The notes under the pieces were generated by a model. The model worked only from the letters and a program-made list of their open reading frames with translations, was not told the DNA's origin and did no database searches. Shown in pieces: positions 1-38,358 of a DNA stretch of 38,358 bases. Each line of letters starts with the position of its first letter. Position 1 is the first letter of the stretch. This DNA is from a virus, in IMG/VR virus record IMGVR_UViG_3300036804_000098, positions 1-38,358 of that record; one strand, given 5' to 3'. Made by a program: the position numbers and the translations under genes.

Positions 1-78
1 ATATCCGTAGCCGATCGTCAGGGGCGTGCCGGTGGTCTCGCTCGCTGAGGATGCCAGGGTTGTAGCGCTATTAGGCAT
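1..78 (-). CDS. Tail gene, N-terminal 26 residues only (cut by window edge)
   Basis: An ATG at 78 overlaps the TGA of the upstream tail gene in an ATGA arrangement, and the frame stays open to the window edge, giving 26 residues ending in GTPLTIGYGY. Position after the gpL-like gene and the start 'GTPxxIxYG' resemble the beginning of siphovirus tail-tip or central tail hub proteins. That is an inference from context plus a very short match. The remainder lies outside the window. Confidence 0.6.
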   Translation of the reverse strand, partial: MPNSATTLASSASETTGTPLTIGYGY

Positions 79-1271
79 CAGATTCTTCTCCGGCGATTGA
101 TCACTTTGAGCGCGACGTTCGCGAGTGCCTCACCATAGTTCTTCTCGTAGTTATTGAGGCTCCCCATGAAGCGCTCGGGAACTTGGCAGGTCTGAAAGCT
201 GTACTGGCACTCTGTCGATCCGGTCGCGCCGCATCCGGGGCCGGCCCAGATCACCTGCTGACAGGTCTCCGATATCTGCCTCGAGGGAGTGTCATCCTGG
301 GCGGGATTGATCAGCTGCGCGCCTTTGAGGCTCACCGTGTCGCGCGGAATGCCTTCGACAGTGAGCGTTCCGTGCACCTCGATCCAGGAGCAGCGCACAT
401 CCGGCTGCCATAGGCGGTAGATAAACATCGCTCCCTCGAGCGCGGAGCGTCGCGCGATCTTCTCAAAGTCTCGGGCCAGTGAATCGCCGCTCAAATTCTG
501 GAGGACGAAACTGCCCGTGTCGGTCGCAAGCGAGCGGTTGAACACGATCTTCGGCACGCTGAGGATCCACGGCAGGTATGGACCGAAGCCGGGTGTCACG
601 TTGATCGGGTTGAGTCCTCCGCCGCCACCGAACGCCGACCCGGCCGGAAGGTGATAGACCACGCAGATCCCGATCGCATATATCGTGCACGATTGCTCAT
701 TCAAACCGAAGAAGGCGTTGATCTCTCCGGTCGAAATCGTATCCCAATAGCGAAACTTATATGAGCTGCTGGGGCCAGGCAAAGAGACTGACGCCGAAAC
801 CGTTCCGGAGCCAGGGGGAAGCGTGATGTCAGCGGGGGCGGGCGAAGCGGTGCATATGTAGTTTACGACCAGGTCGCAGGAATCGACGATCGCGCCCGGT
901 GGCAACGCGGAAGGCTGGAAGTTAGAGAAGATCAGGTCATTCGGAGCAGTGAAGGGACCATCGAAAGTCATGTTTACAAATCCACCCGCTCCCCCGCTGC
1001 GGATGGAAGCCGCTGCCTCGCCGTCTGCGCCGCCCTCGGTAGGAAGAAACCATGCCACGTATTGGCCTGATGCCGGCGGCACCGGGGGATTCAGTGGAAA
1101 TCCCGGAGTCCCCGGAATCACGAATGGCGAAAGCATCGTCGGCGCGCTGATCGGTCGGTCGGACCAGTAGTAGGCGTTCCCATTTACATCGAGCACGTCG
1201 AGCAGATGCGCCGGCGCGATGCCGCTATGGGAAGGGCCTGTCGCTTTAAGAGGCGCGGGAAAGTTAATCAT
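78..1271 (-). CDS. Minor tail / tail-tip protein with gpL-like four-cysteine C-terminus
   Basis: A 397-residue protein of the tail module. The first 300 residues are rich in Pro, Gly and Ser and look beta-structured. The C-terminal part holds four cysteines, C337, C347, C355 and C362 (spacings x9, x7, x6), followed by RFMG. This is the layout seen in lambda gpL, where four cysteines bind a [4Fe-4S] cluster, and in DUF2163-type phage proteins. The role inferred is tail-tip assembly below the tape measure. The start at 1271 has GGAGG five bases upstream and overlaps the stop of the LuxR-type gene (ATGA). Cluster binding is inferred from the cysteine pattern only. Confidence 0.7.
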   Translation of the reverse strand: MINFPAPLKATGPSHSGIAPAHLLDVLDVNGNAYYWSDRPISAPTMLSPFVIPGTPGFPLNPPVPPASGQYVAWFLPTEGGADGEAAASIRSGGAGGFVNMTFDGPFTAPNDLIFSNFQPSALPPGAIVDSCDLVVNYICTASPAPADITLPPGSGTVSASVSLPGPSSSYKFRYWDTISTGEINAFFGLNEQSCTIYAIGICVVYHLPAGSAFGGGGGLNPINVTPGFGPYLPWILSVPKIVFNRSLATDTGSFVLQNLSGDSLARDFEKIARRSALEGAMFIYRLWQPDVRCSWIEVHGTLTVEGIPRDTVSLKGAQLINPAQDDTPSRQISETCQQVIWAGPGCGATGSTECQYSFQTCQVPERFMGSLNNYEKNYGEALANVALKVINRRRRI

Positions 1272-1483
1272 CCGACCTCCATCACTTCTCTGAGCAGCGC
1301 TTCAGATCGGATCGCCTTCAGCGCAAACTGCCCACAGCTCCGAGCGCCGGTCTTTTTGAGGATTGATTTGATATGGCATTTCGCGGTGTGTTCGCTGATG
1401 CCCAGGACGGCAGCGATATTTACACTAGTGAATCCCCTCAGAAGATGCCGGGCCACAGCCCTTTCAGCTCGCGTCAGTTTCAT
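1268..1483 (-). CDS. Solitary LuxR/NarL-type (GerE) helix-turn-helix protein inside the tail operon
   Basis: The 71 residues are almost entirely one LuxR-type DNA-binding domain: LTRAERAVARHLLRG, then VNIAAVLGISEHTAKCHI with the recognition helix, then KSILKKTGA and a final helix. No receiver or ligand-binding domain is present. The gene overlaps the upstream tail gene by ATGA (1480-1483) and the downstream gene by ATGA (1268-1271), so its translation is coupled to tail proteins and it is expressed late. It could feed back on late or lysis genes, or act on the host. Target unknown. The family assignment is strong; the role is inference. Confidence 0.85.
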   Translation of the reverse strand: MKLTRAERAVARHLLRGFTSVNIAAVLGISEHTAKCHIKSILKKTGARSCGQFALKAIRSEALLREVMEVG

Positions 1484-2343
1484 CGCATCACCTGAAGGCC
1501 GAACCAGGTGATGGTGGTTCCCGTCGATGCGCCGTTCTTGGTGCCATCGCAGCTCACCGTGACGCGATGAATATCAAGCGAGACGGCCGGCTCGGAAAGA
1601 ATCATGGCGGTGGCGTTCGCCGCTGCATAGCAATCGACCGTAGAGAGGAGTACTTCATCGAGATAGACATCCGCTTTTCCGAACGCCGGACCCGTCAAGA
1701 GCCAGAGCTGAAACCCGTATCCGCGGTATTCGATTGTGGCCCAGTCGCCGGCGGTACCGGGATCGGTCATCACGATATTTGAGAGCGGGATCGCACCGGT
1801 CCCGCTTCCGCGCAGCCGGCCGCCGAGCGTGATTGCGGGAAGAGAGCCGAGCGTGGCCTCCGTCCAGGCGCCGTTGGTCGCCAGCTGCTGCTCGTTGTGA
1901 TCGTTGTTGACCTGGAAGAGGATTGAATCGTGATCCCAATCCGATGGATAGTTCACCATCGGCGCGGCTGGCATTTCCTCGAACACGGCCGTGATGTCCC
2001 ACTTCGAGTTCGCAGTCTCTTTCTCCTGGCTCACTGACGTGAAGGAACCGACGTACTCGCGGCCGCCCGCATCCCAATTCTTGAAGGTAAAGAAGCCGCC
2101 GTTCTCATATTGCTCGTAGTACCACTTGATGCGCTGGATGATCGGCCAGGTGCGGCCCGTCCAGCCAAGATCGAAGATATGGCCAGTGTTCTGCGTGTCG
2201 CGGCCCCACGCATGGCCGCCAACCGGCTTCTTTTTGAGCAGCGTCGATGGACGGTTGCGCACGAAGTTATAGCTTGGCTGGATCGAATCTCCATCGGCCG
2301 GATCCCAGCCGGGAACAGGATTCAAGACATCAGAAGCCGGCAT
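1480..2343 (-). CDS. Distal tail-like protein
   Basis: 287 residues starting at an ATG with GGGAGG five bases upstream; the frame stays open 24 bases further back but that start lacks a site. The first 120 residues contain YYEQYENGGFFTFKNWD, GREYVGSF and ITAVFEEMP, a pattern typical of distal-tail (Dit/gpM-like) N-terminal domains. The remainder looks like a beta-sandwich, perhaps carbohydrate-binding. It lies directly after the tape measure, as distal tail genes do in siphoviruses, and overlaps its 3' end by 14 bases. Product name rests on position and weak motif similarity. Confidence 0.65.
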   Translation of the reverse strand: MPASDVLNPVPGWDPADGDSIQPSYNFVRNRPSTLLKKKPVGGHAWGRDTQNTGHIFDLGWTGRTWPIIQRIKWYYEQYENGGFFTFKNWDAGGREYVGSFTSVSQEKETANSKWDITAVFEEMPAAPMVNYPSDWDHDSILFQVNNDHNEQQLATNGAWTEATLGSLPAITLGGRLRGSGTGAIPLSNIVMTDPGTAGDWATIEYRGYGFQLWLLTGPAFGKADVYLDEVLLSTVDCYAAANATAMILSEPAVSLDIHRVTVSCDGTKNGASTGTTITWFGLQVMR

Positions 2344-5300
2344 CCGAGCCTCCCGAATTCTCTGCAAAGGAAGCGTTGAACGCGCCGCGGATGTGATCCT
2401 TGTGGTCGTAGAGCATCTGGACCACGCTGCGATGATCCCAGGCCTTCACATTGAAGGTATGGCCGACAGGGGCGGAGCCGGCCGATTGGCGCCCGGTGCT
2501 CGATTGCATCGCGGTGCGATAAGCATCGGCCCCGTAATAGCTCGCCATATCGGAACGGCTCGCGCCGGCACGAATCGCCTCAAGCGCGCCGGCGTGCTCG
2601 GCCGCGGGCTGCTCCGTCATCACAAACTCACCGCGGCGCCCATGCACGAATCCCGTGTCAGAGCCAGTCGCGAAGGAACCGAAATTCTCAAGCCATCCGC
2701 CCTGGTCATATTGCGCAGCGCTCATCGTGAATTGACTGCGCCCGGCCTTCTGTTCGGCGGTCAGCTTGGCCTCAGCCTGTTTGATTTCCTTGTTGATCGT
2801 GTCCCAGTAGTAGTCGCGCGCCGATCCGCCCGCCTTGTCGAGAGTTTGCCGCGCTTCCATGTCGAGCGATTGCATATCGCTATAGGCCGACGTGTAATCC
2901 ATCGAACCGGTCTGATATGCCTGAAAGTCGTTGCCCAGCCGCGGCCGCACCGTTTTGAGATCATAGACGCGTCCCTTTTCCTTGCCGCCGAATCCGATCG
3001 CGCCCATGATGGCGCCGCCGATCGCGCCCACCGCCGCGCCCACCACAGTTCCTTCCGGCCCAAATAAGGAGCCGATCTTGGCGCCCGTTTCCATGCCGCT
3101 CAGGCCACCGCTCAGGGCGCCGCCGAAGCCTCCATTGCCCTCGAAGGCTGAATAGAGACCGGTCGCACCCTGGGCGGCTCCCGATAGATTTCCGAGCGTC
3201 GATCCCGATGATCCGAACATCCCGCCCTTGCCGAAGAGACTCGACTTCATCGAGCCCAAGCTCTGGAAGTTCCCGTTCTTGTCGAACGAGCCGTTGATCA
3301 GCTGATGCTCTACATCCGGCATGTTCGCGTTGCTCTGCGCCCTCTCGAGCACTGCAGCGGGATTCGGCTTTCCCGTGATCGAATGGCTTGTATCAGCGAA
3401 CGCCCCGATGTCTTTGGTGAGATCGCCGGTAGCGGAAGAAAAGATAGTCGCTCCGCGGCTGCCTTCAACGGTCGCAGAACCCGCGGAAATACTGGGAGTA
3501 CTCCTCACGCCGCCTGGCGCGGCCGCGCCGATCGGAGACTGGCCGATAGCTCCGCCAGGGATCGCGCTTGATCCGCCGGTCAATGATTCTCCAGTCAATG
3601 ACTCGCCGGTCATGCGTGGCGTGAATTCAGGTCCGCCAGATGATCTGGAGTTCGCTGATGCAGTCGCGCCGCCGCCCGTGAAAGCCCGCCGCGCACGATT
3701 GATGAAATCGCCAGGCTTCGTTGTCGATGAACCGGTGAACGCCTGGCGCGCGCGATCGAGCGTATCGCCCGCTTCTCCCATCGAAACAAAGCCGCCCCCG
3801 CGCCCGGCATGGACCTCGCCACCCTCAGCAACATCCGAGAACCCCGCTCCCGGCAACAATGGCGCGATGGCGCCGCGCGATGGGCTGCTACCGCCTGCTC
3901 CGCTGCTGGCAGGCTGCGCTATCGCCGGAATGTTGATAGTCGCGGTGCCTATACGGATCTCCGCATTTGCGAGCGAGAAAACATGCGGAGTGACCGCTTC
4001 CGCTCGATGCGCGTGGATCTCGGGAGCGGCGGCCGAGTCAGGCGAAATCAATGATGGAATCAACGATGGATGGGATGCCACCTGGCCGCGCGTCTGAGAC
4101 GGCACGCCGGCGATCCGCGCGGTCAGGCCGCTGAAGCCGCCGCCCGACCAGTTCTCGATGCCTGGAAACGGCAACATCGGAAGATGTGTACCCTGGGAGC
4201 TCGCGCCAGGCGCCGCGAATTTTCCCTGGGCGCGTTGCACAAGCGCCGCCGCGACTTCGCCAGCGGCCTTGTCACCCATCTCCTTCAATGAACCGAGCGG
4301 ATCCTTGAAGAAACGCGAGAACTCGCCGGCCATCTTCTCGCGGGCCTGGCGCGCGGCATCGACCATCTGGGCATCGCGTTCTTCGGCCGCGGCCGCTACA
4401 CGTCGATTGAAGTCTTCTTCGGAAATCAGCTGCTGATTGAGCTGGCTTTGGTAATCGCTCACTCGCTGCTGGAATTCCGTCTGGATTGCGAGGGTCTGTT
4501 GCTTCTCGGCCGAGAGAGATCGCGCATGAGCCTCAGACTCGATCCGCGCTGTCTCATCGGTATTGTGCCGCTGCAGCTCGCCGATCTGACTCGTCTCGTC
4601 AGCGCGGATCCCGGCCTCTCCCCTCGTGAGGTCAGCGGGACGGCCGCCCTTTTCTCGATAATCCTTTTCGAGGTCGCGAATCTGTTTCTGCGCCTCAGCA
4701 TGGATTCTGGCAAATCCCTGCACCGTGCGCTCCGTGGTCTCATCCAGGATGCTGTCCACCTGGTCAGAAAAGGACTGATACGCCTGTCCCAGCTGCTGAG
4801 CCGTCTGCAGACCAATCTCGTTTTCCGCTTTCAATAGCTGACCGGGGTTCATCTTCCGGTCGATCGCGTTCTGGCTGGAGAGCTCGTTGATGCGGTTCGC
4901 GCCCTCCTGGCGAATCTTCGCAGTTCCGGTCAGTCCCGCGGCGAGCGTCTGATCGTGGAGCTTCCGGAGTTCGTTCTCCTCCTCGCGGATCCGCATCAGT
5001 TCTTCCGCATGGAATTTGTCGTGAACAGCTTTTCGCGCGGCTACGGAATTGAGATCCTTTGCCTTCAGATCCTCGATCGCGAACGCTTCCTGCGCGCGAT
5101 AGAGATCCACACCGCGGAGGCCGGCTTCGAGTGCATCCTCCTGGAGCCTGCGGAGCTCCTGGGCCTGCTCCTTGTGCAAATTGTGTAACTGGGCCTCAGC
5201 TTCGCCTTGGGCCTGCAGCTCCTGGATTGCACCCTGCGAAAGCGTTCCATTGGTCAGATCGAACGCGCTCGGTCGCTGCGCTTTGTTACCACGCGCTGTC

Positions 5301-6202
5301 TCCCTTTCGTAGCCATAGCGCGCATCTTCCTGCGCGAGCTCAATCTGTTTTTGCCTTTCTGCAGTAATCCGCTGTTCTTTGGTGAGCTGCTCATCTTTCG
5401 CGTGACTCAATTCGATCTCGGCGCGGCGTTGCTCATGCCCCTGCTCAATGAGATTTTCGGCGCGCAGCTTGTCTTTCTGACGCTCCTCATCGAATTCCTT
5501 AGTCTGGAGATCGTGAGCGGCGCTGCGGTTCGCCAGCATCTGGGCGAGGGGGCCGCCACCGGGAACTAAAAAGTTTACTAGCGTTGATGTCGAGAAGAGT
5601 CCTGGTCGATAGTTGGCCGCGGCTTCAGCCTGGCGTCGATATTCCTCGGCTGCCTTGGTCGCCTCACCGATACGAAGCCGCGTCGTCTCGATCGAATTCG
5701 TGTTTCCAAAATCTTGCTGTTTGATTTTCTTAAGTTCCTGCTCGTAATCCTCGGCCGCCTTGGTAAGAGAAAGATGCTCCTCCCATAGCTTGTGTGCGCC
5801 CTCAGCTAAGGAAGAGAAGATCATGACACCGATCTGAATGGCGCCGATGCCGACGATGGCCGTTCCCACGGCCTTCACCGCAATCTCAGCCGTCTTGCTG
5901 TTTGCGATCAGGTTCTTGAACGCCCGCGGCATGCGGATATCGAGCTCTTCGGTGACGAGGTGAACGCCCTCGCGAGCGGAGAGACCATCCTCTTTCACCT
6001 GATGGAGCGCGCGGCCGGCGCCGCGGCCCGCATTCGCACCTGAAGCCGCCATCTTTTCAAGGGTTGCGTTGAGCTGCTTTAGCGTCGCATCGAGCTGTCC
6101 CGTAGTGCCCTGGGTGCTCTTGATGGCTGTATCGAACGAGCGAATCCCCTGGACTGCGCCCTTCTCGTCAACCAACAGCTCAATCTGGACTGCAGTCGCC
6201 AT
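2330..6202 (-). CDS. Tail tape measure protein
   Basis: The largest protein of the window, 1290 residues. The N-terminal third is charged and predicted coiled coil with many Gln, Glu and Lys. A hydrophobic stretch (about residues 110-130, AVGTAIVGIGAIQIG) resembles the membrane segment of tape measures. The C-terminal half is Gly/Ser-rich with a glycine-zipper run near residues 1050-1090. It follows two chaperone-type genes and precedes the distal tail gene. At roughly 1.5 angstrom per residue it would set a tail near 190 nm; that rule comes from other siphophages. The start ATG at 6202 directly abuts the preceding TAG. Confidence 0.93.
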   Translation of the reverse strand: MATAVQIELLVDEKGAVQGIRSFDTAIKSTQGTTGQLDATLKQLNATLEKMAASGANAGRGAGRALHQVKEDGLSAREGVHLVTEELDIRMPRAFKNLIANSKTAEIAVKAVGTAIVGIGAIQIGVMIFSSLAEGAHKLWEEHLSLTKAAEDYEQELKKIKQQDFGNTNSIETTRLRIGEATKAAEEYRRQAEAAANYRPGLFSTSTLVNFLVPGGGPLAQMLANRSAAHDLQTKEFDEERQKDKLRAENLIEQGHEQRRAEIELSHAKDEQLTKEQRITAERQKQIELAQEDARYGYERETARGNKAQRPSAFDLTNGTLSQGAIQELQAQGEAEAQLHNLHKEQAQELRRLQEDALEAGLRGVDLYRAQEAFAIEDLKAKDLNSVAARKAVHDKFHAEELMRIREEENELRKLHDQTLAAGLTGTAKIRQEGANRINELSSQNAIDRKMNPGQLLKAENEIGLQTAQQLGQAYQSFSDQVDSILDETTERTVQGFARIHAEAQKQIRDLEKDYREKGGRPADLTRGEAGIRADETSQIGELQRHNTDETARIESEAHARSLSAEKQQTLAIQTEFQQRVSDYQSQLNQQLISEEDFNRRVAAAAEERDAQMVDAARQAREKMAGEFSRFFKDPLGSLKEMGDKAAGEVAAALVQRAQGKFAAPGASSQGTHLPMLPFPGIENWSGGGFSGLTARIAGVPSQTRGQVASHPSLIPSLISPDSAAAPEIHAHRAEAVTPHVFSLANAEIRIGTATINIPAIAQPASSGAGGSSPSRGAIAPLLPGAGFSDVAEGGEVHAGRGGGFVSMGEAGDTLDRARQAFTGSSTTKPGDFINRARRAFTGGGATASANSRSSGGPEFTPRMTGESLTGESLTGGSSAIPGGAIGQSPIGAAAPGGVRSTPSISAGSATVEGSRGATIFSSATGDLTKDIGAFADTSHSITGKPNPAAVLERAQSNANMPDVEHQLINGSFDKNGNFQSLGSMKSSLFGKGGMFGSSGSTLGNLSGAAQGATGLYSAFEGNGGFGGALSGGLSGMETGAKIGSLFGPEGTVVGAAVGAIGGAIMGAIGFGGKEKGRVYDLKTVRPRLGNDFQAYQTGSMDYTSAYSDMQSLDMEARQTLDKAGGSARDYYWDTINKEIKQAEAKLTAEQKAGRSQFTMSAAQYDQGGWLENFGSFATGSDTGFVHGRRGEFVMTEQPAAEHAGALEAIRAGASRSDMASYYGADAYRTAMQSSTGRQSAGSAPVGHTFNVKAWDHRSVVQMLYDHKDHIRGAFNASFAENSGGSDAGF

Positions 6203-6586
6203 CTAGCCCATTCCCCTCAAGATGCGTCCAATTTCTCCCATGCATTCGCGGCATCGCAGCGCATGCCTCTCATTTGGCATCCCGCACTTCGGGCAGGGCG
6301 GGTGCTCGGACTGGAATCGCTGGCGTTCACGCTTGAGCGCCAGGAGTCCTTCGGCCTCGACCGCGGTGAGTCGCACCGGCGCGATTTCGAGCAACCCTTC
6401 GAGCCAGATGAGATGGTGCCCCCATTCGAAACAACCTTCCGGCACGGTACGCGCGGGCCGCATGCTCTCGAAAGCCTCCGGGCGCAGATCCGGAGGCGTG
6501 TTCCTGAGCGTGCGCGCGATTTCCGAAGCAACAAAGCCTTCATTGAAAATCTCAACGAAAGCCTGCCGCACCATGCCGCCGGTCAC
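6203..6586 (-). CDS. Second tail-assembly-chaperone-position protein with C-terminal zinc ribbon
   Basis: 127 residues between the first chaperone-position gene and the tape measure. GTG start with GGAGG four bases upstream; GTGA overlap with the stop of the preceding gene. Residues near 97-114 form a CPKC...CREC zinc ribbon. In many siphophages the two genes here make gpG/gpGT through a ribosomal frameshift. I see no convincing slippery heptamer near the junction, and the GTG has its own good ribosome site, so independent coupled translation is more likely. The zinc ribbon is unusual for this position. Confidence 0.6.
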   Translation of the reverse strand: MTGGMVRQAFVEIFNEGFVASEIARTLRNTPPDLRPEAFESMRPARTVPEGCFEWGHHLIWLEGLLEIAPVRLTAVEAEGLLALKRERQRFQSEHPPCPKCGMPNERHALRCRECMGEIGRILRGMG

Positions 6587-7392
6587 AGAACCTCCACCTC
6601 ATTTTCGCGAGTGAAGATCTGAAGAGCGGCCACGGCCTTGTGTGCTCCGTCCATCTCCCTCTTGATGTTTTCGACGCCTTCGAGGGGTACGCCATTCACC
6701 ATGTATCCATCGACGCTTTCGATCAGATCGTCATAGATCTTCATCGCGATCGCGAGACGCGAAGGATACATCGAGACGGAGTCCTTACCCTCTCCGCGAA
6801 CGCGCACGCGGCTCGATTCGAAGCGGAAGCGCTTCAGGTGCTCAATCTCGGGGTGGCGGAAGCGATGAATCAGATTTTCGAAAACATGAGACACGCCGCC
6901 GATCGGCCAGATTCCCGCAACCACGATCTCTAACGAATCAGCAGCCGGCGTGGCGCCCTCCTGAGCGGAAATGCTCTGCAGGATACTGCCGATCGCAAGA
7001 CGATGCGAGATCGGGACCAATTTCGTATCCTTGAATGCCTGATAGTCAAGATCGGCCGCAGACACGAGGACGCGATCCGCGAGTTCAACCAACGCGGTAT
7101 CCCGGTCAAAGACCTTCTCGAACTGGCCGTCAACGCGCATCGTCTGATCGATGATGCCGAGAAAACAGGCTTCCCAGTCCTTCAAGGTGACGCGACGGGT
7201 TTTGTATTTGAATTCGCCTCTCGCGGTTTTGAGAGCGATTACGCGCGGAGTGTCGAGCGCGAGCTCCGCCTTCTTTGGTTTGGCCGCCTGATCCGGCTGT
7301 TTCTGCGATGTCTCTTCGATGAGGCCTTCTTCAGGCTCAGGGATGTCGCCAGGTGCGAGCCCTCGAATCTGCTGATCTGTTCGCCGTGTCAT
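6583..7392 (-). CDS. Tail assembly chaperone-position protein
   Basis: A 269-residue acidic, mostly helical protein between the major tail protein and the tape measure, the conserved place of tail assembly chaperones. The first 50 residues are charged and probably disordered; the rest is globular. GGAGG lies six bases before the ATG at 7392. It overlaps the next gene by four bases. No enzyme motif is visible, so the name rests on synteny. Confidence 0.6.
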   Translation of the reverse strand: MTRRTDQQIRGLAPGDIPEPEEGLIEETSQKQPDQAAKPKKAELALDTPRVIALKTARGEFKYKTRRVTLKDWEACFLGIIDQTMRVDGQFEKVFDRDTALVELADRVLVSAADLDYQAFKDTKLVPISHRLAIGSILQSISAQEGATPAADSLEIVVAGIWPIGGVSHVFENLIHRFRHPEIEHLKRFRFESSRVRVRGEGKDSVSMYPSRLAIAMKIYDDLIESVDGYMVNGVPLEGVENIKREMDGAHKAVAALQIFTRENEVEVL

Positions 7393-7421
7393 TTACATCC
7401 TCCAAAAACTGCAATCTCTCC

Positions 7422-7462
7422 AAAAAAGAGGAGCGCGACAAATGGGGTACAGCCCGCGCTCC
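7422..7462 (-). terminator. Rho-independent terminator after the major tail protein gene
   Basis: Read on the minus strand, GGAGCGCG pairs with CGCGCTCC (8 bp, 17-base loop, 7430-7462) and is followed at once by TCTTTTTT (7429-7422). It lies between the major tail protein and the tail chaperone genes, so it probably acts as a partial terminator lowering expression of downstream tail genes relative to the abundant tube subunit. Confidence 0.75.
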
Positions 7463-7515
7463 GTGGAGGAAATCTCCGGGCAGCTTTCCCTTGCCGCCCG
7501 AAGCTTTTGATCTCT

Positions 7516-8538
7516 TTAGGCCGCGGTCAGATATTCAGCCGCCGTGTTCAGCACAGTCGCCGTGCATACCTCTTCACCGCTCGCCTTCAGGATGTCTTCC
7601 TGGCCGAGATCGATCGTGTAAGTCACATACTTATTGGTGTCGGTCAGGTTGGCATCCTTGATGTAAAGCAGCGGATAGTCGAGGGTGAGCTTCGCGCCGG
7701 TACCGCTGTTGATCACCATGCTCACTTCGAGCGCCGTGCGGTTCACCTGCCAATCGCGGACATCGCTCGACGTATCAATTGCGATGACCAGCTTCAATCC
7801 AACCATCGGGTTTCCATACCGTGGGAAGACGGCATAGACACCGCCGCCGAGCGAACGGAAGAGATCGTTCTGATGATCGAAAGTCGCCTCGAAGCTGAGC
7901 ACGCGCGGAGCCATGGACACCGGAGCTCCGGCCGGACCGATCGAAACAATGCAGTCCGAGCCATAGATGTACTTCGCAGTAGGCAGATCCGGAAGTGTAA
8001 CCATCGCGCCGTCGGCATAGCGTCCGGTGCCAATGAAGCTGCCCTTCGCCATGATCGAGCCTTTGTCGGTCCCACTCAGAACCAGCTTCGAAAGGCTCAT
8101 ATCCTGCCACTTGCGTTTCAGGCCGGGGGCGTCCTCGACGTAGACATTGGTGACCTGGGCAGGCGCGCCATTATCGAGCCAGGTGAGGATGTGAGTGTTC
8201 GGCGGCGTGGGCGGTCCACCAGACCCAGCGGTGAACGTATCGACGCCCATCACCATCGCGAGCAGCCAGCCGGCCAGGTAATCATCGACGCGCGTATCGA
8301 TCTCGCCAGAGGAGCTCTTGGCGATCACGCGCGACTCAGTGGCAAAGGACGTTCCCTTGCCGGCATATTGAATGTCCGATTCCACTTCCTGAGAGAGCTG
8401 AAAAAAGCCGCTCGTCTCCGGACGCGCCCGGTAGGTCAGGTCCGCATCCGCCATGGTCTCGGCGAGAGTGGTCTGTACATCCCCACCGAGCACGACGTTG
8501 CGTAGTATCGAACGTTCTGTTGTGAAAGACGTGGGCAT
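7516..8538 (-). CDS. Major tail (tube) protein
   Basis: 340 residues rich in beta-strand-type sequence, acidic, with no catalytic motif. It follows a tail-terminator-type gene and precedes the chaperone pair and tape measure, as siphovirus major tail proteins do. The ATG has AAGGAG seven bases upstream, a strong site fitting a highly expressed structural gene, and a terminator follows the gene. The lack of any sheath gene nearby supports a non-contractile tail. Confidence 0.78.
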   Translation of the reverse strand: MPTSFTTERSILRNVVLGGDVQTTLAETMADADLTYRARPETSGFFQLSQEVESDIQYAGKGTSFATESRVIAKSSSGEIDTRVDDYLAGWLLAMVMGVDTFTAGSGGPPTPPNTHILTWLDNGAPAQVTNVYVEDAPGLKRKWQDMSLSKLVLSGTDKGSIMAKGSFIGTGRYADGAMVTLPDLPTAKYIYGSDCIVSIGPAGAPVSMAPRVLSFEATFDHQNDLFRSLGGGVYAVFPRYGNPMVGLKLVIAIDTSSDVRDWQVNRTALEVSMVINSGTGAKLTLDYPLLYIKDANLTDTNKYVTYTIDLGQEDILKASGEEVCTATVLNTAAEYLTAA

Positions 8539-8549
8539 TTAACTTCTCC

Positions 8550-9044
8550 TTACAGTGGAAATTCGCGAACCGGATAATTGAGAATCGCAGCGTGAACCAG
8601 GACGCTGCCGAGCATTCCCAACCTTGGCCCCGAGACTTTCATAGGACCGGACCAATCGAACTGGCCATTGGGGTGATCGGAATCGACGAAGCGCCGGCGG
8701 GCTGAGCCGTCGGCATAAGAGTCATAGGCCGCGCAGATCGTTTCGATGAGCTGCTGAAAGATGGGTTCCGAGATTCCGTCCTGGTAGCTCATGAACCCGG
8801 AGATCTCGACGTTGTGGGTACGGCTCATCGCTCCCATCACCTCATCGCGAGGATCCGTTCCAACGCGAGTCACTCGCCAGGCGCGCACAATCGGCTTAGT
8901 GGGATCGGTGATAGCGTCAACGAAGATCTGCTGGAATTCGCCGTCAGTCTTCGAATTGCGCAGCATGTTGTAGACGTTCGGTCCGACGCCGTCAATCGCC
9001 TTCAGCCGATTCCAGACGGCCTCCACTGCGTCGATCGCGCTCAT
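8550..9044 (-). CDS. Tail terminator-like protein
   Basis: 164 residues with mixed alpha/beta character (MSAIDAVEAVWNRLKAIDG at the N-terminus, then beta strands). Size and place between a gp10-like neck protein and the tail tube protein match gpU-type tail terminators, which cap the tube and join it to the neck. The ATG overlaps the previous stop (ATGA). Assignment is mainly positional. Confidence 0.6.
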   Translation of the reverse strand: MSAIDAVEAVWNRLKAIDGVGPNVYNMLRNSKTDGEFQQIFVDAITDPTKPIVRAWRVTRVGTDPRDEVMGAMSRTHNVEISGFMSYQDGISEPIFQQLIETICAAYDSYADGSARRRFVDSDHPNGQFDWSGPMKVSGPRLGMLGSVLVHAAILNYPVREFPL

Positions 9045-9580
9045 TGGCCGCCCCCGACGAAGCCATGACGCGCGAGAGCCAGGGCGATGTTGTGTTCGAG
9101 CGCACCTGGCACCAATGGCTGGAGCTCCTCGAGGCCGCGGGAAAACATCTGATGGCCCGATGTACCGCGCTTCGCAATCGTCTTTGCCACCGCGAACGCT
9201 ACCGAAAGCGCTTCCTTCTCGTCATCGACACCGAACTTCCTCTGGACCCAGAGCAGCAGTGATTCAGGAGGCGGCATGTGAGGCCTGGCGCCGGTCTCGA
9301 CGGGCGCTGCATATTTATCGGCGCCGAGCTGCGGATTCACGCCGATGATTTCGTGCGCCGCATCGGGAAGCCATTCGAACTTTGAATTGATCGAGGAGAG
9401 AAGGTTTTCGCTGGCCACCGCCGCGGGCTTGCCTTCATAGGGGGTCGCGATATTGCGCTGGACCATCTCCGCGCCCTTGATGCCCAGCTCTTCCAGGCCG
9501 GCCTGCTCTCCCTCGCGGATCGCCGCCTGGATCTCCGGTGCCTGGTTTTCAACTCCATGGATCTGCGCGCCCCATGCCAT
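9041..9580 (-). CDS. HK97 gp10-like neck / tail-completion protein
   Basis: 179 residues from the ATG at 9580, five bases after the preceding stop. The central part (NIATPYEGKPAAVASENLLSSI, then YAAPVETGARPHMPP) carries the 'Y..~vE.Gt..~~p~P' signature of HK97 gp10-type head-tail joining proteins, and the C-terminal helices fit. An upstream extension to 9664 would overlap the SH3-like gene and lacks a ribosome site. Role: completes the neck before tail attachment, inferred from the family. Confidence 0.7.
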   Translation of the reverse strand: MAWGAQIHGVENQAPEIQAAIREGEQAGLEELGIKGAEMVQRNIATPYEGKPAAVASENLLSSINSKFEWLPDAAHEIIGVNPQLGADKYAAPVETGARPHMPPPESLLLWVQRKFGVDDEKEALSVAFAVAKTIAKRGTSGHQMFSRGLEELQPLVPGALEHNIALALARHGFVGGGQ

Positions 9581-9585
9581 CGCTG

Positions 9586-9813
9586 CTACCGCTTTCCTTC
9601 GATTTTTGCGAAGCCACAGACCGCTCTCGGCGTCACAGATTCCAAACGCTCCTCCTCGATCCATACGCTGGAGAGCATCTCTCCGGAGGTATTCAGGCTG
9701 TTGCGATGCACGCGGATAGATGTCGCTTCATACAAGCCAGTCAACCTCGCTAGAGCGATGCCCTCAAACCCATTCACGCGGTCACGGACCTTATCCCCCA
9801 GAGCAATTTCCAT
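9586..9813 (-). CDS. Small SH3-like phage protein
   Basis: 75 residues. The pattern DKVRDRVNGFEGIALARLTGLYEA followed by a strand ending in WIEEERLE resembles a common small phage protein in which a beta-barrel domain carries the motif 'DKVtGfxGivtaRxxyL...FDexxLe'. These are found among head-tail joining or tail genes; the function is not known to me. GAGG sits six bases before the ATG, and the gene is packed between its neighbours with gaps of 3-5 bases. Confidence 0.65.
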   Translation of the reverse strand: MEIALGDKVRDRVNGFEGIALARLTGLYEATSIRVHRNSLNTSGEMLSSVWIEEERLESVTPRAVCGFAKIEGKR

Positions 9814-9816
9814 CGG

Positions 9817-10557
9817 CTACCTCGTGTACTTTCCATGGATCAGGCGATCGACGCCGGAATTCATTTCGTTGAATTGGTTGCCGAGCGCGATCGCGGGCTT
9901 CTGTTCGTCGCCGCTGGCGGCATTTTCATCGATCCCCATGTGGTTGAAGTAGCGCTTGCGCAGCGCCTTCGCGATATTGAGCATCTCCTGAGACTTCGAG
10001 CGATAGTTCACCACATCGGCATCCATCGTCGAATCGCCGGTTCCGACATAGAAACTCGCGAGCTTTTCCGCGGCGAGAGATCCCGCGAAATCGACGACAG
10101 CATAGAAGTCCTTATCGGGAACGGTCGATCCATCGGGACGATGACGCGCCGTCCAGGTCACCCGCATCACATCGTCGGGACCAGGTGTGTCGAAGTTGAT
10201 CAGGATCTGATATTGGGTTGGCGAGCGATAGAGCCGCAAATCCGAATCGAGCACCATCTGCGGCGGCTGCTGGCCGATCGGAAATTCAATCGACCGGATA
10301 ATCGAGAACTCTGGTTCGAACACAGGAAGATCGCCGCCAGTGCCCGGCGCAACCGGAACAGGCAGGTAGTTCGTTCCATTCCCCTGGATGTCGGAGACAA
10401 CCTCAATCGGTGAATCCTGCGTATAGCGCTGGATGATCGCGCGCTCAACCAGCGATGGAAGAACAGATCCGCCGGTCCCGCCAAGGCGGGTGGCATCGTC
10501 CGAGATCACGTTGGGGATCTCATTCACAAAGTCCTGGATGGCATACGGGAACGGCAA
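9817..10557 (-). CDS. Head-tail connector region protein, function unknown
   Basis: 246 residues, read from a TTG at 10557: a TGA lies just upstream in frame, no early ATG exists, and AGAGAGGTG precedes it. The N-terminal helix and N-rich segment are followed by a beta-rich centre (TNYLPVPVAP, FSIIRSIEFPIG) and a helical C-terminus. It sits between the capsid-associated gene and the neck genes, where adaptor proteins are encoded. I do not recognise the family. Confidence 0.65.
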   Translation of the reverse strand: MPFPYAIQDFVNEIPNVISDDATRLGGTGGSVLPSLVERAIIQRYTQDSPIEVVSDIQGNGTNYLPVPVAPGTGGDLPVFEPEFSIIRSIEFPIGQQPPQMVLDSDLRLYRSPTQYQILINFDTPGPDDVMRVTWTARHRPDGSTVPDKDFYAVVDFAGSLAAEKLASFYVGTGDSTMDADVVNYRSKSQEMLNIAKALRKRYFNHMGIDENAASGDEQKPAIALGNQFNEMNSGVDRLIHGKYTR

Positions 10558-10743
10558 TCAAGTCACCTCTCTTGAAGATCGCGCCCCTCTGTTTCATGAG
10601 GTTCGTCCCACACCTGTCCACGCATCTCGCGTAGCACCATGGAAGGCCGCGCACTGCACGGCCTGAGATCAGTCCTGGTCACCAACCTCAGGTCGATTTA
10701 TCCGCGCGCAGACCGGACCAGGGACTCACGCGCTGGAGTCGAG

Positions 10744-11136
10744 CTATACGTCCACCTGGACCAGGTCGAGAACAACGAACGCGGCCTTCGGCACGGTTGT
10801 GCCTGGAACGCTGACCAGGTCCACCGTTACAACGTCGCCTACGTTCAAAAGTGCGCCGCCAGGGAACTGGTTTGATCCCGCGGTGATGGTTTTGGTAACC
10901 GTCTTGCCGCCGGCGGCTCCAGCGATCGCGAGATCCCCGGAAGCGGTGATGGCCACGCCATTGACATTGATCCGCGCCTCGGTCGAACCCGAGCCGGTGC
11001 CCGTGTCCGAGAGGCAGAGCTGCGCAGCGTGGATGCGCGTCTTCTGCGAAGCGGTGAAGCTGACCTGCCCGTTCGAGGCCGCGAGAGCGGCAGGAAGGGG
11101 GAGGGTCAGGTGACTACGTCGAAAACTGTCCTGCAT
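10744..11136 (-). CDS. Capsid-associated beta-rich protein, possible decoration protein
   Basis: 130 residues rich in Ala, Gly, Thr and Val with alternating hydrophobic strands and no Cys-based site. It lies immediately after the capsid gene, behind a stable hairpin, and has GAGGAG seven bases before its ATG. Small beta proteins next to the major capsid gene are often decoration or stabilisation proteins (lambda gpD position), but no specific similarity is visible, so this is an inference from place and composition. Confidence 0.5.
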   Translation of the reverse strand: MQDSFRRSHLTLPLPAALAASNGQVSFTASQKTRIHAAQLCLSDTGTGSGSTEARINVNGVAITASGDLAIAGAAGGKTVTKTITAGSNQFPGGALLNVGDVVTVDLVSVPGTTVPKAAFVVLDLVQVDV

Positions 11137-11158
11137 GGGTTCGCTCCTCTTTTTGGAT

Positions 11159-11186
11159 CACCGGGCCGGATTACTCAGGCCCGGTG
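11159..11186. terminator. Strong hairpin after the capsid gene (attenuator or processing site)
   Basis: CACCGGGCC (11159-11167) pairs perfectly with GGCCCGGTG (11178-11186), a 9-bp GC-rich stem with a 10-base loop, in the 91-base gap after the capsid stop. No U-run follows on the minus strand, so it is not a classic intrinsic terminator. It may protect the capsid mRNA 3' end or slow transcription. Confidence 0.5.
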
Positions 11187-11227
11187 GCCATAGCTGCATT
11201 CATCAGCAATCGCGCTGACTAACTCCG

Positions 11228-12724
11228 TTAGCCGGCTACGACGTTCTTGCCCACGCCGCGGAAGTCGATGATGGCGCCGCCGAATACGAACTTCACCTTG
11301 TACTGGAGCTCGTCGGCCGTGAATTGTGTGCCCACCGTCGGCTGGTTGGCCAGGAAGATCTGCGGCTGCTCGATACCATCGAGGAACCCGATCTCAAGGA
11401 ACGGAGCATTCGATTGATCGGTCCCGTAGTACCAGTCCGTCACGTCGGTCCCGTCGAGCTTTTCGTTCACGACGATCCGCTCATTGTTGACGCCGAACCG
11501 CTGATAGAACGCGTTCGAGCCGGCCGTGTTGGTCTGGTTGATCTGATTGGCGGTCGCCTTCAGATGAAGGGGAACCATTAACCAGGTCAGGGGCAGGCCG
11601 AGCGGCTCGCTCGAATCCTTTTCGGTCTGCATCCCGATCGCGATTTCCGCCGCAATCAGCGCATCCTGCGACAATGCGGCCGAGCCGAGATTCGAATGAC
11701 CGGAAGCGAACCAAGCCACAGAATCCGCGCCATAGTTCGGATTGTTCAAGAAGAACCCGGTGATGTAGTTCTTCAGCGTCCACCGTCCGGCCCGCGCCAG
11801 GCGGCCGGGGAAACGCGCGATCGCGCCGAGATCATCATTGCGGATGGTCTCTTCCGAGATCGTGAGCAACTGCCCGCGCTTCGAAACCGAGTAGCTCACA
11901 CGCTCATCGGTAGGCTTCGCGAACTCCTGATAGCCGGCGCCCTCGTTCACTGTCGCCAACTCGCCGAAGTAGCCATCACGCACCCGATCCTGCAGCTTGA
12001 AATCGGAAATCGAGGCCTTTGTGTACAGCATATTCAGGCCATCAATCGACAGCTCCGCATAATCCTGGAGCAGCCGCTTGGTCATCGAGTTCAGGAGGAT
12101 ATTCGGAAAGTCGCCGGTCAACACGGCTTCGGAAGCCAGCATCCGACCACCAGTAAAACCGCCTCCGCTCAGCTTCGCCAGATCGAAATCGCCGGTGATC
12201 GTCACATAGGCATCGCGGAGACCCTTGAACCCTGGGACGCCCTTGGTCATCGATTCCTTGACGCCGATGGCCGCTTCCATGGCCAGGGCCATCTTGTCGG
12301 CGGATTCCAGGCCCACGCGCACCGGGCCGCGAATCGTGCCGACATTCTCAAAGGCCGCGAAGGCCTCGCGAACGCCCGCAATCTCGGCATCGATCGTCGC
12401 GTCGACGATATTCGCTTCGGAAGCCAGCGCCGTTTCAAGATGTGCGCGCGCCAGCTTCTTGGCCGGCTCAGGCAGCTTCGACTCGGTCAGCTTGGTCTCA
12501 ATGCGGGTGCGGGACTGCACGCGCTGCGCATCCGCCAGGATGGTTGCTGCAGCTTCGGCGGTAAGGGCTGGCGTCGCGCCGTCAGAGAGAGCGGTTGAGA
12601 CTTTCTCAAGGAAAGCCGGATAGTCAGCCTCAGCAACGTTGGCAAATTCGAGGCTCAGCTCTGCGCACCGCGCGGCGTTCTTCGCCCGAAGCGCGTTGAG
12701 CAGTTGAAGAATCGACTTCTTCAT
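11228..12724 (-). CDS. Nested scaffold-capsid product from an internal start
   Basis: In frame inside the fusion gene, an ATG at 12724 (MKKSILQLLNALRA) is preceded by AAGGAG with a five-base gap, a near-ideal ribosome site in the middle of a coding region. Its product of 498 residues would contain only the scaffold domain and the major capsid protein. Nested starts are known for phage scaffolds (lambda Nu3, Mu Z). Here the nested product would supply capsid subunits in excess over protease. The signal is seen; its use is inferred. Confidence 0.6.
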   Translation of the reverse strand: MKKSILQLLNALRAKNAARCAELSLEFANVAEADYPAFLEKVSTALSDGATPALTAEAAATILADAQRVQSRTRIETKLTESKLPEPAKKLARAHLETALASEANIVDATIDAEIAGVREAFAAFENVGTIRGPVRVGLESADKMALAMEAAIGVKESMTKGVPGFKGLRDAYVTITGDFDLAKLSGGGFTGGRMLASEAVLTGDFPNILLNSMTKRLLQDYAELSIDGLNMLYTKASISDFKLQDRVRDGYFGELATVNEGAGYQEFAKPTDERVSYSVSKRGQLLTISEETIRNDDLGAIARFPGRLARAGRWTLKNYITGFFLNNPNYGADSVAWFASGHSNLGSAALSQDALIAAEIAIGMQTEKDSSEPLGLPLTWLMVPLHLKATANQINQTNTAGSNAFYQRFGVNNERIVVNEKLDGTDVTDWYYGTDQSNAPFLEIGFLDGIEQPQIFLANQPTVGTQFTADELQYKVKFVFGGAIIDFRGVGKNVVAG

Positions 12725-13633
12725 GGATGCTCCTTCAGCAGCGATCGCTTCACTGCCGCGGTTGATGCGAGGCCTTGTGGGGGCGATCGCTTGGGATTGA
12801 GGGTTGACGGCGCGCAGCTGCGCGTCGCGAAGACTTCCGCCGGCAAATGCCGCCGCGGCGGTGAGAAACTGACCGCCGGCGCCGGCGCGCTGACAGAGAT
12901 CAACGGAATAGAGATCGCCGAGGGCTTCGGCAACCATGCACTGTTTGCCTTCGATAACACCCGCTTTGTAGCCGATCATCGCCAGCATGGACACCGCGAA
13001 GAGATCGAGCTTTTTGTTGGTGCGGGCATCATCAAGACGGGAACGAAGATCCGATTCGGCGGTGAAGAGATTCACCGTCGTGCGGGCTTCGGTTCCAACC
13101 ATGCTTCCACCGGAAAGCCAACCGGCGATGCGATCGGCAGCCAGAGCGCCCGTCGGATCCGAGCCGCTCTGATCCGGATGCCGGCGCCCGAAGGGTTTCC
13201 CATCTAGCGCTTCAGCGACGCGCGCCACGAAATCCTTCGGATAGTAATGCGGAACGGCTTTGCCATTCAGCGCGCCATTCCCCCAACCGGCCCGTAGCGC
13301 AACGATGGGATACCTTCCAGACTCGGGCTGGGCATCAGCTTCAGTCGAGAGAAATGCGCAGCTCTCGGCGACCGGAACATAGGCGGTCGTGACTTCCTGC
13401 GCATTCTCAAGTGAAACCTCATCGCCCGAAATCGCATAGGGGATGCGGAATAGCTTTCCGGTTTCCCCCTGACGGGCGATGAGGTAATCATCGAAGGCCT
13501 CGAACAGCCAGAACCGCTGGCACTGCGTCTCATCGAGACCGAACTGCTCAAGCAAGGCGCCATTAAGCAGCGCCTGTTGCTGATCGAGCGAAAGATCAGC
13601 CTCAGCCACCAAACTCCAGATCAAAGCCTTCAT
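11228..13633 (-). CDS. Prohead protease-scaffold-major capsid fusion protein
   Basis: About 801 residues. Residues 110-265 look like a prohead serine protease: a histidine in GRRHPDQSG (about 152), a serine in DLFAVSMLAM (about 215) and a following YSVDLC strand. Residues 304-430 are helical and charged like a scaffold (delta) domain. From about 440 to the end is a Mu/HK97-type major capsid domain. GGAG lies six bases before the ATG at 13633; another ATG six bases earlier has no proper spacing. In Mu these functions are split into genes I, Z and T. An internal start at 12724 is annotated separately. Catalytic residues are assigned by pattern. Confidence 0.8.
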   Translation of the reverse strand: MKALIWSLVAEADLSLDQQQALLNGALLEQFGLDETQCQRFWLFEAFDDYLIARQGETGKLFRIPYAISGDEVSLENAQEVTTAYVPVAESCAFLSTEADAQPESGRYPIVALRAGWGNGALNGKAVPHYYPKDFVARVAEALDGKPFGRRHPDQSGSDPTGALAADRIAGWLSGGSMVGTEARTTVNLFTAESDLRSRLDDARTNKKLDLFAVSMLAMIGYKAGVIEGKQCMVAEALGDLYSVDLCQRAGAGGQFLTAAAAFAGGSLRDAQLRAVNPQSQAIAPTRPRINRGSEAIAAEGASMKKSILQLLNALRAKNAARCAELSLEFANVAEADYPAFLEKVSTALSDGATPALTAEAAATILADAQRVQSRTRIETKLTESKLPEPAKKLARAHLETALASEANIVDATIDAEIAGVREAFAAFENVGTIRGPVRVGLESADKMALAMEAAIGVKESMTKGVPGFKGLRDAYVTITGDFDLAKLSGGGFTGGRMLASEAVLTGDFPNILLNSMTKRLLQDYAELSIDGLNMLYTKASISDFKLQDRVRDGYFGELATVNEGAGYQEFAKPTDERVSYSVSKRGQLLTISEETIRNDDLGAIARFPGRLARAGRWTLKNYITGFFLNNPNYGADSVAWFASGHSNLGSAALSQDALIAAEIAIGMQTEKDSSEPLGLPLTWLMVPLHLKATANQINQTNTAGSNAFYQRFGVNNERIVVNEKLDGTDVTDWYYGTDQSNAPFLEIGFLDGIEQPQIFLANQPTVGTQFTADELQYKVKFVFGGAIIDFRGVGKNVVAG

Positions 13634-13680
13634 GAACATCTCCGACGTCGTTTTGTCACTCCAACCAACTGCAGTTGAAG

Positions 13681-14127
13681 CTAGTTCGAGCCTTCCTGAA
13701 TGGCCGCGAGGATCTCGTCTTTCTTTGCGGTCGGATCTACGGTCACACCGATAGTGCCGGCATGCTGGATCAACTGATCCTTCGTCAGCTTGGTGATATC
13801 AACCGTAGACGACTTCGAGATCTCGAATGAATATTTGCGGCCGTCCGAGGTCACGCAATGTCGCCTCGCCACACCATCCTTCGTCCTGGTGGAGCGATGG
13901 ATGACCTGCCAGTCTTCGAGCGCGTCGATATCGTCGGCCGATTCCGGCGCCGGAACGGCGAGCATCTTGTTCGCTTCCTTGGTGGCGACGGTGCGCTTCG
14001 CTGATTCGTTGTCGGGGTAGTCGAGCCTCGCCTGGGCTTGCGCCTTTTGGAAGTTGGCTTGCCATTGTTTCTTGGCTTTGTCGCTCAGATGCTGTGGAGC
14101 ATCCGGAATATTCGCTACTGGAGGCAT
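13681..14127 (-). CDS. ChaB-like N-terminus with C-terminal HeH/LEM-type domain
   Basis: 148 residues in two parts. The first 60 (NIPDAPQHLSDKAKKQWQANF, then NESAKRTVATKEANKML) resemble ChaB-family proteins. The last 40 (DITKLTKDQLIQHAGTIGV, then KKDEILAAIQ) have the two-helix HeH/LEM/SAP-like pattern usual for nucleic-acid or capsid binding. It occupies the place of Mu gene G between the MuF-domain protein and protease genes. AGGAG precedes the ATG with a seven-base gap. Function is not established; a role in head assembly or genome binding is possible. Confidence 0.6.
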   Translation of the reverse strand: MPPVANIPDAPQHLSDKAKKQWQANFQKAQAQARLDYPDNESAKRTVATKEANKMLAVPAPESADDIDALEDWQVIHRSTRTKDGVARRHCVTSDGRKYSFEISKSSTVDITKLTKDQLIQHAGTIGVTVDPTAKKDEILAAIQEGSN

Positions 14128-14203
14128 AGGTATCTCCTGTGGGTTTTGCCGAGACTGACGGTTACCGGCAGATTAGTGAGTGCGCCGCAGTCCCAGCGGG
14201 AAA

Positions 14204-14237
14204 CCCGAGAGAGCTGCGAGAGCTGGGGAAGTTCGCG
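14204..14237. repeat. Intergenic repeat, copy A
   Basis: CCCGAGAGAGCTGCGAGAGCT followed by GGGGAAGTTCGCG. Copy B at 23182-23224 has the same blocks with three substitutions in the first, one in the second, and a nine-base insertion between them. Both copies start just after a minus-strand stop codon and lie upstream of a late gene. Possible shared regulatory element or remnant of host repeat DNA. Confidence 0.55.
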
Positions 14238-14241
14238 AGAT

Positions 14242-15141
14242 TCAAGCAGCCGCTTTGATGGAAATGCCGTAACTTTCAAGCAGTGCGCGCTCCTTATCGC
14301 TCGGTTTCAGATCCTCATTGCTGACATAGGGAATCACCAGGCAGTGACAGTTGATGGTGTTTTCCGCTGATCCGCTTGGATCTCGCGGGTACTGCAGTGG
14401 CTCACCCTCAACGTCGAATGGTTCGCCAGGCTTGCGGAGCTGCCCGTCGGCGCGGAGATGCCCGATCCGCGGCACAAGCGCGATATTGACGTGCTTCCAC
14501 ATTTTCTGGAGGCCCGGATGCTGGTCTTTAAGCGCGTTGATTCGCGCAACCGATGCGAGCGAATTGACGCGCATGATCTCATTGGTTGCAATCGAGAGAG
14601 CGCGTTCTCCTACCTGGCTGAAGAGTCCGGAGAACTTTCCGCCTTCGAGAGCACTTCCGATCTGCGCGACAAGCTGCCCGAGGTTGGCCTGGCCAAGGAA
14701 GGCGCGCTGGATCGAGGCGTTGATTCGGGAGCTTGCGTCCCGCGTGAGTCCGCTGATCAGATCCGCGCTATAGCCCTGCACAACCTGGAGCGTCGCCTGG
14801 TCGAGAATCGGATGGATAGCGAGCGTTCCCGTGCCGGCAGCGACGGTGGCATTCACACTTTGCCCTGCTTGCTGGTAGGCCTTCTTTTCAAGGTCGCTGA
14901 CCTGGGCGGCCGCCTGGCGCGCGAACTCCTCCATCACCCGGTCTACCTGGGCCTTCAGCGCGTGGAGGCGCGCGGCGTTGTATGTACCCGGTTCTGATCG
15001 CGCCACATCGGCCAGGATTTCCCGATTGGCTTCGCGCAAGAGCTTGGCGATCCGCGCCTTCGCCTCAGGGGTCAACGCCTCGGCCGCGCGGGTGAGCGCG
15101 TCGAGTTGCTGTGCGTAGGCCTGGGCGCGGGAGTCTGCCAT
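14242..15141 (-). CDS. MuF-domain minor head protein (Mu gp30-like)
   Basis: 299 residues. The N-terminal 180 residues are helical. The C-terminal part has the MuF signature: ATNEIMRVNSLA, a GHLRADGQ segment, GEPFDVEGEPLQYPRDP and finally NTINCHC. In Mu and SPP1 relatives this domain belongs to a minor capsid protein that enters the head and aids head morphogenesis or ejection. The ATG shares one base with the portal stop (TAATG), so the two are coupled. Confidence 0.85.
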   Translation of the reverse strand: MADSRAQAYAQQLDALTRAAEALTPEAKARIAKLLREANREILADVARSEPGTYNAARLHALKAQVDRVMEEFARQAAAQVSDLEKKAYQQAGQSVNATVAAGTGTLAIHPILDQATLQVVQGYSADLISGLTRDASSRINASIQRAFLGQANLGQLVAQIGSALEGGKFSGLFSQVGERALSIATNEIMRVNSLASVARINALKDQHPGLQKMWKHVNIALVPRIGHLRADGQLRKPGEPFDVEGEPLQYPRDPSGSAENTINCHCLVIPYVSNEDLKPSDKERALLESYGISIKAAA

Positions 15142-16871
15142 TACTGGACCAGGCTCCTCGCTTCGTCTTCATCGAGAGCATCATTGTCGGCGCCGTCGCC
15201 GGCCTCATCAGCATCATTAGGGGCGCCGTTGATCTTCTTGAGCGCCGCCGAGAGCGCCGATTGCGAAGCCAGCTGATCCTGCTGTTGCGCGGCCCGATCT
15301 TGTTTCTCCTGCTGCGCGGCCTCATATTCCTGGTTCGAATCTTCGATATCGACACCGATCTCAGCCAATACGGTGTGAAATGCGCGCGCCGCCGTCGCTC
15401 CCGTGATCCATCCTTCCTGCTGTCCAACCTGCATCGCACCGGCCGCGCCGACGAGCGTTTGCGCTCCCTTTTGGAGATCCTTAACGACGATCTCCGGGAA
15501 CTCGATCGCATAACTGGTGTCGACATTTGGGCCGATAACCCCGGCGGTCTGTGCCATCTCAATCTGAAAATTGAGGATTTGTTTCAAGCAGCGGCTCAGG
15601 TGATTCTGCCGCTTCATGATTTTCTTGGTGAACGGCGCATTCATTTCGAGCGCTGAGGCGCGGTTCGCATCATCGCCATCGCCCATCAGTACCGGCGGGA
15701 TTCCGGCGCCGCCGAGGCCATACTTCTTCACCATCGCCGCGCCTTGCGCCATATCCGCACCCTTGAAATCAGGGGTGAGCGCCTCGACCTCGATCGCATC
15801 ATTGGTGACCAGCACGCCGCCCTGGCGTGGCGGATTTTTGGTCAGCTTGTTCTTATATTCCTCGACGCGCTTTTCATCGGCGCCCTTGAAGACGTAGTGC
15901 CAGATGAACTGATTCAGAAAACGAACCTTGTCTCCGAAATCAAAGATCATCTGGTCGAACAGATCGACCCAGTCAGCCAAAGCGAAGAGTTCCGAGAAGC
16001 CGCGGCTTGCCGATTTCGCTTTGTTGAGAGTGAAGTAGAAGCACTCGCCATCGAGCTTGCCATAGCTCTCCTGGGTGACGTCCTCCTGGCGACGCACGAT
16101 CAACATCGGCTTCTGCAATACATCGCCAACCTCGCGACGCAGGCGTACCGCCCAGGGAACGTTAATCGAAGCGGTGCCGGCGGCCGTGGCCATTTCCGCG
16201 AACTGGATGGTGTCGATGTTCATCGGATCGATATAACCGGCGCGCACCTTCCCGCTGATCCTGTTCAGGGCAACCGGAATACAGAGCTCTCCGAAGGTGG
16301 TCAGCTCGTCGGTCCACTGCTCCGTGTTGTCATCCATCTGATTGACTTCGTCATTCCAGAAATCATCGATTACCTGCTGCACGGCCGGATCTTTGGCTGT
16401 GACGCGAACACCCTTGCCGATGGTGTAGTCGGTGAGAATCTCGACAATCCGCTTGCCGAAGGGCGTTGTGACGCGAAGGAAATAGCAGACCTGGAGCATC
16501 CGGTCATGCATCAGTGGATTGAGGTCCCGCAATGTCGCGAGCGATGTGATGCGGCGGAACCCAGGATCCTCGCCATCACCCGTGGTTAGTGTGAAGAGCT
16601 GAGGAGCGATCGCCTCAGCAGCGAGCTTATCCTCGCTTGTCAGCTTGCCGGCGGTCAGGATCCGCGTGGCAGCTGAGAGCAGCTTGCGGTCATCATCGTC
16701 CAGGGCAAAGCCGGCCTTCTCCATCTGGGTAAGGACCTTGCTCTCCGCGGCAATAGTGTGCGCGTCATCCCAACGTTTGGATTCTTTGCGGTTCAGCAGC
16801 GTAATGTCGGCGCGCTCGGACGTCGATCGGCGCGAGAGCATGTTTTTGATACGTTTGGGAATCAGGCCCAT
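15141..16871 (-). CDS. Portal protein
   Basis: A 576-residue protein encoded between the large terminase and MuF genes, the universal portal position. Supporting segments are VCYFLRVTTPFGKRIVEILTDY, the wing-like region with FWNDEVNQMDDNTEQW, a GGAGIPPVLMGDGDDANRASA segment typical of portals, and an acidic C-terminal tail. Portal subunits form the dodecameric ring through which DNA enters and leaves. The first codons overlap the terminase 3' end by ten bases. It occupies the Mu gp29 slot; whether it is strictly DUF935 is not clear to me. Confidence 0.85.
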   Translation of the reverse strand: MGLIPKRIKNMLSRRSTSERADITLLNRKESKRWDDAHTIAAESKVLTQMEKAGFALDDDDRKLLSAATRILTAGKLTSEDKLAAEAIAPQLFTLTTGDGEDPGFRRITSLATLRDLNPLMHDRMLQVCYFLRVTTPFGKRIVEILTDYTIGKGVRVTAKDPAVQQVIDDFWNDEVNQMDDNTEQWTDELTTFGELCIPVALNRISGKVRAGYIDPMNIDTIQFAEMATAAGTASINVPWAVRLRREVGDVLQKPMLIVRRQEDVTQESYGKLDGECFYFTLNKAKSASRGFSELFALADWVDLFDQMIFDFGDKVRFLNQFIWHYVFKGADEKRVEEYKNKLTKNPPRQGGVLVTNDAIEVEALTPDFKGADMAQGAAMVKKYGLGGAGIPPVLMGDGDDANRASALEMNAPFTKKIMKRQNHLSRCLKQILNFQIEMAQTAGVIGPNVDTSYAIEFPEIVVKDLQKGAQTLVGAAGAMQVGQQEGWITGATAARAFHTVLAEIGVDIEDSNQEYEAAQQEKQDRAAQQQDQLASQSALSAALKKINGAPNDADEAGDGADNDALDEDEARSLVQ

Positions 16872-18478
16872 CTAGATCTCCTGTCGCGTTGAACGAAATC
16901 CTCGCCGCCTCGGCCGTGGCCACCGAGGATCTCACGTCCGGCGTCCGGCTCGCGTCCTCCCACCTGCACCGTGGACACCGCGAATGCGGCTTTGAAATTG
17001 AATTGCCTGGCGAGCTGCACGGCGCCCTGCAGCGCATCGGCCAAATCATCTTTGATCTTGCCCAGAAATAGCAGCTGCGAGATCAGCGTCTTCTGTGTTC
17101 CGTCCAGGCAAAAGCGAATAGTTCCGTTCTCGACCAGCGGCGACATGGTCGAGATGCGCAGGAACTTGTCGGTAAGGTTGGCCACGCCGACAACGGTGAG
17201 ATAGAGACCGCGCTTTCGGGATTCTTCGTCGATCGCCTGCTTCAGAGCGGCCTGGTATGCCTGCTCTTCAATCCCGATCGCAAGTGGCTGTTCTTCTTCC
17301 GCACGCCGGAGGATGAACTCAACCTGCTTAGTGAAGGGCATCCGATCCTGCTCGGCGCGCGAAACATAGATGAATCCCTCTTCATCGACGTCAACGGTCA
17401 CCGAAGCGAAGAAGTCCGCCGTCGATTTCTGGCTGATCGCCGGATCGTTGTAGGTGATTTTGACGGTACGCTTCTGGACTAACTCCTCGCGCCGGTATGC
17501 GTGGCGGACGATCCATTCCTCTTTGAAAATCTGCGTCGATTCGGAGATCGGAAGATTGCGGAACTCCTGGTTGAACATCACCGATCCGATTACTTCTTCC
17601 TTGTCGCGAAGAGACTGGATGTCCCACTTGGCCGGCCAGAGAACCGTTTCCGGACGCCACTCCTGATCCACGGCCTCATAACGCCGTTTCACGAACTTCT
17701 TGAATTTCTCAGCATCGAGCAGCTTTGCCAGCAGACCGTCGTAATGCAGGATGGTGCCGATCACAAATACCTGGCACTTCTTGCCCAGGTTGAGAACGGT
17801 GCCAACAAACCAGCGCTCCAGCTTGTCACGGGTCTCGGGATTGTCCACGTCCTCTTCGTTCTCCATGTCATCGCAGATAACGAGATCGGGACGGTACAGG
17901 CGGTAACGGAGACCGCGCAGGCTTTGTCCTGCGCCCCTTGCGGCGAGGGTGATCCCGGTCGTGGTGCGGCAATCGTTGATGTCCCACTTCTTGTCTCCCA
18001 CCAGGCTGCCGAAGTCTTCGATCAGGGATCGATTGCTTTCGATCTCCTCCTTTACCGCGGCCAGCTGCAGCGCGGCCTGAGGCTGGGTATCGGAGATGAG
18101 CACGATGAAGCGGCGTAGCTTATAGCAGACGCAGTAGAGAACGAAAATTACCGACACGCAGGTGGACTTCGCGTGCTCGCGGGGCGCGGCGATCGCGGCG
18201 TATTGCGAGGTGAGCAGAATCGAGTAGAGCTCTTTATGAAACTCCGCCGGGGTGATAACCGCACCGGTCTGCTGGTCAACCATAAAGTGGCGCATGTACT
18301 TCAGCCCGAACTCGGTGATTTCGAGCGCGAGCGTCCATGCCTCGTCGAGGATCTTCCCTGCATCTTTGCGCGAAGGGGCCAGCTCGCCGGGAACCACGCC
18401 AAACGCGGCGCGCAGCCGGGCGGCTGCATCCTCACGCTGTTGACGCTTCGACGTGTTTGCTGAAGGCCTCAGCGCCAT
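16862..18478 (-). CDS. Terminase large subunit (Mu gp28-like)
   Basis: 538 residues. The N-terminal ATPase has a Walker-A-like AAPREHAKST (97-106), Walker B DLVICDDME (198-206) and coupling motif GTIL (241-244). The C-terminal RNase H-like nuclease carries D345 (YNDPAIS), E404/E405 and D478 (KDDLADAL). It pumps DNA into the prohead and, in transposable phages, cuts host-flanking DNA during headful packaging. AGGAG lies seven bases before the ATG at 18478, and the gene overlaps the small terminase by 47 bases. All key residues seem intact. Confidence 0.92.
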   Translation of the reverse strand: MALRPSANTSKRQQREDAAARLRAAFGVVPGELAPSRKDAGKILDEAWTLALEITEFGLKYMRHFMVDQQTGAVITPAEFHKELYSILLTSQYAAIAAPREHAKSTCVSVIFVLYCVCYKLRRFIVLISDTQPQAALQLAAVKEEIESNRSLIEDFGSLVGDKKWDINDCRTTTGITLAARGAGQSLRGLRYRLYRPDLVICDDMENEEDVDNPETRDKLERWFVGTVLNLGKKCQVFVIGTILHYDGLLAKLLDAEKFKKFVKRRYEAVDQEWRPETVLWPAKWDIQSLRDKEEVIGSVMFNQEFRNLPISESTQIFKEEWIVRHAYRREELVQKRTVKITYNDPAISQKSTADFFASVTVDVDEEGFIYVSRAEQDRMPFTKQVEFILRRAEEEQPLAIGIEEQAYQAALKQAIDEESRKRGLYLTVVGVANLTDKFLRISTMSPLVENGTIRFCLDGTQKTLISQLLFLGKIKDDLADALQGAVQLARQFNFKAAFAVSTVQVGGREPDAGREILGGHGRGGEDFVQRDRRSRWA

Positions 18479-19181
18479 GCGTGAACTCCTGGATCAGTTC
18501 TTCCTTGATGGGATCGATAACCGCGCGCACTATCTCGCGGCTGCGGAGTTTCTTGAGAAGATCCTGCGAGGCCAGAAGATAGATCTCGCGCGGATCGCCG
18601 GCTTCGGCCGCCAGTTTCGCGCGCTCGGCATCGATCTTCGCGAGGTCCGCCTTCACGCGTTGCGCCTGGAGATCGACGCGCTGCATGCGCGTCATCGCGA
18701 GTGTCAGGTTCTGAAGCCCCTTAACGAACGCGGCCTTATCGCCATCCCCTGCGCTCTGGATCAGGTCGAAGACTTGGTCGCGGAGCGCGTTGAGCACGGC
18801 AGAATTACCGCCTGGGAGATCGGCCTTCACCAGCGCAGCCGCGAATTCGCGCGCCCTCTCGCTCTCGGCAAGCACCTGGTTACGCACCTGAGAGACGCGA
18901 AGATCGTACCAGCGGAGCAGATTGGTTTGCGGGATCCGGAGATTCGGGAACAGCTCGAGCACTTTCAGATCGAGCTTCGACCAATCGACAAAACCGCCAT
19001 GATCCTTCTTCCAGTCCCCGCTATAGGGAAGGCTGGACTGCTCCTCAATCTGCTGCCACGTAAGCCCGTCGGCATTGCGCAAATGGAGAACTGCATCATG
19101 CACCGATGCGCCGAGGCGATCGATCTTCAGCGGCTGTTTCTTTTGTCGCCGTTCGCCGATGCGCGGCCTTTTGGTTGCCAT
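18432..19181 (-). CDS. Terminase small subunit, Mu gp27 / DUF3486-like
   Basis: 249 residues starting with a basic stretch, then KIDRLGASVHDAVLHLRNADG and WQQIEEQSS, a helix-turn-helix recalling DUF3486 proteins. The rest is long charged helices suited to oligomerisation. It lies directly upstream of the large terminase with a 47-base overlap, matching Mu genes 27 and 28. GGAG lies seven bases before the ATG. Its job would be recognition of the phage end to start packaging, known for the family. Confidence 0.75.
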   Translation of the reverse strand: MATKRPRIGERRQKKQPLKIDRLGASVHDAVLHLRNADGLTWQQIEEQSSLPYSGDWKKDHGGFVDWSKLDLKVLELFPNLRIPQTNLLRWYDLRVSQVRNQVLAESERAREFAAALVKADLPGGNSAVLNALRDQVFDLIQSAGDGDKAAFVKGLQNLTLAMTRMQRVDLQAQRVKADLAKIDAERAKLAAEAGDPREIYLLASQDLLKKLRSREIVRAVIDPIKEELIQEFTHGAEAFSKHVEASTA

Positions 19182-19190
19182 GCGCGCTCC

Positions 19191-19511
19191 TTAAAACGAC
19201 ACAGCCGGGTCTGCGGGGATCGTTTCCTCAAACAGGTCACGCGCCTTCGAAGTGAGCTGAATTACGGAGATCTCCGTGCGGTTAGTGAAACGGTTCTTCT
19301 TTTGGTTGAATGTGACGTAGCCGCGGTCGAGCAGATCCTCAAGCTGGGTGATCACCTCGTTCTCACCGACATCGCAACCGAGGTCAGTCAACATGTGCCA
19401 CAGAGCGATATGGTCCGTGCGGGACTGCTGCGCGGCATGCCGCCCATAAAGAAGCTCGATGATCACACCCCGCGTACGTTTGTGCTGTCCCGGGTCTGGC
19501 GTTGGCGTCAT
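19191..19511 (-). CDS. Small winged-helix protein upstream of terminase
   Basis: 106 residues. GVIIELLYGRHAAQ, then MLTDLGCDVGENEVITQLEDLLDRGYVTF and a wing with NRTEISVIQLTSKARDLFE make a winged-helix fold like those in a conserved phage protein next to Mu gp26/gp27-type genes. It may help packaging or bind DNA. ATGA overlap with the membrane protein gene upstream; nine bases to the next gene. Confidence 0.65.
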   Translation of the reverse strand: MTPTPDPGQHKRTRGVIIELLYGRHAAQQSRTDHIALWHMLTDLGCDVGENEVITQLEDLLDRGYVTFNQKKNRFTNRTEISVIQLTSKARDLFEETIPADPAVSF

Positions 19512-19993
19512 CCCTGTTCCCCTTCGAACTTGACCTTTCCTAAAATCGCGATCACTTCACGATGGTGCTCGCGCCGCTCTTCGCGATCATCGCTCTGCTC
19601 ATCGGTCATGCGCTGCATGCGCTGGCTCACGTAAGACATCTCCGTGACCATCCGATCTCGCTCGCGATCATCTTTTTCGGCGATCCGGTTCATGGCGATC
19701 GCCGTCTGACTCACACTCTCGGCCAGCTTTCCGACATACCCGACCAGGCGCTTCGCCAGGTCCCACGTTCCGAAGATTCCGGCCAGGGCGATGATCCAGA
19801 TCCAACCCCACCGCGCCAGCAGATCGAAAAACTGTTGGGGCTGATGCTGGACCAGGTTGATCAAAGCGACCACGGTGCCGATCGCGCCGGCGCCCCCGAT
19901 GGTGATCCCGAGGGACCGGATCAGACCGGTCCGGAAACCGACCCGGATTTCGCTCGAATGCCCCTCCGGTCCGCTCAGCCCGAGACCCATCAT
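19508..19993 (-). CDS. Membrane protein with C-terminal coiled coil (Mu gp25/26-position)
   Basis: 161 residues. Two hydrophobic segments (about 30-50, IGGAGAIGTVVALI; about 60-80, WGWIWIIALAGIFGTW) are followed by a charged helix of 70 residues rich in Arg, Glu and Met, probably a cytoplasmic coiled coil. Small membrane/coiled-coil proteins of unknown function (DUF2730-type) sit here in many Mu-like phages. GGGGGG lies just upstream of the ATG. No specific function can be given. Confidence 0.6.
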   Translation of the reverse strand: MMGLGLSGPEGHSSEIRVGFRTGLIRSLGITIGGAGAIGTVVALINLVQHQPQQFFDLLARWGWIWIIALAGIFGTWDLAKRLVGYVGKLAESVSQTAIAMNRIAEKDDRERDRMVTEMSYVSQRMQRMTDEQSDDREERREHHREVIAILGKVKFEGEQG

Positions 19994-20059
19994 CTGCCCC
20001 CCTTCAGGACACCCCGAAACCGCCCAACCGACCTAAACCCCGTTTTTGCCACCTCTGAA

Positions 20060-20077
20060 CCCCTCCCACGCCCCCCC
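20060..20077 (-). other. Potential G-quadruplex motif in the late-arm intergenic gap
   Basis: On the minus strand, a run of seven Gs, CGT, GGG, A and GGGG can supply four tracts of three Gs with loops of 1-3 bases. It lies in the 207-base gap between the lysis and packaging modules, upstream of the gene at 19993, on the sense strand of the mRNA. Structure is predicted only. Confidence 0.4.
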
Positions 20078-20136
20078 GAAAACGAACGGAAAGGGGTGGC
20101 GAACAGCATACCGGCATTTATTTTGGCCTACCCCAC

Positions 20137-20202
20137 GTCCGGCCCCTTCCGGACGGCCCGTACGGGCGCCGGCCGGAAGTCCGCCGCGGGGGACTTTTTT
20201 TT
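20137..20202 (+). terminator. Hairpin cluster ending in a plus-strand intrinsic terminator
   Basis: Three inverted repeats lie in tandem. GTCCGG/CCGGAC (20137-20154) has a six-base loop. GCCCGTACGGGC (20156-20167) is a perfect palindrome. AAGTCC/GGACTT (20177-20196) has an eight-base loop and runs into eight Ts (20195-20202). Only the last is a classic terminator, and it acts on rightward transcription, antisense to the late genes. The other two could act on the leftward mRNA. Confidence 0.55.
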
Positions 20203-20476
20203 AGGAACTCGGCGAGATGGTCAGGTTCACCTGCTGGTAAGCGCCAGCCCCTGCACTTCTCCCGCTCATATGTCCGTGGGCGCTGACCGTTACCCGCCCG
20301 CCCGGATCGAACGTATCGAGGACCTGGTTGATGGTTTCGGAAATCCGGCGAACTGTTTCCCTTTCGCCTTCGTCCGGCAACCCCGCCGGCGTATCCGCCA
20401 GCACGGGCTTGAATTGATCGGCGAGCATGCTCTTCACCTCGGAAGGTGTACCGCTCGCGCTTACGCTCCAGCTCAT
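20201..20476 (-). CDS. Small conserved phage protein, function unknown
   Basis: 91 residues starting MSWSVSASG, with a helical middle and a C-terminal VTVSAHGHMSGRS segment. Proteins with an N-terminal 'SWSvsA.G' and a C-terminal 'VsvsasGH.s' pattern occur in many phages, usually near lysis or tail genes; I know no function for them. GGAGG precedes the ATG at 20476. The stop codon overlaps the T-run of the plus-strand terminator. Confidence 0.65.
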   Translation of the reverse strand: MSWSVSASGTPSEVKSMLADQFKPVLADTPAGLPDEGERETVRRISETINQVLDTFDPGGRVTVSAHGHMSGRSAGAGAYQQVNLTISPSS

Positions 20477-20478
20477 AG

Positions 20479-21063
20479 CTATTCCTCCAGTTTGTTTATT
20501 TGCTCGGCGCACTTCACCCAGTCCGTCGCGACGCACTTTTGCGCGGCGGCCAGGCTGATCTTGCCGGCACAGATCAACTTCGGTAGCGCATCCTCAACGC
20601 GATGATCCTTGATGCGCGCTTCGCTCATTGGCTGAGGCCAGAGATTCTGAAGGCAATCAGCGCAACCACCCAGCTCGATCGAAATCAGATGATCTCCTTC
20701 GACTGCGCCGTCACACTTCGCAATGCCGTATTCCTCGCATGCCTCACGTTTGAGCTTGGGAAAGTTTTTGATGGTTTTGCGGATTGCGAACGCCGAGAAG
20801 CGCGGTGCACAGATATTCTTCTCGATGCCATTCACGACCCACGACTTCCCGGAAGGATCGGCCTCGATCTCTTTATCGATCGCCCCTGGCGTCACATCCG
20901 GATCGGGCAGCGCCATCCCTCCCGATATCCCATATCTCGCCGCCGGCTCCGCAGCCGCGAACACGGGGCGCATATGCCCGCCGCCGCCGCAGCTGCGCGT
21001 GACAGCGACCAGGCAAAGCGCCACGGGAATCAGGATGATCGCGGAGGAGATGCGTCGCGTCAT
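20479..21063 (-). CDS. Secreted HNH-fold-like protein
   Basis: 194 residues. An N-terminal hydrophobic segment (residues 8-22, AIILIPVALCLVAV) should direct export. The mature part has LPDPDVTPGAID, ICAPRF, then GDHLISIELGG (123-133), QNLWPQP (139-145), a KDHRVEDAL helix and ICAGKISLAAAQK. This is a recognisable family of secreted proteins with an HNH-endonuclease-like core (DH...N). Eight cysteines suggest disulfides outside the cytoplasm. The gene lies in the lysis cassette, directly after a tiny membrane protein gene. Nuclease activity is inferred, not shown. Confidence 0.6.
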   Translation of the reverse strand: MTRRISSAIILIPVALCLVAVTRSCGGGGHMRPVFAAAEPAARYGISGGMALPDPDVTPGAIDKEIEADPSGKSWVVNGIEKNICAPRFSAFAIRKTIKNFPKLKREACEEYGIAKCDGAVEGDHLISIELGGCADCLQNLWPQPMSEARIKDHRVEDALPKLICAGKISLAAAQKCVATDWVKCAEQINKLEE

Positions 21064-21225
21064 TTAGAGCTTGCCACCCTTAAGCGCGGTCTCGATCTTT
21101 TGGAGACCTTCCTTGGCGGTCGCCTCCAGACTTGCGATCGCAGCTGACACTTTGCTCGAAAACTTCATCGTCACGATGACGCCGCCAGCGAATCCAACTA
21201 CAGCTCCGATAACTCCGTATTCCAT
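21064..21225 (-). CDS. 53-residue glycine-rich membrane protein
   Basis: The ATG at 21225 has GAGGTGAGG just upstream. The protein opens with a glycine-rich hydrophobic segment (YGVIGAVVGFAGGVIVTM, residues 3-20) and continues as an amphipathic, Lys/Ala-rich helix. Its stop directly abuts the ATG of the HNH-like gene. A single-pass membrane peptide with N-terminal anchor in a lysis cassette could be a holin partner or inner-membrane accessory; this is inference. Confidence 0.6.
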   Translation of the reverse strand: MEYGVIGAVVGFAGGVIVTMKFSSKVSAAIASLEATAKEGLQKIETALKGGKL

Positions 21226-21233
21226 ACCTCACC

Positions 21234-21551
21234 TCACGATTGGTTTTGTGTTGCTTCAGGTGCGACGTCGCCGCACCCGAACTTCTTCAACATCACTTCC
21301 CGCGCGCAGTTCAATCCGTAAAGGGCCGTGACGGTTTCGAAAACATAGCCGCCCAGTTTCTCGACGAACGCGCTCACATCCTGCAGCGTTACCGGGCCGA
21401 CGATCTGATGAAGCAATCCGGTAATCCAGCCGCTCGCAAAGAGGATCACCGCGGTGATCGCAATGCGCGAGGAAGACGGTGAACCATCGCTCTCGCTATA
21501 TGCGCGGCTGATCCATTTCCCCGCCATGCCGGCGATCGCCTTGATGTTCAC
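21234..21551 (-). CDS. Small membrane protein, holin candidate
   Basis: 105 residues from a GTG with GGAGG six bases upstream. A hydrophobic segment lies at about residues 30-50 (IAITAVILFASGWITGLL) and a second, weaker one at about 67-85; the C-terminus is short and polar. Located two genes below the endolysin and beside another two-segment protein, it is a candidate holin or antiholin. No family is recognised. Confidence 0.5.
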   Translation of the reverse strand: MNIKAIAGMAGKWISRAYSESDGSPSSSRIAITAVILFASGWITGLLHQIVGPVTLQDVSAFVEKLGGYVFETVTALYGLNCAREVMLKKFGCGDVAPEATQNQS

Positions 21552-21554
21552 CGC

Positions 21555-21746
21555 CTACCTCCAAGCCACAATCAGGAACCACAGCGCCGCCCCGGCATCG
21601 AGAACGGCGAACAATAGAAACAACAAGAAGAAGAGAACGATTGTGTCTGAATCGCCGCCCTGCTCCTCTGCCTTCAGCGCCACGCGGCTCAAAGCGAAGA
21701 GCTCGATGACGACTACAAACAGAAACAGCAAAACCTTCAGGCCCAC
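21555..21746 (-). CDS. Two-pass membrane protein, holin candidate
   Basis: 63 residues from a GTG at 21746 with GAGGAGG four bases upstream. Two strong hydrophobic helices (VLLFLFVVVIELFAL and VLFFLLFLLFAVLDAGAALWFLI) flank a short charged loop with EEQGGDSD, the size and topology of class II holins. The stop lies inside the ribosome site of the next gene. Holin function is inferred from topology and neighbours. Confidence 0.55.
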   Translation of the reverse strand: MGLKVLLFLFVVVIELFALSRVALKAEEQGGDSDTIVLFFLLFLLFAVLDAGAALWFLIVAWR

Positions 21747-21755
21747 GCCGCCTCC

Positions 21756-22490
21756 TCAGAAAATCTTGCAGCCCACGCCGCCAACCACCACGCCGATCGC
21801 CGCCCCGCGCGCCGGCTGATTCTTATCGGCATAGGCACCAATTGCACTCGCGCCCACCGTTGCACCCAGACATTTCGCGTCCTTCTTCAGGCGCGAGAAA
21901 AACGAACCTCCCTTTTCGGCCGCCTTGTATGCATCGCGCTCTTTGGTGACGGCAGTGATTTGCGTTTTCGCCGCATTCAGTTCGGCGACCTGGTCCGCGG
22001 CTGTCAGCTCGCAGGCCTGGAGCTTTGCGCCATTGGCGTCGCAGTTCAGCTTGTAAGCCTGCAGATCCTCAAGATCCGCGCTCGGAATCTGAACCGTCTC
22101 AACCGGCGGATCCGGTTTGTTTGTGTTTGTGTCCTGTTTGTTTCCCGCCAGCGGGACCGCGGCCGGCTGCTGAACAACAATCGCCGGCGGCGAATTCCTG
22201 GGCAGAATGGCATTGATCTCGGCGGCGATCTCAGCCGCGCTCACCGGTTGCCGGCGCTCAGTCTCGATCACCGCAAGCCTCGCCTGCAGATCAGAAGCGA
22301 TCTTCGCCTGATCCGATTTCGAGGTGTCGATCACCTTCTGCGCCTGGTCAAAGACTTGTTGCTGCGCGGCCTGGATGCTTTCGGCCTTGACCCGGGCCTC
22401 ATGCTCTTCCAGCCAGGTGCGGCCGATCCAGATCGCCGCAATGAGAAAAATCAGGGCGCCGGCGCCAAGCAGTTTCTCCCGAAGGGTCAC
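21756..22490 (-). CDS. Membrane-anchored coiled-coil protein, spanin-like topology
   Basis: 244 residues from a GTG at 22490; AGGAGG lies four bases upstream, and the codon overlaps the endolysin stop as GTGA. The N-terminal anchor (KLLGAGALIFLIAAIWIG) is followed by a coiled coil (about 25-95), a proline/asparagine-rich linker, a second helical region with cysteines and a C-terminal glycine-zipper stretch (GASAIGAY, GAAIGVVVGGVG). The anchor plus periplasmic coiled coil next to an endolysin recalls i-spanins, but at this length and with a C-terminal glycine zipper it is not a standard Rz. Confidence 0.5.
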   Translation of the reverse strand: MTLREKLLGAGALIFLIAAIWIGRTWLEEHEARVKAESIQAAQQQVFDQAQKVIDTSKSDQAKIASDLQARLAVIETERRQPVSAAEIAAEINAILPRNSPPAIVVQQPAAVPLAGNKQDTNTNKPDPPVETVQIPSADLEDLQAYKLNCDANGAKLQACELTAADQVAELNAAKTQITAVTKERDAYKAAEKGGSFFSRLKKDAKCLGATVGASAIGAYADKNQPARGAAIGVVVGGVGCKIF

Positions 22491-23002
22491 GCAGCCTCCT
22501 GGGCCGGGGAGGCTGGATCCGGCCGGCAATCGTATTGCGCCAGGTCATAGTCCTTGATCAGCTTCTGCAGAGTGATGGCATAGCTCGGACTGGTCGAATA
22601 CCCGCATTGCTGCAGGCGGATACAGAACATCTCCGGATCGTCAGAAACAAGCATTGCCGGCCGATAGCGCTCAGCCGTTGAGAGAAGATGCCCATGCGCA
22701 TCGAAGCTCTCGCTCAAATTCCCGTAGCGCGCGAAATCGGCCTCCACCGTTTGTTTCTGGCCGTGAATGAATTCCGGCGTCGGCAACTCAATATAATGCT
22801 CAGGATTCTTGAGATCAGTGGCCTTGATGCCGAAGTAGTTGTTCGCCTTGACCGCCAGCTGGCTCCTGCCCCATCCCTGGTCGTTGCTCGATTCGAGAAT
22901 GGCCTGGGCGATGGTGACGGACGCCGGAACATCCCAGCGCTTCTGCGCCTGCTGAGCGGGGGGAACCACCAATTTCAGGAATACACTTTGCTGCGCGTTC
23001 AT
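22487..23002 (-). CDS. Endolysin, FlgJ/GH73-type glucosaminidase
   Basis: 171 residues. TIAQAILESSNDQGWGRS (30-47), with probable catalytic E37, and VKANNYFGIKA (50-60) match the N-acetylglucosaminidase domain of FlgJ and Gram-negative phage endolysins. A later SFDAHGHLLSTAERYRPA segment also fits. It hydrolyses glycan strands of peptidoglycan at lysis. No signal peptide is visible, so it would need a holin. GAGGGG lies four bases before the ATG. It heads the lysis cassette. Confidence 0.88.
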   Translation of the reverse strand: MNAQQSVFLKLVVPPAQQAQKRWDVPASVTIAQAILESSNDQGWGRSQLAVKANNYFGIKATDLKNPEHYIELPTPEFIHGQKQTVEADFARYGNLSESFDAHGHLLSTAERYRPAMLVSDDPEMFCIRLQQCGYSTSPSYAITLQKLIKDYDLAQYDCRPDPASPAQEAA

Positions 23003-23226
23003 GCGCCCCTCGGTCCCAACGAGGGTTCGCGCGGAAGCGCGGGATAGGAGCGACTTCTTTTACTCCGTCCCACGCCTTCCAATCCGCGCAGCTCTGGCAC
23101 ACCGCGATCTCCAAACGGAAGATTTCGCGGATCCATTTCCCTCGAAGGGTGCGGCCAGAATATGGCGCGGCTATGCCGCGCCCCGAGAGACCTGCGGGAA
23201 CTGGGACAGATGGGGAAGTTAGCGCG
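23003..23226. other. Gap upstream of the lysis cassette: hairpin and repeat copy B
   Basis: This 224-base gap separates the repressor/zinc-ribbon pair from the endolysin. It holds the inverted repeat GGCGCGGC-TAT-GCCGCGCC (23164-23182, 8-bp stem, 3-base loop) and repeat copy B (23182-23224). No convincing gene is seen. A boundary between lysogenic and late transcripts must lie about here, so it probably holds the late promoter, though I cannot point to one with confidence. Confidence 0.5.
23182..23224. repeat. Intergenic repeat, copy B
   Basis: CCCGAGAGACCTGCGGGAACT, nine extra bases, then GGGGAAGTTAGCG. It matches copy A at 14204-14237 and lies at the same relative position, immediately after a minus-strand stop codon. 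Confidence 0.55.
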
Positions 23227-23469
23227 CTAATGGGTAATAAACCAGAGAAGGGACGCAGCAAAATCGACGATGATGTTGCCCAAAATCACGGCGCCTACGA
23301 CCTGACGGAACGTCAATGGCTGCGCGATATATTGAACCGGTACGCCGACTGACCTTCCGTCTAATTTCGCGGTGATCTGTGCATCAGTCCAGCCCTCGCT
23401 ATGCAACCGAGTGCACTCTTCATGCTGGGCCTCGCCTGAGATTGCCCTTCCACAATGCTTGCATCGCAT
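23227..23469 (-). CDS. Zinc-ribbon membrane protein downstream of the repressor
   Basis: 80 residues. The first half has CKHC (3-6) and a later EEC, consistent with a small zinc site, then a WTDAQITAKLDGRSVG segment like a short helix-turn-helix. The end is a hydrophobic helix (VVGAVILGNIIVDFAASLLWFI). It begins 11 bases after the repressor stop, so it is probably expressed in the lysogen. A co-expressed small membrane protein suggests superinfection exclusion or another prophage trait, which is inference. Confidence 0.55.
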   Translation of the reverse strand: MRCKHCGRAISGEAQHEECTRLHSEGWTDAQITAKLDGRSVGVPVQYIAQPLTFRQVVGAVILGNIIVDFAASLLWFITH

Positions 23470-23480
23470 TTTCCGCCCCC

Positions 23481-24179
23481 CTATTGCCGAACGCGTTTTT
23501 TGTCCGGAGGCCGATCAGGGAAGGGAACATCGCCAAGCCAACGTACGGCACCGACAATACTCCACTCGCCCTTGTAGCGCATAGGCTTGACGGTTTGTCC
23601 GGGCTGAAATGGAAGGAGTAGGGGAATTCCGTCCTCCTTTGTGAGCCAGCGCACCTCAATGCCAAATACAGTTCGTACCGCGACCATTTTGTCAATGAGA
23701 TGCTCAGCATCTTGCCTGCTCACATCTATCACAGCAATCAGATCGGCTTTATGACTAAGAATTCGAACCGCTTCGATCTTGCCACCTTCAGGGAAGAGAT
23801 CCGGAGAAAACGAAAGAACCCGCTCAACATCAACACCAGTCACGGAGCCCAATTTACCCACCTTTTGAGGATCTTTGATGAGCGGAATCTTAGTTACTAG
23901 AGAGGGTACTTCAAATGCCCCGGAAGTGGGATTCTGTATCCCGATATCCACACCAGCCTGCTCCGCTGCGCGATCTCGCCACCATTGTCTTTCGCTAGCG
24001 GGCGCAACCTCCGACATCTTGAAAAGCGCCCTGGAGGAAGGAACTTTGGGGTTCTTCCTGTTCTCCCAATCCGAGACCGCAACCTGCCCTACTCCGCAGA
24101 TAGCTCCGAACTCCTTTTGATTCATCTCTAAGGATCGGCGAAGCGCGCGAATTCGTACGGGCAGATCTGTGACGTGCAT
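23481..24179 (-). CDS. Phage repressor: XRE helix-turn-helix plus degenerate S24/LexA-like domain
   Basis: 232 residues from the ATG at 24179 (MHVTDLPVRIRALRR). An upstream extension in the same frame would run through the promoter and the divergent gene and is rejected. Residues 6-65 are an XRE domain with MNQKEFGAICGVGQVAVSDWEN. The C-terminal 120 residues resemble the LexA/cI S24 fold (ILSHKADLIAVID, MVAVRTVFGIEVRWL, IVGAVRW). The GDSM serine motif is absent, and the usual Lys before the 'RL' strand reads Arg, so self-cleavage seems lost. It probably represses the early promoter in the divergent gap. Confidence 0.82.
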   Translation of the reverse strand: MHVTDLPVRIRALRRSLEMNQKEFGAICGVGQVAVSDWENRKNPKVPSSRALFKMSEVAPASERQWWRDRAAEQAGVDIGIQNPTSGAFEVPSLVTKIPLIKDPQKVGKLGSVTGVDVERVLSFSPDLFPEGGKIEAVRILSHKADLIAVIDVSRQDAEHLIDKMVAVRTVFGIEVRWLTKEDGIPLLLPFQPGQTVKPMRYKGEWSIVGAVRWLGDVPFPDRPPDKKRVRQ

Positions 24180-24198
24180 CGCTGAGGCGATTTTCCTC

Positions 24199-24228
24199 TT
24201 GACGTTAATATCGCTGCTGCGATATCTT
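24199..24228 (+). promoter_or_regulatory. Early promoter
   Basis: TTGACG (24199-24204), an 18-base spacer and TATCTT (24223-24228) form a sigma70-type promoter directed at the Ner-like gene and transposase operon. The start would fall about 15-17 bases before the gene. It lies in the divergent gap, where early promoters of repressor-controlled phages belong. Confidence 0.6.
24208..24225. promoter_or_regulatory. Candidate operator, perfect 7-4-7 inverted repeat
   Basis: ATATCGC-TGCT-GCGATAT is a perfect inverted repeat between the -35 and -10 boxes of the early promoter. Binding of the XRE repressor or of the Ner-like protein here would block RNA polymerase. It is the only perfect dyad of this size I found in the 72-base gap. 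Confidence 0.65.
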
Positions 24229-24251
24229 TCTGTTTCATCCGGAGCTACAAT

Positions 24252-24470
24252 TTGAGCCTTAATAATCTTAGCCCAGCACAGCAGGCATTGCGGGAGCGGC
24301 AGCGCAGCAGGGTTAATTACTCCGCCATAGCCCGCGAACTTGGGGTCACTCCTCAACACGTACGTCTGGTCGCTCTCGGCCGCGCTACCTCTAAGCGCGT
24401 GCTCCGCCGAATTGAGCAAGAGTTCCGCCGCATCGAGCGGGAAACACGGAAGGCCAGGCGTGCTGCATGA
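24252..24470 (+). CDS. Ner/Cro-like small DNA-binding protein
   Basis: 72 residues from a TTG with CGGAG seven bases upstream. YSAIARELGVTPQHVRLVALGR (23-44) is a helix-turn-helix; the C-terminus is highly basic. First gene of the early operon, divergent from the repressor, as Ner is in Mu and Cro in lambda, so it likely turns down early or repressor transcription. ATGA overlap with the next gene. Function is by position and fold. Confidence 0.65.
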   Translation: MSLNNLSPAQQALRERQRSRVNYSAIARELGVTPQHVRLVALGRATSKRVLRRIEQEFRRIERETRKARRAA

Positions 24471-24955
24471 GTTCACGTTCGTCATCTTTTCTCGCCAGCA
24501 GCGCCGCGTCCACTGAAAATCGCGAACGAAGAATTTCAGCCCACCGGCAGCGCGGATTGTTTGATTGCGACGATGTGGCGTCTGGATCGATTAACGATGC
24601 GTCGACGATTCGCTCGATGCTGGTCGAATCGATTCGCAAGTGCGGGAAGAGCCGCGGGCAGATCGCTGACACAATGAGCCGTCTCAGCGGAACGGACGTG
24701 ACGGAACGTAAGCTCAATGCCTTCACGGCCGAGTCTCGCGGTGATGTCAGGTTTCCTCTGGAGCTCGTCAGGGCCTTTTGCATGGCCACCGGAGACTGGA
24801 CCCTTCTCCGAAATTTGATCGAGATGGCCGGTTTCCACTTCGTGACCAAGACAGAGTTCGATGTTCTCCGCCTTGGTCATGAATATCTCACGCACAAGCG
24901 GGCGGCAGAGAATATGGCGCTGCTCGAAAAACGGCTGGCTGGGGAGAAGCTATGA
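24467..24955 (+). CDS. Early regulator-like protein upstream of transposase
   Basis: 162 residues. After a Ser-rich, probably disordered first 40, the core MLVESIRKCGKSRGQIADTM, then DVTERKLNAFTAES and FPLELVRAFCMATGD, forms a helix-turn-helix-like module seen in small genes directly before transposases in several Mu-like phages. The end is a charged helix. It overlaps the transposase gene (ATGATGA). It may control early transcription; no experimental role is known to me. Confidence 0.6.
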   Translation: MSSRSSSFLASSAASTENRERRISAHRQRGLFDCDDVASGSINDASTIRSMLVESIRKCGKSRGQIADTMSRLSGTDVTERKLNAFTAESRGDVRFPLELVRAFCMATGDWTLLRNLIEMAGFHFVTKTEFDVLRLGHEYLTHKRAAENMALLEKRLAGEKL

Positions 24956-27012
24956 TGACGCCCCAACCTCAGCTCGCAATCATTTCTTCGTCCTCAGAAG
25001 AACGATGGCTTTCGGCCGCCGAGGCTGCCCAGGTAACCGGATGGAGTGATCGCTGGCTTCGACTTCAGGCATCTGCTGGAACGATTACTTCGCGACTCAG
25101 TCCTGAAGGAAGATCTTCGAACGGCAAGCCTATCCGCGAATACCTGGCATCCAGTCTCCCCTCCGCGCAATCGAGTTTGGCTATTGTCACTACTAAGCCA
25201 GCTCCGCCGGCTCCCCTCTTCACCGGCATCCCTCAGAGCCTGGAGGGTCCGCGCATTGTTCTCCCCAATGCGAAGCTGCAGGCCCAGGCCGAAAAGCGCC
25301 TGGAGTTGCTGAAGCCGATTCTTGAATTCTCCGAGAATGCGGCGCGCTTCGCGGCTCTCACCGTCAACGGCCATCCCGTCACCAGCGCCGAACGGATGAT
25401 CGAATACATTGCGGCGACGAATAACAAAACGCCACGCACCATCCAGCGCTGGCTCGCCTCTCTTCGCAGCTCGGGACCGGCAGCACTCGCCGACAAGATT
25501 CGGGCGGATAAGGGGCAGAGCCGTTGGTTCAACCGGCATCATCAGGCGGCAATCCTGACCGCCTATCTTTTTCTCAATGAGCGGATGAGCGTGACGTTCG
25601 TCTGCGAGCAGATAGAGCTTAACAGCGAGCAGCTCGGCGTCGAAGAAGACGATCTTCCCAGCCGTGAGACGGTTCGCCTCTTCTGCTCCCAGATTTCGCC
25701 GGCGATGAAAGCCCTGGCGCGAGAAGGCCAGAGGGAATATCGCGAGCGGATGTCGCCCTTCCTGACGCGCAGCTATATCGATATCTTCGCCAACCAGGTC
25801 TGGGTAGGTGACACGGCGATCCTCGACGTTGAGGCGGCCAACGATGTCTACCCCGAGCTGCCTGAGCTGGCGCCGCTCCGCCTGCGTATGACCGCCTTCG
25901 AGGATTTCCGCAGCCGAAAGATTCTCGGCGTCACATTCGCGGTCGAGGGAAGTTCGATATCGATCAGCGCGGCGATGCTGCGCGGGATTCTTCAGAACGG
26001 CCTTCCGGAAATGATCTATGTCGATAACGGCAAGGACTTCCGGAAGGTTGCGCGGAACGCGCAGCGCGGCCTGGACGTCGTGCCTCTCACCGACAAGGAC
26101 TTCGGGCCGATCGAGGAACAGGGCTTATTGGCGCGGCTGGGCATCGGCGTCACACACTGCATCCCCCGCCATCCCCAATCGAAGCACGTCGAGCGCTTCT
26201 TCCGCACCCTGCACACCCGCTTTGATCGTGTGCACTCGACCTATACCGGTGGATCGCCGGCAACCCGGCCCGATTCGACCGAACAAGCCATGATGCGGCA
26301 TCGCCGGCTTCTCAAGAAGGGCCGCGCTGAAGAGTCCAGGCATCCTTATGCCAGCCGCATCATTGCAGGTTGCCTCTCCTGGATCGAGGAGTACAACGAC
26401 CGGCCTCACCAGGGCGAAGGAATGGATGGCCGAAGCCCCAACCAGGTCTTCGCCCAGGAGTTGAACCCCAACCAGCGCCCCGCACCCGATTTCGCCAAGC
26501 TCGCCATCCTGATGGCCGAATATCAACGCCGCCAGGTGCATGAGTGCGCCATCACCCTCAATCGCCGCCGCTACACGCCCCGCAATGAGGATCGCGCGGC
26601 CTGGCATGTCATGCACGAACAGAACGAGCGGGAAGTCCTGATCGCCTTCAATCCCGCGGATTCCGATTTCGCGGTGGCGCTCGATCCGGACGGCCGTTTC
26701 CTCGCCTGGCTAGAAGTCGAGCAGAAGATTCGCTTCGCTCCCAACGATCCGGAAGTGCAGCGCCAGATCGGTGAATCGATGGATATCCGCCGCGGCCTCG
26801 AAAAGCATACGCGCACCAAGCTGAATGCAATCGAGATCGCCGCGCGCGCCAATGGCGCGAAGTCGGCCGAAGAGATGCTCTATCAACGCCTGCAGCTCCC
26901 GGCCGACGCCGCATCTGCAATCACTCACCGCAAGCCACGCCTTGCGCCAACCACAAAGCCGCCCGCACCAAAGACAGCGGCTGAAGTCGCACGCGAACTC
27001 ATGGGGGAATGA
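24952..27012 (+). CDS. MuA-like DDE transposase
   Basis: 686 residues. An N-terminal winged/HTH domain (17-68, WLSAAEAAQVTGWSDRWL) suits end or enhancer binding. A second DNA-binding region spans about 145-260 (RTIQRWLASL). The RNase H-like core carries D287 (VWVGDTAILD), D358 (IYVDNGKDF) and E414 (SKHVERFF), a full DDE triad. A Mu-type beta-barrel follows (about 510-590), then a basic tail that in Mu contacts MuB and ClpX. It joins phage ends to target DNA for integration and replicative transposition. GGGGAG lies five bases before the ATG. Apparently intact. Binding sites are probably the repeats at 37907-38123. Confidence 0.95.
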   Translation: MMTPQPQLAIISSSSEERWLSAAEAAQVTGWSDRWLRLQASAGTITSRLSPEGRSSNGKPIREYLASSLPSAQSSLAIVTTKPAPPAPLFTGIPQSLEGPRIVLPNAKLQAQAEKRLELLKPILEFSENAARFAALTVNGHPVTSAERMIEYIAATNNKTPRTIQRWLASLRSSGPAALADKIRADKGQSRWFNRHHQAAILTAYLFLNERMSVTFVCEQIELNSEQLGVEEDDLPSRETVRLFCSQISPAMKALAREGQREYRERMSPFLTRSYIDIFANQVWVGDTAILDVEAANDVYPELPELAPLRLRMTAFEDFRSRKILGVTFAVEGSSISISAAMLRGILQNGLPEMIYVDNGKDFRKVARNAQRGLDVVPLTDKDFGPIEEQGLLARLGIGVTHCIPRHPQSKHVERFFRTLHTRFDRVHSTYTGGSPATRPDSTEQAMMRHRRLLKKGRAEESRHPYASRIIAGCLSWIEEYNDRPHQGEGMDGRSPNQVFAQELNPNQRPAPDFAKLAILMAEYQRRQVHECAITLNRRRYTPRNEDRAAWHVMHEQNEREVLIAFNPADSDFAVALDPDGRFLAWLEVEQKIRFAPNDPEVQRQIGESMDIRRGLEKHTRTKLNAIEIAARANGAKSAEEMLYQRLQLPADAASAITHRKPRLAPTTKPPAPKTAAEVARELMGE

Positions 27013-27951
27013 ATGGAACCGTCGCATCGTCCGGAGGAAGTCATCGAACTGGCTAAAGCCTACCTGCAGCGCCGCGGGATGCAGTCGCAGGATTTCGCGC
27101 GCCACATCGGCTACAGCTACACCACTTTGGTCAAGTTTTTGAACAACACTTATGAGCGCAAGAATGGCTCGAAGCGGGAAGCGATCTGCGCGGCCATTCT
27201 CGATTTCATCTCCAAACATCCGATTGACGTACCTGAGGAGTTCCAGGGGAAGCTTTACGAGATCGGGAATGTGCGCGTGCTGCGCGATGTCTTTCAGCGG
27301 CTTTGTGCTGAGCCATGCATCCTGTTGAGCTATGCGCCTCCTGGAAGCGGCAAGACCGATGTTGCGCGCGCATTGATGCCTCAGTTCCGCGAGCCGGTTC
27401 CCATGCTCCGCATCTACTGCCGCGAGTCGATCACCCGGCGTGACTTGATGCAGCGCATCAGTGAGAAGTGCGGATCGGTGATTGATGGCTCGATCGAGCG
27501 CACCATCCGCAATCTGCGGTTCGATTTCCGTGGCCGCCGGGTCGCTCTCTACTTCGACGAAGCGCAGCATCTGAGCGTCGAGTGCCTGGAAACGATCCGC
27601 GAGCTCTATGACGAGCTGCGCTGGAGCCTCTGCTTGGCTGGATCCCATCAGCTCGATCGCATCTTCACCGAATGGGCTGGCGATCTGGAGCAGCTGGAGC
27701 GCCGCATCACCGACAAGATATATATCCCGTCGGTGACGGCCGAAGAGGCCGAGCAGATCATCCAGTCCGAAGTTTCGGGTCTGAATAAAGCCAAGATCCG
27801 GACCCTCATTGAGCGCTCCTATGTGCAGCTCAAGAAGGGCGAGCAGTACCTCTCCATCGGTCGCGTCATGGCCAACATCAAGGAACTCCAAAAACTGATG
27901 CCGGACGCGGATCTTGTCACTTCCATCAACGCCTCGGAGGAAATCGCATGA
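27013..27951 (+). CDS. MuB-like AAA+ ATPase, target-DNA activator
   Basis: 312 residues. An N-terminal helix-turn-helix (15-60, SQDFARHIGYSYTTLVKFLNN) precedes an AAA+ domain: Walker A APPGSGKT (108-115), Walker B ALYFDEAQ (178-185), a sensor-1-like LAGSH (209-213) and an Arg-rich ERRI segment (229-232). In Mu, MuB coats target DNA with ATP, stimulates MuA and gives target immunity. The ATG follows the transposase TGA by one base with GGGGGA upstream, so both are made together. Closer in its HTH to MuB/TniB-type ATPases than to other AAA+ proteins. Confidence 0.9.
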   Translation: MEPSHRPEEVIELAKAYLQRRGMQSQDFARHIGYSYTTLVKFLNNTYERKNGSKREAICAAILDFISKHPIDVPEEFQGKLYEIGNVRVLRDVFQRLCAEPCILLSYAPPGSGKTDVARALMPQFREPVPMLRIYCRESITRRDLMQRISEKCGSVIDGSIERTIRNLRFDFRGRRVALYFDEAQHLSVECLETIRELYDELRWSLCLAGSHQLDRIFTEWAGDLEQLERRITDKIYIPSVTAEEAEQIIQSEVSGLNKAKIRTLIERSYVQLKKGEQYLSIGRVMANIKELQKLMPDADLVTSINASEEIA

Positions 27952-28307
27952 ACACCACCCATCAGGTCGATTTGGAACACGCCGAAGCTCAGCTTGAACC
28001 CGCACCGAAGCTGAATTACGACCTCACCATCAGCAACGTCGAAGCGTGGCGCAAAGAGCGCCCGCTCTCCGAAGTGTGGAGTGCACGCCGCACCCGGATC
28101 TGGAATCAGATGCGCACTTCCGGCGAGCGCGCTGTCCGCAAGCCTGATACCTATGCCACGCGCTGGAAGAAGATCGGCGACCGCATCGGTTATACCGCGA
28201 TGGCCCTCGCCATGATGCTCTTCCTCGAAGTCGCGTTCCAGGTGATCAACGCATTTGTTTCCGGTCGCGTGCAGGCGGTGATCGATCAGATTCGGAGCAG
28301 CTACTGA
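27948..28307 (+). CDS. Single-pass membrane protein, unknown
   Basis: 119 residues. A basic region rich in Arg and Trp (45-80) leads into one hydrophobic helix (about 82-105, MALAMMLFLEVAFQVINAFV). GGAGG is placed seven bases before the ATG, which overlaps the ATPase stop. No family recognised. Cytoplasmic N-terminus likely. Confidence 0.6.
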   Translation: MNTTHQVDLEHAEAQLEPAPKLNYDLTISNVEAWRKERPLSEVWSARRTRIWNQMRTSGERAVRKPDTYATRWKKIGDRIGYTAMALAMMLFLEVAFQVINAFVSGRVQAVIDQIRSSY

Positions 28308-28309
28308 CC

Positions 28310-28597
28310 ATGGCACCCAGAAATCCCAAAAAGCCATGCGCGGCCGCCTGTTGCGGGGAAATGATCCCGAGACCGCTGCTGATGTGCCGGCGCCATTGGT
28401 TCATGATCCCGCACGATCTACAGGAGCGCGTGATCACCACCCTCCGCGAATGGGAACAGGGCGGATCTGTCAGACCGTATGTGCTCGTCGTCGCCGAAGC
28501 GCAGCTCGCCGTCGCGCAGAAAGAAAATCTGCCGGCGGAGTTCCTCGCACCGATCGAAGCCGACGTTGCGAAGTTCGGAGGAAAACTCCATGCCTAA
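28310..28597 (+). CDS. Small zinc-binding phage protein (C...CC...LMCRRHW type)
   Basis: 95 residues. Cysteines in PCAAACCGEMI, then LLMCRRHWFMIP, form a compact Cys/His zinc site of the kind found in small early proteins of many phages, where a Cys pair is followed by 'lmC..HW..~P..l'. The rest is helical. Function unknown. Next gene begins inside its last codons. Confidence 0.6.
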   Translation: MAPRNPKKPCAAACCGEMIPRPLLMCRRHWFMIPHDLQERVITTLREWEQGGSVRPYVLVVAEAQLAVAQKENLPAEFLAPIEADVAKFGGKLHA

Positions 28598-28793
28598 AGT
28601 GAACATCGCGAAGATGAGCATTCAAAACATCGAATGGTCTAGCAAGTCATCGCGCAAACCGAAGCCCTGTTCGAAGTGTAGCCAGCCCACGACCGGAAGA
28701 GTTGGACGCGAACCCCTTTGCCTCGAATGCGTGATGCGCCGCGCGCTTGCGCCTGTGGCGTCGATGACAAAAGCGCTCACGGGAGGGAAGTGA
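28590..28793 (+). CDS. Small zinc-ribbon protein
   Basis: 67 residues from the ATG at 28590, overlapping the upstream stop by eight bases; AGGAAAAC lies upstream. CSKC and CLEC in the middle (about 27-30 and 44-47) make a four-cysteine zinc ribbon. Flanks are basic, fitting nucleic-acid contact. Longer reading upstream in the same frame has no site and lies over the previous gene. Confidence 0.6.
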   Translation: MPKVNIAKMSIQNIEWSSKSSRKPKPCSKCSQPTTGRVGREPLCLECVMRRALAPVASMTKALTGGK

Positions 28794-29011
28794 TGCCGAA
28801 GACTGTCCCCGTCACCATTCACGACCTGAAGATCTTCCGGACGCTTCTCCAGCGCGAGGCGGACCAGACCTTCAATTCTTACCATGCGCCTGGCGAAACG
28901 GATCGGAGCAATCTCTCCGACAGCGCTCCGCATTTCGTGGTTATCGAGTACGCCCAAACGATGCGTGCGATCGCGCTGCTCGGCAAATACATAGACGGAG
29001 GCGGGAATTGA
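28793..29011 (+). CDS. Small early protein, unknown
   Basis: 72 residues from the ATG at 28793 (MPKTVPVTIHDLK), sharing one base with the previous TGA; GGGAGG lies upstream. Predominantly helical with a central polar loop (HAPGETDRSNLSDS). No motif recognised. Confidence 0.55.
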   Translation: MPKTVPVTIHDLKIFRTLLQREADQTFNSYHAPGETDRSNLSDSAPHFVVIEYAQTMRAIALLGKYIDGGGN

Positions 29012-29232
29012 TCAACGACAGTCACACAACCTGCGATATCTGCGGCGCTCCCAAGCCCGCCGCTGCAACCGGATGGATCGTCGCCATGCAAATCGAACGA
29101 CTCACCGGAATCATGTTTGTTCCTTCGGAGGATGCATCAGCCAACCGTACCGCCCCCGGCCTCAGTGTCCAGGACATCTGCGGCCAGGCTTGCGCTACCA
29201 AGCGCTTTTCTCAATTTCTAGCCACGCAGTAA
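29008..29232 (+). CDS. Small zinc-binding protein
   Basis: 74 residues from a TTG with GGAGG six bases upstream, overlapping the previous stop. CDIC (9-12) and a C-terminal DICGQACATKRFSQFL supply four cysteines, a layout seen in small phage proteins with a rubredoxin-like or treble-clef site. Function unknown. Confidence 0.6.
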   Translation: MINDSHTTCDICGAPKPAAATGWIVAMQIERLTGIMFVPSEDASANRTAPGLSVQDICGQACATKRFSQFLATQ

Positions 29233-29247
29233 ATCCGAGGGTTCGAA

Positions 29248-29811
29248 ATGATCGCAGTCACCAACCTGAGCCACGAAGAAGCTGAGCGCGTCGCCAACGA
29301 AGTATTCGGCGAGCGCCCCACACCCGAACAGATCGACGAGAAGGCGCGCCAATATCTCGAGGCCAAGCAGAAGTGCGCCGAGGTCGATGCCGTGCTCAAA
29401 GGCATCGAGATTGAATGTGTCGCGCTCGTCAAACAGTGGGGAGTTGTTCCTCCCAACGCCGAGAAATCGCGACGTCTCGCCGGCCGCCTGGCTGAGCTCA
29501 CCGTCACCAAATCCGACGCCATCACCGTGGATGGTGCGCGCGTCATCGATCTGCGCGATGCGCTTCAATCCGCCGGCCGTCACGATTTTTTCAAGAGGCT
29601 GTTCGCGGAACAGACCAAATGGGAGATCGTTGACGGCGCCGAGTCGGCACTCAAAGTTGAGTCGCTCCCGAAGCGCATGGCCGAGAAGGTTCTCAATATG
29701 TTCGGCCGCTGCATCTTGATCCATGCCAAGAAGCCCTCCCTCAAGGTCACCGTCGCTGACCCGTCGAAGCCGGCGAAGAAATCGCGCGCCAAAAAGGAGG
29801 CGGCGAAGTGA
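29248..29811 (+). CDS. Early coiled-coil protein in the Gam position
   Basis: 187 residues. A long helix pair (10-80) is followed by short strands (LAELTVTKSDAITVDG), a helix (RHDFFKRLFAEQTKWEI) and a basic Lys/Ala tail. The arrangement and place among early genes recall Mu Gam, a Ku-like protein that shields DNA ends from host nucleases, but clear sequence similarity is not visible. GAGGG lies six bases before the ATG. Confidence 0.45.
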   Translation: MIAVTNLSHEEAERVANEVFGERPTPEQIDEKARQYLEAKQKCAEVDAVLKGIEIECVALVKQWGVVPPNAEKSRRLAGRLAELTVTKSDAITVDGARVIDLRDALQSAGRHDFFKRLFAEQTKWEIVDGAESALKVESLPKRMAEKVLNMFGRCILIHAKKPSLKVTVADPSKPAKKSRAKKEAAK

Positions 29812-30476
29812 TCGAGACCCCGGGCAGTCCTTATAAGTACATCGGCACTAACAGGGCCGGCCAGCGTGTGGTTCGTGCCGATCTCATCCTTCTCGATGCG
29901 CTGGCGCAGATGAATAGTCCGGCATCGAGCGAAGCAGTTCTTGAATTCGCGGATCCGCGCAAATTGGCGAGGATCACCAACAAGCAAGGCTCCGCACTCC
30001 TGGTCGAGATGCTTGCGGACGGCCTGGTTGACAATGAGGGCGCCGGCCTTGGACCGCGCTGGACAATCACTCAGCAAGGCCGCGCCTATTTGATCAAATA
30101 CGAGATCGGGGAGATCTTCGAGGATCTTGCCGGGTTCACCCATTTCAAGTCCCTGAGGCGCGATCCCCTCGCGCTCACCATCACCGAGGCTGCTCCCGAG
30201 TCGCATGAGCTCTCCCTGGTAGACAGGCTCAGGGCTTGCCACAAGGAACTTGACCGCCGGGGTGTTCCCCCGGCCGATACACCCACCCTGATCGAGAAAT
30301 TCGAAAAGCAGAGATCAGAGAAGATCTCAAAATTTCTCCAGCTGCTGCGCGATCCCGATCTCTTTGAGTACACCTGCCTTCTTCGCTTTATTCCGAGCAT
30401 CGACGATCTTTTCCCCATTTCCGGCGTGCCCGGCGCTGCAGGCTCCCTTCACCCGGCATCCGGAGGCACCAAATGA
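29808..30476 (+). CDS. Early protein with winged-helix-like N-terminus, unknown
   Basis: 222 residues from a GTG with GGAGG seven bases upstream; GTGA overlap with the previous gene. Residues 25-95 (LLDALAQMNSPASSEAVLEF, then ALLVEMLADGLVDN and WTITQQGRAYLI) have a winged-helix pattern. The remainder is helical with a Pro-rich tail. Not recognised beyond this. It is among the larger early genes here. Confidence 0.6.
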   Translation: MIETPGSPYKYIGTNRAGQRVVRADLILLDALAQMNSPASSEAVLEFADPRKLARITNKQGSALLVEMLADGLVDNEGAGLGPRWTITQQGRAYLIKYEIGEIFEDLAGFTHFKSLRRDPLALTITEAAPESHELSLVDRLRACHKELDRRGVPPADTPTLIEKFEKQRSEKISKFLQLLRDPDLFEYTCLLRFIPSIDDLFPISGVPGAAGSLHPASGGTK

Positions 30477-30694
30477 TCTCAAAGCGTGTTTGGGGGGAGG
30501 CGATGGAGCGCGTCGCTGAGTTCAATTCGAAATATCCCGTTGGCTCAGAGGTGCACTGGCGCAGAGCCAACGGCACGATGACCGATGCGACGGTCCGAAA
30601 CGCGGCTGAAGTAAAACGCGGGCTCGGCGCCGTGGTCTGGCTTGACGGAATCGCGGGGCCGAAATCGCTCGATCGCATTGAGGAGGCGCGCTGA
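30473..30694 (+). CDS. Small early protein, SH3-like strand pattern
   Basis: 73 residues; GGAGG lies six bases before the ATG, with an ATGA overlap upstream. The segment VGSEVHWRRANGTMTDATVRNAAEV and GAVVWLDGIAG alternates strands as in small SH3-like barrels. Unknown function. Confidence 0.55.
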   Translation: MISKRVWGEAMERVAEFNSKYPVGSEVHWRRANGTMTDATVRNAAEVKRGLGAVVWLDGIAGPKSLDRIEEAR

Positions 30695-31032
30695 TGCCTT
30701 GCGAGTGGTACAAGACTGCCGATGGTCAGCTGATGCATATCCATCGCGGGCATTCGACCGGACCGAAGCGGCGCTGCCGGTTCTGCCAGCTTCCCTATCG
30801 GGAGGGCAGGCTGTGCGATTTTCCGATCGGCAAAGGCAAAACCTGCGATGCCGAGATGTGCAGCTCTTGCGCCCGGACGCTCGGCGCCCAGAACACGCCA
30901 GTCGGTGCGGGAATGCAGCGCCTCGGCGACACAATCGACGTTTGCCCCGCACATCGTTCGAAGGTTTTCGTTTCGGGTGGAAAGATTCATTTCGAACCCG
31001 ATCAGCCATCGCTCTTTCCGGAGACCTTCTAG
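30694..31032 (+). CDS. Zinc-binding early protein with two Cys/His clusters
   Basis: 112 residues; GGAGG is present seven bases before the ATG, which shares a base with the previous stop. CRFC (28-31) with a following LCDFPIGKGKTCDAEMCSSCA and a final DVCPAHR make two linked zinc sites. Similar small proteins occur in phages of several phyla; none has a function known to me. Confidence 0.65.
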   Translation: MPCEWYKTADGQLMHIHRGHSTGPKRRCRFCQLPYREGRLCDFPIGKGKTCDAEMCSSCARTLGAQNTPVGAGMQRLGDTIDVCPAHRSKVFVSGGKIHFEPDQPSLFPETF

Positions 31033-31395
31033 ATGACCGTCCGCCTCAATACGAAGGATACGAAGCTGTTCCGCGAAGCTCAGCGGGAGATTCTGGCGTT
31101 TCGGAATCTCCGTCCTTCGATCCCGGCTCATCGCGCGGCCGAGGTCACATTCGACAGCGAACCTGAGGCGCGTCGCCGGCTGCTGAATTCGGATTGGTGC
31201 GGGTTGTGTGAAAAGGCGGCCTTCAAAACGAAGACAGAGGCGCGCAGCTATATCGGTCTGTTGCTCTCGAAGCGCGGCCGGTTGGCAGGCCCAAAGGATT
31301 TCCTGATCGTTCCCTATCGATGCCCGCACAAGAAAGGCTGGCACATCGGACACGATCCGGTCGTTAAGAAACTCTTGGAGAGAAGGAAGCGATGA
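31033..31395 (+). CDS. Zinc-finger early protein, GWHIGH type
   Basis: 120 residues. WCGLCEKAAFKTKTEARSYI (55-74) and YRCPHKKGWHIGH (94-106) supply two cysteine pairs/histidines in the 'C..C.k~~f.....A...Y.C....gWH.gH' pattern of a small zinc-finger family found near bacterial and phage mobile DNA. The start directly follows the previous TAG; GGAG nine bases upstream. Confidence 0.65.
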   Translation: MTVRLNTKDTKLFREAQREILAFRNLRPSIPAHRAAEVTFDSEPEARRRLLNSDWCGLCEKAAFKTKTEARSYIGLLLSKRGRLAGPKDFLIVPYRCPHKKGWHIGHDPVVKKLLERRKR

Positions 31396-31646
31396 CGGAA
31401 CAGCAGGTAAGAGTCGATTCGCTGCTCACGGTGGCGAAACAGCAGCTCGACCAGGTGGCGGCCACGATCGAAGTGCTCCTTGCGCTCAATCGCGGCAATG
31501 ATCTGGCTTCCTATTGCGAGATCTCGAACCGGGGAGCCGTCTCGCTTGAGGCAACCTGCAGCGCCCTCCTCAGCGCTCACAACGTTTGCCGTTCCGTCGC
31601 GATCGGCCGCTTGATGGCAGCACAGAAGGGAGGGCTGATTCATTGA
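31392..31646 (+). CDS. Small helical early protein, unknown
   Basis: 84 residues; GAAGGAAG lies just before the ATG. All-helical pattern with two amphipathic helices and no Cys pairs suited to zinc. ATGA overlap upstream, one-base overlap downstream. No family recognised. Confidence 0.55.
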   Translation: MTEQQVRVDSLLTVAKQQLDQVAATIEVLLALNRGNDLASYCEISNRGAVSLEATCSALLSAHNVCRSVAIGRLMAAQKGGLIH

Positions 31647-32119
31647 TGAGCCAGACATCTCTCTTTCCCGAATCCACAGAGAAGCGCATTCAGCGCATTG
31701 ATGGCCTGATCCTGCACCTGATCTGCGGCGGCTCCGGTGGCCCATTGAATCTCCAGATCAGAGATGACGAGAAGGCTGTCCTGGAATGTCTCCGATTTCG
31801 TCGCGGCCTTAAGAACGCGTTGACGATCCGCGAGATTCAGCTGCGCACAAAGCTCGACGCGCGTGTCATTAAGCAGGCTGTCCGTACTTTGCGTCTGACT
31901 TTCCGGCTCCCGATCGGCTCCTGGAAACACGCCGACAAGGGTGGCTACTTCCTGATCGTCGATGACGAAGATCTCGCGGCCTGGGTGAAAGACGTGCTCG
32001 ACCAGGTCCGCGCCGAGATCGGTGTGTTGAGGGCGGCCGCGGGGCACCAGGCCAGCCTGGAACTCCTCGGCCAGCTGCAGATGGAAGTGCAGCAGGAAAA
32101 CGAGGCCAGCCATGGGTAA
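31646..32119 (+). CDS. Winged-helix early protein
   Basis: 157 residues from the ATG at 31646 (a TTG three bases earlier is an alternative). NALTIREIQLRTKLDARVIKQAVRTLRLTFRLPIGS (about 62-95) followed by GGYFLIVDDEDL is a winged helix-turn-helix with wing, like that of phage replication/regulation proteins that test conditions by 'LPIGS...GYfl'. The C-terminus is helical. DNA binding is likely; role unknown. Confidence 0.65.
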   Translation: MSQTSLFPESTEKRIQRIDGLILHLICGGSGGPLNLQIRDDEKAVLECLRFRRGLKNALTIREIQLRTKLDARVIKQAVRTLRLTFRLPIGSWKHADKGGYFLIVDDEDLAAWVKDVLDQVRAEIGVLRAAAGHQASLELLGQLQMEVQQENEASHG

Positions 32120-32339
32120 CCTCCGCGGTCATGCCTTTCATGTCGCGGCCGATGGGAGCGGTATGGATATTCGCGAGATTGCGAAACGCTTGGGAGTTAG
32201 CCATGGAACGGTTTGGTTTGATCTGCAGTCGGCGTTTTCCAAGCTTCGTCGATATCCGGGATTTATGGATGCGCTTCAGGAATTGGCGCGAATCAACAAA
32301 CAGGCGAGACAGACGAGGGACTCCCAATATGCCGACTGA
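32112..32339 (+). CDS. Sigma region-4-like helix-turn-helix protein
   Basis: 75 residues. IREIAKRLGVSHGTVWFDLQSAFSKLRR (21-48) is a helix-turn-helix of the sigma-70 region 4 / terminase small-subunit type. N-terminus is short and C-terminus basic. It overlaps the preceding gene by eight bases and the next by eleven. Possibly another transcription regulator of the early arm. Confidence 0.6.
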   Translation: MGNLRGHAFHVAADGSGMDIREIAKRLGVSHGTVWFDLQSAFSKLRRYPGFMDALQELARINKQARQTRDSQYAD

Positions 32340-32499
32340 GCGTGTTCCCCTTGGCGACATCCTGATCCTCCGCAGCGGCCTGCAGGACATCAGCTGCGAT
32401 ACGGAGAACCTGGCAGCCAAGCGCAAGCAGGCCCGGATGCTGATGGAGTGCCTTGATGAGCTCATCGAGCGGCGCGAGAAGGACGCCGGCAATGGTTGA
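32329..32499 (+). CDS. 56-residue early protein, unknown
   Basis: ATG at 32329, GAGGG nine bases upstream, in a chain of overlapping small genes. The C-terminal half is one amphipathic helix (NLAAKRKQARMLMECLDELIE). Unknown function. Confidence 0.5.
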   Translation: MPTERVPLGDILILRSGLQDISCDTENLAAKRKQARMLMECLDELIERREKDAGNG

Positions 32500-32680
32500 T
32501 CCCAGCACGCGCGAGGAGTGGCAGGAGGCCGTGAACGCAGCCGATTTCCTGTTGAGGCTCGAGTCGGCTCGTCTGTACGGCCTGATTGAAGGCGGGCCAG
32601 TGCCAGACATTGAGAGATGCGAAGACATCATCCAGCGCGGCAAGGTTCTCGGGGTTGTTCCGCAATTAGAGGAGGAATAA
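32492..32680 (+). CDS. 62-residue early protein, unknown
   Basis: ATG at 32492 overlapping the previous stop by eight bases. Acidic and helical (REEWQEAVNAADFLLRLESARL, then DIERCEDIIQRG). The fold resembles small phage proteins with a single 'GP.pD...c~~ii~~g' motif. No function known. Confidence 0.5.
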   Translation: MVDPSTREEWQEAVNAADFLLRLESARLYGLIEGGPVPDIERCEDIIQRGKVLGVVPQLEEE

Positions 32681-32683
32681 GAG

Positions 32684-32929
32684 ATGAAAGCTGTATCGCC
32701 GGTTTCGGAGCCTTTCTTTGAACCGAAGTTCGATGTTGCGCCGTTGCGATTCCAGGCACAGGGAAAAGAGATGATGTTCGTCCATGCCGACACCAAACAC
32801 GAGCTTGCCGGATGGATTCTCTATCGGCATCCCGATGGTCAATGGGTGACCCTGCGCAAGGCGACGTCAGCCGACATTGCAGAAATGAGCGCGGCCGTGA
32901 GCGCTGCACACCACAGAGGCCGCAGATGA
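32684..32929 (+). CDS. 81-residue early protein, unknown
   Basis: Strong site AGAGGAGG before the ATG at 32684. Mixed strands and helices (MMFVHADTKHELAGWILYRHPDG, WVTLRKATSADIAEMSAAV). No motif recognised. ATGA overlap with the next gene. Confidence 0.55.
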   Translation: MKAVSPVSEPFFEPKFDVAPLRFQAQGKEMMFVHADTKHELAGWILYRHPDGQWVTLRKATSADIAEMSAAVSAAHHRGRR

Positions 32930-33153
32930 CCGAAGCAACCAAGCGCAGGGTAGAAAACATGCTTCAAACGGTGCGAGCGATCAGCGATGGGCTGATCGTC
33001 CTCGCGATCACGCCGGATCAGGTTCTTTGGAGTGTTGATCACCGCCTCACGATTGCCGATCTCCATGGACTGCTCCAGGAGAACGTGAAGGAGATCTGCG
33101 CTCGCATCGCCCGCGAAAGAGCGGAGCAAGTTAACGGGAGACCGACTCGATGA
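32926..33153 (+). CDS. 75-residue early protein, unknown
   Basis: From the ATG at 32926, overlapping the previous TGA. Two helices around a short strand (LIVLAITPDQVLWSVD); no Cys. No family recognised. ATGA overlap with the next gene. Confidence 0.5.
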   Translation: MTEATKRRVENMLQTVRAISDGLIVLAITPDQVLWSVDHRLTIADLHGLLQENVKEICARIARERAEQVNGRPTR

Positions 33154-33281
33154 ACGCGGAACAGGCGAAGTCGCTCTTCAAATTCGTGCTGATGTTCACC
33201 GTCGCCGGCGTGGTGATCTTTGCGGGAATACTCGCAGCCAACGGCATGGCCGACGCAGATTGGTTCACCTGGAGGAAATAG
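33150..33281 (+). CDS. 43-residue single-pass membrane peptide
   Basis: ATG at 33150 overlaps the previous TGA; stop TAG at 33279-33281. One hydrophobic helix (residues 9-30, LFKFVLMFTVAGVVIFAGILAA) with a short polar C-terminus. Its final codons (GGAGGAAATAG) supply the ribosome site of the receiver-domain gene. Function unknown. Confidence 0.55.
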   Translation: MNAEQAKSLFKFVLMFTVAGVVIFAGILAANGMADADWFTWRK

Positions 33282-33283
33282 CA

Positions 33284-33700
33284 ATGAGTATACCTAAGAG
33301 GCACATCCTGATCGTCGATTCGGATCCTGACCGCACCTGCGAGCTGAGGTTCCTGCTGAGAACCTGGATAACTTTTGCGGTTGACGTTGTGGACTGCCCG
33401 GCCGGCTTGCTCGCGATCGACGCCACCTGGCCAGAGCTGGTGATCGCCGACGCTTCCTTTCCACAGCTGGCGGAGCTGCTCCCGGAAATGCATTCCCGGT
33501 TTCCTTTCGCGCGCATCCTCGTGCTCGCCGCTACTGAATTCCAAACGACCAACCTGATCGCCGACGGCTATCTCAGCGGCATTTACTCGAAGCATGAACT
33601 CCGTGATCGCGTCATCTTCATGCTTCGCCGTAAGCGCGGTCCAAAGAAGCCCGTGGTCTCAGCCAGGCCTGAGATCGAGGCGGCGCGGAGGTTGGCATGA
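33284..33700 (+). CDS. Stand-alone response-regulator receiver (REC) domain protein
   Basis: 138 residues from the ATG at 33284 with GGAGG nine bases upstream. RHILIVDSDP (6-15), ELVIADASFP (51-60), ARILVLAATE (76-85) and GIYSKHEL (99-106) match the CheY-like beta strands. The phosphoacceptor should be D56, with D12 of the acidic pair and K103 present. The second acidic residue is S13, and the switch Thr looks like A82 (T84 is near). The tail is basic. No effector domain is attached; the next gene, ATGA-coupled, is a Fis-type DNA-binding protein. No kinase is encoded in the window, so phosphate would come from the host. Confidence 0.75.
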   Translation: MSIPKRHILIVDSDPDRTCELRFLLRTWITFAVDVVDCPAGLLAIDATWPELVIADASFPQLAELLPEMHSRFPFARILVLAATEFQTTNLIADGYLSGIYSKHELRDRVIFMLRRKRGPKKPVVSARPEIEAARRLA

Positions 33701-33954
33701 AGCCCCTGGAACAAGCTGTCGAAGACTTCCGCACGGAATATCTGCTCAAGGCAGTGTTCGAGGCAAAGGGGCATTTCCAGCGCGCGGCGGCCGCGGCTGG
33801 CATTCACCGCAACACGATGACCCGGATCCTTCACAAAGCAGGCTACAGTCATCGGCGCGTGAGGCGGATGCTGCGCACGCATGAAGCGGTGAATGCGCCG
33901 AAGCCTGTGCAATCGGCCCGCCCCGAGTGTATCCAGCCGCGGAGGATCGCATGA
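33697..33954 (+). CDS. Fis/NtrC-type helix-turn-helix protein
   Basis: 85 residues. LEQAVEDFRTEYLLKAVFEA (4-23), then GHFQRAAAAAGIHRNTMTRILHKAGY (25-50), is the Fis-family dimerisation helix and helix-turn-helix found at the C-terminus of NtrC- and RegA-type response regulators. The tail is basic and proline-rich. GGAGG lies five bases before the ATG, which overlaps the receiver gene stop. Together the two genes look like a RegA/PrrA-like regulator split in two. It may bend DNA at the enhancer or phage ends, or activate late genes; this is inference. Confidence 0.8.
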   Translation: MKPLEQAVEDFRTEYLLKAVFEAKGHFQRAAAAAGIHRNTMTRILHKAGYSHRRVRRMLRTHEAVNAPKPVQSARPECIQPRRIA

Positions 33955-34289
33955 GCGCCGGATCGGAACGTCGCAGTGATCTCCTCGCACTATCTCCGTT
34001 AACGATGGTCGATCGCATCATCGAGCTCGAAGACGGGAATGAACTCGCCCACAAACTCGCTGAGGAATCGGCCAAGAGCTTGCTCGAATGTTCCCTGCTG
34101 AGCTGGAAAGACGCTCAGGGAGGAGGTTCCTGGCTGGATCTTCGCAGCGGATATAGGAACGAGGACTACCAGTTCTTCATCGACCGCGCGGTGCGCTATC
34201 TCGAAAGTGAAGGCATCCTGAAGCGTTTCTCTACTGATCCCGAAATGATCGGCTGGGATGAGATGGATGAGGACGAGGTAGACGCATGA
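33951..34289 (+). CDS. Acidic early protein, unknown
   Basis: 112 residues, from the ATG at 33951; GGAGG lies five bases upstream. Helical and acidic, ending in DEMDEDEVDA; no Cys pair. Similar acidic small proteins are common in early phage operons and can mimic DNA, but no specific evidence exists here. ATGA overlaps on both sides. Confidence 0.55.
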   Translation: MSAGSERRSDLLALSPLTMVDRIIELEDGNELAHKLAEESAKSLLECSLLSWKDAQGGGSWLDLRSGYRNEDYQFFIDRAVRYLESEGILKRFSTDPEMIGWDEMDEDEVDA

Positions 34290-34723
34290 ATGCAGCCACG
34301 ATTATTCAGCGCCCCTGCAAATGCGGATGCGGCACGACCTTCACGCCACACCCGAAGCAACCTGGCCGGGAATACATCTATGGCCACAAACCGCGGTTCG
34401 ATGCGCCGATTGTTCCGAGCAACGTCATCCGCACGAAGTTTGGGGGCCGAACGGAAGATGAGCGGAAAAGGCTCGATTACAAGCTCGCCCTGATGACGGC
34501 GCGCCAGGAATTATCCGAGGTCGCGAAACAGATTGACTTGGCCGATGACCGAATCGCCGACATTCGCTCGGATCTAAAGGCGTGCGAAGCGCACAAAGAG
34601 GCGCTCACAGACCGGCATCTGACCATCGACTCGACCATCATGGCTCTCGAAGCGCTGATCGAGGGCAAGAGCCTGGCGCGCGAAGTTGCGGCGCTCACGA
34701 CCATAGAAGGAGAAGCAATTTGA
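34286..34723 (+). CDS. Zinc-finger plus coiled-coil protein
   Basis: 145 residues. CKCGCGTTFTPHP, then GREYIYGHKPRF (11-38), is a Cys/His zinc finger known from many phage and bacterial proteins with 'CkCGCG..~.......~yi~GH'. A long charged coiled coil (60-135) follows. GAGG seven bases before the ATG. A DNA-binding or processing role is possible; unknown. Confidence 0.6.
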   Translation: MNAATIIQRPCKCGCGTTFTPHPKQPGREYIYGHKPRFDAPIVPSNVIRTKFGGRTEDERKRLDYKLALMTARQELSEVAKQIDLADDRIADIRSDLKACEAHKEALTDRHLTIDSTIMALEALIEGKSLAREVAALTTIEGEAI

Positions 34724-34986
34724 AAGTCCCCTGCGTTCAATGCAATACGCCCATCGAGATCGGAGAAATCTCGCGGCCGCAGATCTTCAACGCGCCGGCC
34801 GCGACAGTGCTCCTCGTGGAACATCCGAAGCGTGCCTTCTGTCTGGAATGCAAGATGGATGTCGCCATCACCGTGCTTGGGGTGCAGCAGATCCAGATGC
34901 GCCTGGGCGCGGTGCCGATTCCCAAGCAGGAAGCACCGTCACCCATCATTCCAGCCACCGCGATGCCAAAGATCCATCGGGGATAA
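34720..34986 (+). CDS. Small zinc-ribbon protein from a TTG start
   Basis: 88 residues. The TTG at 34720 has AAGGAG seven bases upstream and overlaps the previous TGA. CVQC (5-8) and CLEC (39-42) form a zinc ribbon; a Pro-rich tail follows. No ATG exists near the start. Function unknown. Confidence 0.6.
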   Translation: MKVPCVQCNTPIEIGEISRPQIFNAPAATVLLVEHPKRAFCLECKMDVAITVLGVQQIQMRLGAVPIPKQEAPSPIIPATAMPKIHRG

Positions 34987-34989
34987 GAG

Positions 34990-35700
34990 ATGCGCGCGAT
35001 CGATGTTTACAGCGGCTCGGACGGCGAACTGACTCGGCGGTATTATGCCGAGCTGCAGACCCGCGGCCGCATCGGCACGATCGCAATGAATCTGTTTCGC
35101 GCGCAGAAGTGTTCCGAACGAGCGAAGGTCTACCGCGGCGGCCTTCGCGGCCAGGGCAGCTTTCGAAACATGGCCTATGAGCGCAAAGGCTATTCGCTGC
35201 AGATGTTATCAATGAACCTCCAGGAGCTCCGTGGGGATGACAAGATCAGGATTCCCTTTGGCTGGAAGCGAGATCTGAACGTGATCCTGGGCGGCGATGA
35301 TTCCTGGGTTCTCTATATTGATCTGCCCATTGGCCAGGTCAGCTTTCATTCCCCGATCCGCTATGTGGGTTCGGATTATGACGGCGACTGGGATCGCCAG
35401 CGTGCCAGCGCAGAGCGCATCCTGGCCTTCTGCGATGCGGTGATGGCAGGCACACCCGTACCTGCACTGATGGAAATGGAAGTCATCCAGACCGAGCCGG
35501 TTGAACCCTGCAGCTGTGCTCAGCAGATCTATCGAAACAACCTTGATGGCACAAGAGATTTCGGGATGCGAGGAAAGCCCCGCTGCCGTAAATGCCGCGG
35601 GAGTGGTCTGATTCGTCGCTGCTCGGATTGCGAAGGCGCCGGCATCAAGGATTCGCGCGTATGCAGGAAGTGCGGCGGATCCGGGAGCGTGCCGGCATGA
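34990..35700 (+). CDS. Conserved phage protein with C-terminal DnaJ-type zinc-finger repeats
   Basis: 236 residues. The N-terminal 160 (MRAIDVYSGSDGELTRRYYAEL, GTIAMNLFRAQKCSERAKVYRGG, WVLYIDLPIGQVSFHSP) belong to a conserved protein of mobile elements and phages whose function I do not know. The C-terminus has CRKCRGSG, CSDCEGAG and CRKCGGSG (CxxCxGxG), as in the DnaJ zinc-binding domain, plus an earlier CSC. This C-terminal addition is unlike the usual form. GGGGAT lies upstream of the ATG. Confidence 0.65.
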   Translation: MRAIDVYSGSDGELTRRYYAELQTRGRIGTIAMNLFRAQKCSERAKVYRGGLRGQGSFRNMAYERKGYSLQMLSMNLQELRGDDKIRIPFGWKRDLNVILGGDDSWVLYIDLPIGQVSFHSPIRYVGSDYDGDWDRQRASAERILAFCDAVMAGTPVPALMEMEVIQTEPVEPCSCAQQIYRNNLDGTRDFGMRGKPRCRKCRGSGLIRRCSDCEGAGIKDSRVCRKCGGSGSVPA

Positions 35701-35736
35701 ACGCTTTGTTTTTCAACTTTTCTGAGGGCCATTCCG

Positions 35737-36003
35737 TTGACCGCGAAAGCAGTAAAGCCCACCCATCAAAGGCAGTGTCAGTTGCCAGGTTGTCGCAACC
35801 TGGTCGAAGGGCATGCGAGGTTCTGCAGCGCGCGCTGTCGCACAGCCGACTGGAAAGCACGCCATCCAAACAACGACGTTTGCCCCCGGTGCGGACAAAA
35901 GGTCCAGCGGAAGCGCGGCCGTCCGAAGGGCAGCAAGGGGAAAACACGCAATGGAAAAGCTGATCAACAAAAAGCAGATGCAGCGCCTGCAGGTTCTCTA
36001 TAG
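35737..36003 (+). CDS. FCS-type zinc-finger protein
   Basis: 88 residues from a TTG with GAGGG upstream; no ATG fits. CQLPGCRNLVEGHARFCSARCRTADW (14-39) and CPRCGQKV (49-56) provide a treble-clef-like FCS finger and a zinc ribbon, followed by a Lys/Gly/Arg-rich basic tail. Suggests DNA or RNA binding. It overlaps the GemA-like gene by 53 bases. Confidence 0.55.
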   Translation: MTAKAVKPTHQRQCQLPGCRNLVEGHARFCSARCRTADWKARHPNNDVCPRCGQKVQRKRGRPKGSKGKTRNGKADQQKADAAPAGSL

Positions 36004-36466
36004 CCAGCTCGCACGCCACACCGACCAGGGCGCCGATCGCGAGTCCAGGATGCGCTGGGCCTCGGAGCTGCTTGGGCGGCCGATCGAGAGCTTCAAGGCG
36101 CTCACGATGAATGATGGGCGGCATCTGATCGATACGCTGCAGGGCCAGCTCGGCGTGAAGGTGCCGGCCAGGAATCGGCTCAAAGGAGAGGCCGCACATC
36201 GCGCCGGAACCGACGGGCGCCGCGGCTCACCTTATGGCGATCGGCCGCAAATGGTCTCGCCGGCGGATCTCGAAGCGATCACTAGCTACTACATGCGCCT
36301 GGGCTGGACCCGTGAGCAGTTCGACGCCTGGCTTTCATCCTCCAGGTCGCCGCTTTCGAATCGTGCGCACCCGACGATCGCAACGCTGGCCGATGCCAAC
36401 CGCGTGCGCTGGGCGCTCAAGGGCATGCTGCAGAATCGAGGACTTTGGGAGGACAGGGTAGCGTGA
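35951..36466 (+). CDS. GemA / Mu gp16-like (DUF1018-type) regulatory protein
   Basis: 171 residues from the ATG at 35951. INKKQMQRLQVLYSQLARH (5-23), LLGRPIESFKALTMNDGRHLIDTL (40-63) and the C-terminal VSPADLEAITSYYMRLGW, then ANRVRWALKGML, follow the pattern of Mu gp16/GemA proteins, which affect host gene expression and DNA supercoiling. The gene sits late in the early arm, as in Mu. Assignment is by motif pattern and place. Confidence 0.6.
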   Translation: MEKLINKKQMQRLQVLYSQLARHTDQGADRESRMRWASELLGRPIESFKALTMNDGRHLIDTLQGQLGVKVPARNRLKGEAAHRAGTDGRRGSPYGDRPQMVSPADLEAITSYYMRLGWTREQFDAWLSSSRSPLSNRAHPTIATLADANRVRWALKGMLQNRGLWEDRVA

Positions 36467-36747
36467 TCGATCCGGAGCTTCTGGAAAGAAAACGGCGCGA
36501 GATCCTTTCGTGTGCTGAAAGCGAGCTACGAGTCTCGCCCGCGCTGAACAGGCTCAGCGATGAATATCGGTGGTTCGCGGAGCATGTTTCGCCGGAATGG
36601 CGTTCGCTCTGTTTCGACATCAAGGTGGAAGTCGAAGTGATCGACACGAAGCAAAACGGAATGACCTTTGTTCTGCCTGGAGAGGAGGGACCTGGTCGAT
36701 GGCACTGGTTGAAACGCGCGTTGAAACGGTTGTTCGGATGGGTGTAA
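36463..36747 (+). CDS. Early protein, unknown
   Basis: 94 residues from a GTG at 36463 overlapping the previous TGA, with GGAGG ten bases upstream (an ATG at 36445 is possible). N-terminal half helical, C-terminal half with strands and a basic, Trp-rich end (WHWLKRALKRLFGW) that could bind membrane or nucleic acid. No family recognised. Confidence 0.5.
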   Translation: MIDPELLERKRREILSCAESELRVSPALNRLSDEYRWFAEHVSPEWRSLCFDIKVEVEVIDTKQNGMTFVLPGEEGPGRWHWLKRALKRLFGWV

Positions 36748-37004
36748 GGCGCCGGAAGTTCCGGCCGCCTGAGCAGCTGCTACTCCCCTGGAGTCCGCAG
36801 CACACCATTAGTGTGACTCATGCGGCTGAGATCCTCGACACCTCTATCAATACCATTCATCGGCTCATCGAAGACGGATCGATCAAGGCCTACAAGGTCC
36901 GCCAAAAGAAAACCTCTCCCTGGCGCGTCAACTATGACTCGCTCCTCGAATACATTGAGGAGCTGCATAAGATCCACGGTCTGGAAAAGAGGTTCGACGG
37001 ATGA
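36699..37004 (+). CDS. Excisionase/MerR-type helix-turn-helix protein
   Basis: 101 residues from the ATG at 36699 (or a later ATG at 36738). ISVTHAAEILDTSINTIHRLIEDGSI (36-61) and a wing KAYKVRQKKTSPWRVNYDSLLEYI match the 'HTH_17'/excisionase fold. It overlaps the preceding gene by 49 bases. Probably a DNA-bending regulator acting near the phage right end, about 0.9 kb away; target is inferred. Confidence 0.65.
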   Translation: MALVETRVETVVRMGVRRRKFRPPEQLLLPWSPQHTISVTHAAEILDTSINTIHRLIEDGSIKAYKVRQKKTSPWRVNYDSLLEYIEELHKIHGLEKRFDG

Positions 37005-37138
37005 GAGTTGGAAAAACAACGATGGAGAAGCCCTGCCCGAAATGCGGCGCCAAGCCAGGCCAGCAATGCCGCAATCTCAGTTCCCGAGGCTGGCAGTCAT
37101 GGGTTCCAGTCTTCCATAGAGAGCGGCGCAATTCATGA
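37001..37138 (+). CDS. 45-residue zinc-finger protein
   Basis: ATG at 37001 overlaps the previous TGA; an in-frame ATG at 37022 is another option. CPKCGAKPGQQCR (12-24) with a following HRER (39-42) is the 'CP.CgA.pg..C......~~HR.R' zinc finger known from small phage proteins. Its stop overlaps the next ATG. Function unknown, DNA/RNA contact likely. Confidence 0.6.
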   Translation: MRVGKTTMEKPCPKCGAKPGQQCRNLSSRGWQSWVPVFHRERRNS

Positions 37139-37425
37139 GCGAGCCTGTGTTCCAAATGACTTCGGAGATTGAGGCTCAGCTTCGTTTTTCGAAGCGCGGT
37201 TCCTGTGGCGCACCTGGCTGCACCGATCCACACTGCTGCTGTTCGCTCTGTGGCGAGCCGATCGGGATCGTGGAATGCGATCCACACTATGACACCTGCG
37301 AAGGTTGCGAGCGGTGCGGAGAGACTCCGATCTGCCTTTTTCGCGGTGAGGGCAGTGACACGGAGCAGGCCCAACTCCACAACAAGTGTTTCGGCGCGCT
37401 GCTCAATATCAAGGTGGGTCTATGA
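37135..37425 (+). CDS. Cysteine-rich zinc-binding protein
   Basis: 96 residues with about a dozen cysteines, among them CGAPGC, HCCCSLC, CEGC and ERCGETPIC, plus histidines, enough for two or more zinc sites. It could alternatively hold an iron-sulfur cluster. ATGA overlaps on both sides. One of the densest Cys proteins of the arm. Function unknown. Confidence 0.55.
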   Translation: MSEPVFQMTSEIEAQLRFSKRGSCGAPGCTDPHCCCSLCGEPIGIVECDPHYDTCEGCERCGETPICLFRGEGSDTEQAQLHNKCFGALLNIKVGL

Positions 37426-37580
37426 TGAGAACGAAGGTTCTTCCAGTCCTGCTTCTCGTTCTCGCATTGCTACTTTGGTTTTGGGCGATGACGCATTTGC
37501 CGCCCCGCAAATCGTTCTCCGAATCGATTCCTCTTTCCGACGGGTGGCCCGGTTACAGCGGCAAAACTTTGGCTGGGTAA
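37422..37580 (+). CDS. 52-residue membrane peptide
   Basis: ATG at 37422 overlaps the previous TGA. One strong N-terminal hydrophobic helix (VLPVLLLVLALLLWFWAM) then a polar, Ser/Gly-rich tail: a signal anchor with short external part. Function unknown. Confidence 0.5.
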   Translation: MMRTKVLPVLLLVLALLLWFWAMTHLPPRKSFSESIPLSDGWPGYSGKTLAG

Positions 37581-37643
37581 CTCGCTCCATATGAAGATGG
37601 ATTCTGATGGAATGGCATAAGTCGATCTAAGTTGAAGGTTTAT

Positions 37644-37898
37644 ATGCGAGATGAAGTTACCAAACAACTTAGCGAGCTATATCCTCGAGCCGAGCCTGAG
37701 ACGATCGTCACACTCAAAGCCATCGCACATTGTTCCACTTCTCGGATGGCCAAACCGGCCAGCCAGGCGGACCCGGTTTTCAAGGAGCCTTATGCACCGG
37801 GTGATGAGTTCCAGGTCCCCTTCAGTGAGGCGATGCGGCTGGTCGCTTTAAGGGTCGCCTCGGTCGTGACTCCGGACCTGCCCAAGGCGGTTCTATGA
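37644..37898 (+). CDS. Last gene before the phage right end, unknown
   Basis: 84 residues from the ATG at 37644 with GAAGG five bases upstream (a TTG 12 bases earlier is possible). Mixed helix and strand, no motif (YPRAEPETIVTLKAIAHC, MRLVALRVASVV). It follows a 63-base gap in which I see nothing distinctive. Confidence 0.5.
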   Translation: MRDEVTKQLSELYPRAEPETIVTLKAIAHCSTSRMAKPASQADPVFKEPYAPGDEFQVPFSEAMRLVALRVASVVTPDLPKAVL

Positions 37899-37906
37899 AA
37901 GCCCAT

Positions 37907-37921
37907 AGTTCCGTTGGATTT
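37907..37921 (+). repeat. End repeat, copy 4
   Basis: AGTTCCGTTGGATTT, on the plus strand. Copy farthest from the proposed terminus; 51 bases before copy 3. Confidence 0.6.
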
Positions 37922-37957
37922 GCGGTCGATGACCCTCGGAAGTGTCCGGAAGCGAAC

Positions 37958-37973
37958 AGTTCCGTTGGATTGG
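37958..37973 (+). repeat. End repeat, copy 3
   Basis: AGTTCCGTTGGATTGG on the plus strand. It is preceded by two partial inverted copies of the half GGAAG at 37939-37951. Confidence 0.6.
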
Positions 37974-38056
37974 AAACTAGGCCTGACCCGCTCCAGGAAC
38001 ACGGTTACGCAGTTTTCCACAATTCAATCTCTGGCGTGGTTGGAACCACTTCCGCG

Positions 38057-38072
38057 ACTTCCGTTGGATTGG
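38057..38072 (+). repeat. End repeat, copy 2
   Basis: ACTTCCGTTGGATTGG on the plus strand, with a partial tandem ACTTCCG just before it (38048-38054). It lies 99 bases after copy 3. Confidence 0.6.
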
Positions 38073-38077
38073 TCCGC

Positions 38078-38090
38078 TAAGTTGTTGATT
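38078..38090 (-). promoter_or_regulatory. IHF-like site between end repeats
   Basis: On the minus strand AATCAACAACTTA matches the IHF consensus WATCAANNNNTTR at every fixed position. It lies between copies 1 and 2, where a DNA bend would bring the transposase sites together. Confidence 0.5.
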
Positions 38091-38106
38091 ATTCGTTCTG
38101 CCGCCC

Positions 38107-38123
38107 CCAAATCCAACGGAAGT
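38107..38123 (-). repeat. End repeat, copy 1 (terminal, inverted)
   Basis: ACTTCCGTTGGATTTGG on the minus strand, that is, reading inward from the proposed end. It has the opposite orientation to the other three copies and lies 17 bases from the terminus. Confidence 0.6.
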
Positions 38124-38140
38124 GGCGCCAAGAGGTGACA

Positions 38141-38358
38141 AATAATTCCGGTAATCCAGCCCCCTGTTTTGCCTGTGGGAAAGCTGGTCTCACCCCCGTC
38201 AAATCCGCGGATCGCCGCGAATGGTCGCTGATCACCACGAGTGACATTTAATTCTGGGAATCACACGTGGAGAGAAAGTGGATTCAATTCCATTGTGCGC
38301 CGGGAGGGGATAATTACTTGCAAAATGGCTGGGAGTTTTTGGCGAATGGAATGAGAGG
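38141..38358. other. Non-coding sequence beyond the proposed terminus
   Basis: No convincing gene or end repeat is seen in these 218 bases. If 38140 is the phage end, this is flanking host DNA, which would be variable between insertions. It could instead be phage DNA if the true terminus is farther right. Confidence 0.4.

Follow-up and report, generated by a model that had tools for sequence, protein, structure and literature searches.

The question raised by this locus is why a phage should carry, in the middle of its tail operon, a gene for what looks like only the DNA-binding portion of a transcriptional regulator, and whether such a gene belongs to the late programme of the phage or is cargo. 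The gene (the HTH gene) lies on the minus strand at positions 1268-1483 of the window, which is the whole 38,358-base virus record analysed here.

The open reading frame starts with ATG, has no internal stop and encodes a protein of 71 amino acids (P0001). The protein matches the Pfam GerE family (PF00196) with 41.4 bits (E 1.1e-10) against a curated cut-off of 23.5 bits, and residues 2-54 cover positions 2-54 of the 57 in the model. A match of this score indicates that the frame is not a chance one. An antisense frame (1206-1511, plus strand) was taken as the shadow of the GerE frame, and a frame artefact was rejected. The AlphaFold single-sequence model has a mean pLDDT of 94.4 and five predicted helices (residues 5-15, 20-27, 31-45, 50-59 and 61-68). 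In Foldseek it superimposes on the DNA-bound structure of the NarL DNA-binding domain (1je8; rmsd 0.7, TM 0.77/0.83), with further matches to LiaR, VraR, DegU and GerE, and phmmer finds GerE (1fse) and RhlR. The model (pLDDT 94; matches 1je8 and 1fse) thus has the four-helix fold of the GerE/LuxR type, including the recognition helix. In the alignment with effector domains of the hosts, L3, E7, L27, T33 and H37 are invariant and kept in the phage protein, whereas K35 is close to invariant. GerE is the sole domain of the chain: there is no receiver, as a NarL/FixJ response regulator would have, and the autoinducer-binding domain of a quorum-sensing LuxR solo is also absent. The sequence-only reading, which described a solitary LuxR/NarL-type DNA-binding domain of 71 residues, is borne out by the family match and by the NarL/GerE fold. 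By sequence and model alike, P0001 is very probably a DNA-binding domain.

The gene is placed between two genes assigned to the tail. Upstream, on the same strand, lies a gpM-like gene of the distal tail position (1480..2367, 295 residues from the called TTG), the true start of which is probably the ATG at 2343 (MPASD...). It is kept in 63 of 63 relatives and follows the gene of a tape-measure-like protein (2330..6202, minus strand, 1290 residues), which is recognized by order and length and whose homologs precede the gpM-like gene in the relatives. Downstream lies a gpL-like tail gene (78..1271, minus strand, 397 residues), conserved in the relatives, with invariant Cys337, Cys347, Cys355 and Cys362, a four-cysteine pattern which we take to be the gpL signature. 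Neither flanking protein matched a family in Pfam or PHROG, and PHROG offers few functions for the tail genes of the window. Their tail identity is drawn from the position after the 1290-residue tape-measure-like protein and from the four invariant cysteines. Residues 77-231 of the gpL-like protein are missing from many of the homologs (for example in L004, L009, L023 and L027), so there are long and short versions of this gene.

Both boundaries of the HTH gene are ATGA overlaps, so that four bases are in common with each neighbour. The stop of the gpM-like gene overlaps the HTH start at 1480..1483 (minus strand, ...GTGATGCG-ATGA-AACTG...), with a ribosome site of the AGGTG type at about 1489-1493. 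The HTH stop overlaps the gpL-like start at 1268..1271 (minus strand, ...GTGATGGAGGTCGG-ATGA-TTAAC...), with a GGAGG ribosome site at 1276-1280, within the HTH gene itself. The placement between two tail genes with ATGA overlaps on both sides, as described earlier, can be read directly from the DNA. A consensus scan, which cannot prove absence, revealed no sigma-70-like promoter in 1-6300. The same kind of scan found no terminator-like site flanking the HTH gene; the single one on the minus strand (442-429) lies inside the gpL-like gene. Given the overlaps on both sides and the lack of a promoter match in 1-6300, late co-expression of the HTH gene with the tail genes is the natural expectation.

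The carrier is a Mu-like transposing siphophage. Among its products are a Mu-type transposase, an AAA B protein and a repressor-like HTH protein. The transposase A and AAA ATPase B genes (24952..27948, plus strand) match rve and Mu-transpos_C below the Pfam cut-offs and AAA_22 with 55.3 bits, and their homologs in the relative G206 are 58.6% and 38% identical, respectively. The window also encodes a glucosaminidase endolysin, Mu gp27-like (Mu Gp27, 28.2 bits) and capsid proteins, and the terminase, portal and head genes are followed by a long tail module. Genes for transposition of the MuA/MuB type and head genes of the Mu type therefore occur together, the evidence being weak for Mu-transpos_C/rve and strong for AAA_22. 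Relatives of the gpM-like gene were found on six MAG contigs of Acidobacteriaceae or Acidobacteriales, which makes these soil bacteria the likely hosts.

The early arm contains other small HTH proteins on the plus strand, one similar to sigma-70 region 4 (32112-32336) and one of the HTH_17 type (36570-37001), and small DNA-binding proteins are thus numerous in this phage. It also holds a receiver-like gene (33284-33697, plus strand; a sub-threshold Pfam match, 14.8 bits against a cut-off of 30.2), whose product presumably keeps plausible acidic and lysine positions of a receiver. A Fis-like HTH gene (33697-33951, plus strand) with weak matches to several HTH models follows. Both are real early-arm open reading frames with homologs in relatives. 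The sequence-only reading combined them with the HTH gene of the tail as three separated parts of response regulators. This proposal finds no support, since receiver-like homologs occur in 10 and Fis-like homologs in 4 of 26 relatives, all without a tail HTH gene; the three are hence not parts of one split regulator.

The comparison proposed earlier, a search for the gene at the same place in related phages, was carried out by using the gpM-like and gpL-like proteins to collect relatives, and the junction was tabulated in 63 distinct contigs, a few groups of which are almost identical to one another. In most of these contigs the two genes are adjacent, with an ATGA or GTGA overlap or a few bases between them, and the tape-measure and gpM-like genes likewise abut in most relatives. 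The HTH gene is present at the junction in none of the 63, a sample from which records very near to the window may be missing, strain-level carriers of the gene included. In the closest relative by terminase (G239/L029, 85%) the two tail genes are directly joined. A profile search of the records of 43 relatives detected no close homolog of the 71-residue protein anywhere, and with the Pfam GerE model no protein of 31 relatives scored above the cut-off. Since it is absent there from the 63 relatives, the gene is a one-off insertion as far as its junction position is concerned. The sequence-only reading had named such an outcome as one that would refute it, and to a large extent it does. The arrangement, a single gene inserted between genes that are adjacent in the related contigs, is that of an accessory gene of the moron or plasticity-region kind.

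Other phages of the group have different frames at the same junction. The slot is occupied by a 26-residue membrane-like peptide in L016, by a 95-residue cysteine-rich protein in L026 (5717-6001) and by a 211-residue protein with zinc-finger-like cysteines in L027. These three are unrelated to the HTH gene, and each has a terminal ATGA shared with the start of the gpL-like gene. Four further relatives carry a 15-codon frame with ATGA at both ends (L002 6864-6911; L021 5957-6004; L066; L133, with a gap of 40). Three of these four have in common a ...GAP ending of the short frame and a palindrome similar to GGGGGCCCC just ahead of the gpL-like start. A 63% homolog of the L026 protein is encoded by a sister phage (G225:39563-39835, L186), in its early arm and downstream of its receiver-like and Fis-like genes, which suggests that accessory genes of the early arm can end up in the tail slot. 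Judging from these sequences, the gpM/gpL junction is probably a slot for exchangeable cargo and the HTH gene is probably one such cargo, but the term hot spot would be too strong because only three clear inserts are found besides that of the window.

Solo GerE genes occur elsewhere in related phages. The phage G239 encodes a solo GerE protein of 112 residues (L193:2049-2387, G239 2049-2387, plus strand; 28.5 bits, over the cut-off), with an N-terminal CPCC motif, in a gene between the lysis genes and the terminase region. Its GerE domain is about 21% identical to the window protein. Weaker, sub-threshold GerE-like small proteins are encoded in the lysis-terminase interval of G220 (L156:1336-1749, minus strand) and in the early arm of G214 (L157:1492-1713), the latter adjoining a gene assumed to be GemA-like. 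The solo domains of the relatives are about 18-23% identical to the window protein. The four solo proteins (window, G239, G220 and G214) are about 18-26% identical pairwise, a level suggestive of separate acquisitions or very ancient paralogs and not of one wandering gene.

The origin of the window gene was sought in viral and bacterial sequences. No close homolog was confirmed in viral contigs, where the matches of the profile scan are mostly full-length regulators and not solos, and the phage records gave a single partial match (45%) in an unannotated fecal contig. The six host bins of the relatives contain no match at E 1e-6. A family-wide search of host genomes gave matches in 156 of 200, mostly ordinary receiver-GerE response regulators, and the effector domains are 33-49% identical to the phage protein among the top matches; consequently, no recent donor is visible. 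At third codon positions the GC of the HTH gene is 0.61, whereas late-gene segments average 0.72 (4.5th percentile); the GC of the gene as a whole lies at the 11th percentile. This base composition is consistent with acquisition, the signal being modest.

Taken together, the reading that we favour, with moderate confidence, is that the HTH gene is accessory cargo in the gpM/gpL slot of a group of Mu-like acidobacterial siphophages and encodes a late, receiver-free and constitutive DNA-binding regulator. The gene would be made late on the tail mRNA, by reinitiation or translational coupling. As the 71-residue protein has no receiver or ligand domain, it would bind DNA constitutively, presumably dimerizing as GerE and the isolated C-terminal domain of NarL do. 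It may then activate or repress a restricted set of promoters, in the host or in the phage, at a late stage of infection or, alternatively, compete with host NarL-type regulators at those promoters. Action at host promoters and competition with host regulators are conceivable given the 33-49% identity to host NarL-type effector domains. The three gaps proposed earlier as targets (19994-20200, 23003-23226 and 24180-24251) contain only short inverted repeats or dyads and no specific candidate site. A broader version of the favoured reading, which we consider doubtful, is that the junction is a promoterless ATGA-to-ATGA dock for exchangeable small regulators, bare GerE domains or zinc-binding proteins, expressed along with the tail genes; each phage would then deploy a different late modulator of host transcription or defence.

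The main alternatives differ in what they make of the sporadic presence of the gene. If the domain were a neutral or decaying passenger, captured by recombination and kept because an in-frame insert ending in ATGA leaves tail expression undisturbed, its sporadic presence and its divergence from the host effector domains would be expected, and the 15-codon ATGA-to-ATGA frame of L002, L021, L066 and L133 could be a remnant of such an insert. On the other hand, the full-length domain is intact, its predicted fold is well formed and the invariant positions of the family are kept. We regard the passenger as unlikely; it retains some weight because there are no near relatives in which selection (dN/dS) could be measured. 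The late position and ATGA coupling would suit a conserved late phage regulator, made with the tail proteins, that times lysis or stops early genes together with the receiver and Fis proteins, and the sister phage G239 does have another solo GerE gene in its late arm (lysis-terminase interval). However, a conserved role in late timing, as first suggested, is not supported, given the absence of the gene from the junction in all 63 relatives and the lack of a close homolog in the 43 searched. The low identity of the solo domains of relatives and the occurrence of receiver and Fis genes without a tail HTH gene also argue against it, and it appears rather improbable.

The two remaining explanations are less plausible still. 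A location between two tail-tip genes could mean that the GerE fold serves in the structure or assembly of the tail tip. Since all 63 relatives have the same tail genes without the HTH gene, such a role is very unlikely, and the protein keeps a DNA-binding signature, which a generic helical bundle would not have. Aca proteins, which are regulators of the HTH type, are encoded alongside acr genes (PMC9410906), and a comparable autorepressor of an accessory operon, for example an anti-CRISPR one, might be considered. This explanation seems hardly credible, as the slot holds a single gene between core tail genes, with no adjacent acr or accessory partner, and no separate promoter was found in the 1-6300 scan.

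If the favoured reading of the slot is true, a transposing siphophage can accommodate promoterless, exchangeable regulatory cargo even among its tightly coupled tail-tip genes. The junction would then be a simple place to seek small proteins that are made late and directed at the host in acidobacterial phages, which are poorly known. For the HTH gene alone the effect is modest, because neither solo LuxR-type HTH proteins nor accessory slots are new in themselves. Literature searches gave no direct precedent for a solo GerE gene within the tail operon of a phage, nor for Mu-like phages of acidobacteria.

Among known systems, the nearest in form is GerE of Bacillus subtilis, a free-standing regulator consisting of the LuxR/NarL-type domain alone. 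Its chain in 1fse has 74 residues and contains this domain only, like the 71-residue protein, and both GerE and the isolated C-terminal domain of NarL (1je8) are bare HTH domains of about 70 residues with the matching fold. Unlike them, the window protein is phage-borne and encoded in a tail operon, at about 33-35% identity. Many solo LuxR-C proteins of 70-140 residues from tailed phages are found in BFVD, and those annotated as solo LuxR-C or CsgD HTH (BFVD A0A6J7WT15 and A0A6J5L9S6; PHROG 3282 and 3855) are likewise small and have the same domain, but no close sequence relative of the window protein turned up in viral contigs, and the phage records gave the one partial match only. The viral profile scan gave as its best match a protein of 90 residues from a phage contig of 123.7 kb (IMGVR_3300021420_000018), with 49-51% identity over about 45-50 residues. 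It differs in having an N-terminal coiled-coil-like extension and in belonging to another phage type and place, its gene being located among portal-like and replication genes. As to the position, Mu-like siphophages of Pseudomonas related to D3112 carry single short accessory frames at fixed sites between core genes, and one of their plasticity regions holds anti-CRISPR genes (PMC4378225). In comparison with these morons, the insert of the window is ATGA-coupled, shows no promoter of its own in the scan and brings regulatory cargo into the tail-tip module. By this analogy the HTH gene fits a known kind of accessory frame, and its particular features would be the bare GerE cargo and the tight translational coupling.

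Follow-up and report, generated by a model that had tools for sequence, protein, structure and literature searches.

In phages lambda and Mu, an in-frame start inside the protease gene allows the scaffold protein to be made in excess over the protease. The lambda pair C/Nu3 and genes 5/6 of N15, where the internal start was assigned by similarity, both have such a nested scaffold together with a separate capsid gene, and lambda Nu3 lacks a strong Shine-Dalgarno (SD) sequence upstream. N15 was also considered as a possible fusion phage and rejected, its genes being separate. In Mu, the scaffold Z starts in frame inside the protease gene I behind an SD of the layout CAGGAG-9 nt-ATG, and this nested product ends before the separate capsid gene T. 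A putative internal start with an SD has also been reported in the protease-scaffold gene of PaMx73, a Mu-like phage of P. aeruginosa (PMC4378225); its capsid gene is likewise separate, and the reported internal start is a Val codon.

Genes that hold protease, scaffold, and capsid together are already known as well. Gifsy-2 has the three domains in one gene, according to the title of Effantin 2010 as cited in PMC8538268, and the same arrangement was described for MD8 (PMC8508860); NCBIfam contains the fusion models NF045540 and NF045541. The protease of Gifsy-2 and of the MD8/F10-like phages, as in NF045540, is ClpP-like. RcMamaDuck (Rhodobacter) and PBb001 (Bordetella) have the same domain order, which is also that of NF045541, with an S78/HK97-like protease. 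None of the fusion-phage records examined (Gifsy-2 and MD8/F10-like) annotates the internal start, the word "internal" is absent from the MD8 paper, and the literature searched, most of it outside subscription journals, yielded no account of such a start for a tripartite capsid gene.

Here we analyzed a tripartite head gene on the minus strand of a 38,358-nt virus sequence, IMG/VR record IMGVR_UViG_3300036804_000098 (hereafter, the window). The gene shares the nested in-frame start with lambda, N15, and Mu, and putatively with PaMx73, and its SD has the same layout as that of Mu Z. In contrast to all four, the capsid is fused on, so that the nested product is a scaffold-capsid protein. A further difference from Mu is that Pfam did not detect Mu-like_Pro in the window protein. 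A preliminary description of the locus had set it against Mu as a phage with separate protease/scaffold and capsid genes; this holds for the capsid gene T but needs correction for the scaffold, because Z starts within gene I.

A fusion gene with two probable translation starts

The features of the locus, all on the minus strand, are as follows.

11228..13633, minus strand: gene fusing protease, scaffold, and major capsid, 801 codons and a stop (ORF, Pfam, and AlphaFold2 domain pattern)
13640..13643, minus strand: GGAG, the SD serving the full-length start ATG 13633 at a distance of 6 nt, duplex -6.6 kcal/mol
12890..13633, minus strand: protease part, residues 1-248 (AlphaFold2), with a predicted T4 gp21/herpesvirus assemblin fold at residues 99-249
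13178..13180, minus strand: codon of the candidate catalytic histidine H152, invariant in relatives
12989..12991, minus strand: codon of the candidate catalytic serine S215, invariant in relatives
12725..12889, minus strand: linker, residues 249-303, mostly predicted to be disordered, holding the internal SD
12730..12735, minus strand: internal SD AAGGAG, spacing 5 to the internal ATG
11228..12724, minus strand: nested scaffold-capsid ORF, 498 residues, with its ATG in 22/22 relatives and a synonymous-constraint peak
12128..12724, minus strand: helical scaffold part, residues 304-502 (AlphaFold2)
12128..12130, minus strand: codon of E502, proposed as the P1 residue in a capsid maturation cleavage E502/A503
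11231..12127, minus strand: mature capsid part, residues 503-801, HK97 fold (Pfam, Foldseek)

Counted from its first ATG, the ORF spans 13639..11228 on the minus strand (803 codons). The ATG at 13633 is the better start according to the SD-anti-SD duplex, as no usable SD was found for the ATG at 13639 (duplex 0.0). The reverse complement of positions 12720-12740 reads GAAGGAGCATCC-ATG, and the ATG at 12724-12722 is in frame with the fusion gene; the internal start, its AAGGAG five bases upstream, and the 498-codon length had been given correctly to the base in the preliminary description. The duplex of the internal SD (-8.0 kcal/mol) is comparable to those of the other gene starts of this sequence, which lie between -6.9 and -9.3 except for a single outlier at -2.9. 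Directly upstream of the fusion gene, positions 13681-14127 (minus strand) encode a 148-residue protein without a Pfam match, the C-terminal part of which weakly matches several PHROGs.

The window contains the gene pair of a Mu-like transposable phage, a Mu A-type transposase (phrog_310, E 1.2e-79) and a B protein (phrog_296, E 8.5e-34), at positions 24952-27948. These two genes lie on the plus strand and the head genes on the minus strand, unlike in Mu, where the genes run in a single direction.

Domain organization of the fusion protein

The proposal that a single gene of about 800 codons holds protease, scaffold, and capsid is borne out by the ORF, the Phage_capsid_4 match, and the blocks of the AlphaFold2 models, so that a protease fold, a helical middle, and an HK97-fold capsid are found in one reading frame. 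The full-length model, built from 29 sequences with a moderate mean pLDDT of 69, is beta-rich up to residue 248, of low confidence at approximately 249-301, helical at 302-480, and again of low confidence at 485-502 before the capsid. Within the linker, pLDDT is mostly below 50 at residues 249-270 and 287-301, and M304, the first residue of the nested product, stands at the beginning of the first predicted scaffold helix, after the disordered linker.

A separate model of residues 1-272 (23 sequences, mean pLDDT 76) was closest to T4 gp21 (5jbl; Z 9.6, 133 residues, rmsd 3.7), followed by herpesvirus proteases with Z 7-8. Foldseek again placed T4 gp21 and the herpesvirus proteases on top for the protease model, weakly (E 4.5e-3). 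Support for a predicted T4 gp21/herpesvirus assemblin-type fold is moderate, because the protease part gave no sequence-level match to any solved protease. The candidate catalytic residues H152 and S215, already named in the preliminary description, are invariant both in 29 relatives, down to approximately 30% identity, and in the 23-sequence set. Five relatives (L004, L016, L026, L027, and L035) carry approximately 80 extra N-terminal residues before the protease, which are absent from the window gene; this stretch contains a motif like P-A/S-S-D-F-x-Y-V-G-D and, in the two relatives tested, matched no Pfam family above threshold.

The capsid part matches Phage_capsid_4 at residues 503-796 (E 1.9e-32), the full model matches HK97-fold capsids in Foldseek, and a weak sequence match connects this part to Mu-gpT-type capsid structures. 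Residue 502 is E in 29/29 aligned relatives and lies at the end of the low-confidence linker adjoining the capsid domain, making E502 the leading candidate for the site of maturation cleavage. Of the NCBIfam fusion models, NF045541 (scaf_prot_MCP2) scored 177.9 bits against a curated cut-off of 525, with the match limited to residues 360-799, and NF045540 (ClpP-like, MCP1) scored 148 bits, below its cut-off of 475; no ClpP match was found in the window fusion protein with Pfam. Since these models match only the scaffold-capsid part, far below cut-off, the window gene represents a divergent branch.

Conservation of the internal start

Relatives of the fusion gene were collected from IMG/VR (34 sequences, reduced to 22 distinct ones at <97% identity; median nucleotide identity 0.71). 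The linker had no DNA-level relatives in cultured phages, and the host search revealed no close relatives in the bacterial genomes scanned. The internal ATG is invariant in all 22 distinct relatives, and AAGGAG is kept in 21 of them; in the exception, L035, the Gly codon is missing, yet GAGG is found at a spacing of 5. In L016, CAA replaces GAA (E300 to Q) and AAGGAG is unchanged. The residues between the SD and the ATG differ in kind and number, and one-codon insertions keep the spacing at 5 or 8. Both elements persist to approximately 65% nucleotide identity within the family.

Codon usage at the SD is equally distinctive. The Gly301 codon is GGA in 21/21 sequences, a codon that accounts for 13% of Gly codons family-wide, and the runner-up among 48 conserved Gly columns has GGA in 9/22. 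An SD core precedes 22/22 internal starts versus 43/272 other in-frame ATGs (Fisher 1.5e-16); because the sequences are related and kinship was not corrected for, this p-value, like the other family counts and Fisher p-values, overstates independence. In the conserved columns lying up to 12 codons from the start, synonymous homogeneity was 0.82, compared to no more than 0.56 in other 25-codon windows. Relatives of lambda C/Nu3 are 97-99% identical as proteins, too close to serve as a control, and the constraint test thus stands without an experimentally verified positive control. The codons at 12686-12700 (residues 312-316) show a further feature that exceeds what the SD explains, with CTC, GCG, and CGG nearly fixed in the 22 relatives.

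A conserved in-frame start with an SD is therefore located at the protease-scaffold boundary, and the nucleotide comparisons indicate that this start is under nucleotide-level selection.

Internal starts in other fusion families

The Mae-JY22 group, named for a Microcystis phage, provides eight distant relatives at approximately 30% identity that have a homologous ATG and SD core. L050 (2899-4854), a relative of this group, lacks the first scaffold helix region and shows no clear SD at the corresponding position. Families resembling Gifsy-2, RcMamaDuck, and PBb001 were tested together with their IMG/VR relatives. In the Gifsy-2-like family (ClpP protease), the SD core was found at 35/35 internal starts versus 21/830 other in-frame ATGs, and in the RcMamaDuck-like family (S78) at 66/66 versus 36/564. 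For the PBb001-like family (S78), a more lenient test that sought the start within 13 codons gave an ATG in 33/36 genes and an SD core in 27/36, with 39/478 for other ATGs. Altogether, start and SD were present in 136 of 145 genes from four other fusion families with ClpP-like, S78-like, or unassigned proteases, compared to an SD at 3-13% of other internal ATGs in those families; nine PBb001-like genes, and in addition L050, had no clear start with an SD at the expected place.

The families differ in how the start is preserved. In the RcMamaDuck family, the SD can begin in any codon phase (0, 1, or 2), and 17 different residue strings are encoded by it, a variability that constraint on the protein hardly accounts for; this family, in which few residues are conserved at the start, shows no synonymous-constraint peak there. 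Most SDs of the Gifsy-2-like family are short (AGGA) and have a long spacing of 10 nt, and constraint at the start is the maximum of the gene in both 25- and 41-codon windows. A second, unexplained synonymous-constraint peak of this family lies in the ClpP-like domain (residues 79-93 of L059).

The tripartite genes of Gifsy-2 and the MD8/F10-like phages also have a conserved internal SD and ATG. Most cultured fusion phages have a candidate start approximately 165-225 residues before the capsid match, often among the strongest of the gene; Paracoccus phage Pben1 was an exception, with no prominent start in this region. In the separate-gene phages Epona and Dulem 34, the capsid gene begins 225 and 210 residues before the capsid domain, respectively, a position comparable to that of the internal starts. 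By duplex, F10 has its stronger SD at the gene start, and the two SDs are about equal in Gifsy-2 and RcMamaDuck, so that the dominant product cannot be read from SD strength alone. Product amounts also depend on the structure of the start region, on coupling, and on upstream translation.

Alternative explanations of the conserved start

The conserved stretch could be a protein feature only, such as a linker cleavage site E/GA at which no ribosome starts. Its AxE/(G/A) motif does resemble E/A sites elsewhere in the protein, and Glu is common at position 300. What is conserved, however, is the nucleotides, including GAA in 20/21 sequences next to the rare GGA; L016 has exchanged the Glu and L035 lacks the Gly while each retains an SD, the residues of the RcMamaDuck family vary freely around a persisting SD, and other in-frame ATGs rarely have one. 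A pure cleavage site is therefore very unlikely. We consider it highly improbable that the start is instead a functionless relic of a separate scaffold-capsid gene fused to a protease gene. A fusion origin is plausible, given the comparable position at which the capsid gene of separate-gene phages begins, but a relic should decay, whereas the SD and ATG have persisted across indels and amino-acid changes down to the most diverged members of the family, and synonymous constraint at the start is the highest of the gene.

An internal transcript, separate from a common mRNA, could also be the source of the short protein; the sequence is compatible with it, and phage promoters can differ from sigma-70 promoters. 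Such a promoter would still need the SD and start, and no sigma-70-like site was found on the minus strand at 12500-14200, leaving this explanation no more probable than the relic. The least probable of these explanations is that the constraint mainly reflects RNA structure or a protease/scaffold recombination junction, with the SD incidental. The reach of the constraint to codons 312-316 and the pairing of GAGC with GCTC in many single-sequence folds speak for it. The folding energy, on the other hand, is ordinary compared to synonymous resampling (mean z -0.16), the alignment fold contains no pairing between the SD and downstream codons and little covariation, and a junction gives no account of an SD in all codon phases in the RcMamaDuck family. 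An RNA hairpin hiding the internal SD, as suggested by single folds, was rejected on the same grounds, with support from neither resampling nor alignment folding.

Proposed mechanism and implications

Use of the internal ATG at 12724 by ribosomes is strongly supported by the comparative evidence, and additional shell protein lacking the protease is very probably produced from the internal SD. We regard it as highly likely that one mRNA yields two nested head proteins, a minority full-length form carrying the protease, in a ratio set by the two starts. Ribosomes initiating at 13633 would produce the full-length protease-scaffold-capsid protein of 801 aa, and those initiating at the internal AAGGAG/ATG would produce scaffold-capsid alone (498 aa). 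The two products share assembly parts and are thus expected to co-assemble; the full-length minority form would bring the protease into the procapsid through its own capsid domain, and the internal product would supply most shell subunits. The protease would then cut scaffold from capsid, most likely at the putative site E502/A503, so that every subunit would end as the same capsid protein of approximately 299 residues.

The suggestion that the protease-to-capsid ratio is set by translation is thus the best-supported reading, given the three domains and the nucleotide-level selection. We infer the actual ratio, in which the short product would be the majority, and take the ratio to be the purpose of the internal start. 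Beyond this gene, tailed-phage genes that fuse protease, scaffold, and capsid probably contain in general, irrespective of the protease fold, an unannotated nested scaffold-capsid start with its own ribosome-binding site, so that the two starts of a single mRNA would set the protease dose of the procapsid. The window gene alone combines two known devices; of greater interest is that the arrangement recurs across fusion families.

A protease made 1:1 with every capsid subunit would amount to hundreds of copies per procapsid, which seems hard to fit or to control. The conserved internal start would resolve this problem: the otherwise puzzling fusion would be a simple means of setting dosage, on the pattern of lambda and Mu but with the capsid itself included. 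If this is true, the annotations of fusion capsid genes omit a nested product, which ought to be added to proteomics searches, and the stop between protease and scaffold-capsid can be lost provided that the second start survives.
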